Shown here one piece after another: positions 1 to 48,490 of a stretch of 48,490 nucleotides of DNA. The stretch is from Elusimicrobiota bacterium (GTDB lineage: Bacteria > Elusimicrobiota > Elusimicrobia > JACQJP01): contig JACQJP010000041.1 in the NCBI GenBank assembly GCA_016204975.1, forward strand, positions 1-48,490, in the 5' to 3' direction. The position numbers and the translations under genes were made by a program. Each line of letters opens with the position of its first letter. Within the stretch, counting starts at the first letter, position 1. The notes under the pieces were generated by a model. That model was not told the origin of the DNA and did not search any database. It saw only the letters and a program-made list of their open reading frames with translations.

Positions 1-1072
1 AGAAGGGGCAGGCGGTGACGATCGCTTCCACCCCCAACTCCGCGGCCTCCCGGACTCTCAGATTGGAGAACCTCTCCTTGGCGGCGGTCTCCAGATACAT
101 CCTTCCGCCCCCTCCCCCGCAACACAAGCCCCCCTCCCGGTTCCTGGGGAGCTCCACCAGTTCCAGCCCCGGGACCCCCCTCAGAACCCTGCGGGGGGCC
201 TCGTACTCCCCGTTCCTTCGTCCCAAATAGCATGGATCATGGAAAGCGACGCGGGAGGAGAGTTTCTGGCGGAAACGGATGCGGCCCGAATCCAGAAGCT
301 CCGCCAGGTACTGGGTATAATGGAGGGGGCGGAATCCGGCGTCCGGCCTGGGCATGTGGTTTTTGAAGACATCCCAGCAATGGGGCGAAAGGGCCACCAG
401 GGTGGAGACCTTCCTTTCCTTGAAAAGCTTCATGTTGGACTGGGCCATCTGCTCGAAATAACTCTTCTGCCCCAGGCTCAGGGCCGATTCACCGCAACAC
501 GGCTCCTGATCCCCTAATGTGCCGAACCGGACATCCGCCATCTTGAAAAGCCGGATCAGGGAGCCCGCCACCTTCTGAACCCTGCGATCGTAGGACCCCG
601 TGCAGCCTATGTACAGGAGGATTTCGTGCCGGGCGGGATCGTAAGGCGGGATCTGAAGGCCCTTTCCCCAAAGGCTTCTCTCGGAAGGAGGGCGCCGGTA
701 GGGGTTCCCGTCCCAATACAGGGACCAAAGCAGGTTCGGCAGGCCCTTGGGTGCTTTCCGCTCCATCCAATCCAGTTCCCTCAACCCCAGCATCACCCTG
801 GAGACGGGGACGCCGCGGGGACACCTGGATTCGCAAGCTCCGCAAGTGGTGCACAGCCACACCGCCTCCCGCGCCTCCTGAAGCCCCAGTTGGGCGCCGC
901 GCACGATCCGCCGCACCGAAAAAGGCTCTTTCCGCACAAGACCCCAAGGACAGGAGGCGGTGCAGGAGCCGCACTGAAAGCAGATGTCGGCGGCGCCCCC
1001 CGTCGCCCGCCGCACCCGCTCCAGAGCCAGATCGTCCAATAAAACCATCTTCCCCCCGGTGGAATCGCTCAT
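1..1072 (-). CDS. HdrD-like (HdrC-HdrB fused) iron-sulfur oxidoreductase, partial
   Basis: The frame is open from ATG 1072 to the window edge, so the C-terminus is missing. The N-terminal part has two [4Fe-4S] ferredoxin motifs, CFQCGSCTASCP and CTTCGACESRCP, as in HdrC. The rest holds two CCG-type cysteine domains, with EPCCGES in the first and LCCGGGGG in the second, as in HdrB. The HdrC-HdrB order in one chain is that of HdrD, GlpC and related proteins, which pass electrons to disulfide or quinone-type acceptors. The ATG overlaps the stop codon of the upstream HdrA-like gene by four bases, so the two are translationally coupled. I infer that it is the electron-accepting partner of that HdrA. 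The natural substrate cannot be read from the sequence. Confidence 0.88.
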   Translation of the reverse strand, partial: MSDSTGGKMVLLDDLALERVRRATGGAADICFQCGSCTASCPWGLVRKEPFSVRRIVRGAQLGLQEAREAVWLCTTCGACESRCPRGVPVSRVMLGLRELDWMERKAPKGLPNLLWSLYWDGNPYRRPPSERSLWGKGLQIPPYDPARHEILLYIGCTGSYDRRVQKVAGSLIRLFKMADVRFGTLGDQEPCCGESALSLGQKSYFEQMAQSNMKLFKERKVSTLVALSPHCWDVFKNHMPRPDAGFRPLHYTQYLAELLDSGRIRFRQKLSSRVAFHDPCYLGRRNGEYEAPRRVLRGVPGLELVELPRNREGGLCCGGGGGRMYLETAAKERFSNLRVREAAELGVEAIVTACPF

Positions 1073-4000
1073 GATTTAGAAGCGGCCTCCCCCTTGGATT
1101 TCCGCGCGTGATCTTTGGCCACGGCGTCCATCTCCTGCATCTTGGCCGCGAACTCCTTGCCCTCCGACGCCGAGATCCACTGGAGCTGGAACCTCTCCGG
1201 GACGATCCCTTTCCTCTCCAGGCCGCTCTTCCACGCCCTGAACCTTTTCCAGGTGCTCTGGTTGGCGTAGTTGTAGTGGCAGTCGGAGCTCTTCTCGGTC
1301 AGACGGCAGCCCGTCAGGAGCACCGCCCCGACCCCCTTCTCGAAGGCCCGCGTGACGAAGTCCTGCTCTATCCGGGCGGAGCACATGGTCCGGATGACGC
1401 GGGAGGAGGGAGGGTACTGGATCTTCTCTATCCCCGCCTGGTCCGCCCCGGCGTAGGAACACCAGTTGCAGGCGAACACAAGCACCTTCTCCTCCGGCTT
1501 CTCCGTCAAGGCCGCCTCGATTTGGGAGAGGATCTGGTCTTTCGTGAAATAGGGCATGTCAATGGCGTCGAAGTTGCACTGGGCGGCGCAGGTCCCGCAC
1601 CCCATGCAGGCGGCCGAAAGGATGCGCACCTTTCCCTCCCGGACCTTTCCCAACTGTTCGATAGCCCCGAAGGGGCACACCTTGACGCAAGCCATGCAAC
1701 CGGTGCATTTGTCCGGATCCAGCTTGGCGGTGAGAGGTTCTTTTTCTATCTTTCCCCTCGCCAGGAGGGCGGAGGCCTTGGAGGCCGCTGCCAGGGCCAG
1801 GGCGACCGAGTCCCTGACATCTTTGGGGGACTGCACCGCTCCCGCCAGGTATATCCCCTGGGAAGCGGTTTCGGCGGGGCCCAATTTGGGATGGAGTTCC
1901 AGGAGGAACCCGTCCCGGCTACGCGCCACCTTGAGCTGGGAGGAAACGTTCTCTTCGGCGGGCCTCAAGCCCGCCGCCAGAACCACCCAGTCCGTGGGGA
2001 TTTGAACCTCCTCGCCCAAAAGCTCATCCCGGAATGTGACGGCTCCCTTCTGCCACCGGATCGCCTGGTCCGGAGGCTGGGAGACGGAATACCTGAAAAA
2101 CTGGATCCCCCGGCGGCACGCCTCCTCGAACATTTCCTCGGCCCCCCGGCTGAACGTCCGGATATCCTTATATAGAACCCTTACCTTCCTCCCGGTCCTC
2201 CGGAGGGCCAGGGCTTGCCCTATGAGGGAGGCGCAACAGTACCTGGAGCACCCCGCCCCGTCCTTGCGCGAGCCCACGCAGCCTATGAACGTGACCCTGT
2301 CCGGGATCCCGTCCCCGCTCATCCTCCTCTCCAAATCCAGGTTGGTGAGGACATTGGGGTCTTGCCCGTACCCGAACTCCCGGGGCCGGTAGGGGGAAGC
2401 CCCCATCGCCAGAAGGATAGCCCCCACCTTGAGCTCCTCCCCCGTGGAGAGCCTGGCGTGGAAGCTGCCGACATGCCCTCCCACCTGTTCCACCTGAGTC
2501 CCCAAATGGATGCGGACTCCCGCCTGCTCCAGCTGCCTGCGAGAGACCTCCAGAAAATCGCGGGCCTTTATCCCCGAGGGCGCCAGGACATCCAGGAATC
2601 TGAGGATGCCTCCCAGCTCATTCTCCTTCTCCACCAAATGGGTCTCGAACCCCTGCCGGGCCAGGGCCGAGGCGGCCGTCATCCCCGCCACGCCGCCTCC
2701 TACCACAAGGGCAGCCGGCGCCACGGGCTGCTCGTCTGAGTGCAGGGGAGCGAGCCTCCGAGCCTTCTCCACCCCCATCCGTACCATGTCCATCGCCTTC
2801 AGGGTGGCGGACTCCTTGTCCTCCTTGTGCACCCAGGAGTCCTGGTTGCGGACGTTGACCATCTCCAAAAGGAAGGGGTTGAGGCCCGCCCGACACAGCA
2901 CCCCCTTGAATATCCCCTCGTGGGTCTTGGGGGAACAGGCGGCAACCACCACCCGCGTGAGCTTCTTGTGCCGGATCACCTCCTCGATCTCCTTCTGGGT
3001 GTTTCCGGCGCAGGAGAACATCTGGGTCTGGGAGTGCTCCACTTGGGGGAGGGTCCTGGAGAACTCCGCCACCCTCTTGACATCCACCACCCCGGCGATG
3101 TTGGAGCCGCAGTGGCAGACGAATACCCCGATCCGCGGCGTCTCGACGCCGGGGATGGGCTCGGCCATCTCCTCCTTGGGCCACACCCTCTCACGGATGT
3201 GCCCCAGGGCCAGGGCCGCCGCGGCCCCCGCCTCCGCCACGGAGTCCGGGATGTCCTTGGGACCCGAGGCGCAGCCCGCGACGTACACCCCCGGGCGGCT
3301 CGTGTGCAGGAACCCTGTGCTCCCCTCCTCCACATTCAAAAACCCGTCCGGTCCCAGACCCACCCCCAGAGCCTGCGCCAAACGCTTGTGGCCCGCGGGC
3401 GGACACACCGCGGTCGCAAGAACCACTAAGTCGAAATCCTGCCTCCGGAGCGACCCTCCCTCCGTGTCCTCATACACGACGCGCACCGTCTGGTCCCCGT
3501 TGGGAAGAACGGAGGAGGGCCTCCCCCGGACAAACTTCGCCCCGGCCTCAGCGGTCCTCTGCCAGAACTCGTCGAAACCCTTCCCGTAGGCCCTGCGGTC
3601 CATATAGAGCACCGTCACGTCCTTGACCCCGTGGTCCATGAGCTGGAAGGCGTGTTTGACCGAGTACATGCAGCAGAACCTGGAGCAGCCCTTGAAGAAT
3701 CTCCGGTCCCGGGAACCCACGCACAGGACCAGGAGCGCGTTTTTGGGATGGCGCCCGTCGGAGGGTCTGACCACATCCCCTCCCGTCGGTCCGGCGGAGG
3801 TGAGGAGCCTCTCCAACTCCATGGAGGTGAGGATGTCGGGATGGGTCCCGTAGCCGTACTCTTTGAGGCTGTCGGGAGCAATGAGGTCGTAGCCCGTCGC
3901 CAGGATGACCGCGGACACCTCCCGGGTCAGGACGAACTCCGTCATCTCAAAATCAATACATTTGGGCCCGCATGCCTCCAGGCACCTATGGCACGGCATG

Positions 4001-4488
4001 TAATTGGGAGGCCGGTTCAGGCAACTCTCAGGATCTATCACGTAGGCCCCCGGCACGGACTGGGGGATGGGAGTGTAGACGGCCTTGCGGAAGGCCATGA
4101 AGGAGTCGGACTCGTTGGACCGGACGACGGGACACGCCTGGGAGCACAGGTCGCACCGCGTGCAGCCGTCGGTCACGAACCTGGGCCTGCTCCGGATGGT
4201 TGCCCTGAAGTTCCCGGGCCCGCCCTCCAGGTCCGTCACCTCGGACAGGGCCAGGACCTCAATGTTTTTGTGCTGGCCCACCTCGCTCATCTTGGGCGCC
4301 TCGATGCAGATGGAGCAGTCCAGGGTGGGGAAGTTCTTGTCCAGGACCGCCATCTTACCGCCTATGCTCGGCGACTTCTCCACCATCACCACACGCACTC
4401 CGGCGTTGGCCAGGTCCAGGGCCGCCTGGATGCCGGCGATCCCTCCTCCCACGATCAAAACGGAACTTTCTCCGCCACTCCGTTTCAT
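1069..4488 (-). CDS. hdrA: Tandem HdrA-like flavoprotein with ferredoxin and MvhD domains
   Basis: This protein of about 1139 residues has two FAD/NAD-binding HdrA-type halves. The first begins at VGGGIAGIQ near residue 13 and contains the HdrA signature DCSICIEAPKMSEVGQH plus ferredoxin-like cysteine groups (CTRCDLCSQACP). The second begins at VGGGVAGM and is followed by two clusters (CTGCMACVKVCP, CMGCGTCAAQC). The C-terminus starts at VLVFACNWCSYAGAD and resembles MvhD/FlpD, the subunit that hands electrons to HdrA. Such proteins form the flavin core of heterodisulfide reductase complexes, some of which bifurcate electrons. I chose ATG 4488, which overlaps the korC stop as ATGA; an in-frame ATG at 4518 would add ten residues. 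The ordinary HdrA is about 650 residues, so this is a fused double form. Confidence 0.9.
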   Translation of the reverse strand: MKRSGGESSVLIVGGGIAGIQAALDLANAGVRVVMVEKSPSIGGKMAVLDKNFPTLDCSICIEAPKMSEVGQHKNIEVLALSEVTDLEGGPGNFRATIRSRPRFVTDGCTRCDLCSQACPVVRSNESDSFMAFRKAVYTPIPQSVPGAYVIDPESCLNRPPNYMPCHRCLEACGPKCIDFEMTEFVLTREVSAVILATGYDLIAPDSLKEYGYGTHPDILTSMELERLLTSAGPTGGDVVRPSDGRHPKNALLVLCVGSRDRRFFKGCSRFCCMYSVKHAFQLMDHGVKDVTVLYMDRRAYGKGFDEFWQRTAEAGAKFVRGRPSSVLPNGDQTVRVVYEDTEGGSLRRQDFDLVVLATAVCPPAGHKRLAQALGVGLGPDGFLNVEEGSTGFLHTSRPGVYVAGCASGPKDIPDSVAEAGAAAALALGHIRERVWPKEEMAEPIPGVETPRIGVFVCHCGSNIAGVVDVKRVAEFSRTLPQVEHSQTQMFSCAGNTQKEIEEVIRHKKLTRVVVAACSPKTHEGIFKGVLCRAGLNPFLLEMVNVRNQDSWVHKEDKESATLKAMDMVRMGVEKARRLAPLHSDEQPVAPAALVVGGGVAGMTAASALARQGFETHLVEKENELGGILRFLDVLAPSGIKARDFLEVSRRQLEQAGVRIHLGTQVEQVGGHVGSFHARLSTGEELKVGAILLAMGASPYRPREFGYGQDPNVLTNLDLERRMSGDGIPDRVTFIGCVGSRKDGAGCSRYCCASLIGQALALRRTGRKVRVLYKDIRTFSRGAEEMFEEACRRGIQFFRYSVSQPPDQAIRWQKGAVTFRDELLGEEVQIPTDWVVLAAGLRPAEENVSSQLKVARSRDGFLLELHPKLGPAETASQGIYLAGAVQSPKDVRDSVALALAAASKASALLARGKIEKEPLTAKLDPDKCTGCMACVKVCPFGAIEQLGKVREGKVRILSAACMGCGTCAAQCNFDAIDMPYFTKDQILSQIEAALTEKPEEKVLVFACNWCSYAGADQAGIEKIQYPPSSRVIRTMCSARIEQDFVTRAFEKGVGAVLLTGCRLTEKSSDCHYNYANQSTWKRFRAWKSGLERKGIVPERFQLQWISASEGKEFAAKMQEMDAVAKDHARKSKGEAASKS

Positions 4489-5027
4489 TTTGTCCCCACC
4501 GGGGCCTTCTCGGCCCACCGGAACCCCGCGTCGAAAGCCTTGAGATTCAGTTCCACCACCTTGGGCTTCACCGTCTTTCGGATCGCCTCCTCCATGGCCC
4601 GCTTCGTCACCGCACCCGTGATCCTAACGAAAAAACCCAGCATCACTACGTTGGCCGCGATCTTCAGACCCATCTCCTCCGCCAGCCGCGTCGCGGGGAT
4701 AGAGTGGAAGGACCTCTCCTTCTCCTCAGGCTTGACCAGGGCCTCATCCAGGACCAGGACCCCCCCGGCCTTAAGGTCGGGCCGGAATCTCCGGTAGGCC
4801 TCCTGGAACATCGCGACCAGGATATTGGGCCTCGTCACCAGGGGAAAATCTATCGCCTTGTCCGATAGGATGACATCGGCGTTGGAAGCCCCTCCGCGGG
4901 CCTCGGGTCCGTAGGTCTGCGTCAACACCGCCTCCTTCCCGTCGAAAAGGGTCGCCGCCCTCCCGGTCAAAACTCCCATTAGGGCGATCCCCTGGCCCCC
5001 GTACCCCGCGAAACGGATCTCAACCAT
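4485..5027 (-). CDS. korC: 2-oxoacid:ferredoxin oxidoreductase, gamma subunit
   Basis: This is a 180-residue gamma-type subunit of the pyruvate/2-oxoglutarate ferredoxin oxidoreductase family. The start (EIRFAGYGGQGIALMG) is the hallmark glycine-rich motif of this subunit, and the YGPEARGGASNADVI segment is also typical. The enzyme oxidatively decarboxylates a 2-oxoacid to acyl-CoA and reduces ferredoxin, or runs in reverse for CO2 fixation. The gene overlaps korB by eight bases and the HdrA-like gene by four, and an AGGA sits about twelve bases before the ATG. The subunit order (D, A, B, C) matches the 2-oxoglutarate (Kor) type. A branched-chain or other 2-oxoacid cannot be excluded. Confidence 0.92.
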   Translation of the reverse strand: MVEIRFAGYGGQGIALMGVLTGRAATLFDGKEAVLTQTYGPEARGGASNADVILSDKAIDFPLVTRPNILVAMFQEAYRRFRPDLKAGGVLVLDEALVKPEEKERSFHSIPATRLAEEMGLKIAANVVMLGFFVRITGAVTKRAMEEAIRKTVKPKVVELNLKAFDAGFRWAEKAPVGTK

Positions 5028-5862
5028 GAGAGGTTTCCTGCGGTATCTTCCCGGGCTGGTAATGCGGCCTGTCCAGGTTGAGAAAGTTGCCCAGAACGAT
5101 GGGCCTTTTCTTGTCCCTTAGGTCTATGTCCATGTCTGGCAGGGAGGCCTTGTGGTCCACCACGCACCGTTCGCGGTAAAGCTCCATCTCCTCCAATCCG
5201 TCCCCGATCCCGTTGGGGCGCCCGAACCCGGTGGGGCAGGGGGAGAGCACCTCGATGAAAGCGAACCCTTTCTTCTTCATGACTGACCGGACGGCCTCCT
5301 TGAGCTGGCGCACATGCAGGGTGGTCCAGCGCGCCACGAACACCGCCCCCACCGCGGACGCCAGATAAGGCAGGTTGAAGGGCCTTTCCCAGTTCCCGAA
5401 GGGGGCAGTCGTGGCCTTCGCCCCGAAGGGGGTGGTGGGCCCCGCCTGCCCTCCCGTCATCCCGTAATTAAAATTGTTGATGCAGATCACGTTCAGGTCC
5501 ACATTGCGCCGGGCAGCGTGGATGAAGTGGTTCCCCCCTATGGCGAAGAGGTCCCCGTCGCCCGCGAACACCGTCACCTCCAGGTCCGGTCGGACCAGGG
5601 CCAGGCCGGTGGCGAAGGGGATGGAGCGGCCGTGGGTGGTGTGGTAGGAGTCCACGTTGAGGTATCCCGGGACGCGGCTGGAGCACCCTATCCCCGAGAC
5701 GCACACGTGGCGATCCAGGGGGATCCCCGACTCCGTCATGGCCTGGGCGAGGCAGTGCATCGCCGCCCCTATCCCGCAGCCGGGGCAGAGGATGTGGGGG
5801 AACCTGTCCGCGCGGAAAAGCTCATCCAGAGGATGCCGTGCGACCACCGTCTCCTTGCTCAT
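5020..5862 (-). CDS. korB: 2-oxoacid:ferredoxin oxidoreductase, beta subunit (TPP-binding)
   Basis: This 280-residue thiamine-diphosphate-binding beta subunit starts at ATG 5862, which overlaps the korA stop as ATGA. An open frame continues upstream, but those residues lie inside korA and look non-coding. Visible motifs are LCPGCGIG near the N-terminus, which provides cluster and TPP contacts, and the TPP/Mg2+ motif GDGDLFAIGGNH with the downstream NNFNYGMTGGQ. The SPCPTGFGRPN stretch toward the C-terminus is typical of KorB. It forms the catalytic core with KorA. The length agrees with single-domain KorB proteins of roughly 270-290 residues. Confidence 0.93.
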   Translation of the reverse strand: MSKETVVARHPLDELFRADRFPHILCPGCGIGAAMHCLAQAMTESGIPLDRHVCVSGIGCSSRVPGYLNVDSYHTTHGRSIPFATGLALVRPDLEVTVFAGDGDLFAIGGNHFIHAARRNVDLNVICINNFNYGMTGGQAGPTTPFGAKATTAPFGNWERPFNLPYLASAVGAVFVARWTTLHVRQLKEAVRSVMKKKGFAFIEVLSPCPTGFGRPNGIGDGLEEMELYRERCVVDHKASLPDMDIDLRDKKRPIVLGNFLNLDRPHYQPGKIPQETSHG

Positions 5863-7010
5863 CGTCCGGCCTCCGCCAGGACCTCGAGGACGGCCTCCGG
5901 CTCCAGGACCTTGCCTCCCGCGTGGGTGAGCGTCGCCGGAGGCCTGCCGATGCACCGCTCCACCTCGCGCGCCATCTGCCCCAGGTTCAGTTCCGCCACC
6001 ACAAACGCCTTTTTTTTCTTTCCCTTGTCCAGCTCCCTCAGCCGGCTCTCCGGAAAAGGCCAGAGGGTGACGGGACGCAGAAGCCCCGCGCGGATGCCTT
6101 TCTCCCGTGCCATATCCACGGCCCGCCTGGCCGACCGGGACATGCAGCCGTAGGCCACCACCACCACCTCGGCATCCTTGAGGCGGTACTCCTCGGCTTC
6201 CACGATCCTGCCGGCGTTGAGCTTGATTTTGTTCACAAGCCGCCTCACCAAACGGTCATGCACATCGGGACTGTTGGTGGGGTACCCCCTTTCGTCGTGA
6301 GTCAGGCTGGTGAAATGCGCCCGATATCCCTCCCCCGCGTGGGCCAGGGCGGGCACCAAGTCCTTGCCGTTCGTATGGAAAGACAGGAACCGGCCGTTAC
6401 CCTTGAGCCGGGGAAGCCTCTTGCGTTGCACCCGGGTGATCCTGGAGGCGGGGGGGATGACCACCCTCTCCGTCATGTGCCCCACCACCTCGTCCGCCAT
6501 CAGAAAAACCGGGACGCGGTAGGTGTCCGCGGTATCAAAGGCCCTGAGGGTCAGATCGAAGAACTCCTGGGGGCTTGCGGGGGAGTACGCCACGATCGCG
6601 TAATCCCCATGGGAGCCCCACCGGGCCTGCATCACGTCCGCCTGGCCCACCGCGGTGGGCAGCCCCGTGGAGGGGGAGCCCCTCTGGACATTGACCACCA
6701 CGCAGGGCACCTCCATCATCACCGCCAACCCCACATTCTCCATCATGAGGCTGAAGCCCGGGCCGGAGGTGGCGGTCATGGACCGCGCCCCGGCCACCGA
6801 AGCCCCCACGATGGCGGCCATACTCCCCAGCTCGTCCTCCATCTGGGCGAACGTGCCCCCCACCTGGGAAAGCCTGATGGCCAAGTGCTCCGCGATCTCG
6901 GTGGAGGGGGTGATTGGGTACCCGGCGAAAAACCCCAGCCCCGCCGCCAAAGACCCCTCCGCGCAAGCATGGTCACCCGACATGAAATGCGTCCCGGTCA
7001 GGACCCTCAA
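5859..7010 (-). CDS. korA: 2-oxoacid:ferredoxin oxidoreductase, alpha subunit
   Basis: The protein is 383 residues if TTG 7010 is used, or 374 from ATG 6983. It carries the family signature FFAGYPITPSTEIAEH near the start, then EDELGSMAAIVGASVAGAR and SGPGFSLMMENVGLA, all characteristic of the pyrimidine-binding domain of KorA. The C-terminal domain includes VVAYGCMSRSARRAV. The TTG overlaps the korD stop and has AGGAGG just upstream. It also gives an N-terminus (RVLTGTHFMSGDHACAEG) close to that of homologues, so I prefer it. The longer open frame runs into korD and is not used. It pairs with KorB to form the catalytic heterodimer. Confidence 0.92.
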   Translation of the reverse strand: MRVLTGTHFMSGDHACAEGSLAAGLGFFAGYPITPSTEIAEHLAIRLSQVGGTFAQMEDELGSMAAIVGASVAGARSMTATSGPGFSLMMENVGLAVMMEVPCVVVNVQRGSPSTGLPTAVGQADVMQARWGSHGDYAIVAYSPASPQEFFDLTLRAFDTADTYRVPVFLMADEVVGHMTERVVIPPASRITRVQRKRLPRLKGNGRFLSFHTNGKDLVPALAHAGEGYRAHFTSLTHDERGYPTNSPDVHDRLVRRLVNKIKLNAGRIVEAEEYRLKDAEVVVVAYGCMSRSARRAVDMAREKGIRAGLLRPVTLWPFPESRLRELDKGKKKKAFVVAELNLGQMAREVERCIGRPPATLTHAGGKVLEPEAVLEVLAEAGR

Positions 7011-7300
7011 AAGACCTCCTCGGTGTATATGGCCAGCTCGGGGCACACCAAATCGCAGAACTGGCAGCGGATGCAGGCCTCCCCCTTCCCTTCCGCCACC
7101 ACGGGGTAATGATATCCCTTCGCGTTCATATCTTTGGAAGGGGCCAGGACCTCCTTGGGGCAGAACTCGATGCAAAAGTTGCAACCTTTGCAGCGTTGGG
7201 GAAGAACGTGGACCGCGCCCCGGGGAATCCTGGCCTGGGAAAGGTTCAAGGGCCGCCGCGCCCCGGGAACTCCACGGTCTCCGGCCGGCTTATTTTCCAT
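7007..7300 (-). CDS. korD: 2-oxoacid:ferredoxin oxidoreductase, delta (2x[4Fe-4S]) subunit
   Basis: This is a 97-residue ferredoxin-like subunit with two complete [4Fe-4S] motifs, CKGCNFCIEFCP and CIRCQFCDLVCP, which bring electrons from the KorAB active site to free ferredoxin or, here, possibly to the adjacent HdrA-like protein. It begins inside the last codons of the DtxR-FeoA gene, with an 11-base overlap, and its stop overlaps the korA start. This suggests the regulator and enzyme genes are read as one message. Bacterial KorD proteins are often about this size. Confidence 0.92.
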   Translation of the reverse strand: MENKPAGDRGVPGARRPLNLSQARIPRGAVHVLPQRCKGCNFCIEFCPKEVLAPSKDMNAKGYHYPVVAEGKGEACIRCQFCDLVCPELAIYTEEVF

Positions 7301-7985
7301 TCTTCTTTCGCACGAAAATGTGCTCGGCCAGGACGGGATCCACCGCTAGGATCGTCTCACCCACCGACACCACGAAAGCGGGGAACGTCTGTCCGATGCG
7401 CACGCAGGCCCCGGGCACAAGCCCCATGGACAGAAGGCGGTGCAGCTCGGGGCGGCCCGCGGGGGCCAGATAGGCGATCTTGCCCTCCTGGCCGTCTCTG
7501 AAAGAGGACAAGGGGGCCACGATGGGTCCCGTTCGCTCCAGGGATCTTTCACAGCAGCGCCCCTGCGGAACAGGCAGGCCGTGCGGGCAGGCGCGAGGGT
7601 GCCCCAGGAGGATGCAGATGGCCTCCTCCACGTCCCGGGTGATGACATGCTCCATCCGGCAGGCATTGGGATCCAACTGATCTCCGGGAAGCTCCAGAAC
7701 GTCCTGCAGAAGCCTTTCGGAGAGGCGGTGACGCCGGACGATGTCCTTGGCCAAATCCCGCCCCTGCGGAGTCATCTCCAAAACTCCGTCTTTTTCAGCG
7801 ACCCACTGCTTACCCAACAACTCCTCCAACACGCCCCCCCGGACCGCCTCATCCAAAATCCTCCGGAGCTCTACGGGATCGCGGACGTCCTGCTCGAACT
7901 GCCCCCATAAGACACTCAGGGCCTGCTGGACGTCCTCCTCCTCCTTCGTCGGTATCGGATATTTTTTGTTCAACCTCTCGTTCAT
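7290..7985 (-). CDS. DtxR/MntR-family metal-dependent regulator fused to a FeoA (SH3) domain
   Basis: The true start is ATG 7985. The open frame extends further upstream, but that part is out-of-frame feoB sequence. The 231-residue protein has a winged-helix N-terminal half. Its dimerisation and metal-binding region, RRHRLSERLLQDVLEL and ACRMEHVI, shows the His/Cys/Glu pattern of DtxR-family repressors. The segment ACPHGLPVPQGRCC follows, then a C-terminal FeoA-like SH3 domain (RPELHRLLSMGLVPGACVRI). Family members sense Fe(II) or Mn(II) and repress uptake genes. It lies between feoB and korD, so it probably controls iron uptake and may link iron status to the iron-sulfur-rich genes downstream. 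The operator cannot be identified by eye. Confidence 0.88.
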   Translation of the reverse strand: MNERLNKKYPIPTKEEEDVQQALSVLWGQFEQDVRDPVELRRILDEAVRGGVLEELLGKQWVAEKDGVLEMTPQGRDLAKDIVRRHRLSERLLQDVLELPGDQLDPNACRMEHVITRDVEEAICILLGHPRACPHGLPVPQGRCCERSLERTGPIVAPLSSFRDGQEGKIAYLAPAGRPELHRLLSMGLVPGACVRIGQTFPAFVVSVGETILAVDPVLAEHIFVRKKNGK

Positions 7986-8002
7986 GTGCCTCCCACCCTG
8001 TT

Positions 8003-9802
8003 TTACCGCCATCCCAAAGCCAGAAGCGCCTGATTCAACGCTGCTGAAACCGCCACCGCATACATCAAAACCGTCCCGCTGATGGCCAGGGCCGCCCCCA
8101 TCCCGCGCTCCCTGACGACCATCAGCCACTGGGCCACGCAGGGCATAAAGAGCGTGATGGCAACCAGGGCCACCGCAGACTGCCGCAGGCTCAAAAGCCC
8201 CTGGCGCTGCATCTGGTAGAGTCCCGCCGCGCCGTAGTCCCTCCGGAAAAAACCGACCAGGAAGGCCCCCGCCGCCTCTTCCGGAAGCCCCAAGGTACCG
8301 GAGACGAAGGGAGAAGCCAGACGCTCGACATCTTTCAAAAGACCGAAGGCGTCCAAAAGAAAGAGAGCCGCCGTCGCATAGACGAAAAGCGGCAGGACCT
8401 CCCGAAGATACCACTTGAGTCTCGCCCCGACCTTCCTGAAAAGATTGCTCCATTGAGGAAACCTCATGGGGGGAATTTCCAGGATGAAGTGGGCGGCGGC
8501 CCCCGGCAAAATCCGCGAAGCCAAGGCGCCCGTGCCGAGCAGGCTCCCCACCATGACGAGAAGCCACACCAGCAAGACGGAGCCCGAGGCGCCGGCCGTC
8601 ATCCCCAGGATGACTCCCAACTGGGCTGAGCAGGGAACGGCCAGAGCCAGAAGAAATGTGGCCAGTATCTTCTCCCGGCGGGTGTCCAAAATCCTGGTCG
8701 TCAAAACGGCCATCGTCCCGCAGCCCAGCCCCAGGATCATGGGAAAAACCGCCTTGCCGTTTAGGCCCACCATCTTGAAAAAACGGTTGAGCAAAACCGA
8801 CAAGCGGGGGAGGTACCCGGAATCCTCCAAAATTCCCAGGGCCAGAAAGAAGGTGGTCACGATCGGCAAAATGATGGCGAAGGCGTAGGTCAAAGCCATG
8901 GTGAAGACGCCGTACTGTCCGACGAAAAAATCGCGAACGAAAACCCACGGAAAAATCGCCTCCATCGCCCGGGCCAAAGGGGGATTAACCCAGGAGCCGA
9001 AGACGGTTTTCTCCAAAAAATTAACGGCTGTCTGCGCGCCCAAAACCCCGACGAATTCATAGAGACCCCAAAGCACGGCCCCCGCCAGCAAATAACCGGG
9101 CCACGGCCTCAAGCACAGGCGCCCCAACGACTCCAAAAAGCGATCCGCCCCCGAGACGCCGGAAGAGCCCGGAGCCGTGAAGACCTCCGCCGCGATTGCG
9201 ACCGCCTCCTCCCGACGGGCCCGCAGAAAAACGGCGGAGGCCGCCCGGGGAAGCGAGGGAGGCCGCTCCGGCGGCCGGTTCCCACTGGATGAAGAAAGGG
9301 CGCAGGCTCTCTCCACAGCCGATCGGAGCTCGCCCAATCCCTCGCGGGTAATGGCCACGGTCTCCGCCACCGGAATTTTTAGGATTTCTGAAAGCCTGCG
9401 GACGTCCACTCGGCACCCGCGGGAGAGGGCCTCGTCTTTCATATTCAGGCACAAGACCAACGGGATCCGCAGCCCCAAAAGCTCCAGGGTCAGAACCAAG
9501 GCGCGCGGTAAATCCTTCATATCCGCCACCTGAACCACGGCGTCGGGTCCGGCGAGCAGCAGGGACCGCGTCACCCTTTCCTCGTCGCTGTGCGCCGCCA
9601 GGGAATAGATGCCCGGGCTGTCCACGAACTCGGCAGCTCCGCCCCCGATCTCCCCCACCCCCCGCGAGACGTCCACGGTGGTGCCCGGATAATTCGAAAC
9701 GGCGACGTATTTTCCGGTCAGAGCGTTGAAGAGGACGGACTTGCCGACATTGGGCTGTCCGGCCAAGACGACGCGCCGGGTCTCACTCTCCCATGTAGAC
9801 AT
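8003..9802 (-). CDS. feoB: Ferrous iron transporter FeoB
   Basis: This protein of about 599 residues has an N-terminal G domain and a polytopic membrane part. G1 is GQPNVGKS (near residue 15), G3 is DSPGIYS and G4 is NMKD. The membrane core contains VFPMILGLGCGTMAV and the AVPCSAQLGVILG segment typical of FeoB gate domains. It imports Fe(II) across the inner membrane. I chose ATG 9802, preceded by AGAAGG; an in-frame ATG at 9832 would add ten residues. Its start lies inside the end of the upstream cytochrome gene. The protein is shorter than the common 700-770 residues, mostly through a shorter helical linker after the G domain. Its FeoA partner is the domain fused to the downstream regulator. 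Confidence 0.93.
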   Translation of the reverse strand: MSTWESETRRVVLAGQPNVGKSVLFNALTGKYVAVSNYPGTTVDVSRGVGEIGGGAAEFVDSPGIYSLAAHSDEERVTRSLLLAGPDAVVQVADMKDLPRALVLTLELLGLRIPLVLCLNMKDEALSRGCRVDVRRLSEILKIPVAETVAITREGLGELRSAVERACALSSSSGNRPPERPPSLPRAASAVFLRARREEAVAIAAEVFTAPGSSGVSGADRFLESLGRLCLRPWPGYLLAGAVLWGLYEFVGVLGAQTAVNFLEKTVFGSWVNPPLARAMEAIFPWVFVRDFFVGQYGVFTMALTYAFAIILPIVTTFFLALGILEDSGYLPRLSVLLNRFFKMVGLNGKAVFPMILGLGCGTMAVLTTRILDTRREKILATFLLALAVPCSAQLGVILGMTAGASGSVLLVWLLVMVGSLLGTGALASRILPGAAAHFILEIPPMRFPQWSNLFRKVGARLKWYLREVLPLFVYATAALFLLDAFGLLKDVERLASPFVSGTLGLPEEAAGAFLVGFFRRDYGAAGLYQMQRQGLLSLRQSAVALVAITLFMPCVAQWLMVVRERGMGAALAISGTVLMYAVAVSAALNQALLALGWR

Positions 9803-10304
9803 AAGGTCGCGCCTTCTCCCGATCGCGGACATTCACAATCCTAGCCCTTTCCTGCCGCACTTCCCGAAACAAATTCTCCAGACGCTTTTGAAGCTCAGCG
9901 AATTCCTTTCGGCGTTGGACCTTCCGCACCCGGGCGTCATAGCTCAGAAAATCGATGATCGCCCGGCCCTCCTCCCAACTGAACTGATAGTCCTTTCCCC
10001 GGCTCCGGGCCCGGACATGCATCCGGTCCACGTATCTCTTCCAATCCTCCCTCCGGATGTGGGGGGCATTGATCGGACGGGCCAAGGTGTGGCATTGAGA
10101 GCACCGGGTGGAAAAAAACTTGTAGCCCCGGCGTCCTTCCCCGGGGTAGGAGGAAACGTCAATGGAATCGGGTCCCAAATCATAGGCGAACTGAGATCTC
10201 AGTTGCTGTTCCGTGAACCGTGAGGACGCGCCTTCCTTCCCGACACCTTTCCGACAAGCTCCCAACACCACCAGAGAAATAACAGCCCACGCAAGCACAT
10301 TCAT
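9783..10304 (-). CDS. Monohaem c-type cytochrome lipoprotein, paralogue of the gene at 17902-18393
   Basis: This 173-residue exported protein has a lipobox-like signal (LVVLGAC) and one haem-binding motif, CSQCH, followed by TLARPINAP. The haem region IDVSSYP...CSQCHTLARPIN closely matches IDVSGYP...CSKCHTLARAIN in the cytochrome at 17902-18393, so the two are paralogues. The C-terminal third is very rich in Arg, Glu and Lys and is probably a helical or coiled segment. It is the last cytochrome of the NrfD module, 18 bases downstream of the second NrfD gene. I infer that it exchanges electrons with the membrane complex on the periplasmic side. A strong purine-rich ribosome site (GGGGGAAAGG) precedes ATG 10304. 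Confidence 0.85.
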   Translation of the reverse strand: MNVLAWAVISLVVLGACRKGVGKEGASSRFTEQQLRSQFAYDLGPDSIDVSSYPGEGRRGYKFFSTRCSQCHTLARPINAPHIRREDWKRYVDRMHVRARSRGKDYQFSWEEGRAIIDFLSYDARVRKVQRRKEFAELQKRLENLFREVRQERARIVNVRDREKARPYVYMGE

Positions 10305-10322
10305 GACCTTTCCCCCTTTTTT

Positions 10323-11639
10323 CTATCCAGCTGGAAGGTTAGTCTTCCCAGCGGCTGACTCTTCGTTGATCTCCCAAACCGTCAGAATGGGAAACACCCG
10401 GGTAAATACCAAAAAGAGCAGACAGAAACCGGAAAACCAGGCCGCCGTGATGGAGCATTCCACCCAGCTCGGAGTGTAGCGGCCGATTTCCCAGGAGAGG
10501 TAGGGCCTTGCGCCGCTGGGAACGATGATCGAGTACCTCTCCAGCCACATCCCGATGTTGATGACGATGCCAAGCCAGACCAGATTGGCAATGGTCCTAA
10601 GTCTCCGGATGGCCAGCACAGGGAGTGGAATGATGAAGCAGCAGGTGAACATGGTCCAGAAAAGCCAGGCATATTCCCCGAAGAACTTGGCGTTAAACAC
10701 CGCCATGTGGGCCGTCTCCCTCCCGTAGAAGACGGTGAGGAACTCCACGCAAGTGAAGTAGAACCAGAAGCAACAGAGGGCCAGGAGAAACTTGCCTATC
10801 CTGTTGAAGTGGTCCTCCGTAAGATAAGTCTCCAGGTGGAAGAGCTTCCGGATAGCGATCATCGCCACGATCACGGTGGCGACTCCCGAATAGATGGCCC
10901 CGACGACGAAGTAGGGGCCGATCACCGCGGTATGCCAGCCGGGCTTGGTGGTCAGTCCGAACACGAAGGAGACGTTGGTATGAACTGAAATCACCAGGGC
11001 GAAAAGAAACACGGACATCCCACCCATGATTTTGTGAAGCGTTTTCCACTGGACTTTGGTCCCCGTCCATCCCAAGGCAAGCATTTCATACAACCATCTT
11101 CGGACCGGCCCCACTGCGCTGGAGAGCCTGTCCCGGCACAGGGCGATGTCCGGAATAAGCGCCAGATAGAAGTAAAGGCAGGAGGTGGCCAGATAAGTGG
11201 TGATGCATAAAACGTCCCAAAGAATAGGGGAGGTGAAGTGGGGATAAAGGATGACGTTGAGCAGCCTGTCGGGACGTCCCAGATCCACGATCACGGAACT
11301 GGCGCCGAAGGGAAGCGAGAATACCGTGATGGCCTCAGCCGCCCGGGTAAAGGGCCTCCTCCACTCGGTTTCCGCGATCCGCAGAATGGAGGATATCAGG
11401 GTCCCCGCGTGGGAGATGCCGATGAAGAAGACAAAATTGACCAGGTAGATTCCCCAAAAAACGGGGGCATTCAGACCGGTCACCCTGAGCCCGTTTTTGA
11501 TCTGCCAACCCCAAGCCAGAAGCCCCCAGAAAAACACCCCGCCTAAGAGGGAGACGGCGATCCAGAAGCCTCTCCCCGGTTTTGCGATCAAAGGGGCGAG
11601 GACCTTGGATTCGACGTCGACGGCGCTCGGTTTGGACAT
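10323..11639 (-). CDS. NrfD/PsrC-type quinone-interacting membrane subunit (second of two)
   Basis: This 438-residue polytopic protein belongs to the NrfD/PsrC family, with about ten hydrophobic helices. Conserved-looking segments are FVFFIGISHAGTLISSILRI and DLGRPDRLLNVI. It directly abuts its paralogue at 11640-12974 (TAG then ATG), and the two align along their whole length. Two unequal NrfD subunits in one operon are characteristic of alternative complex III (ActC and ActF) and relatives, in which they oxidise quinol and may translocate protons. The ActC/ActF assignment of each copy cannot be made by eye. Confidence 0.9.
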   Translation of the reverse strand: MSKPSAVDVESKVLAPLIAKPGRGFWIAVSLLGGVFFWGLLAWGWQIKNGLRVTGLNAPVFWGIYLVNFVFFIGISHAGTLISSILRIAETEWRRPFTRAAEAITVFSLPFGASSVIVDLGRPDRLLNVILYPHFTSPILWDVLCITTYLATSCLYFYLALIPDIALCRDRLSSAVGPVRRWLYEMLALGWTGTKVQWKTLHKIMGGMSVFLFALVISVHTNVSFVFGLTTKPGWHTAVIGPYFVVGAIYSGVATVIVAMIAIRKLFHLETYLTEDHFNRIGKFLLALCCFWFYFTCVEFLTVFYGRETAHMAVFNAKFFGEYAWLFWTMFTCCFIIPLPVLAIRRLRTIANLVWLGIVINIGMWLERYSIIVPSGARPYLSWEIGRYTPSWVECSITAAWFSGFCLLFLVFTRVFPILTVWEINEESAAGKTNLPAG

Positions 11640-12974
11640 CTATCCCTCTTTTTCTTCAGCAGCAATTTCTTCAAAAACGGTCCCGCAGACATGGCAGGCG
11701 GGGGCCTTCATTTCCCATACAGTCAGTAAAGGAAATATACGGGTGAAGAGCATAAAGAGCAAGATGAATCCGGCAAACCAGCCGGCTGTGATCGTCCATT
11801 CCACCCAGGAAGGCGAATAGGGAGGCGTTCCCCAGGAAAGGTATGGGCTGGCCCCCGGAGGAACAATGATGGAATACCTTTCCAACCACATCCCTACATT
11901 CGCCGAGAGGCCCGCAAAGAGAAGTTTGAGAACCAGGGGACCCCGTCTGGTGATTAGCAAGGCGAAGGGAACGCAAAAGCACAGAACCAGCATGGCCCAA
12001 AAACTAAGCCGAAAAGGCCCTGTCAATTTAGCCCAAAAAATCGCCATCTCGGGAACGTGCCTGCCGTAAAAGGTGGTTAAATACTCCACGCAGGTGTAAT
12101 ACATCCAGAAACAGGCGAGGGCGAGGAAAAATTTTCGGAGCGCATTGAAATGATCCTCGGTAATCCAATGTTCCAAATGGAAAAAATATCGAACCGCGAC
12201 GACAATGGCGGAGAGCGCGCCCAACCCTTGGAGGGCGGCCCCGATCACAAAGTAGGGCCCGATGGCGGCGCTATGCCACCCCGGCTTGTTGGTCATCCCG
12301 AAAATAAATCCCACGTTGGTGTGGACCGAAATCACCAAAGCCAACAGCACCACGGATAAAACGGTCATGAGGGAATGGTGCAGTCTTTTCTCCTTCACGG
12401 TTCCTTTCCAACCCAAAGCGAGCCAACGGTAGATGGGCGTCATTCCAAGTCCGTGTCGGCTCAACCGGTCCCGGCACAACGCCATATCCGGGACCAACGC
12501 GATGTAAAAATAGAGACAGGACATGACCATGTAGGTTGAAATGCATAGGATGTCCCACAGGATGGGAGAGGTCAAATGCGGATAGAGCAGGACGTTAAAG
12601 AGGCGGTCGGGCCGCCCCAGATCAACGATCACGCATGTCGCCGCAAACGGCAAGCTCGTCACGGTGATCATTTCGGCGATGCGCGTGAAGGAACGCCTCC
12701 ACGGCGCGCGGGTGATGCGGAGAATCGCCGAGATGAGCGTTCCGGCATGGGAGATGCCGATAAAAAAGACGAAATTGATGATATAGATGCCCCAAAATTC
12801 CGGGACACCCAATCCCGTGACGCGCAGGCCGCTCTTTATTTGCCAGGACCAAGCCAATATCCCGCCCAAGAAGACGACGGAAAGGGCCAGGGCCGCCGTC
12901 CAGAAGCCCCGCCCTGGTTTTTCAGCCAGAGGGATAAGGACCTCCGCTTCGACGTCCGATGTCGTTTCAGACAT
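11640..12974 (-). CDS. NrfD/PsrC-type quinone-interacting membrane subunit (first of two)
   Basis: This 444-residue polytopic protein is paralogous to the next gene downstream. Both start with a short cytosolic tail ending in KPGRGFW and share WSWQIKSGLRVTGL-type and FFIGISHAGTLIS-type segments. It immediately follows the iron-sulfur subunit gene, with its ATG next to that gene's region and no spacer, the usual order for a quinol-oxidising complex. A C-terminal CHVCG near residue 432 is absent from the paralogue and might bind a metal, though this is only a pattern. I infer that it forms the membrane anchor and quinone site together with the second NrfD. Confidence 0.9.
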   Translation of the reverse strand: MSETTSDVEAEVLIPLAEKPGRGFWTAALALSVVFLGGILAWSWQIKSGLRVTGLGVPEFWGIYIINFVFFIGISHAGTLISAILRITRAPWRRSFTRIAEMITVTSLPFAATCVIVDLGRPDRLFNVLLYPHLTSPILWDILCISTYMVMSCLYFYIALVPDMALCRDRLSRHGLGMTPIYRWLALGWKGTVKEKRLHHSLMTVLSVVLLALVISVHTNVGFIFGMTNKPGWHSAAIGPYFVIGAALQGLGALSAIVVAVRYFFHLEHWITEDHFNALRKFFLALACFWMYYTCVEYLTTFYGRHVPEMAIFWAKLTGPFRLSFWAMLVLCFCVPFALLITRRGPLVLKLLFAGLSANVGMWLERYSIIVPPGASPYLSWGTPPYSPSWVEWTITAGWFAGFILLFMLFTRIFPLLTVWEMKAPACHVCGTVFEEIAAEEKEG

Positions 12975-13784
12975 CTATCCCTCCCGCAAATAGATGACTT
13001 TGGGTTTGGTGCCCAATTCCTCCAGCATCTTGAAAGACCTGTGGCTCAAGGCCAATCGGGAAACTTCGCTCTCGGGATCGTTCAGGTCTCCGAAGACGAT
13101 GGCCTGGGCGGGACAGGCGGCCTGGCAGGCGGTTACATAATCGCCTTCCTCAATCTTCCGGCCCTCCTCCCTGGCTTTATCCTTGGCTCTTTGCAGCCTC
13201 TGGTGGCAGAAGAGGCACTTTTCCACGACTCCTTTGTAGCGTACCGAGACATCCGGATTGAAAGGCGTCTGGGTCTCCTTGGGCCACTGAGGCTCCCCCC
13301 AGTTGAAGAACTTGCAGGTGTAGGGGCAGGCGTTGACGCAGTAGCGGCAGCCGATGCAACGGTCATAGACCTGCCCCACGATCCCCTCCGGGTTCATGAA
13401 CGTGGCCGAGGTCGGACAGACCCTGGTGCAGGGGGGATCTTCACACTGCTGGCAGGGCATGGGAACCAGGCTCTGACGAATATGGGAACCCTCCGCCTCC
13501 GTCCTGGGAAGGATCTTAAGCCAGCGGATGACCCTTCCCAGAGCCGCTTCTTCGGGCCCCCCCAGCATCTGGTTATTCTCCACCGAGCAGGCCACCACAC
13601 AGGCCTGGCATCCCGTGCAGCGGTCCAGGTCAATCACCATCCCCCAGCGATGTTTTCCCCGGGCCTGGACCTGCTCGTCTTCTCCCCGCGCCGCGAAAGC
13701 CCGGGAAGTAAATGCCCAAACCCCGCCTACCGCGGCCCCGAACCACTTCAAGAAGTCTCTTCGGTTTTGATCCTTAATCTCCAT
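12975..13784 (-). CDS. Tat-exported four-cluster iron-sulfur subunit
   Basis: The 269-residue protein has an N-terminal twin-arginine signal (RRDFLKWFG) and cysteine groups for four [4Fe-4S] clusters: CTGCQACVVAC, CQQCEDPPCTRVCP, CIGCRYCVNACP and the CLFCH...CQAACP pair. This is the HybA/DmsB/NrfC-type electron-transfer subunit that connects a molybdopterin-family protein to an NrfD membrane protein. In alternative complex III the same domain is part of ActB. The gene overlaps the end of the molybdopterin gene by 11 bases and abuts the first NrfD gene, so the trio is co-translated. Confidence 0.93.
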   Translation of the reverse strand: MEIKDQNRRDFLKWFGAAVGGVWAFTSRAFAARGEDEQVQARGKHRWGMVIDLDRCTGCQACVVACSVENNQMLGGPEEAALGRVIRWLKILPRTEAEGSHIRQSLVPMPCQQCEDPPCTRVCPTSATFMNPEGIVGQVYDRCIGCRYCVNACPYTCKFFNWGEPQWPKETQTPFNPDVSVRYKGVVEKCLFCHQRLQRAKDKAREEGRKIEEGDYVTACQAACPAQAIVFGDLNDPESEVSRLALSHRSFKMLEELGTKPKVIYLREG

Positions 13785-15915
13785 AAATCTTCACGCGAAC
13801 GGCCTGCCAGATCGGCTGGCCCGACTTGTCCGTCCGCCCAGCCAGGAGATCCGCAGGGTTCGCTCCGATCCCTTCAGAGTAGCGCCCCATGGCCGTATGC
13901 CCCAGGCCGAAGGGGAGGGACACGGTGTCTTCCCTGATGCCCTGGTAATGCCTCGCCCTCGCACGGATCTTTCCATAAGGGGATTCCACCCAGACCATTT
14001 GTCCATCCCTGATTCCCAATTTCTCCGCCGCGGCCGGATGCATCTCCACCCAGGTTTCCCACTGTTCTCCCAAGTGGGCCCCGGCAAGGCTGTGGAGGTA
14101 GGGGAGGTGGGCTCCTTCCCCGAAGGAAAAAGCCAGGGGAACGTGAATATAGAGATGGAAAGGATGGGAGGCGTCCGGGAGGTCGCGCCCTTTCGGTTTT
14201 AATTCGCCCGTCGGCAGAGCCAGCTTCCCTGTTTGCGTCTTGAGCGTGGATTTAACGCCTGAGCTCTCCCCCACGTATTCCCACCATCCCCCCTTCTTCA
14301 TGATCTCCTCAGCCCTGACTTTCTGGACCGCTTTCTCCAAAGACTCCACGAAACTCTCCCACGGAAGAGCCGAGGCAATCCTCCCCCCCAAAGACTTGGC
14401 CAGCCCCAAGATAAAGTCGCCATGGTCCCCTGTATCGTAGAGGGGGCTGACCACAGGAGGAGCAAAGCTGATGATGCCCTGTCCTTGGAGGGTCGGGGAA
14501 AAGCCGTATTGCCAGGCTTCCAGGGAATGGTGGGGCGGGAGGATGATATCCGCAATTTGAGAGGACTCGTCTATGAAGGGAGAAAAGCTAACGATGAACC
14601 CAATCCTCTCCAGGGCTTTTCTCCATTGGGCGCCTTGGGGACTCAAAAAAACCGGATTGACCCGCTCCATCCAGAGGAGCTCGATAGGACTTTGAGAGGA
14701 AGCGAGGATGCGCTCGGGGATTTCATGAAGAGATGCTATGGGAGCCGTCCTGGGTTTGGGAATAGCGGCAGAGGGCAGGGTCAATTGGTATCTTTCTGCC
14801 TCGCTGGAGAGAACTCCCCGCCTGACGCCTATGGATCCTACCAGGGCATTGAGGCTGTGTACCGCGATTTGGGTGAAAAGACTGCTTCGCTGAGTGATTC
14901 CAATGGCAGGTTTAATGGAGGTCATTTGCCTCGCAATTTCTACGATTTGTTTGGTCTTGACGCCTGAAATTTCGGATACTTTCTCAGGGGAATACTCCCG
15001 AAGAATCATCTTCCTGTATTCCTCGAATCCGGACGTCCATCGGCCCGCAAAGTTTTTGTCGTAAAGATTATCATCCATCAAAACATAGGCTACTCCCAAG
15101 GCCAGGAAGCCTTCCGTGTCCGGGCGGATGGAAATCCATTCATCCGCCTTGGCGGCCGTAGTGGAAAGTCTGGGTTCAATCTGGACGATCCGCACCCTCC
15201 TTTCCGGCCTTGCCCGGCGCAGTTCGCTGAAAGCCCTTTGAGCCTCCACGGGCGAAGGAAAGCTTTGAAGCCAATCCCATCCAAAGGACACGATGAGGCT
15301 TGCGTTCTGTAGGTCGTAGAATAACCCCTCCGAAGAGCCGTGCATCAGCCGGAAGGCGTCCAGGGGTCCCTCCGCCAAAGACCAGTTCCACTCCCAAAAA
15401 TTAGGAGTCCCGAACACCTGGGCGAAGCGCTTTTGGATCTTGTGACGGATATCTCTTATGGGAGCCGCCAGTATAGCCAGGGCTTCCGGTCTGTTGCGCT
15501 TTAAGAGATGAGAAAGTTTATCGAGGAGAATCTGATGGGCTTGGTCCCAAGATATTTTCTCCCACTGAGCGGACCCCTTGGTTCCCCTTTGCCTAATCGG
15601 CGAGCGCAGCCGGTCGGGGTGGTAGAGATCCTGGAGAATGGCCCCGCCCTTGGGACAGTGCGCTCCCTGACTCAAAGGATGGCCCGGCATTCCGGAAACT
15701 CCCACCGGCTTTCCGTTGACCACCCGGATCTGAAGCATGCACAGGGCCGGACAAAGCTTGCAGAGGGCCGGCCTATGGGCTTCGGAGTCCAGTCTGGGCA
15801 GAGGTTTTTCTTGGGGAGACAGCACCTTCGCCTTGATGGCTTTCGGTAGAGTGAAGCCCGCGACCAGAAAGCCGGCCCACTTGAGTAAATTTCTCCGTGA
15901 GATTTCTAGGTCCAT
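13774..15915 (-). CDS. Tat-exported molybdopterin-oxidoreductase-family large subunit
   Basis: This 713-residue protein has a twin-arginine signal (SRRNLLKWAGF) and an N-terminal [4Fe-4S] motif with Cys 52, 55, 59 and 87 (CKLCPALC ... HCPKG). It keeps MopB-fold landmarks such as ADIILPPHHSLE and a C-terminal domain with VWVESPYGKIRARA. In the region where catalytic relatives put the Cys or Sec metal ligand (after FGTPN), the sequence is FWEWNWSLAEG and contains no cysteine. It could use Ser, or lack molybdenum as in the ActB1 part of alternative complex III. With the ferredoxin and two NrfD genes downstream it forms the core of a membrane redox complex. Confidence 0.88.
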   Translation of the reverse strand: MDLEISRRNLLKWAGFLVAGFTLPKAIKAKVLSPQEKPLPRLDSEAHRPALCKLCPALCMLQIRVVNGKPVGVSGMPGHPLSQGAHCPKGGAILQDLYHPDRLRSPIRQRGTKGSAQWEKISWDQAHQILLDKLSHLLKRNRPEALAILAAPIRDIRHKIQKRFAQVFGTPNFWEWNWSLAEGPLDAFRLMHGSSEGLFYDLQNASLIVSFGWDWLQSFPSPVEAQRAFSELRRARPERRVRIVQIEPRLSTTAAKADEWISIRPDTEGFLALGVAYVLMDDNLYDKNFAGRWTSGFEEYRKMILREYSPEKVSEISGVKTKQIVEIARQMTSIKPAIGITQRSSLFTQIAVHSLNALVGSIGVRRGVLSSEAERYQLTLPSAAIPKPRTAPIASLHEIPERILASSQSPIELLWMERVNPVFLSPQGAQWRKALERIGFIVSFSPFIDESSQIADIILPPHHSLEAWQYGFSPTLQGQGIISFAPPVVSPLYDTGDHGDFILGLAKSLGGRIASALPWESFVESLEKAVQKVRAEEIMKKGGWWEYVGESSGVKSTLKTQTGKLALPTGELKPKGRDLPDASHPFHLYIHVPLAFSFGEGAHLPYLHSLAGAHLGEQWETWVEMHPAAAEKLGIRDGQMVWVESPYGKIRARARHYQGIREDTVSLPFGLGHTAMGRYSEGIGANPADLLAGRTDKSGQPIWQAVRVKIYGD

Positions 15916-15921
15916 ATTTTC

Positions 15922-16425
15922 CTATCGGTGGCACGCCATGCAGTCTGTTGTCACTCTCTCTTTTCTATGGCACTCCATGCACCTTTCCATCCGGAGAGGC
16001 ACAGGTTGTCTACCCAGGGGTCTCTCCATTTTTCCGACCTCGCCATGGCAAATTCTGCAGTCCAAGCCCCCTTTCTCCACGTGGCGCACATGGGAGAACC
16101 GAACATGTCGTGGAGCTTCGTAGATTTTCTTCCAGGGAATCGGCTTCATCTCCTGCATGTATTGCTCGAGGGCCTTCGGGGTTTTAGGGCTCGCCTTGCC
16201 GGGTTGGTGACACAGGGCGCAGGTGGAGATGTTGGGAACACTGGCCTTGGCGCTGTCTTTGGCTCCCACGTGACAAGCGTCACAGGCAATGCCAAACTCT
16301 ACATGCTTTTTGTGATTGAAAGGGACGGGCTGAGTGACCTCCCAGGTTTGGTAGATCCACAGCCCTGCTCCCATCAGCACAGCTCCTACAACCGCCCATC
16401 CCAGCCAGGCGTATATCCGTTCCAT
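15922..16425 (-). CDS. Membrane-anchored pentahaem c-type cytochrome
   Basis: This 167-residue protein has one N-terminal hydrophobic anchor (about residues 8-26) and five CxxCH motifs: CDACH, CALCH, CRICH, CMECH and CMACH. Histidine-rich stretches such as FNHKKHVEF and HVRFSHVRHVEKGG can supply distal ligands, as in class III/c7 cytochromes. A pentahaem cytochrome just ahead of a molybdopterin-family subunit, ferredoxin and two NrfD subunits corresponds to ActA of alternative complex III. It ends six bases before the molybdopterin gene. It probably takes electrons from the complex toward periplasmic carriers. Confidence 0.92.
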   Translation of the reverse strand: MERIYAWLGWAVVGAVLMGAGLWIYQTWEVTQPVPFNHKKHVEFGIACDACHVGAKDSAKASVPNISTCALCHQPGKASPKTPKALEQYMQEMKPIPWKKIYEAPRHVRFSHVRHVEKGGLDCRICHGEVGKMERPLGRQPVPLRMERCMECHRKERVTTDCMACHR

Positions 16426-16470
16426 AAGAGCTCAAGTCCTTCGACAGCTTTGCCTCGTCGGTCTCTCCGC

Positions 16471-17352
16471 TTACTTCTCCTCCTTTACGGGAATTCTTGG
16501 AGAAGAAAACTCCTTGGCCAGAGACGTCACTCCAGCCATGGCCCCGAGACCCATGGTCTCCACGGCGCTGGAGGGAACGATTACGACAGTGGAGTTCTGG
16601 CGCATCCCCTCCAGCAGGATATTCATCGCCCTTAAGTGCAGGGCCACGGGGTTTTCGACGTAGGCTTTGGCGGCTTCCTTGAATTTGCTGGCCACTTGAG
16701 ACTCCGATTCTCCCAGGATCAGGCGGGCCTGACGCTCTCTCTCCGCCTGGGCCTGCATGGACATCGCATTTTGAAGCGCCACGGGGATTTTCACGTCCCG
16801 AATTTCCACGGACAGGGCCTTGATGCCCCAGGCTTCGGTCCGCTCATCGATCATCTGGCAGAGCCTGGCGTCTATCTTCCTCCTTCCCACCAGCATCTCG
16901 GCAAGATCGGTCTCTCCGATCACGTCCCTGAGCGCCGTCTGAGACGACCAGGATGTCGCTTCCCGATAGTTCTCCACCTCCAGCGCCGCCTTCATCGGGT
17001 CTATCGTCCTCCAGAAAAGCACCGCGTCCACATCCACGGGCACGCTGTCTTTGGTGAGGGTTTGCTCCGCGGTGAATGGGGTGGTGATGACCCGCATGTC
17101 GATCCAGTACGGAACCGTGTCGAGGAATGGAAAGATCCCGAACAAACCCGGCCCCTTAAGGCCGTGGAACTTTCCCAGCCTGAGCACCACGGCCCTCTGC
17201 CACTGACGGGCCACTCTCAGGGCCAATACCATAAACAGCCCCAGCAGGACGCCGGCCAGCGCCATCAGAGGATTGGCCGACCGAAAACCGGTAGCCCCCC
17301 CAATGGCCGCTAGGGCCACAAACAGACTTAATGTCAACGGGTGAATACCCAT
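16471..17352 (-). CDS. SPFH/Band-7 (slipin-type) membrane protein
   Basis: This protein of about 293 residues has two hydrophobic helices at the N-terminus followed by a Band-7 domain (RAVVLRLGKFHGLKGPGLF, then FPFLDTVPYWIDMRV, then TKDSVPVDVDAVLFWRT) and a helical, Gln/Ala/Glu-rich region (MQAQAERERQARLILGESES). This is a typical slipin layout. Such proteins oligomerise and organise membrane microdomains or protect membrane complexes. AGGAGG is eight bases from ATG 17352 but only two from ATG 17358, so I chose 17352. It sits between cytochrome genes, so it may scaffold or stabilise the respiratory complex. No NfeD partner gene is visible nearby. Confidence 0.9.
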   Translation of the reverse strand: MGIHPLTLSLFVALAAIGGATGFRSANPLMALAGVLLGLFMVLALRVARQWQRAVVLRLGKFHGLKGPGLFGIFPFLDTVPYWIDMRVITTPFTAEQTLTKDSVPVDVDAVLFWRTIDPMKAALEVENYREATSWSSQTALRDVIGETDLAEMLVGRRKIDARLCQMIDERTEAWGIKALSVEIRDVKIPVALQNAMSMQAQAERERQARLILGESESQVASKFKEAAKAYVENPVALHLRAMNILLEGMRQNSTVVIVPSSAVETMGLGAMAGVTSLAKEFSSPRIPVKEEK

Positions 17353-17380
17353 GTTCATTACCTCCTGATCTCTCTCGTGG

Positions 17381-17896
17381 TTATTCTTCTTCCTCCTCCC
17401 TGCTTCCCGGAGGGGATTTTAGACTAAAAAGATATTGAGCCAGGTCCTCCAACTCTCCTCCGGAAAGCGTCTTCTCCCAGGAAGGCATATCCAAGGGAGG
17501 CTCCTGGTCTTTTTCCTCCAGTTTGGCGGGGTGAGTCCCCTTGCGGATTTTGTCCTTTAAATCGTTGAAGGTGAAAGCATCCCCAAGGTCATAGAGGTTG
17601 GGGACCACGCCGTCCGGATCGGCGTTTGGATTTTTGACCCCTCCCTCCCCCTCGGGCCCGTGGCAGACGCCGCAGCGAAACTCCCTGTAGAGGAGGCGTC
17701 CCTTCAGGATGGGAGAATCTTCATCTAAAGATCGAGACTTCTCGGCGAGGGCAGCGAAAACTTTTTCGGTGGGGGAGATGGCCCAGAGAGGGCTCCAGAG
17801 CCTGGCTCTATAAGCGAGAAACCCGTAGAAGAGGAAAAGACCCGCCCATACGGAAAGGACAAGTACGACCAAGTTGAGCGACCCTCGATCCTTCAT
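17381..17896 (-). CDS. Membrane-anchored class I monohaem cytochrome c
   Basis: This 171-residue protein has an N-terminal transmembrane anchor (LNLVVLVLSVWAGLFLFYGF), one haem motif, CGVCH, followed by GPEGEGG, and a likely methionine ligand in DMPSW. The C-terminus (LEDLAQYLFSLKS) is the closing helix of a class I cytochrome c. It resembles the ActE subunit of alternative complex III or a cytochrome c oxidase-associated cytochrome. It lies six bases after the upstream cytochrome gene, so co-translation is likely. Confidence 0.88.
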   Translation of the reverse strand: MKDRGSLNLVVLVLSVWAGLFLFYGFLAYRARLWSPLWAISPTEKVFAALAEKSRSLDEDSPILKGRLLYREFRCGVCHGPEGEGGVKNPNADPDGVVPNLYDLGDAFTFNDLKDKIRKGTHPAKLEEKDQEPPLDMPSWEKTLSGGELEDLAQYLFSLKSPPGSREEEEE

Positions 17897-17901
17897 TTTA
17901 T

Positions 17902-18393
17902 CTAGTCGCCTTTTGGTTTTTGAATCTCTTTTTCCTTGACTCTCTCTTGTTTCTGAACCCCCTTCTTCTCTTGTAGTTTCTTTTCAATCAAATTCTTTTT
18001 TCGAATAGAAGAATCGTAGATCAGGAAATCAACGATCTTTCCGGCGCTTGTAGCGTCCAAACCCGAGCGCTTCTTCTTCCGCATTTTCTCGATGTAGGGC
18101 GCCCACTCCTCCGGCAGCGCGTAGGGAGAGTTTATGGCCCTGGCCAGGGTGTGGCACTTGGAGCATTTTTTGGCGAAGACCTTGTAGTTCTGCTGCTGCT
18201 TCTCGGGATATCCGGAGACATCGATTTCCTCGGGACCATCGTCCCAGGGAAACTCCTCTTTCGAGGCCGCCTTATCCCGCGTCGTCGACTCCGCGGCGCC
18301 GCCGGGCTCCCGGGGCACCGCGCAGAAAATCGCCGATGCCGCGAATGCGGCGAAAAAACCCAGCACGAACCGCTTGCACTTGCTCTTTTCCAT
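17902..18393 (-). CDS. Monohaem c-type cytochrome, paralogue of the gene at 9783-10304
   Basis: This 163-residue exported protein has a hydrophobic signal segment (FVLGFFAAFAASAIF), one haem motif, CSKCH, and the flanks IDVSGYP and TLARAINSPY that it shares with the cytochrome at 9783-10304. The tail from about residue 130 is extremely rich in Lys, Glu and Gln and is probably a charged helix. A 203-base gap upstream separates it from the haem-porin gene, an unusually long space in this operon, so it may have its own promoter. I see no clear -35/-10 pair there. It is probably a periplasmic electron shuttle for the complex. Confidence 0.85.
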   Translation of the reverse strand: MEKSKCKRFVLGFFAAFAASAIFCAVPREPGGAAESTTRDKAASKEEFPWDDGPEEIDVSGYPEKQQQNYKVFAKKCSKCHTLARAINSPYALPEEWAPYIEKMRKKKRSGLDATSAGKIVDFLIYDSSIRKKNLIEKKLQEKKGVQKQERVKEKEIQKPKGD

Positions 18394-18596
18394 AGCACCT
18401 CCGGGCCGTCAAGAATGTCCGACGATTACTGAGCAAAACTTGAGACCGGCCCCCCCGGGGGAGGCTTCGTCCAAACGGCGGGCTCGGGATGCAGAAAGGA
18501 GGTTAGCGGGACCGAGGAAGCTCGAGAAGGCCCCGCGACTTTCGCACCACACCGGTCTTTTTTCAACGAACATTGTCCAACCCGCTGCTGAGATAC

Positions 18597-19838
18597 TCAG
18601 AACCCTACTTCCACCTGAAGAGTCCAGCGATGGTCCTTGGGGGCTCCTTCCCTTTTAGTGTTCGCGAAGTACTCCACAAACGCCCGGCCGTTCTCCGCAA
18701 AGTAATGCGAGAGCTGGCCCGTGAAGTTGCCGAACTGTTTGGTTCCATCCGTCGTTTGAAACCAATCCTGTCGGATCAAGGGCACCAGGAAAGGCCGGTC
18801 GTCCTTGTTCACGGCGTAAAAGGCCTCGGTGTAAGCCCCTCGATTGGCCTCCCTGGCTTGCGTGACGGTATTCTTGTCGTAGAAATACGCGAAGGCTCCC
18901 CTGGCCGTCACTCCGAAGAGTTCCACCAAGGCGTCCAACCCGGCGCGGGAAAACTTCTTTTTACCCGCCGCCGGAAGCCCCTCGTGTCCCGCGCTGGCAA
19001 AGCCTCCCACCGCAACGCCTCTGAGAGAATCAAAAGCCAGCCGGATGACGCCGTCTTTGGGCCCCTCCCCCTCGGCGTCCCCCTTGTCGGAGGACAGGCC
19101 GGCCGCGTAATAGAGCGATCCCACGTTCTCTCTGCCGATCTCCCCATATGCGGCTACGGTTTGCTTTTCCCCGTCCAAGCTGTCGCCCGAGAGATATCCC
19201 TGCATGGCAAAGTCTCTCGACGAGCGGGTCAACTTCCCCATATTGGAGAGAGTCTGGAAGGGATCCATCATAAAGAAGGATCTGTTGGCGAGCAGGAGAT
19301 TCAGATACCGGGAGGGATGGTAACCGACCTGCAACTCTCCCAATTCCGGGCTGAAGCCCATTTCATCTTCCGCTTCCACCTCCGTAAAGTAAGACACGTG
19401 TTTGGAGGCGTCCCCTCCGGCAACGAAGAGCTCCAACTCGTGAAGGGCGCGGAGCTTGAATTCCCTGTCGCTTTGTTTTTTGTCGTAGGGCCTAGACTTC
19501 ACCATGGCTCCCCAGGGAAATATCTTTTCCGTCCAGAGGGACCCATCCTTGGCCTCCAGAACCCCTTCCTTGCTTCCTCTTTCACGCACGTATCCGTTCA
19601 GTTTGAACTCCCTCCCGTAATCGTTAAGCGCCGGGAAGGCGGTATGGCATTGGGAACAACTGATGCCGTACTTTCTGGCAAAAGCCGGCACCGCCTGCAC
19701 GTCCCCTACGGAGCTTGGCCGCACGGGGCACAGCCTCATCGTCTTGTGAAGCAGCGGAGGCACGATCCATATGCCTAGAAATACGCCGAGCATGAAAACT
19801 CCCGTGCCTAACCAACGCTTCCATTTTTCATTTCTCAT
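18597..19838 (-). CDS. Haem c domain fused to an outer-membrane beta-barrel (porin-cytochrome)
   Basis: This 413-residue protein has an N-terminal membrane or signal segment (LGTGVFMLGVFLGIWIVPPL) and a haem motif CSQCH at 61-65, followed by TAFPALNDYGREFKLNGY. The rest is built of alternating short polar and aromatic strands. It ends in an aromatic residue (LQVEVGF), the usual C-terminal signature of an outer-membrane barrel. A ribosome site (AGGAGG region) lies just before ATG 19838. Proteins of this layout occur in iron- and nitrogen-cycling bacteria, but their role is not settled. I infer that it carries electrons into or across the outer membrane. The N-terminus could be an uncleaved anchor rather than a signal peptide. 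Confidence 0.8.
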   Translation of the reverse strand: MRNEKWKRWLGTGVFMLGVFLGIWIVPPLLHKTMRLCPVRPSSVGDVQAVPAFARKYGISCSQCHTAFPALNDYGREFKLNGYVRERGSKEGVLEAKDGSLWTEKIFPWGAMVKSRPYDKKQSDREFKLRALHELELFVAGGDASKHVSYFTEVEAEDEMGFSPELGELQVGYHPSRYLNLLLANRSFFMMDPFQTLSNMGKLTRSSRDFAMQGYLSGDSLDGEKQTVAAYGEIGRENVGSLYYAAGLSSDKGDAEGEGPKDGVIRLAFDSLRGVAVGGFASAGHEGLPAAGKKKFSRAGLDALVELFGVTARGAFAYFYDKNTVTQAREANRGAYTEAFYAVNKDDRPFLVPLIRQDWFQTTDGTKQFGNFTGQLSHYFAENGRAFVEYFANTKREGAPKDHRWTLQVEVGF

Positions 19839-19874
19839 GTTGTCTTACCTCCTTTCTGTTTCTCCGACTATTTG

Positions 19875-21722
19875 TCATTGAACTTCCATCCTGTGAAACA
19901 AAGTCCGCCACATAGGGACGGACCAAATCCCAAGAGCTATCACCATGAGCTGAGAAGCGACGAAAGCGGACAAAGCGATCAATGTCTTGTCCATAAATCC
20001 ATAGGAATGCAATCCTATGCCGAGCATATTCACCCCGAACCAGGATAAAGCCGTTATGACATTCCCAAACACAGCCATCACCGCAAGGCCCCGTTCGCGG
20101 ATGTAGCCTCCCCAGCGGGCGTGCAGAATGAAAGCGCTCCACAACACGATCAGAAGCGCCCCGTTTTCCTTGGGGTCCCAGCCCCAGAATCTTCCCCAGC
20201 TCTGGTCCGCCCAGATGCCGCCTAAGACTGTTCCCAGAAAACTGAAGAAAAGACTGAAGCAAAGGACTCCGTAGATGGATCGAGGCAGGGTACGTCCCGT
20301 ATCCCCGTTTATGGCGCGCGTCCACAGCCCGCCCAGGATGTAAACATGGGCCAGGGCCCCGGCCAGAAACATACCGCTGTAGCCGATGGTGATAGTGATC
20401 ACATGAGTGGCTAGCCAGAAGTTAGAATCCAGCACCGCGCGCATCACCTCCATGGTGTCTCCCGAACCTGTCAGGTGATGGGCAACGATCAGCGTGGCAA
20501 AGCCAACGGCCCCCGACATGGCGATCGCAAACCCCCTGCGCGTCATCCTTTCCACGACAATCCCCAAAAGAACCGCGGTCCAGCCCACGAAAACCGCCGA
20601 GGAGTAGAGGTTGGTCACGGGGGGACGACCCTCCAGGAACATCCTGGAAAGAAGGCCCAATGTATGGACGGCAAAACCCAGAAGCAGAAGCACCGATGAG
20701 GACCGCCCAAGCGGCACGGGCCAGAGAAGCCATGAAGCGCAGACCAGAAGCAGCGCCGCCAAGTACAGAAGCATTCCTTTGTAAAAAGGCTGGGTACGAT
20801 TGAAAAGGAATTCGTATCCGGCGCGCTTTGCAGCTTGCGGCTGGCTGGACTTGAGCCGATTTCTATAAGCAGCCAAGACGGCATTAAAACTTCGGCCGTC
20901 CGAATCCTCATAAGCTCGGAGCATTTCCGCATAGCTGAAGACCGCAGGAGGGATTTCTCCGGTCCTGGCCGATTCCAAGAGAGCGTCTCCCACGTTTTGC
21001 CATTTCTCAATCTCTTGGCCTTGGGTGGGGGGTATGGAACGGAAGTAAGCAGCTTGGGAAAGAAACTCAAATTGGGAAAAGAATCTTCCCAGAGCGGCCA
21101 GGGCTTCCTGGTCGAAATCCTTCGCGCCGGAATGAGCCTTATGGAAGGCCTCCCGGCCAGGGCCTAGAATCTTTTGGTAAGCCTTTAGTTCACCGGAAAA
21201 ATTCCGGGAGTCAGCTGGTTGAAAGCTGTTTTTGAGGCGCTGGTAGACCATAAGTCTGTGGCCTAAGTTCAGAATCGCCCTATGGAACCGACTCCTTGAG
21301 GGAACCTCTATATGTTCGGCATGTGCCGCCTGCTCGCTGATGGCCGCAAGACGTGGGCTAAGCGTCTTAAAGGAAAAGTATTTTCCATCCTTGGGCTCCT
21401 TGCCCATGAGGCCCAACACATCGGGATCGTCAATGCGGAATATTTTTCTTAAGTCCGCTTTCTGTGGGTTGGCCATGGTTTCCAGCATCCACTCGAGGGC
21501 TGAAATGCGATGTCCTTCGGCGGCAAGGGTCTGTCGCCCCTGGATCATGAGCAACGTAGCCCTAGCCACCGTGTCTAGGGGCTTGATGCGACCCTCATGC
21601 AGAACCGGAAGCGCCCCAAACCCAATAAGATCCGGCCCTTTGGTCTTATAGGATGTGAGCGGCAGGGAGAGCCAAGTGGCAGCGAGGACCAGCAGTAGCC
21701 ACGAAAGGGGTTTCCAGTTCAT
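19875..21722 (-). CDS. ccsA: Cytochrome c maturation protein CcsA/ResC, with long N-terminal periplasmic domain
   Basis: This 615-residue System II haem handler has an N-terminal helix and then a long soluble region (about residues 25-310) that begins GALPVLHEGRIKPLDTVAR, a form seen in some environmental bacteria. The C-terminal polytopic domain contains the haem-binding WWD-type motif WGWDPKENGALLIVLWSAF. With ResB it exports haem and attaches it to apocytochromes in the periplasm. It overlaps resB by four bases (ATGA). Its place at the head of a cytochrome-rich operon implies maturation of the cytochromes encoded downstream. Confidence 0.93.
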   Translation of the reverse strand: MNWKPLSWLLLVLAATWLSLPLTSYKTKGPDLIGFGALPVLHEGRIKPLDTVARATLLMIQGRQTLAAEGHRISALEWMLETMANPQKADLRKIFRIDDPDVLGLMGKEPKDGKYFSFKTLSPRLAAISEQAAHAEHIEVPSRSRFHRAILNLGHRLMVYQRLKNSFQPADSRNFSGELKAYQKILGPGREAFHKAHSGAKDFDQEALAALGRFFSQFEFLSQAAYFRSIPPTQGQEIEKWQNVGDALLESARTGEIPPAVFSYAEMLRAYEDSDGRSFNAVLAAYRNRLKSSQPQAAKRAGYEFLFNRTQPFYKGMLLYLAALLLVCASWLLWPVPLGRSSSVLLLLGFAVHTLGLLSRMFLEGRPPVTNLYSSAVFVGWTAVLLGIVVERMTRRGFAIAMSGAVGFATLIVAHHLTGSGDTMEVMRAVLDSNFWLATHVITITIGYSGMFLAGALAHVYILGGLWTRAINGDTGRTLPRSIYGVLCFSLFFSFLGTVLGGIWADQSWGRFWGWDPKENGALLIVLWSAFILHARWGGYIRERGLAVMAVFGNVITALSWFGVNMLGIGLHSYGFMDKTLIALSAFVASQLMVIALGIWSVPMWRTLFHRMEVQ

Positions 21723-22648
21723 GGCACAACCCTCCTTGGCTTGGTTGAGGCGGACAAACGAAGCAAAAAATGAAACAGCAAGCCCAAACTAATTAGGACA
21801 CAAGCCAAGTACGGCAGGAGCCAGGCGGGATTTTGGACGACTTGAAGGACCGACAGGGTGTCTTCCTTGCCGAAGCTGGCTTGGTAGAAGGCCAGACCTT
21901 CGTAGCGCAGCGGGTTGTTCATGGAGATCAAGACATCTCGATCTTCGTTTTTCTCGGGATGCTTGAGCCGAATGAGACTCGAAAAGTTCTTGGGGATCTC
22001 CGTGCCGGGGTAGCGCTCATGCGTGAAGTCTTTCAAGGTGATAGAGAAGGGAAGAAGCCGCCTCTTGGGCCGGACCGCGAGTTGGTAAGTCCGGCCTATC
22101 CCTGTCGTCTCGCTCGCCTCCAACTCCACTTGTCCCGGTGACTCGATATAGTTTAAGGTCTGGCCCTCCTCAATGGCCATCTGACTTTCCACAGAAAGCA
22201 GTCCAGTCATGAACTCACCCAATACGAGCAGAAGCAGCCCGAAATGGACAGCCCACATCCCGGCCTTTCTCCAGGAGAGCTCCAGCCTTTGCGCATGCGC
22301 GGCCACAAGATTGACGAGCAACAGGAGCCCCACCAGGGCCCCTCCGGGGAAGACGGGAACCTGCCATGGGGTCCAGGGAAGTGGAGCGGTCACAAAAAAG
22401 GATCGTATGTAGCGGTCCACGGCCCCGAGCGTGCCCAGGTGGACCTGCGCCAAAGTGCAAAGGACCACCAGGACCATCAGCAGTCCCAGGCAGGCAAGCG
22501 TGAGCTTAAGGGAGGCCAAGCCCCTCCAGCAGACGATCCAGAACTGGACATTTGCAAAATGGAATTGGGGTCCTGTAGCCACTCCCCCTATATATCTGCA
22601 AAAGTCCGGCTGTAAGTTTGAAGAACCATGTCTTTTCGCTCTTTTCAT
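21719..22648 (-). CDS. resB: Cytochrome c maturation protein ResB
   Basis: This 309-residue membrane protein has a ResB layout: three N-terminal helices, a periplasmic domain with NYIESPGQVELE, DFTHERYPGTEIPKNFSS and NNPLRYEGLAFYQASFG, and a final helix near the C-terminus. ResB holds the apocytochrome-reducing or haem-transfer partner of CcsA. The start overlaps the stop of the small receiver-like gene by four bases. The end overlaps ccsA, so the pair is translationally coupled. ResB proteins range from about 300 to over 500 residues, so this is a short form. Confidence 0.92.
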   Translation of the reverse strand: MKRAKRHGSSNLQPDFCRYIGGVATGPQFHFANVQFWIVCWRGLASLKLTLACLGLLMVLVVLCTLAQVHLGTLGAVDRYIRSFFVTAPLPWTPWQVPVFPGGALVGLLLLVNLVAAHAQRLELSWRKAGMWAVHFGLLLLVLGEFMTGLLSVESQMAIEEGQTLNYIESPGQVELEASETTGIGRTYQLAVRPKRRLLPFSITLKDFTHERYPGTEIPKNFSSLIRLKHPEKNEDRDVLISMNNPLRYEGLAFYQASFGKEDTLSVLQVVQNPAWLLPYLACVLISLGLLFHFLLRLSASTKPRRVVP

Positions 22649-23046
22649 GACTTTGCCCCGAGAGCTGCCTTCACGGCTTCGAGGATATCGTTTGCTGGAG
22701 CATTCCCCGCATAGTAAAAGATCCCGTGCTCGAGGCTCTTGACATCGTTAGCCCCAGGATTTTGGGTGGCGTAGATGATCTTTGTTTGCGGACACACCCT
22801 GCGGAATGTGCCGATGCCCATGGGCACCCATTTCTCCGCCTTGCGGAGGCACAGAACCAAGACATCGGGTTTGTCCTCCAAGACACGACTCATAAGATGC
22901 TCCTGATCTTGGCAGGTGTCTGAGTCGCATCCCATCTTTCCAAGGCCTGACTCCAAATCCTGCCGAAGCTCCCCATCCCGGCAATAGAGCATAACCTGGG
23001 GCATTTCTGTGATCTCCAAAATCTTATGGAGCATCAAACCTGCCAC
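22645..23046 (-). CDS. Receiver-like (CheY-fold) protein lacking the phosphoacceptor aspartate
   Basis: This small protein (133 residues from GTG 23046; ATG 23034 and ATG 23004 are possible) looks like a stand-alone receiver domain. The beta-1 strand (PQVMLYCRDGELRQDLE) lacks the acidic pair, and the strand that should end in the phosphorylated Asp reads PDVLVLCLRKAE, with Cys or Leu in its place. It is the first gene after the sigma-54 activator and overlaps resB by four bases. I infer a phosphorylation-independent regulator or docking protein for the respiratory operon. It could also be a diverged receiver-fold protein of unrelated function. Confidence 0.7.
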   Translation of the reverse strand: MAGLMLHKILEITEMPQVMLYCRDGELRQDLESGLGKMGCDSDTCQDQEHLMSRVLEDKPDVLVLCLRKAEKWVPMGIGTFRRVCPQTKIIYATQNPGANDVKSLEHGIFYYAGNAPANDILEAVKAALGAKS

Positions 23047-23105
23047 ACAGATAAGGGTAGATTGGGCAAATAAAGCGGGTTTAAGCTGGGTACGGGTTCT
23101 AAATT

Positions 23106-23123
23106 CTTGGAACGTATTCCAAG
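23106..23123. promoter_or_regulatory. 18-bp perfect inverted repeat in the promoter region of the respiratory operon
   Basis: The sequence CTTGGAACGTATTCCAAG has 7-base arms and a 4-base centre, and a further half-like TTTGGAAA follows at about 23124. It lies between the activator gene (ends 23155) and the first gene of the respiratory operon (starts near 23046), 60-80 bases upstream of that start. This suits an upstream activator site for the neighbouring sigma-54 activator or an operator for another regulator. No canonical GG-N10-GC promoter is visible downstream. Confidence 0.55.
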
Positions 23124-23154
23124 TATTTGGAAAGGGCGGGACGCGCAGACGGCA

Positions 23155-24534
23155 TCAGGTGCGGAAGGATTCTGATTTGATCTCGTGCTTTTTGAGGTGC
23201 CAGTAGAAGCTGCTCAAGGGCAGGCCGGCGGACTGGGCCGCAGCCCTGGCGTCTCCATGGGTTTTCCTAAGCAAGGATTCGAAATAGTCTTTTTCAAAGG
23301 TTTGGAGATGCCTGTCTCTAAGCCGGAAAAAGCCTTCCGGGGAGGAGTCCGAGGTCGGCGGAGTCGTCACTAGGAATCCCGGCAAGACGTCCGCCGTCAG
23401 GATGTCTTTTTCACAGAGCACAATGGCTTTCTTGAGCACATTCTGAAGCTCCCGAATGTTGCCGGGCCAAGGATAGTGGGCAAGGATCTCAAGGGCTTGG
23501 TCCTCCACGGAGCGGATGCGCTTACCCATCTCCCGGACAAATCGGGGAAGATAATGCTCCACCAACAATGGAATGTCTTCCGCTCTTTCCCTCAGTGAAG
23601 GTATTTGGAGGGTGATGACGTTGAGCCGGTAGTACAACTCCTCACGGAACCGCCCCTCTTGGACCTCCTTGGCGATATCCTTGTTTGTGGCCGCAACCAC
23701 CCGTACATCCACGGAGATGGAATCTTTGCCGCCGATCCTGCGAAACTGCCTCTCCTGAAGCGTCCTCAGGAGCTTGGCTTGCATGGAGGGAGAGAGTTCA
23801 CAGATTTCATCTAAGAAAAAGGTGCCACAGTGAGCGAATTCCAAAAGCCCCGGAGTGGAAGCGGAAGCGTCCGTGTAGGCTCCCTTTTCATGGCCGAAAA
23901 ACTCGTTTTCCAGCAGATTTTCCGGGATAGCCCCGCAATCTACCGGCACGAACCGGCCGGAGCGTCGGCTTTGGGCATGGATCTTTCTGGCGATCAGCTC
24001 CTTGCCGGTCCCGGATTCCCCAAGGATCATGACGTCTGCCGGGGTGCGGGCCACTTTGTTCACCATCTCCAAAACTGCCCGAATCTTTGGACTTTGCCCG
24101 ATGATATCAGACGATCCATGCCGCTTCTCCAGATGCGATACCAGGAGCCTGTTTTCACCCTTGATCCTGCGTTCTTCCAGGAGGCGCGCCACCTTAAAGC
24201 GGAGTTCTTCTGGATTAAGAGGTTTGATCAGGTAGTCGGAGGCGCCGGTCCGCAGGGCCTCCACGGCGCTGTCCACCTCCGGAAAAGCGGTCATGAGGAT
24301 GATGGGCAGATCGGGATCGGCCTCCTTGGAAGCCTTGAGAAGCTCCGTTCCGGCAAGCCCCGGCATCTTGATATCGGCCACGACCAAATCGAAGGATTCC
24401 TTTCCAAGCCTTTCCAGGGCCCGCCTGGGATCGGATTCCAAGGTTATAGAGAGATCCTCTCCTGAGAGGGCCTCCCGGCAAGTGGAGAGCATGTCGGGCT
24501 CGTCATCTACGATAAGGATAGAATGCTTTCTCAT
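23155..24534 (-). CDS. NtrC-type sigma-54 activator (receiver-AAA+-Fis) with a GAYTDA loop
   Basis: The start is ATG 24534, overlapping the sigma-54 gene as ATGA. The 459-residue protein has a receiver with Asp54 (ADIKMPG), an AAA+ domain with Walker A GESGTGKE (172-179), Walker B FFLDEI (near 239), WPGNIREL (356-363) and a C-terminal Fis-type helix-turn-helix (about 425-450). The sigma-54 contact loop, normally GAFTGA, reads GAYTDA (218-223). Such proteins remodel sigma-54 holoenzyme by ATP hydrolysis. It is encoded next to a divergent sigma-54 and a sensor kinase, so it probably activates the respiratory operon just downstream. Confidence 0.93.
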   Translation of the reverse strand: MRKHSILIVDDEPDMLSTCREALSGEDLSITLESDPRRALERLGKESFDLVVADIKMPGLAGTELLKASKEADPDLPIILMTAFPEVDSAVEALRTGASDYLIKPLNPEELRFKVARLLEERRIKGENRLLVSHLEKRHGSSDIIGQSPKIRAVLEMVNKVARTPADVMILGESGTGKELIARKIHAQSRRSGRFVPVDCGAIPENLLENEFFGHEKGAYTDASASTPGLLEFAHCGTFFLDEICELSPSMQAKLLRTLQERQFRRIGGKDSISVDVRVVAATNKDIAKEVQEGRFREELYYRLNVITLQIPSLRERAEDIPLLVEHYLPRFVREMGKRIRSVEDQALEILAHYPWPGNIRELQNVLKKAIVLCEKDILTADVLPGFLVTTPPTSDSSPEGFFRLRDRHLQTFEKDYFESLLRKTHGDARAAAQSAGLPLSSFYWHLKKHEIKSESFRT

Positions 24535-25673
24535 TGCTCTTGGCCTCCTCTTGTCCCGGCCGGGCCAAAACTTGGGGCCCTCGAGCACGAGACACCCAGA
24601 TCTTCCCGGTACTGAGCGATGGATCTTCGGGAAACCCAAATGCCTGTTTTGCCCCAGAGCATCTTCCTCAATACTCTATCCGGGCAAGGAGCTCCACCGT
24701 TGGGAAGGATCTCCTCTAGAACCCGCAAAAGCCACCTTTTCTTACTTAGAAACATCTCCTTCAAAGGAACCTCTCTATGGGTGGACGTCAGGATGCTTTT
24801 CCCAAAAACCAGGCGGCTCACGGAGCTTGGGTCCAGCTCAAGCGATCTTGCCGCCTCTCTCTGGGAAAGCGCCTTCCGGGCGGCAGGGTCGCCGCTTTCG
24901 AGGTACTCGCTCTGGCGGGCAAGCAGGAGCTTGAGAAGCCGGTTCATGCTGTTTTTTCTTTCGTTGATGAACTCAAGCTTCCCAAGTAGCCCCTTGAGCC
25001 TCGCAAGGTCCTTGGAGCTGAAGGCGCCTTCTTTTTTAAGCTCCTCAAGCCTGTCATGGCGAATTCGGTAGCGGCCCCTGGCCTGCGACAGAGACATATA
25101 GACCAAGGTCCATCCTTCGGCGTCCTTTTCGACGCGCGCGATGAGAGTATAGCCTATCTCAGCCGCCCGGGCCGGAGTCTGCACAGAGGCCGGGTTCGAA
25201 GGTCCGCTTTGGATACTGCGGATCTGAAACTCATTGACAAAGTCAACGATGTCTTGAGCTTCCTCGGTGCCAACCCCGCACGCTTGGGCGATATCTAAAA
25301 TCCCCGCGTCCTCTTCGGCATACAGAAAATAACGGGCAAACCTTTCCTCCCCGATGCGGCGGATCAAAGACACCCTCTCCGGGCTCTCGGATGCCATGGA
25401 GGCAATATCCAGAGCATCCTGCGCCGGCAAGATTTCCTCTTTAAGTTCAATTGAGAGGGGCAACCACCGGGTCTGAGGGAACCTCTGGAACTGGACCACC
25501 TTGCGGCAACGCTCTGCGGGGTAGGTCAGTTTGAGAAAGAGAGGGTTCTTCTCCACCTCCACAATGAGGCGCTCCAGCTCGGATTCCGACAAACCAAAAA
25601 TCTGGCCGAGCTTGATCCTCGCTCCCAAGGCGGCCTTGATCTTGTGTTTCAACCCATGGGAAACAGTGTCCAT
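24531..25673 (-). CDS. Divergent sigma-54 (RpoN-like) factor
   Basis: The 380-residue protein starts at ATG 25673, one base after the kinase stop; upstream frame residues lie inside the kinase gene. It has a region I-like N-terminus (about 15-48: IKLGQIFGLSESELERLIVE, then KNPLF) and a core-binding part. A helix-turn-helix follows (about 269-300: LSQREAARSLELDPSSVSRL), then an RpoN box variant, SRRSIAQYRE, at 348-357 where the classical box is ARRTVAKYRE. It is shorter than ordinary RpoN (about 430-500 residues) and lacks the Gln-rich N-terminus. I infer a dedicated paralogue that works with the adjacent activator. The housekeeping rpoN would be elsewhere. Confidence 0.88.
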   Translation of the reverse strand: MDTVSHGLKHKIKAALGARIKLGQIFGLSESELERLIVEVEKNPLFLKLTYPAERCRKVVQFQRFPQTRWLPLSIELKEEILPAQDALDIASMASESPERVSLIRRIGEERFARYFLYAEEDAGILDIAQACGVGTEEAQDIVDFVNEFQIRSIQSGPSNPASVQTPARAAEIGYTLIARVEKDAEGWTLVYMSLSQARGRYRIRHDRLEELKKEGAFSSKDLARLKGLLGKLEFINERKNSMNRLLKLLLARQSEYLESGDPAARKALSQREAARSLELDPSSVSRLVFGKSILTSTHREVPLKEMFLSKKRWLLRVLEEILPNGGAPCPDRVLRKMLWGKTGIWVSRRSIAQYREDLGVSCSRAPSFGPAGTRGGQEQ

Positions 25674-25674
25674 C

Positions 25675-27333
25675 TCACTTGGAGCCTGCCAAATCTTTTG
25701 CCCCGCTGGTTGTCCAGCGGGGATCGCGCTCCGGCTTGCTTGCCGAGGTCTGCACCGGAAGGACGACAAAAAACGAGCTGCCGCTTCCCGGCTGGCTTTG
25801 CACCCTAATCTCGCCGCCGCAAGATTTGACCAAGGCAAGGCTGACGGGAAGCCCAAGGCCCGTTCCCCTGTCTTGGGGTTTGGTGGTAAAAAAGGGATCG
25901 AAGATTTTCGAAAAGTTCTCTTCAGGAATTCCCTCGCCGGTGTCCGAGATCACAACCTCCACCTGGCTATCCGAAAATCGCGTCGTCAATTTGAGTCTTC
26001 CTCCCCGGGGCATTGCGTCCACCGCGTTGCCGAGTAGATTCAAGAAGGCATGCACAAAGTCATTGTGGTTGCCCAGCACGGCTGGGAGTGAGGGGGATAG
26101 GGAGCGTTCCACCGCGATGCCCGCCCTGAGGATCTTGTACTCCAACATGAAGAGCGCATCCAGCAGGGCTTGGTTGAGGTTTACAACGGTCTTAGGCTTG
26201 GCGCGCCCCTTAAAAAAGCCCAAAAGGGTCTGAATGATCCCGCCTACCCGGCCGGCCTGGCGGTCCACGATTTGCAGGGTCTCCTTCAAGAATTCCGGAG
26301 ACAAATCCTCCATCGGCCGGGATTGGGCGAGCCTCATGCGCGTGGAGATAATTCCGATAGGATTGTTGATCTCATGGACAATGTATGCCACCAATTGGCC
26401 AAGGACGCTCAGTTTCTCGGTTTTTAGAAACTGCTGGTGGCTTTCTCTTAGGCGCTGCATGATGGCCGTGGTAAAGTACGCGATCCCCGACAAAAGGATG
26501 ATAAAGGCTCCTGAGATTCCAGAGACAAAAGAAAATTGGCGGGCCGGGCAGGGCGGTCCCGCCCCAGGCGCATGCAATATCAAAGAGGAGCGGTAATGCT
26601 CCAGAATACGGGAGTACTCTCCCAAGCCCAGAAAAAGAAAAAGCGCAACCGCCCCACCCGTTACGAGGAAAGCGTCCTTGCGTGGTAGAAGTATTCCGGC
26701 CAAGACGACGTGGAAGGCGTATAGCATAAAAAGAGGGTTTTCGATTCCTCCGGAGAAATGAAGGAGATAGGTCAGGATCAGAAGATCGGAAACGAGTTGG
26801 GTCAGAAGATGCGCTCGAAGGCTTCGCAACCGCGCCTTGGTCTTAAGGAAAGCGAGGTTGGTCGCAAGGAGGGCCGCCACACCCAGCCATAGCGGACGGC
26901 TCACTTCCTTCGGTAGAAGCTGGAGGACATGCTGGGACAGAAAGACCGCTGTTGCGGCACCCAGAATCGCCAGCCAGCGCATCTGAATAAACCAATCGAG
27001 CCGGCTCCCAGCTTCTCCCAGGTTGAGACCAGCCCCGGCCGCCTCCGGAAGCGAAGACTTACCCATTCGGGCAAGGAACCACGCAACCACCCCGGAAACG
27101 AGCAGAGTAGAACCGATCCCTCTCAGGATGTGAAGCGCGTGGATGAGTCGCGCATCGGCCCCCTGTAGCCAAATGCGCTCCACCAGCTCGTATCCCACGA
27201 AAATGAGGGCGATCAGGCCCAAGACTAGCCCCAGCATCTGGGGACCCCGTAAGCCCCGGGTACCAGGCATAAGGAAACCGGCTGCGCCCGGCAATTTGCC
27301 GAGTTTTGTTTTTGAGTGGAGGTTGTGGTTCAT
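25675..27333 (-). CDS. RegB-like membrane sensor histidine kinase
   Basis: This 552-residue protein has about eight hydrophobic segments in the first 290 residues, then a dimerisation helix with the phosphoacceptor His320 (VAYIVHEINNPIG) and an HATPase domain with N, G1 (DTGEGIP) and G2 (GTGLGLP) boxes. Residues 195-201, GGIENPL, sit in the membrane part and match the RegB quinone-binding heptapeptide GGxxNPF except for the last residue. RLDWFIQMRWLAILGA is also RegB-like. I infer a quinone-redox sensor that phosphorylates the activator two genes downstream. The N-terminal 30 residues may be overextended, because no well-spaced ribosome site precedes ATG 27333. Confidence 0.9.
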   Translation of the reverse strand: MNHNLHSKTKLGKLPGAAGFLMPGTRGLRGPQMLGLVLGLIALIFVGYELVERIWLQGADARLIHALHILRGIGSTLLVSGVVAWFLARMGKSSLPEAAGAGLNLGEAGSRLDWFIQMRWLAILGAATAVFLSQHVLQLLPKEVSRPLWLGVAALLATNLAFLKTKARLRSLRAHLLTQLVSDLLILTYLLHFSGGIENPLFMLYAFHVVLAGILLPRKDAFLVTGGAVALFLFLGLGEYSRILEHYRSSLILHAPGAGPPCPARQFSFVSGISGAFIILLSGIAYFTTAIMQRLRESHQQFLKTEKLSVLGQLVAYIVHEINNPIGIISTRMRLAQSRPMEDLSPEFLKETLQIVDRQAGRVGGIIQTLLGFFKGRAKPKTVVNLNQALLDALFMLEYKILRAGIAVERSLSPSLPAVLGNHNDFVHAFLNLLGNAVDAMPRGGRLKLTTRFSDSQVEVVISDTGEGIPEENFSKIFDPFFTTKPQDRGTGLGLPVSLALVKSCGGEIRVQSQPGSGSSFFVVLPVQTSASKPERDPRWTTSGAKDLAGSK

Positions 27334-27371
27334 TCCTTAATTGCTTGCGCAACAGGTCTGCCGGACTTAAG

Positions 27372-27413
27372 GATATACCCAATAGTCAAAAGCGCCTATG
27401 ATGTAAATCATAG
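27372..27413 (-). promoter_or_regulatory. FNR/DNR-like palindrome with a -10 element upstream of the sensor-kinase operon
   Basis: A perfect palindrome at 27396-27413 has arms CTATGAT and ATCATAG around four bases, close to the FNR-family consensus TTGAT-N4-ATCAA. On the minus strand a TATATC element (27372-27377) follows. A start near 27365 would place the palindrome centre about 40 bases upstream, the classic class II activator position. It suggests that the kinase/sigma-54/activator operon is under oxygen- or NO-responsive control. No regulator of this family is encoded in the window. Confidence 0.5.
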
Positions 27414-27430
27414 TGCCCCAAGCGGCATGC

Positions 27431-27700
27431 TTACGGGTGAACCCACATCCAGACGCCGAGACCGATAAAGACGGTCGCCGCAATCCGTTGCAGAACAGCT
27501 TCGGGAACCAGCTTCACAGCTCCTTGGCCGAAGACCACCCCCAAAGCGGTCACAGCGACCAGCGCCGCGACCGCTCCCAAAAACACCGTAAACGGTTTTC
27601 CGGATGAGGCCGTCAACGTGATGACGGCCAGTTGGGTCTTGTCCCCCATCTCGGCCAGAAAGAGGGTCGTGAACGCCGTCATAAGAATATTTAGGTCCAT
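27431..27700 (-). CDS. Single-domain GDT1/UPF0016 family (TMEM165-like) transporter
   Basis: This 89-residue membrane protein has three hydrophobic helices and the family motif E-x-G-D-K-T (AEMGDKTQLAVI) in the first. A strong AGGAGA site precedes ATG 27700. Most GDT1 proteins contain two copies of this domain and export Mn2+ or Ca2+. This one is a single repeat and would have to dimerise. No second half lies next to it, although heteromeric pairs are known for such half-size forms. It lies 20 bases after a methyltransferase gene on the same strand. Confidence 0.85.
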   Translation of the reverse strand: MDLNILMTAFTTLFLAEMGDKTQLAVITLTASSGKPFTVFLGAVAALVAVTALGVVFGQGAVKLVPEAVLQRIAATVFIGLGVWMWVHP

Positions 27701-27720
27701 ACACTCTCCTTTTTTTATTT

Positions 27721-28341
27721 TTAAGATTGCCCGACAAGCAGCAGGAGGATGTCGGAATGGACAAACCGTCTTTCCAGCATCTTGAAACCCGCCGCTTCCA
27801 TGTGCTCGCCGGTCCGACGGTCAAAGCGCGCGCCGTAGAGGCGCGCCACCAAAGGCGCAAACATCCGCATCCACAAGCGCCGTATGGAGTTTTGGGAGTA
27901 AACATACTCCAAAAGATAGACCTTCCCTCCGGGTTTGAGTACGCGCCGCACTTCCCGCAGAGCCCGCTCCTGTAATTCATCCGGCAAAACACAAAAAAGA
28001 AAAGTGCTCACGCAAACATCGAACTCGCCGTCCTTGAAATCCAGGCCGAGGGCATCCGTGACCACAATTTGCGGCGCCCTGCCCAAGGCCCGGATGCGGC
28101 GCCTAGCGCGTTCGAGCATCTCCGGGCTCAGGTCTGCAGTGACCACATCCGAATCCGCAGGATAAAATGGTGCATTTCGACCTGTACCTGCCCCTAAATC
28201 AAGAATTCGGCCGCCCACATCTTTCCATAACTTGCGGCGAATCGTCTTGTAGCGAAACTGCTCCAGCGGCCAGTCGATCAAGTCATAATAGAGGCTGGCC
28301 CGCTGGTATAGCCTGCGCAAAAAGTCTGTTTCTGATTTCAT
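27721..28341 (-). CDS. SAM-dependent class I methyltransferase (UbiE/COQ5-like)
   Basis: This 206-residue protein has a Rossmann methyltransferase fold. Motif I is ILDLGAGTGRNAPF, the acidic end of the second strand is VVTADLSPEMLERARRR, and the post-motif region is FDVCVSTFLFCVLP followed by VRRVLKPGGKVYLLEYV. The pattern fits phospholipid or quinone methyltransferases, but the substrate cannot be told. It is followed by the GDT1-like gene on the same strand. The start at ATG 28341 leaves about 20 residues before the fold, as is usual. Confidence 0.87.
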   Translation of the reverse strand: MKSETDFLRRLYQRASLYYDLIDWPLEQFRYKTIRRKLWKDVGGRILDLGAGTGRNAPFYPADSDVVTADLSPEMLERARRRIRALGRAPQIVVTDALGLDFKDGEFDVCVSTFLFCVLPDELQERALREVRRVLKPGGKVYLLEYVYSQNSIRRLWMRMFAPLVARLYGARFDRRTGEHMEAAGFKMLERRFVHSDILLLLVGQS

Positions 28342-28425
28342 GGATTATAGAGTCAAGAGACAATTTTACCAGGGCGCAGTCAAGGCGCAAAAAAACAGCG
28401 GATTACGACTGCTTTTGGGAAGGAA

Positions 28426-28905
28426 TCAGGAGGCACCCGTAGATGGGGACGCCGTCACGCTGCGGACCCGATCCATGACCTCTTTGGTCTCGCCAGTGGA
28501 GAGAAGCTGGTCACAGGCGGGATAGAGAATCTGCTCTTCCTTGGCGTTGTGATCTTTGAGCACACGGAGCATGGCCTCCGTGTGGCTTTTGGCGAGCTTG
28601 CCGTCCTGTTCCCGGAGGGCCTTAAGCGCCGCGGCCTTATGTTTGCGGATCTCCTCGTGCTCCATCTTCATGACCCGGATGGGGCCCGTCTCCATTGTGG
28701 AAGCCTTTGCGGAGATCGAGGGGAACAAGATTCCCTCCTCCCAGTGGATATGCCGCTCCAGGCGGCGGTTGAACTCCTTGAACGGTGCGAGGGCTTCTCT
28801 AGGCGACTCGAAGGGAACACCGCTTAGGATGGCGTCTATCTCTCTGTGATCCTGCTCGAAAAAGTCTGAAATCCGATCCGTCTTCGTTTCTCGCTTGGGT
28901 TCCAT
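28426..28905 (-). CDS. Hemerythrin-like (HHE domain) protein
   Basis: This 159-residue all-helical protein has the hemerythrin pattern of spaced His and Glu ligands: DFFEQDHREIDAIL, LERHIHWEEGILFP, MEHEEIRKHKAA and KDHNAKEEQILYPACDQ. Such proteins bind a di-iron centre and sense or store O2, NO or iron. A good ribosome site (GGAGGTAAC) precedes ATG 28905. It stands alone between the methyltransferase and the HTH gene. In this respiratory setting a role in oxygen or NO handling is plausible but not shown. Confidence 0.88.
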   Translation of the reverse strand: MEPKRETKTDRISDFFEQDHREIDAILSGVPFESPREALAPFKEFNRRLERHIHWEEGILFPSISAKASTMETGPIRVMKMEHEEIRKHKAAALKALREQDGKLAKSHTEAMLRVLKDHNAKEEQILYPACDQLLSTGETKEVMDRVRSVTASPSTGAS

Positions 28906-29009
28906 GTTACCTCCCGAAGGCCAATCCCTCCCAGATCCGGCTCAGTTTGTGCAGGCATGGCTTAAAAGGCCCAGCTACCATCATACAAAACGGCAAGGAG
29001 CGCGCCCTT

Positions 29010-29345
29010 CTATGCGGCAACCAATCTCTGAATGATCGGGAGGGTCTGTTTCGCCTTGCTTTCCAAGACACAGAAGGGAACAAATCTCAGCCCCAACGCT
29101 TCGGCCATCTTGGCGATGCGGTCCATGGACGCCGTTCTCAGGCCGCGGCCCTTCAGATCGCGGGAAATGGCGCTCTTCTGCGTCCCCATCACCTTCGCCA
29201 GATCGGAATAAGTCCAGTGCTTTCTCTCCAGCGCGTTGAGAAGCTGGACCTCCAGCTTAAAGAGCTCGTAGCTCTCTTCATGGCGCTTGCGGTAGGCGGG
29301 GTCTTCCATCTTCCTCGCCAAGAGACCCTTGGCTTTAGTTTTCAT
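29010..29345 (-). CDS. XRE-type helix-turn-helix protein, antitoxin-like
   Basis: This 111-residue protein has a central helix-turn-helix (WTYSDLAKVMGTQKSAISRDL) and a basic N-terminus (KTKAKGLLARKMEDPAYRKR). The layout is that of HigA/XRE-type antitoxins. The gene is preceded by a strong AGGGAGG ribosome site and follows a small 64-residue gene and a Fic gene on the same strand. No RelE/HigB-like toxin lies adjacent, so it may be an orphan regulator or act with the Fic protein. Confidence 0.78.
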   Translation of the reverse strand: MKTKAKGLLARKMEDPAYRKRHEESYELFKLEVQLLNALERKHWTYSDLAKVMGTQKSAISRDLKGRGLRTASMDRIAKMAEALGLRFVPFCVLESKAKQTLPIIQRLVAA

Positions 29346-29402
29346 AGTAGGTTCCCTCCTTGACGCGCTTTAAATAGTTGTTCTTACAGCGCACGGCGAC
29401 TT

Positions 29403-29597
29403 TCAGGTGTTCCGGTCCTGGTCCATTTCGGCCAAACCCTCGTAATATTCCCGAGCCGGCATGTCGTCCTCTATTGTGTAGTACCACTCCGCCGTCAGAT
29501 GGCGTCCTGGATGGATCAGGATGTCATCGTAGTCCGGGCAGATGGCCAGATGCCCCGCCAGGTCTGGCTGGCTCTTTCCTTTATCAGTATCAGTCAT
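29403..29597 (-). CDS. Small acidic protein of unknown function
   Basis: This is a 64-residue acidic protein from ATG 29597, ten bases after the Fic stop. The longer frame upstream lies within the Fic gene. It has no recognisable domain: HLAICPDYDDILIHPGRHLT and aromatic-acid-rich TAEWYYTIEDDMPAREYYEG are the only striking segments. Its acidic nature and its position between a Fic gene and an HTH gene would suit a small antitoxin-like partner, but that is context only. Confidence 0.55.
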   Translation of the reverse strand: MTDTDKGKSQPDLAGHLAICPDYDDILIHPGRHLTAEWYYTIEDDMPAREYYEGLAEMDQDRNT

Positions 29598-29607
29598 GGC
29601 ATCCTCA

Positions 29608-30612
29608 TCATGCGATGCGATACTTGCCTGTCTTGTGCCCACCCTCCCGCTTGATGAGGTCGGCATTCAGAAGGGGCTTAAGAATATGGTGAGCGCCGGG
29701 CTTGGTCACCTTAAGCTCGGTCTGGATTTCCTGGATGCCCAAAGGAGCCTGCCTGAGCAAGGCCATAAGTTTTTCCTGCTTTGGCGTCAGGGTGATCTGC
29801 TTGCCCTTGACTGATGCGCTGACGGCCTCGATCCTGCTCCAAGCTTGCCGTAACGCTTCGTTGACCGCCTCGGCGATGAACTCTACCCATCCGCTCAGGT
29901 CGTGGCCCTGGGTCTGAGCCCTATGGAATGCCCGATAATAGCTTTGCCTGTCTTCTAGCAGAACTTCATCGGTGGCGAAGATGTGGTGGGAGTCGAATTG
30001 CCGCCGGTATAGCTCCCAGGTCGCCAAAGCGCGACCGACGCGGCCGTTCCCGTCGCCGAAGGGGTGGATGAATTCAAACTGGTAATGCAGGATCGCGGAG
30101 CTGACCACGGCCGGCCAGGTCCGGCCTGGGCCGTTGATCCAAGCCAAAAGATCGGTCATAAGGCCAGGGACCTCCTTGGCTGGCGGGGGGAGATGGCCGC
30201 CCACCTTTACGGCGTAGGGACGCAACAGCCCTACTGGCTCCCGATCCAGAGCTCCCTTCTGGCCAATGATCGAGTGGAGTTTGAGAATGTCCCTGATGTG
30301 GATCTCTTTTACCTTCGCGTTCTTCTCGATGAATCGCAGGGCTGCGAAATAATTCAGTACTTCCTGAATGGCACGCGGCTTGGCATGGGGAAGGTTCCCG
30401 CCTTCCGCGAGAATCTTCACCTCCGCCAAGGTTAGAGGGTTGCCTTCAATGGCCGTAGACCCGTGGACCTGTCGAGCGGTCGCGTCCTTCTGAAGCGACG
30501 GAACCCAGCCGACCCCTATCGTGGCGCCTTGGATGCGGGCGTTGAGCGCCGTGATTTCCTCGAGGACCTTAAGAAGATGGGGTGTAGTTTGAAAAGACGG
30601 GTTGTAGGGCAC
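29608..30612 (-). CDS. Fic-domain protein (AMPylase-type) with winged-helix C-terminus
   Basis: This 334-residue protein has the full Fic active-site motif HPFGDGNGRVGR (about residue 185) and an N-terminal inhibitory-helix motif, STAIEGN (about residue 52), matching [S/T]xxxE[G/N] of class II Fic proteins. The C-terminal 70 residues form a winged helix-turn-helix (LTPKQEKLMALLRQA, then GAHHILKPLLNADLIKRE). Class II Fic proteins transfer AMP or other nucleotides to target proteins and are often autoregulated or toxin-like. All catalytic residues are present. The gene starts a minus-strand run with the small acidic protein and the HTH protein. Confidence 0.92.
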   Translation of the reverse strand: MPYNPSFQTTPHLLKVLEEITALNARIQGATIGVGWVPSLQKDATARQVHGSTAIEGNPLTLAEVKILAEGGNLPHAKPRAIQEVLNYFAALRFIEKNAKVKEIHIRDILKLHSIIGQKGALDREPVGLLRPYAVKVGGHLPPPAKEVPGLMTDLLAWINGPGRTWPAVVSSAILHYQFEFIHPFGDGNGRVGRALATWELYRRQFDSHHIFATDEVLLEDRQSYYRAFHRAQTQGHDLSGWVEFIAEAVNEALRQAWSRIEAVSASVKGKQITLTPKQEKLMALLRQAPLGIQEIQTELKVTKPGAHHILKPLLNADLIKREGGHKTGKYRIA

Positions 30613-30685
30613 GAACAGAGTCTATTAAATAAGTAAAGTGAAAGTAAAGTTATTCGTAAAGCTGGTCCTTTGGTGCCAGGCGGAC

Positions 30686-31132
30686 CTACAAGACGATCAC
30701 TTGATATCCCTGGTCCACCCATTTCTTGAGGCTGGGATGCCCTTCGAATTCGCCGACCAAGGCGGCGTCAGACATTCGCTTCAAGCCCGCCTTGACCTTG
30801 AACGCGCCGGCGCAAAAGTCGCATATCTCCTCGACCACGCCGAGCTTCTTAAGGTCTTCGTACTTAGCATGCAGCTTGTGTTTGGGGTCCCGCAGGGCTT
30901 GCGCCCAGCCGGTCCCGGCTCCGTCAAAGACGAGCGTAACGGGGTAGCCTCCTTCCTTCAACTCCTTGGCATAGAGAAGTGCGTGCAACGCCCTGGCCAA
31001 ACCCTCGTGCCTGTCCGTATCGGCCTGCAAGATGATGAGGAATTTGGACGAGGGAGCTTGGGTCGCTGACTTTCCGCACCCAAGGGCGAGGACGGCTGTC
31101 AAAGCAAGGATCGGCAACAGTGTCTTCTTCAT
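30686..31132 (-). CDS. DsrE-fold lipoprotein with a CxxC motif
   Basis: This 148-residue protein has a lipoprotein signal ending in LALGC (Cys19). Its DsrE-like fold runs from FLIILQADTDRHEGLARALH through VTLVFDGAGTGWAQALRD to EEICDFCAGAFKV. Families of this fold carry sulfur or act on small thiol compounds through a conserved cysteine, here possibly CDFC. Its start overlaps the stop of the CDGSH gene by four bases. The pairing suggests a periplasmic sulfur or redox role, but this is inference. Confidence 0.82.
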   Translation of the reverse strand: MKKTLLPILALTAVLALGCGKSATQAPSSKFLIILQADTDRHEGLARALHALLYAKELKEGGYPVTLVFDGAGTGWAQALRDPKHKLHAKYEDLKKLGVVEEICDFCAGAFKVKAGLKRMSDAALVGEFEGHPSLKKWVDQGYQVIVL

Positions 31133-31377
31133 TGGGGCAACCGGCTATGGCTGCCGTCGCAGTAGGGTTTGTTGCCCGAATGCTTGCAGCCGCACCAGGC
31201 GATCTTCTTCGCCTCCTTGATTTCCACGCGGATGGGCTCGATGCCGGTATTGAGCCTCTTGTGGGAGCCGTCGCAGTAGGGCTGCTTCTGCGATTGTCCG
31301 CAGGCGCACCACCGCTTCTCGCCCGCCTGATCGTCTACGTCGAAAGTCTTTCTGTGCGCTATCTTCGGTTCCGCCAC
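31129..31377 (-). CDS. Double CDGSH iron-sulfur protein
   Basis: This 82-residue protein has two copies of the CDGSH ligand set: CACGQSQKQPYCDGSH and CGCKHSGNKPYCDGSH. Each binds a [2Fe-2S] cluster through three Cys and one His, as in mitoNEET. The start is a GTG at 31377 with GAGGAGG upstream. It overlaps the DsrE lipoprotein gene by four bases, so the two are co-translated. Tandem CDGSH proteins are common in bacteria and probably transfer electrons or clusters. Confidence 0.92.
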   Translation of the reverse strand: MAEPKIAHRKTFDVDDQAGEKRWCACGQSQKQPYCDGSHKRLNTGIEPIRVEIKEAKKIAWCGCKHSGNKPYCDGSHSRLPQ

Positions 31378-31404
31378 TTTATTCTCCTCCTCTCATGCTC
31401 TCTT

Positions 31405-31530
31405 TCAGGATAACCATGCGCCGCCATACGTTCCAACGCCTCGGCGGCGCTCGTCCCAACCCGCACCCAGCAATGGTTGTCTTTCAAGGATCGGATAAGC
31501 GGAACCGCCGCAGGGAGTTTTTGGCCCCAT
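31405..31530 (-). other. Uncertain short reading frame behind a strong ribosome site
   Basis: A near-ideal AAAGGAGGTG (31537-31546) stands eight bases before ATG 31530. The frame that follows is only 41 codons and unlike any family I know. The neighbouring frame over the same bases reads GQKLPAAVPLIRSLKDNH and AALERMAAHGY-like sequence up to the CDGSH gene and looks more protein-like, but it has no start. A frameshift in a short gene would explain both. I give this as a possible degraded gene. Confidence 0.3.
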
Positions 31531-31625
31531 GCGCATCACCTCCTTTCTTTGATCTGAGTTGGAAGCGCTGACCTTGCATACCACCGCAAACCCAGACCAC
31601 CCACAAACAAGGGAGGGAACAACGG

Positions 31626-32195
31626 TTGCCGAATTCGAGCAAAACTGGCGGGGTCGATCTAACGGTATTCAAAACTCTCTCCGCCCTAATAGAGCACTTA
31701 AAAGCAGTTTCCAGCCCAATAAGGCTCCTAGATTCGTTTTCTTTCGGACTTGTCCTGGGCCGGGATGGCCGGAAATGCCTCCTTTCCGAGGCCAAATACC
31801 GGGCCCGGCAGTTTCAGCACCACTCCGGTCCATACGGAATTCAAAACCACCTAAAACAGGCTTACCAACTCAAAGAACGCTTAGAAGCTACCCCCGGCCT
31901 GAGCCATGTGGCCCTTGCAAGAGAGCTGGGGGTCAGCCGGTTCGGTCTTATCCAGACCCTCAGCCTGGCCAAGCTGAGTCCCGAGATCCAGAGATTCATC
32001 CTGGCGCTTCCCCCCGGCATGGGGGAACGCAAGGTCGCCGGGATACTCTCAAAGGAAAAGCTCTGGCATCTGACGGGTATGTCCGATTTTCAGGAACAGA
32101 ACGGGCAATTTGAGAAAAGTTTTTCCCCTCGAGATGCAACTTTTTACCCTCTATGGGAGAAGTTGTTGTGCGCTTCAGGTTTCCTGCGGGTCTAG
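31626..32195 (+). CDS. Helix-turn-helix protein of a recombinase-associated type
   Basis: This 189-residue plus-strand frame has a clear helix-turn-helix in the middle (ATPGLSHVALARELGVSRFG, then LIQTLSLAKLSPEIQRFIL). The segment KERLEATPGLS followed by a ParB-like HTH is a pattern I associate with mobile elements carrying serine recombinases. The C-terminal 60 residues are poorly structured. The start is uncertain, because the 12-base copy of the tRNA-Asp end lies within its first codons. Its 3' end overlaps the convergent PIN-like gene by 21 bases. No full recombinase follows, so it may be a remnant. Confidence 0.6.
   Translation: MPNSSKTGGVDLTVFKTLSALIEHLKAVSSPIRLLDSFSFGLVLGRDGRKCLLSEAKYRARQFQHHSGPYGIQNHLKQAYQLKERLEATPGLSHVALARELGVSRFGLIQTLSLAKLSPEIQRFILALPPGMGERKVAGILSKEKLWHLTGMSDFQEQNGQFEKSFSPRDATFYPLWEKLLCASGFLRV
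31646..31657 (+). repeat. Putative attachment-site copy: 12 bases identical to the tRNA-Asp 3' end
   Basis: TGGCGGGGTCGA here is identical and in the same orientation to 37757-37768, which encodes the 3' end of tRNA-Asp including CCA. The upstream flanks are also alike (CGAGCAAAAC against CGAACAAAG). The 6.1 kb between the two copies carries recombinase-like, toxin and nuclease genes, as expected of an island inserted at a tRNA 3' end. No intact integrase is visible. Confidence 0.45.
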
Positions 32196-32543
32196 AGCTG
32201 GGGGTGAAGTGCAAAAGGGGGGAGTTAGAGATGGATAAACATCGGTCAAAAAACGCACCAATCTATCAGCTAATCTCTCGGGGGAATCATGTTTGACCAC
32301 TACTATGCCAGCATGAGCCTTTCTTTCGTGAAGCCATTGGTTATGAAGCCTTCTAAAGTGGCGTCTGTTGTGAGTAAGAAGGACGTATCCCTTGTAGGCG
32401 GCGTATTCCAGTTGTGCTAGGTCTGAAAGTCCGGGAGGATGAACCTGTAGAGTGTGAACGGCATCAATTTGGCGGGACTTTAGTAGTGTGACTAGGCGAA
32501 CAGCAACATTCTCATTCAAATAAAGCTTGGCAGCGGAGATCAC
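32175..32543 (-). CDS. DUF5615 PIN-like protein, putative toxin with altered acidic residues
   Basis: This 122-residue protein is of the PIN-like DUF5615 family: an N-terminal strand (KLYLNENVAVRLVTLL), a middle DLAQLEYAAYKGYVLLTHNRRHF and a C-terminal helix (PERLADRLVRFL). The family usually has LDE in the first motif and often a second Asp in the TH[DN] motif. Here both positions are Asn, so nuclease activity is doubtful. It overlaps the DUF433 gene upstream by four bases, the usual toxin-antitoxin layout for this pair. Confidence 0.8.
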   Translation of the reverse strand: MISAAKLYLNENVAVRLVTLLKSRQIDAVHTLQVHPPGLSDLAQLEYAAYKGYVLLTHNRRHFRRLHNQWLHERKAHAGIVVVKHDSPERLADRLVRFLTDVYPSLTPPFCTSPPALDPQET

Positions 32544-32929
32544 TCGTTTTCAATCTCCCGTTCCTCCTGGAGATATGAATCTATTTGCTTCGTATTCTCA
32601 TCGTAGTATTCCAAGGCCCCGCGAATCTGTTCTGGGTTTAGGTGAGGGTACTCCTCATGAATATTTTTCAGGCCCCACCCTAAGTGATGGTGCAGCTCTA
32701 CAATATTAGCCACAGATATGCGAGTTCCCAGAATAATTGGCTCGCCAGAGCAAATAGATTGATCACAACCGATCAGAAGCCGCCTCTCTGCTCTTTCATT
32801 GCCTAACGTGTCTCGTGGTCGGGTCACTTCATCCGAGAGTGCCAGGTCAAGGCTTGTCGTAGAAGTAGCGGTGGATGCTGGTGTCCGTTGCATTTCCTCA
32901 GCGACATTAATAGTGGATATGTACGTCAT
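32540..32929 (-). CDS. DUF433-family antitoxin
   Basis: This 129-residue protein has a C-terminal DUF433 domain (about residues 50-120) marked by SGEPIILGTRISVANIVELH and EEYPHLNPEQIRGALEYY. Such proteins have a small HTH-like fold and partner with DUF5615 PIN-like proteins. The N-terminal 45 residues are Thr/Ser-rich and unrelated to the domain. The gene precedes and overlaps the PIN-like gene. It lies 24 bases after an unrelated minus-strand gene. Confidence 0.85.
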   Translation of the reverse strand: MTYISTINVAEEMQRTPASTATSTTSLDLALSDEVTRPRDTLGNERAERRLLIGCDQSICSGEPIILGTRISVANIVELHHHLGWGLKNIHEEYPHLNPEQIRGALEYYDENTKQIDSYLQEEREIENE

Positions 32930-32953
32930 ATTGTGCCCCCTGGTTTTTTGAGA

Positions 32954-33685
32954 CTATATCGTTATTGTAGATTCTAAGTGTTCCCAAATTATTTCGTCAG
33001 CCCGACTCCAAACCCGTTCGATCTCCGAGGGATCCAGGGATTCGGCTAGTTGGCGGTTGTTTATATCCACTCGAATAGCCAAAGGGAAAGGATCGGTTAA
33101 TTGCAGCTGATTAAATTTTACGGTCGTTTGTATGTTGAAAAATTTGTCACCATGTTTTACATATTTCGCATATGTGAGATTTAGTTCTCCTATGTCAGCC
33201 ATATCGTACGAGATGAAACCTTGAAAGATTCTCTTTTTGTCATCGGGACTGAAGGAACCAAGGACTAATTCAAAAATCTTGCCCGCGCGCAGATAGCGCA
33301 ATCCCTTTATTGTGTTCTGCACCTCAAAGAGAATCTGAACCATTCTCTTATTGAGGTCCTTTGTCTCGAGAGATTGATCTCTTGTGAAGATTTTTTTTCC
33401 AAGCTTAACTGGGTAGAGCAATGTTGCGCTATCGGTGGAAAATGCAAATGAAGGGACCGTGAGTGTGATGGCGTCAAAGTTATATTGTCTGGCCGCTTGA
33501 AACAGGTTGGGAGATTTTTGGGATGGCTCTTCTGAAAATAGTTGAAACAGCTCTTGTTTTTCATCCGTGCCTTTTAACGTGTTTTCCAGGGCCTTCCTCT
33601 CCGCAGCAGTCAGATCTTTGCGTGTAGGAGTGCGACAGGCGAACTGAACAACTAATTGCTCTATCTTGCTCGTATCTAACGGCAT
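32954..33685 (-). CDS. Protein of unknown function (243 residues)
   Basis: I do not recognise this family. The protein is soluble, with no signal or membrane segment and a balanced composition. Its middle has beta-rich stretches (LLYPVKLGKKIFTRD, GKIFELVLGSFSPDDKKRIF), and it ends in RVDINNRQLAESLDPSEIER, suggesting a compact alpha/beta fold. Its base composition is more AT-rich than the respiratory region, which fits the transferred segment around it. It lies between the DUF433/PIN pair and a possible nuclease gene on the same strand. Confidence 0.7.
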   Translation of the reverse strand: MPLDTSKIEQLVVQFACRTPTRKDLTAAERKALENTLKGTDEKQELFQLFSEEPSQKSPNLFQAARQYNFDAITLTVPSFAFSTDSATLLYPVKLGKKIFTRDQSLETKDLNKRMVQILFEVQNTIKGLRYLRAGKIFELVLGSFSPDDKKRIFQGFISYDMADIGELNLTYAKYVKHGDKFFNIQTTVKFNQLQLTDPFPLAIRVDINNRQLAESLDPSEIERVWSRADEIIWEHLESTITI

Positions 33686-33746
33686 GGTCGATTTTGGCTG
33701 GAAGACTCAAGGGATAGTATAGCATGTCATTAGGTAGTACGCCAGA

Positions 33747-33774
33747 TTCCGGAATCTGTGTTCCGGAATCTGTG
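33747..33774. repeat. Tandem 14-bp direct repeat
   Basis: TTCCGGAATCTGTG occurs twice in immediate succession in the 126-base space between two unknown genes. Each copy contains the palindrome TTCCGGAA. It might be an operator pair for the gene starting at 33685 (64-90 bases away) or a slippage product. Confidence 0.6.
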
Positions 33775-33811
33775 TGTCGAATTGGATATCTTGGTGTTAT
33801 TGATGAACGTG

Positions 33812-34468
33812 CTATTCTGGATCAACGGATGATTCCACCGGCCCTAAAACTTGCCAGCCAAAAACTCTCAAGACTTGATGAACCGGGTGAACAAGATTAT
33901 TTCGCCGTTCCTCGCAACGGCGGCTCATCTTGAGCCGCAAAATATGTATCGCCAATAATTCGAACGCATCTATTGCGGGATCAAGGGGTGTACGAGGTGA
34001 GGCGTGCTCAAATCCAAAAATGACCACAGCTTTTCTCTCGCTTATATTGGGATTAAGAAGTTTCATGCAGTCACCAAGTGAGCTTGTGTTTCCTGGGTAT
34101 GGATGGAGAATGTTTTCTGACCAATGCTCGGCAGGTTTTCCGTTGTCACCGAACGGTCTGGCGATCTTGAATTCTATTGCCCACTCGCTGGGAATGAGCA
34201 GATCCGGGAATTGTTTTGTGATAGCGTTCGCATAACGCCCCAGTGGAACTTCTTTCATTTGTTTGAGGGCTTCCTTTACTGCTATTGCCTCTCCAAACGG
34301 ACCAATACCGGGCCGAAAGTCTTTATGGGCAATCCTCCGCCGGTCGATTGCTTTCAGTGCGTCTGCGAAATCCTTTAGCACGTGGGACAGTCTGAGGGCC
34401 ATGACGAAATGGTACAAAAATGACCACTCGTCCGTCCCTCTCGACATTCCTTTCCAATCAAAGTTCAA
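33812..34468 (-). CDS. Unknown protein with a PD-(D/E)XK-like motif, possible nuclease
   Basis: This is a 218-residue soluble protein. The stretch FPDLLIPSEWAIEFKIARPF (about residues 88-107) has PD, a spacer and EFK, which fits the PD-(D/E)XK core of restriction-type nucleases. A downstream strand (RKAVVIFGFEHAS) could be the next core element. There is no methyltransferase or helicase beside it. Its AT-rich composition resembles the neighbouring unknown gene. If the motif is not real, I have no other assignment. Confidence 0.6.
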   Translation of the reverse strand: MNFDWKGMSRGTDEWSFLYHFVMALRLSHVLKDFADALKAIDRRRIAHKDFRPGIGPFGEAIAVKEALKQMKEVPLGRYANAITKQFPDLLIPSEWAIEFKIARPFGDNGKPAEHWSENILHPYPGNTSSLGDCMKLLNPNISERKAVVIFGFEHASPRTPLDPAIDAFELLAIHILRLKMSRRCEERRNNLVHPVHQVLRVFGWQVLGPVESSVDPE

Positions 34469-34491
34469 TCGTCTTCAAAAAGGAGGCGACC

Positions 34492-34950
34492 ATGGACTTT
34501 AGACTGAAGGACCCCGAGGATATGACCCCGGAGGAACGGTTGCAAAGAATCGTGGAAATACTGTCGGATGGAGTCGTGCGGCTTATACGGAAAAAACAAG
34601 AGGAGAAGGCCTGCGCCGCGGCTGCGCAGCCGGCTATTGCTGATTCATCGACAAGCTCCTGCGTTGCAGTCGCCGCATCTGAACCCAAGAAACTTCCTGA
34701 ATCCCTTCTCTTGAAACGAGGGAGGGTCCCATTCGGCCAACGCAAGCTGGGGGAAGACCGGACAGAGCATAAGAGTGAACAAGTCTGGGTTCAGCGCATT
34801 GGAGAGTTGGCCGCCAAGGGCTATTCGTCTGAGAAAATAGCCCAGCGTCTGAATAGGGAGGATCGCGAAAGCAAGCGCGCAGGGAAGTGGTCCCGGGTAG
34901 CGGTATGGAGGATACTTAAAGGGTTGGAACACCGGGGCGTTACAAAATGA
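34492..34950 (+). CDS. Stand-alone serine-recombinase-like DNA-binding domain protein
   Basis: The start is ATG 34492, with AAGGAGG eight bases upstream; an earlier in-frame ATG at 34420 lacks such a site. The 152-residue protein opens with MTPEERLQRIVEILSDGVVR. Its C-terminal half (VPFGQRK, then RIGELAAKGYSSEKIAQRLN and WSRVAVWRILKGLE) matches the recombinase domain that follows the catalytic domain of large serine recombinases. The catalytic domain is missing. Together with the HTH gene at 31626 it appears to be part of a decayed mobile element. The last codons run into an inverted repeat. Confidence 0.75.
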   Translation: MDFRLKDPEDMTPEERLQRIVEILSDGVVRLIRKKQEEKACAAAAQPAIADSSTSSCVAVAASEPKKLPESLLLKRGRVPFGQRKLGEDRTEHKSEQVWVQRIGELAAKGYSSEKIAQRLNREDRESKRAGKWSRVAVWRILKGLEHRGVTK

Positions 34951-35082
34951 TTCTGTAACGCGGTGCGGAAAATAGACGAGACAGTGGATGTTGCGCGGGC
35001 TCGTTACAAAATTCGGGTCTCAACGAATTCCTTCTGATTTCTCGACGGAGTTTTGATTTCCGTTTGATCGGTCGTTACAAAA
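34937..35082. repeat. Inverted and direct repeats of CGTTACAAAA
   Basis: GCGTTACA (34937-34944) and TGTAACGC (34954-34961) form a perfect 8-base inverted repeat at the end of the recombinase-domain gene. CGTTACAAAA recurs in direct orientation at 34938, 35002 and 35073, at spacings of 64 and 71 bases. The array lies in a 496-base stretch without a firm gene. It could be a recombinase-binding array or element end. Confidence 0.6.
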
Positions 35083-35338
35083 AACCCTGCAAAAGTTTAC
35101 AGAAAAGCTGTGGCGGGCACGGCGCGAGCAGAAAACCACCGCCGAAGGCCACCTGCCTGTTCCGAGTGGCCTGGAAGTGCATTTTATCCCCGCATTTCGG
35201 CTGGTCCTGCCCGTGACCTGGACCGTGATCGCGAACGGGGAGAAGGTCATCGATGAGGTAGTGGCTTGCCCTGATGCCGGCCTCCCGCAGCCGGCCAAGT
35301 CGGGGGATGCCGAAAGTTCCAATCCCGTCGTTCCCTAA
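35056..35338 (+). pseudogene. Possible coding remnant without a start codon
   Basis: An open frame of about 94 codons ends in TAA at 35338 and reads LQKFTEKLWRARREQKTTAE, later TWTVIANGEKVIDEVVACPD. It has no ATG and no ribosome site at its upstream end, where a stop codon precedes it. The composition looks protein-like. The short match NGEKVI also occurs in the small protein at 37414-37692, which may be chance. I treat it as a likely truncated gene of the decayed element. Confidence 0.3.
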
Positions 35339-35411
35339 GACGGCGGGATCAGAAAACCACCCAACGGGCCCAACGGCGGTGTCGGGAGAAGGTCGTGGCC
35401 ACGCGGAGTCC

Positions 35412-35440
35412 TTGCAAAATAGTAAATAACAGTCTAAAAT
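35412..35440 (+). promoter_or_regulatory. Sigma-70-type promoter for the AAA ATPase gene, apparently leaderless
   Basis: TTGCAA (35412-35417) and TAAAAT (35435-35440) are separated by 17 bases. The expected transcription start, about seven bases after the -10, falls on the ATG at 35447, and no ribosome site is present. This predicts a leaderless message. Confidence 0.55.
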
Positions 35441-35446
35441 ACACAC

Positions 35447-36631
35447 ATGGTGCATCCCAGGATCGCCCAGGCCAGGCTTGAGTCTCTCCTGAAGCAGTTC
35501 CCGATCGTGACCCTTTTAGGCTTGCGTCAAGTTGGGAAATCGACATTCGCTCGTTGGGCCCTGCCCGGTTTCGACGCGTTCGATCTCGAAAACCCAGCCA
35601 CGCTGCTGCGCCTGGAAAGCGACGGGCAGCTCGTCTTAGAGCAATCAAAGAGGATCATCATCGATGAGGCGCAGCGCCTGCCGGCCCTCTTCCCTCTTCT
35701 GCGCAGCCACATCGACAGCCATCCAAGTCACAAGATCGTCCTTCTGGGCTCCGCTTCACCGAGACTCGTCAAGAAGATCTCGGAGTCTCTGGCCGGACGA
35801 ACCGGATTTCTGGAGTTGGGGGGCATGTCGATTCTGGAAGCCGACCCCGATCCATTGTGGATCAAGGGCGCATTTCCCCGGCTCCATTGGAGCCGGCCGC
35901 GGGCCTCCCCCGAAGATTGGCTTCCGGCGTTCCTGCGGACCTACCTGGAGCAGGACATTCCCCAGCTCGGGTTTCGGGTTTCCTCCTTGAAGATGATGCG
36001 GTTGCTTTCGATGCTGGCCCACTCCCAGGGCTCGATCAGCGACTTGAGCCAGCTTGGAGGCTCCCTTGGAATCGACTACCACTCCGTTTCCCATATCTTG
36101 GACATTTTCGAAGGAACCTTCCTGGCAAGAAGGCTCGCGCCCTATTTCGCCAACCTGGGCAAGAGGCTGGTCTAGAGCCCCAAGCTCTATATCCGCGTCA
36201 CGGGAATCCTGCACCACCTCCTCGGCATTCCATTCAAGAAAAAGGCGCTGCTTTCCCATCCAAAGGTGGGGGCAAGCTTTGAGACATTCTGCATCGAGCA
36301 GATCATCAATATCGCCCGCCTCGAGGACCCCGCTGCCGAGGTGTTTTTCTTTAGGACTCAGGCCGGAGTCGAGATAGACCTGCTGCTTAAATTCCGAGGC
36401 GAGTTGATTCCCATCGAGATCAAGCTCAGCCTCGCGGCCCAGAGCATCCAAAGCCTTGAGCGTGGGATGGGTTACTTGGGTCTCAAGCGCGGATTCATCG
36501 TCCACATGAACGAGGGCTTCACTGAGGTTAGGCGAGGCATCTGGGCCGGTTCGCTGGCCCGTGTCGTCTCTCATCTCTTTCGGACCCGCGCTATCGACGA
36601 CTTGCAAGAACAGAAGCGGAGGCTTCGCTAG
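35447..36631 (+). pseudogene. AAA ATPase with DUF4143 domain interrupted by one in-frame TAG
   Basis: The gene encodes a 394-codon protein of the AAA_14/DUF4143 family. Walker A is GLRQVGKS (25-32), Walker B is RIIIDEAQRLP and the sensor strand is KIVLLGSASPRL. The C-terminal DUF4143 nuclease-like part has AGVEIDLLLKF and IPIEIKLS. Codon 243 is TAG (36173-36175), in the stretch KRLV-stop-SPKLYIR. Family members usually read KSPKLY there, so a single AAG-to-TAG change would explain it. Both sides remain intact and in frame, which implies a recent mutation or readthrough. Such proteins often belong to mobile or defence gene sets. Confidence 0.85.
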
Positions 36632-36633
36632 CC

Positions 36634-37305
36634 ATGAGCGACTTCCGAATCAAACTCCGAAGACGGAATATCCCAGAGGAGGACTTGCTGGCAGATTTGA
36701 AGCGCGTCGCCTCAGAGTTATCCAAGAACACCGTCACTACTGCCGAGTATGACGCCCGGGGGCAATTCGGCGTCAACACATTCCTCCGGAGATTCAAGCA
36801 ATGGAACCTCGCTCTTCAACGAGCTGGACTCGAAGCTCCGAATCGACAGAACATCCCTGACGCGGAACTCTTCGAGAACCTTGCTAACGCCTGGACCTCT
36901 CTAGGTCGGCAGCCTTTTGGCCGCGATATGGACAAAGCACATGGCCATTCCAAGTTCTCCCTTGGAACCTATGAAGACCGATTCGGCTCATGGAACAAGG
37001 CCTTGCTTGCCTTTGAATCGTTCATCAGGGCTGGTCAAGCAGAGGCCGCACCTTCTTCACGCACTGGGACAACATCGCGACGGCGGACGGGCAGCAAAAT
37101 CAACTGGCGACTTCGCGCGCAAGTTCTCATCCGAGACAGTTGTATCTGCCAGATGTGCGGCGCGAGCCCTGCGAAGAACCCAGACATCACCCTTCACGCG
37201 GACCACGTCGTTCCTTGGTCCAAGGGCGGCGAGACGATTCTTGATAACCTCCGAACGCTTTGCCTCAAATGCAACATTGGCAAAAGCGACATGCATATCG
37301 CATAG
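36634..37305 (+). CDS. HNH endonuclease with homing-endonuclease-associated repeats
   Basis: The 223-residue protein begins two bases after the ATPase frame. The N-terminal half holds two related repeats (DLLADLKRVASELSKNTVTT and ELFENLANAWTSLGRQPFGR, each followed by an aromatic stretch F..W..AL). These are DNA-binding modules seen in homing-type nucleases. The C-terminal half is a zinc-bound HNH domain: CQMCG, HADHVVPWSKGG, LCLKCN. It would cut DNA with a His-metal mechanism. Adjacency to the ATPase frame suggests a two-gene mobile or defence unit. Confidence 0.9.
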   Translation: MSDFRIKLRRRNIPEEDLLADLKRVASELSKNTVTTAEYDARGQFGVNTFLRRFKQWNLALQRAGLEAPNRQNIPDAELFENLANAWTSLGRQPFGRDMDKAHGHSKFSLGTYEDRFGSWNKALLAFESFIRAGQAEAAPSSRTGTTSRRRTGSKINWRLRAQVLIRDSCICQMCGASPAKNPDITLHADHVVPWSKGGETILDNLRTLCLKCNIGKSDMHIA

Positions 37306-37413
37306 CTGCCTAGATTGCCTTAGCGGAATAGAACTCGACTCCCTCGGCGCTGCTTCGCAATTCCCCTTGATGTTCCGGGCGAGAGAAGGTACTCCTTCAT
37401 GAGAGGAGAACTC

Positions 37414-37692
37414 GTGCTAAAGTTCGCGATCAAGATCAGCAGCCCCGTCGAGTTCAAGCGGATACGTAACGGCGAGAAGGTCATCTGGCAGACAGGGCCC
37501 GACAAGATTGAGGTCGAGGTCTCGGAGGAGCCCGAAAAGTTCCAATCCCAGGGTTCACAAACGGCGCTGGCAAAAAACCACTGGGCCGAGGCGCTGCGAG
37601 TGCTCGAGCACGGCATCAAATCGGCGAAGCGAACACGAACACGGAGTCGGCGCGAAAAAGACACCGACGGGAGCAAAAAACCACCGCTTTAA
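37414..37692 (+). CDS. Small basic-tailed protein of unknown function
   Basis: This protein of about 92 residues is read from GTG 37414, which has AGAGGAGA at the right distance; ATG 37399 would add five residues. It begins with an alternating strand pattern (LKFAIKISSPVEFKRIRNGE) and ends in a very basic tail (KRTRTRSRREK), so it may bind nucleic acid. The stop lies within the upstream arm of the terminator hairpin. I do not recognise the family. Confidence 0.5.
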   Translation: MLKFAIKISSPVEFKRIRNGEKVIWQTGPDKIEVEVSEEPEKFQSQGSQTALAKNHWAEALRVLEHGIKSAKRTRTRSRREKDTDGSKKPPL

Positions 37693-37710
37693 TGCGTCAG
37701 CGGTGGTTTT
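37677..37710. terminator. Bidirectional rho-independent terminator
   Basis: A perfect 12-base inverted repeat, AAAACCACCGCT and AGCGGTGGTTTT, surrounds a 10-base loop and gives U-tracts on both strands. It ends the plus-strand gene to the left and can also stop minus-strand transcription from tRNA-Asp. Confidence 0.88.
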
Positions 37711-37756
37711 GTTGCGTTTAAACGCGCCGAACAGGCGGTTTATGGTACGAACAAAG

Positions 37757-37835
37757 TGGCGGGGTCGACGGGATTTGAACCCGCGATCTTCGGCTTGACA
37801 GGCCGACGTGTTAGACCGGGCTACACCACGACCCC
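37757..37835 (-). tRNA. tRNA-Asp (GTC)
   Basis: The minus strand folds as a cloverleaf with acceptor stem GGGGTCG/CGACCCC, anticodon arm CGGCCTGTCAAGCCG (anticodon GTC at 37797-37799) and T-arm with GGTTCAAATCC. The 3' CCA is encoded (TGG at 37757-37759 on the plus strand). The D-loop is slightly large. The 3' end is the likely insertion point of the island to its left. Confidence 0.95.
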
Positions 37836-37851
37836 TATGCACTTCTCACAG

Positions 37852-37897
37852 GGGGTCGAGTGCTGCGGCGCTCCTGCGCCGACTGCGCCACGACCCC
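37852..37897 (-). other. tRNA-Asp-like relic (acceptor stem with an internal deletion)
   Basis: The minus strand reads GGGGTCGTGGCGCAGTCGG, then a CGGCGC-AGGA-GCGCCG hairpin, and closes with CGACCCC. The 7-base outer stem is identical to that of the adjacent tRNA-Asp, but the anticodon and T arms are missing, leaving 46 bases. It looks like a deleted tRNA copy, perhaps a scar of a past insertion or excision. Confidence 0.55.
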
Positions 37898-37928
37898 TTT
37901 CTGCTAGGAGCGCTTCGCGATTTTAGGA

Positions 37929-37934
37929 TATAAT
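37929..37934 (+). promoter_or_regulatory. Candidate -10 element of the O-methyltransferase gene
   Basis: A perfect TATAAT stands 43 bases before ATG 37977. No convincing -35 hexamer lies at the right distance (the bases there are AGGAGC or TAGGAG), so recognition may rely on the -10 or an activator. Confidence 0.4.
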
Positions 37935-37976
37935 GGCAGAAACAGGCAAGGTGACGTAGGTGAAGGAAGGTCTTGC

Positions 37977-38612
37977 ATGCTGACTTTAATTGCTGAAGCC
38001 ATCGAGGATTACGCGGCAACCCATAGCAGCCCGGAGTCCCCCCTGCTTCAAGAACTGACTCGAGAGACCCAAGCAAAAACCAAAATTCCCCAGATGCTGG
38101 TGGGACATCTGGAAGGAACCTTGCTCAAGGTCCTGGTGCGCCTCGTCCAAGCCAAGCATATTTTGGAAATCGGCACCTTTACCGGCTACAGCGCCCTGGC
38201 CATGGCGGAAGGTCTCCCTGGAGATGGGAAACTCATCACCTGCGACATCGACCCCGAAACGGCAGCCATCGCCAAACGCTACTGGAGCCAAAGCCCCCAT
38301 GGCTCAAAGATCGAGATGCGGCTCGGACCAGCCCTGGAGACCCTCCAGACCCTCCCCGGTCCATTTGAGATGGTTTTTATTGACGCGGACAAAGAAAACT
38401 ACGCTCGCTATTGGGAGCTTTGCGTGCCCAAGGTTAGGTCTGGAGGAATCTTAGTGGCAGACAACGTGCTTTGGAGCGGCAGGGTCCTCCACCCGACCGA
38501 GTCCAGCGACCACGCCATCGTTGCCTTCAATCGGCAGGTGCACAACGACCCACGCGTCGAAGCGGTGATTCTGACGGTCCGAGATGGGGTTTTGCTCGCC
38601 TTAAAACGCTGA
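37977..38612 (+). CDS. O-methyltransferase, caffeoyl-CoA-type family 3
   Basis: This 211-residue SAM-dependent enzyme has motif I ILEIGTFTGYSALAMAEGL, acidic motif LITCDIDPETAAIAKRYW, the metal-binding strand FEMVFIDADKENYARYW and the following GGILVADNVLWSGRV, all as in the Mg2+-dependent catechol/caffeoyl-CoA family. The substrate in bacteria is usually unknown. AAGGAAGG lies upstream of the ATG. The gene stands alone between two tRNA genes. Confidence 0.92.
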   Translation: MLTLIAEAIEDYAATHSSPESPLLQELTRETQAKTKIPQMLVGHLEGTLLKVLVRLVQAKHILEIGTFTGYSALAMAEGLPGDGKLITCDIDPETAAIAKRYWSQSPHGSKIEMRLGPALETLQTLPGPFEMVFIDADKENYARYWELCVPKVRSGGILVADNVLWSGRVLHPTESSDHAIVAFNRQVHNDPRVEAVILTVRDGVLLALKR

Positions 38613-38653
38613 CCGGCAACTCCCCGAGCCGCATTCCCAAAGACAAGAAAGAT

Positions 38654-38725
38654 TGGGCGGTAGAGGATTCGAACCTCTGACTTCCATCTTGTAAGGATGG
38701 CACTCTACCACTGAGTTAACCGCCC
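38654..38725 (-). tRNA. tRNA-Val (TAC)
   Basis: The minus strand folds with acceptor stem GGGCGGT/ACCGCCC, anticodon loop CTTACAA (anticodon TAC) and T-arm GGTTCGAATCC. CCA is not encoded, unlike in the neighbouring tRNA-Asp. Confidence 0.95.
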
Positions 38726-38766
38726 CACCATCTCTCCCGTCTTGAGTATTCTAATACAAAGCCCCA

Positions 38767-38797
38767 TTATTGTAAACCAAGGGGAGTTATTGTAAAC
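38767..38797 (+). promoter_or_regulatory. Pair of 11-bp direct repeats before the sensor-kinase gene
   Basis: TTATTGTAAAC occurs at 38767-38777 and 38787-38797, exactly 20 bases apart, i.e. about two helical turns on the same face. The second copy ends ten bases before the GTG start of the kinase gene. This suits a dimeric regulator site overlapping the promoter or the start. Confidence 0.45.
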
Positions 38798-38806
38798 TCC
38801 CACCAG

Positions 38807-40915
38807 GTGAAGCTTTTTTATAAACTTTTCTGGATCATCCTCTCCCTGGCTATCCTGCCGCTCGTTCTGATAGCCGTCTGGCTCCATCACTACCAGGACA
38901 TCGCAAAAAGCAACGCGCTGCAACTGCACAGCCAACTGACCGACAACGTGGCTTCTGCAATCGAGCAGCATTTCAGCCACTTGAACAAACGATTGGCCTT
39001 TGTCCGGGACCTGGAACGGGCCTCCTCCATTGGAGACGTGGAAATTCTGAAGGTGATTCAAACCACCCTCAATGCCAACTCCGATTTTCTCCTTATTTGT
39101 TACCTGGAGGCAGAGGGGAGGGAGAGGATCAAACTGGGAGATCAAAAGTTCTTCCCGGAAGCGGGGTTGACCTCTCGCGCTTCGGAACCCATCGTGCAGC
39201 AGGTCAAGAAGGAAAAAAGGCCCCATATGAGCGCCTTGGAATCCAGAGAAGGGATCCCCCTGGTGCGAATCGTCTATCCGTTAAAAAACGGCGACCTGGC
39301 ATACCTGGCAGTCAGCCTCCAGGAACTTTGGAAAAGAGTCTCCACGCAAAAACCGGGAGCCTCGGGCCGGTTCGTGCTCATGGACCCGGAGGGACAGCTT
39401 CTTCCTATTTTCGCCCAGGACTTTCCAGGGTGGGAGCCTGCCCAGATACTAAAACTTCTGCGCTCTCCCTCGGGCACCTTCGAGAGTCTGGTGCAAGGGG
39501 ATAAGAATTGGGCCGGCGCCTTCCGGACGCTGCCTTCCCCCCCTTGGGTTGCAATGACCCTGCAACCCCAAGAGGAAGCCTTCCTGGCCAGCCGCAAGCT
39601 CACCGCAGGACTTCTCTTCTGGATCAGCTTGGTGGCCCTGACCGCTTTAGGGGTCTCCTTCCTGATTGCCCAAAAGATCACGCGTCCGATCTCGAGCCTC
39701 CATCAAGCGGCATTTCGCATTGCGGAAAATAACTATGCACAACCTGTCTCGGAGGAAGGCTGGAGGGAATTTCGGTTCCTCTCCCGAAGTTTCAATGAGA
39801 TGATGCGGCAACTAAAAACCTACTCCGAGCTTCAGGTGGACCGGCTGATCGAAGAAAAAACCAAGGTGGAAACCCTCATCTATACCATCCCGGAAGGAAT
39901 CATCATGACCACGGTGAAGGGCGAGGTACTCTACATCAATGCCCCAGCCATGAATATGCTGGGCATTCGTCATAAGGAGGGCACCCAGCTCAAGGGCAAG
40001 GTCCAGGAGTTGACCAAAAACGAGGACCTACGCCAGAGCTTGCAACGCATCTTTAGTCGCCGAGCAAAGACCGAAGAGTTGGAACTCCAATTTGCGGATC
40101 CTTACGGAAGACGCATGAAGTACTTCAAAACAACCGCCACCCTGGTCTCCACCCCCGCGGCTCAGGAGGTGGCGGTGGTGCTGGTGATGCGTGACATCAC
40201 CGCAGAAAAAGAAATTGACCGCATGAAAGAGGAGTTTTTCCAATCCATCACTCACGATCTGCGGGCCCCGCTTTTTGCCATTCAAGGATATGTCCGGCTC
40301 CTGCAAAAATCCTTGAGTCCCGGGGCTAAAGAAAAAGTCTATTTTCAATCCATTTACCGCTCTTGTGAAAAACTCACCCTGCTGATACAGGACATACTCG
40401 ACTTGGCAAGATTGGAGGCGGGGAGGGTCAAGCCCAGCCCGACCAATATAGAGCCTGTGCCGTTTTTAGAAAAAATCGTGGAGCTCTTCTCATCTATCGC
40501 TCAGGAAAAAGAGATCCAACTGCAACTACAACTTCCCTCGCAAGATTCCGGGGTCCTGCAAGCAGACGAGCGACTCCTGGAACGGGTCTTCAGCAACCTG
40601 ATCAGCAATGCCTTGAAGTTCACGCCCGCCAAAGGATTGGTCCGCGTCCACCTGCTCGAGGCCACCCTCGAGAACCTCCGCTTCGCGGTGGAGGATTCCG
40701 GGCCGGGCATTCCAAAGGACCAGCTGCAATCCGTATTCGAAAAATTCAAGCAGCTGGACGTCACACACCAAAAAACCGGATTTGGCCTGGGTTTGACCAT
40801 ATGCAAACGAATCATGGAACTTCACCATGGAAGAATCTGGGTGGAGTCAGAGCTGGGCCACGGAAGCCGTTTTATTTTCGAGCTTCCCAGAAAACAAACG
40901 GTTCTGGTGGAATAA
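38807..40915 (+). CDS. Large hybrid-free sensor histidine kinase (sensor-HAMP-PAS-HisKA-HATPase)
   Basis: The 702-residue protein starts at GTG 38807. It has one helix at residues 7-26, a periplasmic sensor domain (about 30-265), a second helix near 268-289, a HAMP linker (ITRPISSLHQAAFRIAENNY), a coiled segment and a PAS domain (VETLIYTIPEGIIMTT onward). A HisKA domain with His483 (SITHDLRAPLFAIQG) follows, then an HATPase with N, G1 (DSGPGIP) and G2 (GFGLGLTI) boxes. It has no receiver of its own. The PhoB-type regulator at 44006 is a plausible partner, separated by the motor operon on the other strand. The gene converges with motB nine bases away. Confidence 0.93.
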   Translation: MKLFYKLFWIILSLAILPLVLIAVWLHHYQDIAKSNALQLHSQLTDNVASAIEQHFSHLNKRLAFVRDLERASSIGDVEILKVIQTTLNANSDFLLICYLEAEGRERIKLGDQKFFPEAGLTSRASEPIVQQVKKEKRPHMSALESREGIPLVRIVYPLKNGDLAYLAVSLQELWKRVSTQKPGASGRFVLMDPEGQLLPIFAQDFPGWEPAQILKLLRSPSGTFESLVQGDKNWAGAFRTLPSPPWVAMTLQPQEEAFLASRKLTAGLLFWISLVALTALGVSFLIAQKITRPISSLHQAAFRIAENNYAQPVSEEGWREFRFLSRSFNEMMRQLKTYSELQVDRLIEEKTKVETLIYTIPEGIIMTTVKGEVLYINAPAMNMLGIRHKEGTQLKGKVQELTKNEDLRQSLQRIFSRRAKTEELELQFADPYGRRMKYFKTTATLVSTPAAQEVAVVLVMRDITAEKEIDRMKEEFFQSITHDLRAPLFAIQGYVRLLQKSLSPGAKEKVYFQSIYRSCEKLTLLIQDILDLARLEAGRVKPSPTNIEPVPFLEKIVELFSSIAQEKEIQLQLQLPSQDSGVLQADERLLERVFSNLISNALKFTPAKGLVRVHLLEATLENLRFAVEDSGPGIPKDQLQSVFEKFKQLDVTHQKTGFGLGLTICKRIMELHHGRIWVESELGHGSRFIFELPRKQTVLVE

Positions 40916-40924
40916 GAGGAGGCC

Positions 40925-41557
40925 TCAGGCCTTCTGGCGCAGAATATTGATCTCAATCCTACGATTCTTTGCCCGCCCTTCCGGAGTATCGTTGCGAACA
41001 GCCGGCATATGCTCGCCATAGCCCAGCGCGGAGAGCCGCGCCGGCGGAATCCCCTGAAGAATAAAAAACCGCAACACGCTGAAGGCCCGCGCTGCGGAAA
41101 GCTCCCAGTTGGAAGGATACCGCGACCCGAAGGCCATGGGCAGATCATCGGTATGTCCTTCGATCTGAACCGCATTGGGAATCGCCTGAACGACCCCTGA
41201 CAGCTTTTTTAAATGCGGAATGGAAGTGGCCTTCAGATCCGCGCTGCCCACACCAAACAGGACCGGCTCCAAAAAAGTGATGCGCATCCGGTTCTCATCC
41301 ACATCCACATTGGCAATCTTTTGAATTCCATGCTGCGAGAAAATGACCTGCATGTCCGCCACATCTTCCTTGCCAAATTCCTGCTCCACGCTGTGCATGC
41401 TGAACTGCATCCGAAGGCTTCGGGAAGCCGTAAATACAAAGAGAATCAGGAAAAAGATCATAAGGTAGCTCATGAGGTCTCCGTAGACCACGGCCCATAA
41501 AGCCCCCCGATTGAGCTGACTCTCCAGATCTTCTTCCCTGTCCTGGTAAAGAGCCAT
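40925..41557 (-). CDS. motB: MotB-type stator protein with OmpA-like peptidoglycan-binding domain
   Basis: This 210-residue protein has one transmembrane helix (about 21-44) preceded by WAVVYGDLMSYLMIF. Its Asp27 is in the place of the essential proton-binding Asp of MotB. The C-terminal OmpA-like domain has VQIEGHTDDLPMAFGSRYPS, then ELSAARAFSVLRFF and NRRIEINI, which bind peptidoglycan. The ATG abuts the motA stop. With MotA it forms an ion-driven stator. It is shorter than typical MotB (about 260-310 residues), with a reduced linker. Confidence 0.9.
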   Translation of the reverse strand: MALYQDREEDLESQLNRGALWAVVYGDLMSYLMIFFLILFVFTASRSLRMQFSMHSVEQEFGKEDVADMQVIFSQHGIQKIANVDVDENRMRITFLEPVLFGVGSADLKATSIPHLKKLSGVVQAIPNAVQIEGHTDDLPMAFGSRYPSNWELSAARAFSVLRFFILQGIPPARLSALGYGEHMPAVRNDTPEGRAKNRRIEINILRQKA

Positions 41558-42352
41558 CTATGCGCCTCCGGCCTGCGGCGCCGCCGCAGGAACCTGGAGA
41601 GTTTGCCGCTTCTCACTCGCATAGGAGCTCAGATGCAGTTCCACCAAATAAGGGGGTTTGGATTCCAAAATATCCAGAACCCCCTCCACAATGACCTCCA
41701 GGATCAGCCCCTCCTGCATGGCGCGCAGGCGAATCTTGCCGGCCACGGGAACGCAGATGAGGTTGGCAATCGCAATCCCATAGAATGCGGTGGTGATCGC
41801 CAACGCCATCGCCCCTCCGACCCGTGTAGGCTCGGACATGCTGCGCAGGACCTCGACGATGCCCAGCAAGGTTCCCAGCAAGCCGAACATGGGAGCCAAA
41901 ACCCCCATCGTCCGGAAGAGATTGGCATCCTCCTGCGTCTGGAGACGCCGATGGCGAAGCTCTCCCTCCAGAATCCTGCGGGTTTCCTTGGCCTCCCCGG
42001 AGGTGATGGCCACGTTGAGCGCCCGCGACAGAAATCCGTTCATAAATGTTTGACCCTCGTTCTGAAGAGCCAAGAGCCCCTCCGCCCGTGACCTTTCGGC
42101 CAAACGAACCATCTCCACCACCGTTTCCTCCACGGAAGGCAGTTGTGAGGAAAGGAAGATCGAAAAAAACCTCCTCAGCCCGGACCAGAGCACGCGAAAG
42201 GGGGTATTGACCAGCGTAGCGCACAGCGTCCCCCCAAACACCAGAGCCAGACCATGGGCATTCACAAAAAGGGTACCCCCCCCCGCCTGCTGCACACCCC
42301 AGGCCAGCAGAAGCACGCCGGCAAGAAATCCGAACCAAGTAGCCAGATCCAT
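41558..42352 (-). CDS. motA: MotA/PomA-type stator channel protein
   Basis: This 264-residue protein has four membrane segments. The signature GVLAPMFGLLGTLLGIVEVL contains the conserved proline of MotA helix 3, and the second conserved proline lies in NLICVPVAGKIRL. The N-terminal helix and the IFLSSQLPS loop also fit the MotA/PomA group rather than ExbB/TolQ. It follows the FliF/FliG-like gene by 11 bases and abuts motB, so the three genes form an operon. It conducts ions with MotB and would push on a FliG-like C-terminal domain. Confidence 0.92.
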   Translation of the reverse strand: MDLATWFGFLAGVLLLAWGVQQAGGGTLFVNAHGLALVFGGTLCATLVNTPFRVLWSGLRRFFSIFLSSQLPSVEETVVEMVRLAERSRAEGLLALQNEGQTFMNGFLSRALNVAITSGEAKETRRILEGELRHRRLQTQEDANLFRTMGVLAPMFGLLGTLLGIVEVLRSMSEPTRVGGAMALAITTAFYGIAIANLICVPVAGKIRLRAMQEGLILEVIVEGVLDILESKPPYLVELHLSSYASEKRQTLQVPAAAPQAGGA

Positions 42353-42363
42353 TTAGGTGAAGG

Positions 42364-43875
42364 CTAAGCGGCCGGCAGGGTGAAGCGACCCTCCTTCTCC
42401 AGAGCCCTTGCCACCTGCAAGAATTGTTTCCTCACCCGATCCTGTTGCGCGGCAGCCGGAAGCGGCGCATTCATCTCATCACGCACCACCCGGCTTAAGC
42501 CCTCCGGCAGAATTTCCAGCGCTTTTTTCTGCAGATCTTTCGACAAGATTCTAAAAAATATCCCCAGGGCAACCCGCTGACGGTAGGCTTCCCACAACAC
42601 CACCTGCAGGACGGTGGGCTCCAGTTGAAAAATTTTTTCTATGGTCAACATGCGCCGTTCAATCTCCTGCACCACCTCCGGCCGATCCCCCCGAAGCTCC
42701 TCCAAAAGGACCTGCTGCTGCTCCATGCTTTGCTCATCCATAATCTGCAAGAGTTGTTCGGCGCCCCCGACAATGTAATCCACCTGAGCCTTCAGCCGCT
42801 CATGCAGGGCCCGAATCGCGTTGGGATTTAAGGGTTTAGGAGAGGAGAGCATGAGCATGATCTGGCGCTGCCTGTCCGTGTCCAGTTGAGCGAGAAACTG
42901 CGAGGAAAGCTCCGGGGTTAGGTACGCCACAACCGCCGCCATCGCCTGCACATTATTCTCCTGCTTCAAAACCATCAAGACCTTGTTCAAGTTCTGCGCA
43001 TGGATAAAGCCAAACGGCTTCCCATCCGCCTCCCCCTCCGGTTCTCCTCCCGGCAGGAGTCCACGTGGCGAAGCTCCCACCCCAATCTCCCGCTCCGCCT
43101 GAGCATTCAAGACGGGCATCTCCGGACGGTTGATCGAAACGGCAGAACGAGTTAAAAACTGCCCTTCCCCACGAATGCTGAGTGTTTCCATGGACCGGGC
43201 GATATGATTCAGGAAACGCCGCACAGGACCGAAAAGAAAAAGAGTCAAAACCGCCAGTCCCAAAATTCCAAAAACCAGGGGATTGAGATGATCCTTCCAG
43301 TAAAAAAAGGCCTCGATCGGATCCTGTCGAAAGTTGACGTTCTCCACCAAAAACTCATCCCCGCGATCAGGCAGCAACCCCACTAAGGGGGGAAGAATGC
43401 GCCGTAGGTCCGCGATGCGCTGGGATTCCAATCCTTGAGGCAACAGGAGCCGAATACGAATCTGCTTGATGATATTGGAGGGAATCTTTAGAGTTTGCGC
43501 CACCTGCTCGACAATGGGCGAGGCGGCATCGCCTTTTTGAGGCTTCAAAGAACTGGGGAGAAACTCCTGGGCAAACCCAGGCAGCTCCACCGAACCCCGC
43601 TCCACCTCCCGCCGAGTCGTTGGAGAACGCACATTTCTCGTTTCCTGGGACAGTTCCAGATCCGTCACAATGTCCACCCAAACGATAAAGTCGTTACTCC
43701 CCAAAATCTTCTCTGTCACCTCACTCACATTCTCCTTCACGACCTTTTCCAAAGCAATCCGTTCTTCAATGCCAAAGCCGGGAGCCGAAAGAGCGGCTCG
43801 CCCATCGCTCCATCCCAGAGGAACAAGAAGCAGAAGCGCCATCCTAAAACTGCATAAATTAAATGATTTTAGCAC
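42364..43875 (-). CDS. Membrane-anchored FliF-like/FliG-like fusion protein (rotor homologue)
   Basis: The start is GTG 43875, with AGGAGG six bases upstream. The 503-residue protein has a signal peptide (about 1-31) and an extracytoplasmic part like the C-terminal region of FliF (ILGSNDFIVWVDIVTDLELS, and LKIPSNIIKQIRIRLLLPQG). One membrane helix follows (about 199-217), and then a cytoplasmic part like FliG. Residues 290-345 resemble FliG middle repeats (AMAAVVAYLTPELSSQFLAQ). Residues 430-500 resemble the FliG C-terminal torque helix domain (FFRILSKDLQKKALEILPEG, then QFLQVARALEKEGRF). Ordinary FliF and FliG are separate proteins. It precedes motA and motB and is driven by a consensus promoter. 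Confidence 0.82.
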   Translation of the reverse strand: MLKSFNLCSFRMALLLLVPLGWSDGRAALSAPGFGIEERIALEKVVKENVSEVTEKILGSNDFIVWVDIVTDLELSQETRNVRSPTTRREVERGSVELPGFAQEFLPSSLKPQKGDAASPIVEQVAQTLKIPSNIIKQIRIRLLLPQGLESQRIADLRRILPPLVGLLPDRGDEFLVENVNFRQDPIEAFFYWKDHLNPLVFGILGLAVLTLFLFGPVRRFLNHIARSMETLSIRGEGQFLTRSAVSINRPEMPVLNAQAEREIGVGASPRGLLPGGEPEGEADGKPFGFIHAQNLNKVLMVLKQENNVQAMAAVVAYLTPELSSQFLAQLDTDRQRQIMLMLSSPKPLNPNAIRALHERLKAQVDYIVGGAEQLLQIMDEQSMEQQQVLLEELRGDRPEVVQEIERRMLTIEKIFQLEPTVLQVVLWEAYRQRVALGIFFRILSKDLQKKALEILPEGLSRVVRDEMNAPLPAAAQQDRVRKQFLQVARALEKEGRFTLPAA

Positions 43876-43906
43876 CAAATCCTCCTGAAGCCCACGAACC
43901 GCTATA

Positions 43907-43935
43907 ATACTACCCCCAGTCCGGAAGAATGTCAA
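43907..43935 (-). promoter_or_regulatory. Consensus sigma-70 promoter of the FliF/FliG-like motA motB operon
   Basis: On the minus strand TTGACA (43930-43935) and TAGTAT (43907-43912) are separated by 17 bases. The start would be near 43900, leaving about 25 bases of leader with AGGAGG before GTG 43875. This is one of the best housekeeping promoters in the window and differs from flagellar sigma-28 or sigma-54 promoters. Confidence 0.75.
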
Positions 43936-43959
43936 CCCCGCGCTTTTTCCTCCGAACTC

Positions 43960-43989
43960 TTGAAATAGAGTGGAAAAACATGATATCTA
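43960..43989 (+). promoter_or_regulatory. Candidate sigma-70 promoter of the response-regulator gene
   Basis: TTGAAA (43960-43965) and TATCTA (43984-43989) are separated by 18 bases. The start would lie about ten bases before ATG 44006. It is divergent from the motor-operon promoter, with about 24 bases between the two -35 elements. Confidence 0.45.
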
Positions 43990-44005
43990 TTGAGGGCCGC
44001 CTGCC

Positions 44006-44698
44006 ATGCCGACCAAGATTCTGATCGTGGATGATGACCGCGCCATTCTCAAGACCCTCAAGCGCTACCTGGAGGACCGCTCCTTAACGGCTATTACGAC
44101 CGACAACGGTTCCGAGGCGCTGCTGTTGGCCAAAGAATCCAAGCCGGACTTGATACTAACCGATGCGGAGATGCCGGGCCTCGAAGGGTATGCCTTGTGT
44201 CGCGTACTGCGCAAACAACAGACGACCCAAACCATCCCCATCGTCATCATGTCTGGAAAAATGATCCAGGAAAAAGACGTCCTGGCCGGTTTCGATGGGG
44301 GCGCGGATGACTACATCACCAAACCCTTCTCTTACCCGGTACTCCTGGCCAGAATCCATGCGGTCTTAAAACGCTACCAAACCGCCGATCGAATGAGTGA
44401 AAAGCTAAAAAGACAGGGGCTGGAACTGGATCCCGCCTCTCGAACCGTGACCATCCGCAAAAAACCGGTTTCTCTCACCCGCAAAGAGTTTGACCTCTTA
44501 GCCACCCTCCTGAGCAAGCCCGGACGAGTCTTGGGCACCTCCTACCTCCTCGAAACGGTCTGGGGGTACGATCCCGCCGACTACAATGATCCGGGCACGG
44601 TCGAGGTCCACATCTCCCATCTGCGCAAAAAATTGGGTCCCAAGTTCGGCAAACAGATCGTTGCGGTCACCGGGCATGGCTACAAACTCAACGTCTGA
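44006..44698 (+). CDS. OmpR/PhoB-type response regulator
   Basis: This 230-residue protein has an N-terminal receiver with acidic pair at 10-11, phosphoacceptor Asp53 (ILTDAEMPG) and the conserved Lys in YITKPF. A C-terminal winged helix follows (SLTRKEFDLLATLLSKPGRV, then TVEVHISHLRKKLGPK and VTGHGYKL), as in PhoB and OmpR. Three 11-bp phased repeats lie immediately downstream in the promoter of the FlgO-like gene, so that gene and its neighbour are likely targets. The cognate kinase is not adjacent; the kinase at 38807 is the nearest candidate. Confidence 0.94.
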   Translation: MPTKILIVDDDRAILKTLKRYLEDRSLTAITTDNGSEALLLAKESKPDLILTDAEMPGLEGYALCRVLRKQQTTQTIPIVIMSGKMIQEKDVLAGFDGGADDYITKPFSYPVLLARIHAVLKRYQTADRMSEKLKRQGLELDPASRTVTIRKKPVSLTRKEFDLLATLLSKPGRVLGTSYLLETVWGYDPADYNDPGTVEVHISHLRKKLGPKFGKQIVAVTGHGYKLNV

Positions 44699-44715
44699 GC
44701 ACTGTCCTCAAGAAG

Positions 44716-44770
44716 CTTAAGCATTATTTAAGCCTCCCTTAAACATTTCTCAGGGTGTTTTCGCTATCCT
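44716..44770 (+). promoter_or_regulatory. PhoB-type activator box and leaderless promoter of the FlgO-like operon
   Basis: Three 11-base direct repeats run end to end: CTTAAGCATTA (44716-44726), TTTAAGCCTCC (44727-44737) and CTTAAACATTT (44738-44748). A -10 element TATCCT follows at 44765-44770, with the third repeat covering the -35 position. The predicted start falls on ATG 44777, and there is no ribosome site, so the message would be leaderless. This arrangement is that of promoters activated by PhoB-family regulators. Confidence 0.65.
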
Positions 44771-44776
44771 TGGGGT

Positions 44777-45652
44777 ATGCGAAAACAACTCCTGCTTCCA
44801 CTTCTCCTGCTGCTGGCCTCCGAGCTCTCGGCATCCGAAAACAGCTATAGAAGGATGGCCGGCGAGTTTTCCAAAGCTGCCGACAGGCACCGGATCAAAA
44901 GGATCGCCGTTCTCCCCTTCATCGCAGACGGGGAGCTTTCCCAAGAGGGAAGAAACGTCACGCAAGCTCTGACCACGCAACTGGCCCGGTTGGGGAAGGT
45001 CGAGGTGGTAGAAAGGGAGATGCTCGACCAACTGCTTCAAGAACAGCGCTTGATGTATGCCGGAGTGACCCAGAGCCCTCAAAGTCCCCAGGACTCACAT
45101 TCCTTGGAAGCCGCAGAGGCCATCCTGACCGGCTCGGTGGTCAGAACGCAAGAGCTCCTGAAAGTCTATGCTCGTTTAATTGAGCTGAAAACGGGAAAGC
45201 TGCTGGCCGCCGCCGACAGCCAGTCGGAATATGACTGGACCCAAGGCTTTGACCGCTCCTGGGGCCACCAGACTGCGGTTCCGGCTCTAGAGGTCGCCCC
45301 ACCATCCCTGGAGAGTTTTTCTCCTTCCGCCCTTCGTGACGCCCTCGCCGACATCCGATGCTCACAACTTGAAGAGACCCTCAGCCGCTTCCACGTCTCC
45401 ATCCTTGACCTCAAGGCCAGATACTGGGCGGCCAAAATGAAAGAACCTGATTTTTCTTATTCCAGCCTCACCCACAATCCGGGCTCCGAGATCCCCAACC
45501 GGGAAATCCGGATGCAGTTCTACGATCTTTTAAAATCCTGGTACTACCAGCCGCAGGTTCCGCGACTCACCCCCACAGAAACAAAGGCTCTATGGGACGC
45601 AGAAAGAGGGATGGAAAACCTGCGGCAGACCTGCGGGGAAGGAGGGGCCTAG
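44777..45652 (+). CDS. FlgO/CsgG-like outer-membrane-associated protein
   Basis: The 291-residue exported protein has a signal peptide (QLLLPLLLLLASELSAS) and a domain of the FlgO/CsgG type: KRIAVLPFIADGELSQEG, then EVVEREMLDQLLQEQR, then ILTGSVVRTQELLKVYARLI and LKTGKLLAAADSQ. FlgO is linked with flagellar motility in Vibrio, and CsgG relatives form or help outer-membrane channels. There is no lipobox cysteine. The C-terminal 120 residues are helical and not part of the domain. It abuts the GGDEF gene (TAG then ATG). Its nearness to the motor genes suggests an envelope part of the same apparatus. Confidence 0.75.
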   Translation: MRKQLLLPLLLLLASELSASENSYRRMAGEFSKAADRHRIKRIAVLPFIADGELSQEGRNVTQALTTQLARLGKVEVVEREMLDQLLQEQRLMYAGVTQSPQSPQDSHSLEAAEAILTGSVVRTQELLKVYARLIELKTGKLLAAADSQSEYDWTQGFDRSWGHQTAVPALEVAPPSLESFSPSALRDALADIRCSQLEETLSRFHVSILDLKARYWAAKMKEPDFSYSSLTHNPGSEIPNREIRMQFYDLLKSWYYQPQVPRLTPTETKALWDAERGMENLRQTCGEGGA

Positions 45653-46597
45653 ATGCCGAAAAAGATTCTCATTGCGGACGATGAAAGAAGTATCCATCGT
45701 CTCATACAACGCACTCTGCAAGATGCCTCTTATGATCTAGTCAGCGCCTACGATGGTCTGCAAGCAATTCAGCTGGCCACGGAGGAAAAACCGGACCTCA
45801 TTCTCCTGGATATTCACATGCCTCGCATGAGCGGAGGAGAGGTGATCCAAGCCCTTCACAAAGATATTCAGCTCCAGATGATTCCCGTCATCCTCATCAG
45901 CGTAGATGCAACCCCCATGGACAAATGCCTGGGGTTTGAATCAGGGGCGGATGACTATATCGCCAAGCCCTTCGAAATTCTGGAGCTGCGGGCGCGCATT
46001 AAAAGTATGTTAAACCGAACCCAAAGAAAACTCTTCGCCAACCCTTTGACCCTCCTGCCCGGCAATCCCTCCATTGAGGAGGAGGTCAACCACAGACTTC
46101 GGGAAAACATCCCCTTCGCCTTTCTCTATTCAGACATCGATCACTTCAAGGCCTATAACGATGCCTACGGTTACCTGGCGGGAGATCAGGTGATTAAAAA
46201 GACCTCAGAACTACTGATGGAAATCCTGAAAAACTCAAACGAGCCCGATGACTTCCTGGGGCACATCGGAGGGGATGATTTTGTGCTGCTGACAGATCCC
46301 GGTTCCTCAGAGAGAACGGCCCGGCAGATCGCCCAAACATTTGATCAACAATCTCCTTCTTTCTATCGTCCCGCAGACCAAATGAGAGGGTGTATTTCCA
46401 CTTTCGATCGCCTAGGCCAAAAAAGAGAAATTCCACTGATGACTCTTTCCATGGCCATCGTAGACAGCCAACGCAGAAAACTCGGCCACTACGCTCAATG
46501 GGTAGATGTGGCCACGCAAGTCAAGCGGCATTTGAAATCCAGAGAGACCTTCGAAAGAAGCGTGTACATGCAGGACCGCAGAAGGGACCATTCCTGA
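45653..46597 (+). CDS. Receiver-GGDEF response regulator with a GGDDF motif
   Basis: This 314-residue protein has a receiver with Asp53 (ILLDIHMPR) and Lys in YIAKPFEI, then a GGDEF-type domain. The domain keeps DIDHFKAYNDAYGYLAGDQ, but the active loop at 206-210 is GGDDF, with Asp in place of the fourth-position Glu. The Arg of the inhibitory I-site RxxD is absent. Activity is thus uncertain: it may be a weak cyclase or a receptor. The start codon directly follows the stop of the FlgO-like gene, so the pair is co-expressed under the PhoB-type box. Confidence 0.9.
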   Translation: MPKKILIADDERSIHRLIQRTLQDASYDLVSAYDGLQAIQLATEEKPDLILLDIHMPRMSGGEVIQALHKDIQLQMIPVILISVDATPMDKCLGFESGADDYIAKPFEILELRARIKSMLNRTQRKLFANPLTLLPGNPSIEEEVNHRLRENIPFAFLYSDIDHFKAYNDAYGYLAGDQVIKKTSELLMEILKNSNEPDDFLGHIGGDDFVLLTDPGSSERTARQIAQTFDQQSPSFYRPADQMRGCISTFDRLGQKREIPLMTLSMAIVDSQRRKLGHYAQWVDVATQVKRHLKSRETFERSVYMQDRRRDHS

Positions 46598-46604
46598 AAC
46601 AAGC

Positions 46605-46676
46605 TGCCCCCAAGGGGAATCGAACCCCTGTTTTGGCCTTGAAAGGGCCATGTCCTATCCGTTAGACGATGGGGGC
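46605..46676 (-). tRNA. tRNA-Glu (TTC)
   Basis: The minus strand folds with acceptor stem GCCCCCA/TGGGGGC, anticodon arm GGCCCTTTCAAGGCC (anticodon TTC) and T-arm GGTTCGATTCC. CCA is not encoded. It lies nine bases from tRNA-Lys, so the two are probably co-transcribed. Confidence 0.95.
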
Positions 46677-46685
46677 CCTGAAAAA

Positions 46686-46757
46686 TGCGCCCGGCAGGAA
46701 TCGAACCTGCGACACCCCGCTTAAAAGGCGGGTGCTCTGCCCCTGAGCTACGGGCGC
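46686..46757 (-). tRNA. tRNA-Lys (TTT)
   Basis: The minus strand folds with acceptor stem GCGCCCG/CGGGCGC, anticodon loop CTTTTAA (anticodon TTT) and T-arm GGTTCGATTCC. CCA is not encoded. It precedes tRNA-Glu in transcription order. Confidence 0.95.
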
Positions 46758-46818
46758 AGAAGAAACCGGACAAATTATATCACTCTGGCGTGCCGCGCAC
46801 AATTCTCCGAATCCTGGC

Positions 46819-47436
46819 TTACGCCCATAGACGATTTTCTTTAAGCCATCTCCTCAATGGAAGATAATTAAACCTCTTCGCATATTTCCCCAGCTTACGG
46901 ATGTCCAATTCCCAATTCTTGCCCCGCTTACGAGGCAATTCCAAAGGAGAGCGCGGTGTCAAGGCCAGATAGGCCAAATCTAAAAATGCTTTCTCCGGCT
47001 CCGCCATAAGATAGCTTCCCTGCCCCGACTTCCTCGTCTCATACCCCCAGATCAGACGTTCCGGCAGATGATGGATATGAAACTCTCCTACAGAGGTTTT
47101 GTACCTCTTGGGCAAAGCGGCCGATATCCCGTAAACGATCTGGGGTACTTCCTCAACGATGCCGTAGTCCGCCAAGGCACTATGGAGAGATACATAGGTC
47201 GTCCAAGGCAGTCTTAAATAGGAAACGACCTCATAGGAGTTGAAGTCTGAGACAAGCCTGTTCGCCCACAGGCCGCGCTTGATCCGCGAAAGCAAGCCCC
47301 TGACAGCCATGCGTTCTAGAGCGTGCGTAGCCGCCCAAGGACTCATCCCCGTCAACGTAATTAAATCCGTCGTAGAAATAACCCTCAACTTGTGTTTTTG
47401 AAGCAATTCCACCAATTCGGCGGCGGAGGTGCTCAT
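46819..47436 (-). CDS. AbiEi-type antitoxin
   Basis: This 205-residue protein has an N-terminal winged helix (LQKHKLRVISTTDLITLTGM, then ALERMAVRGLLSRIKRGLWA) and a C-terminal AbiEi-type domain (YVSLHSALADYGIVEEVPQ, then AEPEKAFLDLAYLA). AbiEi proteins repress their own operon and neutralise AbiEii nucleotidyltransferases in type IV toxin-antitoxin systems. Its start overlaps the toxin stop by four bases, so it is encoded second here, whereas many operons have the antitoxin first. The last 40 residues are basic. Confidence 0.88.
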   Translation of the reverse strand: MSTSAAELVELLQKHKLRVISTTDLITLTGMSPWAATHALERMAVRGLLSRIKRGLWANRLVSDFNSYEVVSYLRLPWTTYVSLHSALADYGIVEEVPQIVYGISAALPKRYKTSVGEFHIHHLPERLIWGYETRKSGQGSYLMAEPEKAFLDLAYLALTPRSPLELPRKRGKNWELDIRKLGKYAKRFNYLPLRRWLKENRLWA

Positions 47437-48200
47437 CGGACAATCCCCAAGAGATCCTCTTCCACTTCTGCTTTAAGTTTCTCAAACATTCGAGGATCTC
47501 TATAAATATCCATTAGGTTGCCTGAAAGATAGGGCGACACCTGCTCCTTAAAATCCTGGTGGGTAAACCTTGAGGCTTTCTTTGCCGCCTGCTCCAGCTC
47601 CGATTGTTTCACTCTATCCCTCAAATGATCCGGCTTAACCAAGAGTGTTCGAAGCAGATGGCGCAGATCAAACAAATCCCGCACCGCATAGCGGGAGGAA
47701 GATGCCAAAGCGGATATCTTTTGCGCCGACATGGAAATCGCATCGTAGAATTGAACCGCAAAGGGGGGCATTTTATATCGGCCCAACAGCTCCGCATCGG
47801 GAATGCCCGTAGTGTAGGCAACCTTTTCGTTCCGCCGGCTGAACGCAATCTTGGTGGGCAACGAATCGCCCCCCTCAAGATAAAGAGAGACTTTCCACCG
47901 CTGGGTTGTCTCCGTCTGCTTGGGCTGCCTGAATGAAATCCGGCCGACCCCTTGGGAAGTCAAGGAGGCAACAAAAGCCCTGCTCTCCAGAATGGAATTC
48001 ACCCCTTTCTTGAGCGTCGCCATCCTAACCTTGCTCACAATATCCAAATCCACGTCTTGAGACAACCGCGCGGAACGGTGGAAAAAACGCAGGCAGATAC
48101 CCCCCTTCACCGCATAGGCTCTCCCAGAGAGCCGGAGACTCAGGTGGCGGAGAAAAACCAGATGGAAAAACTCCCTAAGCTCGAAGGAACGGAGTGGCAT
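47433..48200 (-). CDS. AbiEii-type nucleotidyltransferase toxin
   Basis: The 255-residue protein belongs to the AbiEii/MenT nucleotidyltransferase group: FFHLVFLRHLSLRLSGRAY, then KGGICLRFF and the catalytic RLSQDVDLDIV, with a later YDAISMSAQKISAL. These toxins add nucleotides to tRNA or other targets. I chose ATG 48200, because a strong promoter overlaps the longer candidates at 48233 and 48224, and homologues begin close to this point. It is followed by the AbiEi gene with a 4-base overlap. Confidence 0.87.
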   Translation of the reverse strand: MPLRSFELREFFHLVFLRHLSLRLSGRAYAVKGGICLRFFHRSARLSQDVDLDIVSKVRMATLKKGVNSILESRAFVASLTSQGVGRISFRQPKQTETTQRWKVSLYLEGGDSLPTKIAFSRRNEKVAYTTGIPDAELLGRYKMPPFAVQFYDAISMSAQKISALASSSRYAVRDLFDLRHLLRTLLVKPDHLRDRVKQSELEQAAKKASRFTHQDFKEQVSPYLSGNLMDIYRDPRMFEKLKAEVEEDLLGIVR

Positions 48201-48212
48201 ATCCTGATCCTT

Positions 48213-48242
48213 ATTATAATACATAATTGCCATATTTGTCAA
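48213..48242 (-). promoter_or_regulatory. Consensus sigma-70 promoter of the AbiEii/AbiEi operon
   Basis: On the minus strand TTGACA (48237-48242) and TATAAT (48213-48218) are perfect hexamers with an 18-base spacer. The start would be near 48206, only six bases before ATG 48200, so the leader is almost absent. The 200 bases to the right hold no gene I can support. Confidence 0.75.
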
Positions 48243-48473
48243 TTTCTTAATATTTAATAAATAGTGCCGGAGAGAGAGAACCTCTTTGCAAATGCGGGAG
48301 AGCACACCTCGTCTCTGTAATTGACAAGGGGGCTTCCCCCAGGCTGGCCCCGGCAAAAACTTCACAAAGAATTCGCAAGGAATTCGTGAAATTTTCAAAA
48401 AGGTATGTTATCCTACCTCCTGTTTCCCGAACGCGTTGGCTAGGCGCGACATAGTTTACGAGGAGGGACCACA

Positions 48474-48490
48474 TGGAAACGGGAGAATGG
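48474..48490 (+). CDS. Start of a plus-strand gene, cut by the window edge
   Basis: ATG 48474 is preceded by AGGAGGG at ideal spacing, and the first residues are METGEW. Too little is present to name it. It is divergent from the AbiEii operon. Confidence 0.6.

Follow-up and report, generated by a model that had tools for sequence, protein, structure and literature searches.

The RBM1 and RBM2 domains of FliF hold the export gate of the bacterial flagellar motor. In the E. coli version of this motor, residue R281 of FliG contacts residue E98 of MotA. The protein FlbD/SwrD is associated with the torque or power of the flagellar motor. Covalent joining of FliF and FliG has been described before. 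A natural FliF–FliG fusion occurs in Chlamydia, in which RBM2 is kept, RBM3 is absent, and FliG is represented by FliG_M only (Bergeron 2016, PMC4768692). In addition, engineered FliF–FliG fusions in Salmonella, as cited in that paper, still assemble and turn (Francis 1992; Thomas 2001), although these are laboratory fusions that operate within a complete flagellum.

We analyzed a stretch of 48,490 nucleotides from an Elusimicrobiota bacterium (contig JACQJP010000041.1 of assembly GCA_016204975.1), hereafter called the window. A sequence-only reading of this DNA had placed MotA and MotB genes after a gene for a FliF/FliG-like fusion. All three genes are present in this arrangement on the minus strand, with Pfam matches above cut-offs. 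The locus and its neighbors comprise the following features:

38807 to 40915, plus strand: sensor histidine kinase (dCache, HAMP, PAS, HisKA, and HATPase), convergent with the operon; assigned by Pfam and by synteny with the nearest relative, G274
40925 to 41557, minus strand: MotB, 210 amino acids, a transmembrane segment with the ion-binding Asp followed by an OmpA peptidoglycan-binding domain; assigned by Pfam, with the D32 equivalent present
41558 to 42352, minus strand: MotA of the flagellar (PomA/MotC-like) type, 264 amino acids; assigned by Pfam, NCBIfam, and conserved residues
42364 to 43875, minus strand: FliF(RBM3)–TM–FliG(M+C) fusion; assigned by Pfam, PDB profile search, AlphaFold model, Foldseek, and start-site analysis
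43907 to 43935, minus strand: candidate sigma-70-type promoter, TTGACA-17-TAGTAT, identified by consensus match
44006 to 44698, plus strand: OmpR-family response regulator, divergent from the operon; assigned by Pfam, a neighbor whose link to the operon is uncertain

The locus resembles the bacterial flagellar motor in having a FliF RBM3–TM segment, the M and C domains of FliG, and a flagellar-type stator, and fuller loci of the family also have the gene order FlbD–MotA–MotB. It differs from this motor in having FliF and FliG as one protein, in lacking RBM1/2, FliG_N, FliM, FliN, and an export gate, and in carrying Gly at the position of R281. As in Chlamydia, the fusion is natural and occurs in a bacterium without flagella. 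However, the Elusimicrobiota protein keeps RBM3 and both FliG_M and FliG_C, and MotAB follow directly (PMC4768692).

The fusion is 503 amino acids long, and its parts occur in the order signal peptide, RBM3, single transmembrane helix, FliG_M, and FliG_C. This composition confirms the signal peptide, FliF-like part, membrane helix, and FliG-like domain that had been read from the letters, with two refinements: RBM3 is the only FliF ring domain present (RBM1/2 are lacking), and the Pfam score for FliG_N is under the cut-off. Matches to FliG_C (1.1e-10) and FliG_M (7.5e-9) both exceed curated cut-offs. A family profile built from 18 members was searched against the PDB. Its match to FliG crystal structures (4.8e-64) is confined to the M and C domains, and its matches to FliF MS-ring structures (5.5e-7 and 1.2e-4) span the region before and through the transmembrane helix. 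An AlphaFold model of the monomer has confident FliG and RBM3 parts separated by disordered linkers, and a low pTM of 0.39. With this model, Foldseek recovers FliG (5.8e-7) and, separately, the FliF RBM3/collar (probability 1.00); the expected resemblance to FliG-C is therefore seen.

The likely start codon is GTG 43875, which is preceded by AGGAGG and yields the 503-amino-acid protein with its signal peptide MLKSFNLCSFRMALLLLVPLGWSDGRAALSA. TTG 43935, previously taken as the start, lies where the −35 box begins and cannot serve as the initiation codon. The promoter itself is present, as had been claimed, and matches 10 of 12 consensus positions. The assignment is based on this consensus match, and sites of the TTGACA-17-TAGTAT type occur three times in the region versus 1.2 expected.

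MotA matches Pfam MotA_ExbB at 5.6e-21, above the curated cut-off, and NCBIfam PomA at 8.2e-46, yet under the cut-off of that model. For MotB, the matches to OmpA (5.2e-20) and MotB_plug (7.4e-8) are both above curated cut-offs. Among sampled loci, MotA P173 and P222 are conserved in 17 of 17, the position of R90 is K or R in the same 17, and D32 is retained in the first MotB. In the FliG part of the fusions, the position of K264 is K or R in 30 of 33, most residues at 288/289 are acidic or Gln, and the Gly-Gly linker is invariant. In contrast, R281 is replaced by Gly in 28 of 33 fusions, MotA E98 is replaced by Gln in 12 of 17, and the EHPQ motif is degraded. Judging from these residues, half of the classical FliG–MotA interface (the R281–E98 contact) has been lost, with the two residues perhaps having changed jointly.

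The source genome is assembled as 1.5 Mb in 55 contigs and is 86.9% complete, and the nearest named relatives are from Elusimicrobiota. Neither FlhA (export gate), FliM/FliN (switch), nor YscJ_FliF (PF01514, FliF RBM1/2) was found in this genome. These results agree with the sequence-only reading, which had noted a lack of switch and export genes in the operon, and a search for a flagellar cluster elsewhere in the genome revealed none by the three markers. The genome does carry a second FliG, as part of a TPR-tailed fusion in a locus of the type termed B below:

14607 to 19199 of locus L003 (contig C12): second motor locus, with TPR-tailed FliG fusion, coiled-coil protein (proline-rich N-terminus), FlbD/SwrD, MotA, and MotB

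This locus ends inside the fusion, at the contig end, and its FlbD match is 1e-25. A different motor-like pair is located on contig C33 (L102, 2703 to 6580), where a 1020-amino-acid protein with a MotB-like part adjoins another MotA/ExbB gene.

To count the fusion family, 295 Elusimicrobiota genomes were searched at E ≤ 0.001; some matches cover the FliG part only, and nearly all are in open frames of 480–700 amino acids. The family is present in 120 of these genomes, representing 59 genera, often as two to five copies per genome, and it includes several paralogous subfamilies. FlhA was found in three of the 295 genomes, and the identical three carry FliM/N and YscJ_FliF above cut-off. Two of them are without the fusion. 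In G215, the third, flagellar fliF, fliG, and motAB are present as separate genes, and a complete fusion locus lies on a different contig; the two systems (L105 and L106) offer a natural comparison within one genome. A flagellar cluster without its own fliF and fliG would speak against the sequence-only reading, and G215, the sole genome with both systems, keeps the two genes separate. A FliG tree groups the flagellar proteins, that of G215 among them, in a clade with support of 97 that is separate from the fusions.

The fusion family is under purifying selection. Values of dN/dS are 0.07–0.15 in close pairs, and the window compared with its nearest relative gives 0.19 with dS near-saturated. 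Together with the intact frames and the paralogs found in many genomes, the values for close pairs argue for function. A scan of a genome collection with a close-set family alignment gave nothing convincing outside Elusimicrobiota. The outside match was one short Thermodesulfovibrio contig from a sampling series (SKYB) shared with an Endomicrobia match, and it is probably mis-binned.

Most members of the family reside in loci larger than that of the window, and therefore the description "minimal operon" suits the window subtype and not the majority of its relatives. Type A loci encode a giant surface protein, a PorV-like barrel with TPRs, the fusion, MotA, MotB, and a second MotB. In six of 10 sampled pairs (L042, L043, L047, L048, L049, L052), the ion-binding Asp of this second MotB is replaced by Asn or Ser, and it is possible that the paired MotBs form a heterodimeric stator. 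Type B loci encode a giant protein, the barrel, a TPR-tailed fusion, a coiled-coil protein, FlbD/SwrD, MotA, and MotB. FlbD/SwrD is found in 102 of 120 fusion carriers versus three of 175 other genomes (Fisher p = 8e-56, ignoring shared ancestry), and in 49 of 49 loci chosen for a shared contig it lies downstream of the fusion on the same strand.

The PorV-like barrel is encoded directly upstream of the fusion in at least 65 of 87 top matches, with the strand always shared. This protein passes the NCBIfam PorV cut-off and is modeled as a 14-stranded barrel plus TPR helices. Among PDB entries, this model matches a chain from a type IX secretion system (T9SS) complex best, followed by FadL-type barrels. 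The giant proteins carry C-terminal matches to FlgD_ig / T9SS-type C-terminal domains (CTDs), with scores at or just below cut-off. Proteins resembling SprA_N (SprA/Sov translocon) are present in 27 of 112 genomes as weak to moderate matches, with none in the source genome. GldM was matched in 0 of 112 genomes by a search in which control genomes gave no match either. Most loci of the family resemble T9SS secretion or gliding with GldLM, in that an ion-driven motor is located beside a PorV-family barrel and CTD-type surface proteins, whereas rotor and stator in Elusimicrobiota are of the flagellar type. The window operon does not have this arrangement, and no gene for an outer-membrane partner adjoins it.

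We consider it likely that the fusion and its stator form an ion-driven rotor–stator machine other than the flagellum. The proposal made earlier, of a rotary or force-transducing machine distinct from a normal flagellum, is supported by the lack of a three-marker cluster, by the FliG-C-like model, and by the separate fliF and fliG of G215. We infer ring formation and ring number, rotation and its direction, and an output at the outer membrane. Copies of the fusion would build an inner-membrane ring, with RBM3 forming a periplasmic ring, one transmembrane helix per subunit, and FliG M/C in the cytoplasm. MotA5MotB2 units would be held to peptidoglycan via the OmpA domain of MotB, and ion flow through them would push FliG_C such that the fusion ring is turned or strained. 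Force would then exit via the periplasmic RBM3 ring. Since FliG is covalently joined to the FliF part, FliG_N and the FliF tail would be dispensable. Without an export gate, rod, hook, and filament could not be exported, and without either the gate or FliM/FliN, nothing would be threaded through the ring and direction would not be switched in the flagellar way.

Because none of the tested flagellum-building or switching parts is present, and because the motor of relatives is encoded beside outer-membrane secretion-type proteins, the machine probably drives an envelope component rather than a swimming propeller. For most subfamilies, the likely receiver would be the adjacent PorV-like barrel with its periplasmic TPRs, along with the CTD-bearing giant surface proteins. 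The outer membrane is probably where the motor acts in most fusion families, and the gene neighbors in types A and B suggest that the output might be the powering of T9SS-like secretion or the movement of surface adhesins (gliding).

Several other explanations could account for the existence of these genes. MotAB belong to the 5:2 motor family, whose other members act on periplasmic partners (PMC9389320), and the stator might work like ExbBD/TolQR or GldLM, with the fusion serving as a tether, either static or flexing, through which force reaches the periplasm without rotation. Such a transducer would fit the loss of R281 and of the FliM-binding motif, but we judge it unlikely because the fusions retain FliG_C and K264 along with mostly acidic residues at 288/289 and an invariant Gly-Gly linker, MotA is of the flagellar type, and FlbD/SwrD travels with the fusion. 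A Zorya-like anti-phage system was brought to attention by the window MotB, which matches PADLOC ZorB models at 6e-27. However, the fusion and two tested MotAs match no PADLOC model, ZorA was not found, and Zorya is not known to have a FliG or FliF component. This candidate was rejected, with a negligible chance of being correct, since the ZorB match reflects generic MotB homology.

The genes might also be a functionless leftover of the rotor and stator of a lost flagellum. Stepwise loss is common for flagellar genes, and such remnants are covered by a 2025 survey (PMC12199754); moreover, FlhA is retained in only three of the 295 genomes of the phylum. This reading is disfavored, and we regard it as very improbable, because the fusion and MotAB are intact with dN/dS of 0.07–0.15, because the fusion is spread over 59 genera, with 120 carrier genomes that often have two to five copies, and because it has become tied to new partners (FlbD, PorV-like barrel). 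Alternatively, the remaining genes of a true flagellum could be hidden in the missing 13% of the source genome, which the 86.9% completeness and 55 contigs of the assembly might permit. We give this scenario almost no credence: among the 190 genomes with a completeness of 90% or more, 93 carry the fusion and only three carry FlhA, and the fusion lacks RBM1/2, the part of FliF that would hold the export gate.

The preferred rotor–stator machine is a variant of ion-driven rotor–stator motors, and every one of its parts has known relatives, but the assembly taken as a whole has a fair chance of being a new kind. More tentatively, and with somewhat greater doubt than belief, we suggest that Elusimicrobiota possess an envelope machine of a new class. 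This class would combine a gate-less rotary motor of the flagellar type with T9SS-like outer-membrane parts and take the role of GldLM in moving or secreting giant surface proteins, and the window copy would be a stripped-down subtype with a different output. No account of the fusion system was found in the searchable open literature, a coverage that leaves out preprints and most subscription papers, and the available portions of two 2025 surveys, of MotAB (PMC12505986) and of flagellar loss (PMC12199754), do not describe it. A flagellar rotor–stator pair that is widespread, selected, and multi-copy without a flagellum offers a concrete, testable case that bears on how separable the motor and export parts of flagella are in evolution. 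It may also be an additional route by which ion flow is coupled to outer-membrane secretion or gliding.

The window subtype consists of the fusion, MotA, and MotB plus the convergent histidine kinase, all of which are kept in G274 (identities of 42%, 58%, 57%, and 39%, respectively). The two form a clade with support of 100 in the FliG tree. An equivalent kinase gene at the equivalent place in G274 makes it likely that the kinase is tied to the motor operon, and it may couple this motor to sensing. The divergent OmpR-family response regulator was not found in the G274 locus (compared with L039). Adjoining this regulator, at 44777–46597, are genes for a CsgG/FlgO-like protein (CsgG 7.5e-12, FlgO 2.5e-6) and then a response regulator with GGDEF. 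Farther out, a gene pair at 46819–48398 is AbiEi/AbiEii toxin–antitoxin-like by eye, and two adjacent frames at 35447–36631 look by eye like the split parts of a single DUF4143-type ATPase and may be a broken gene.
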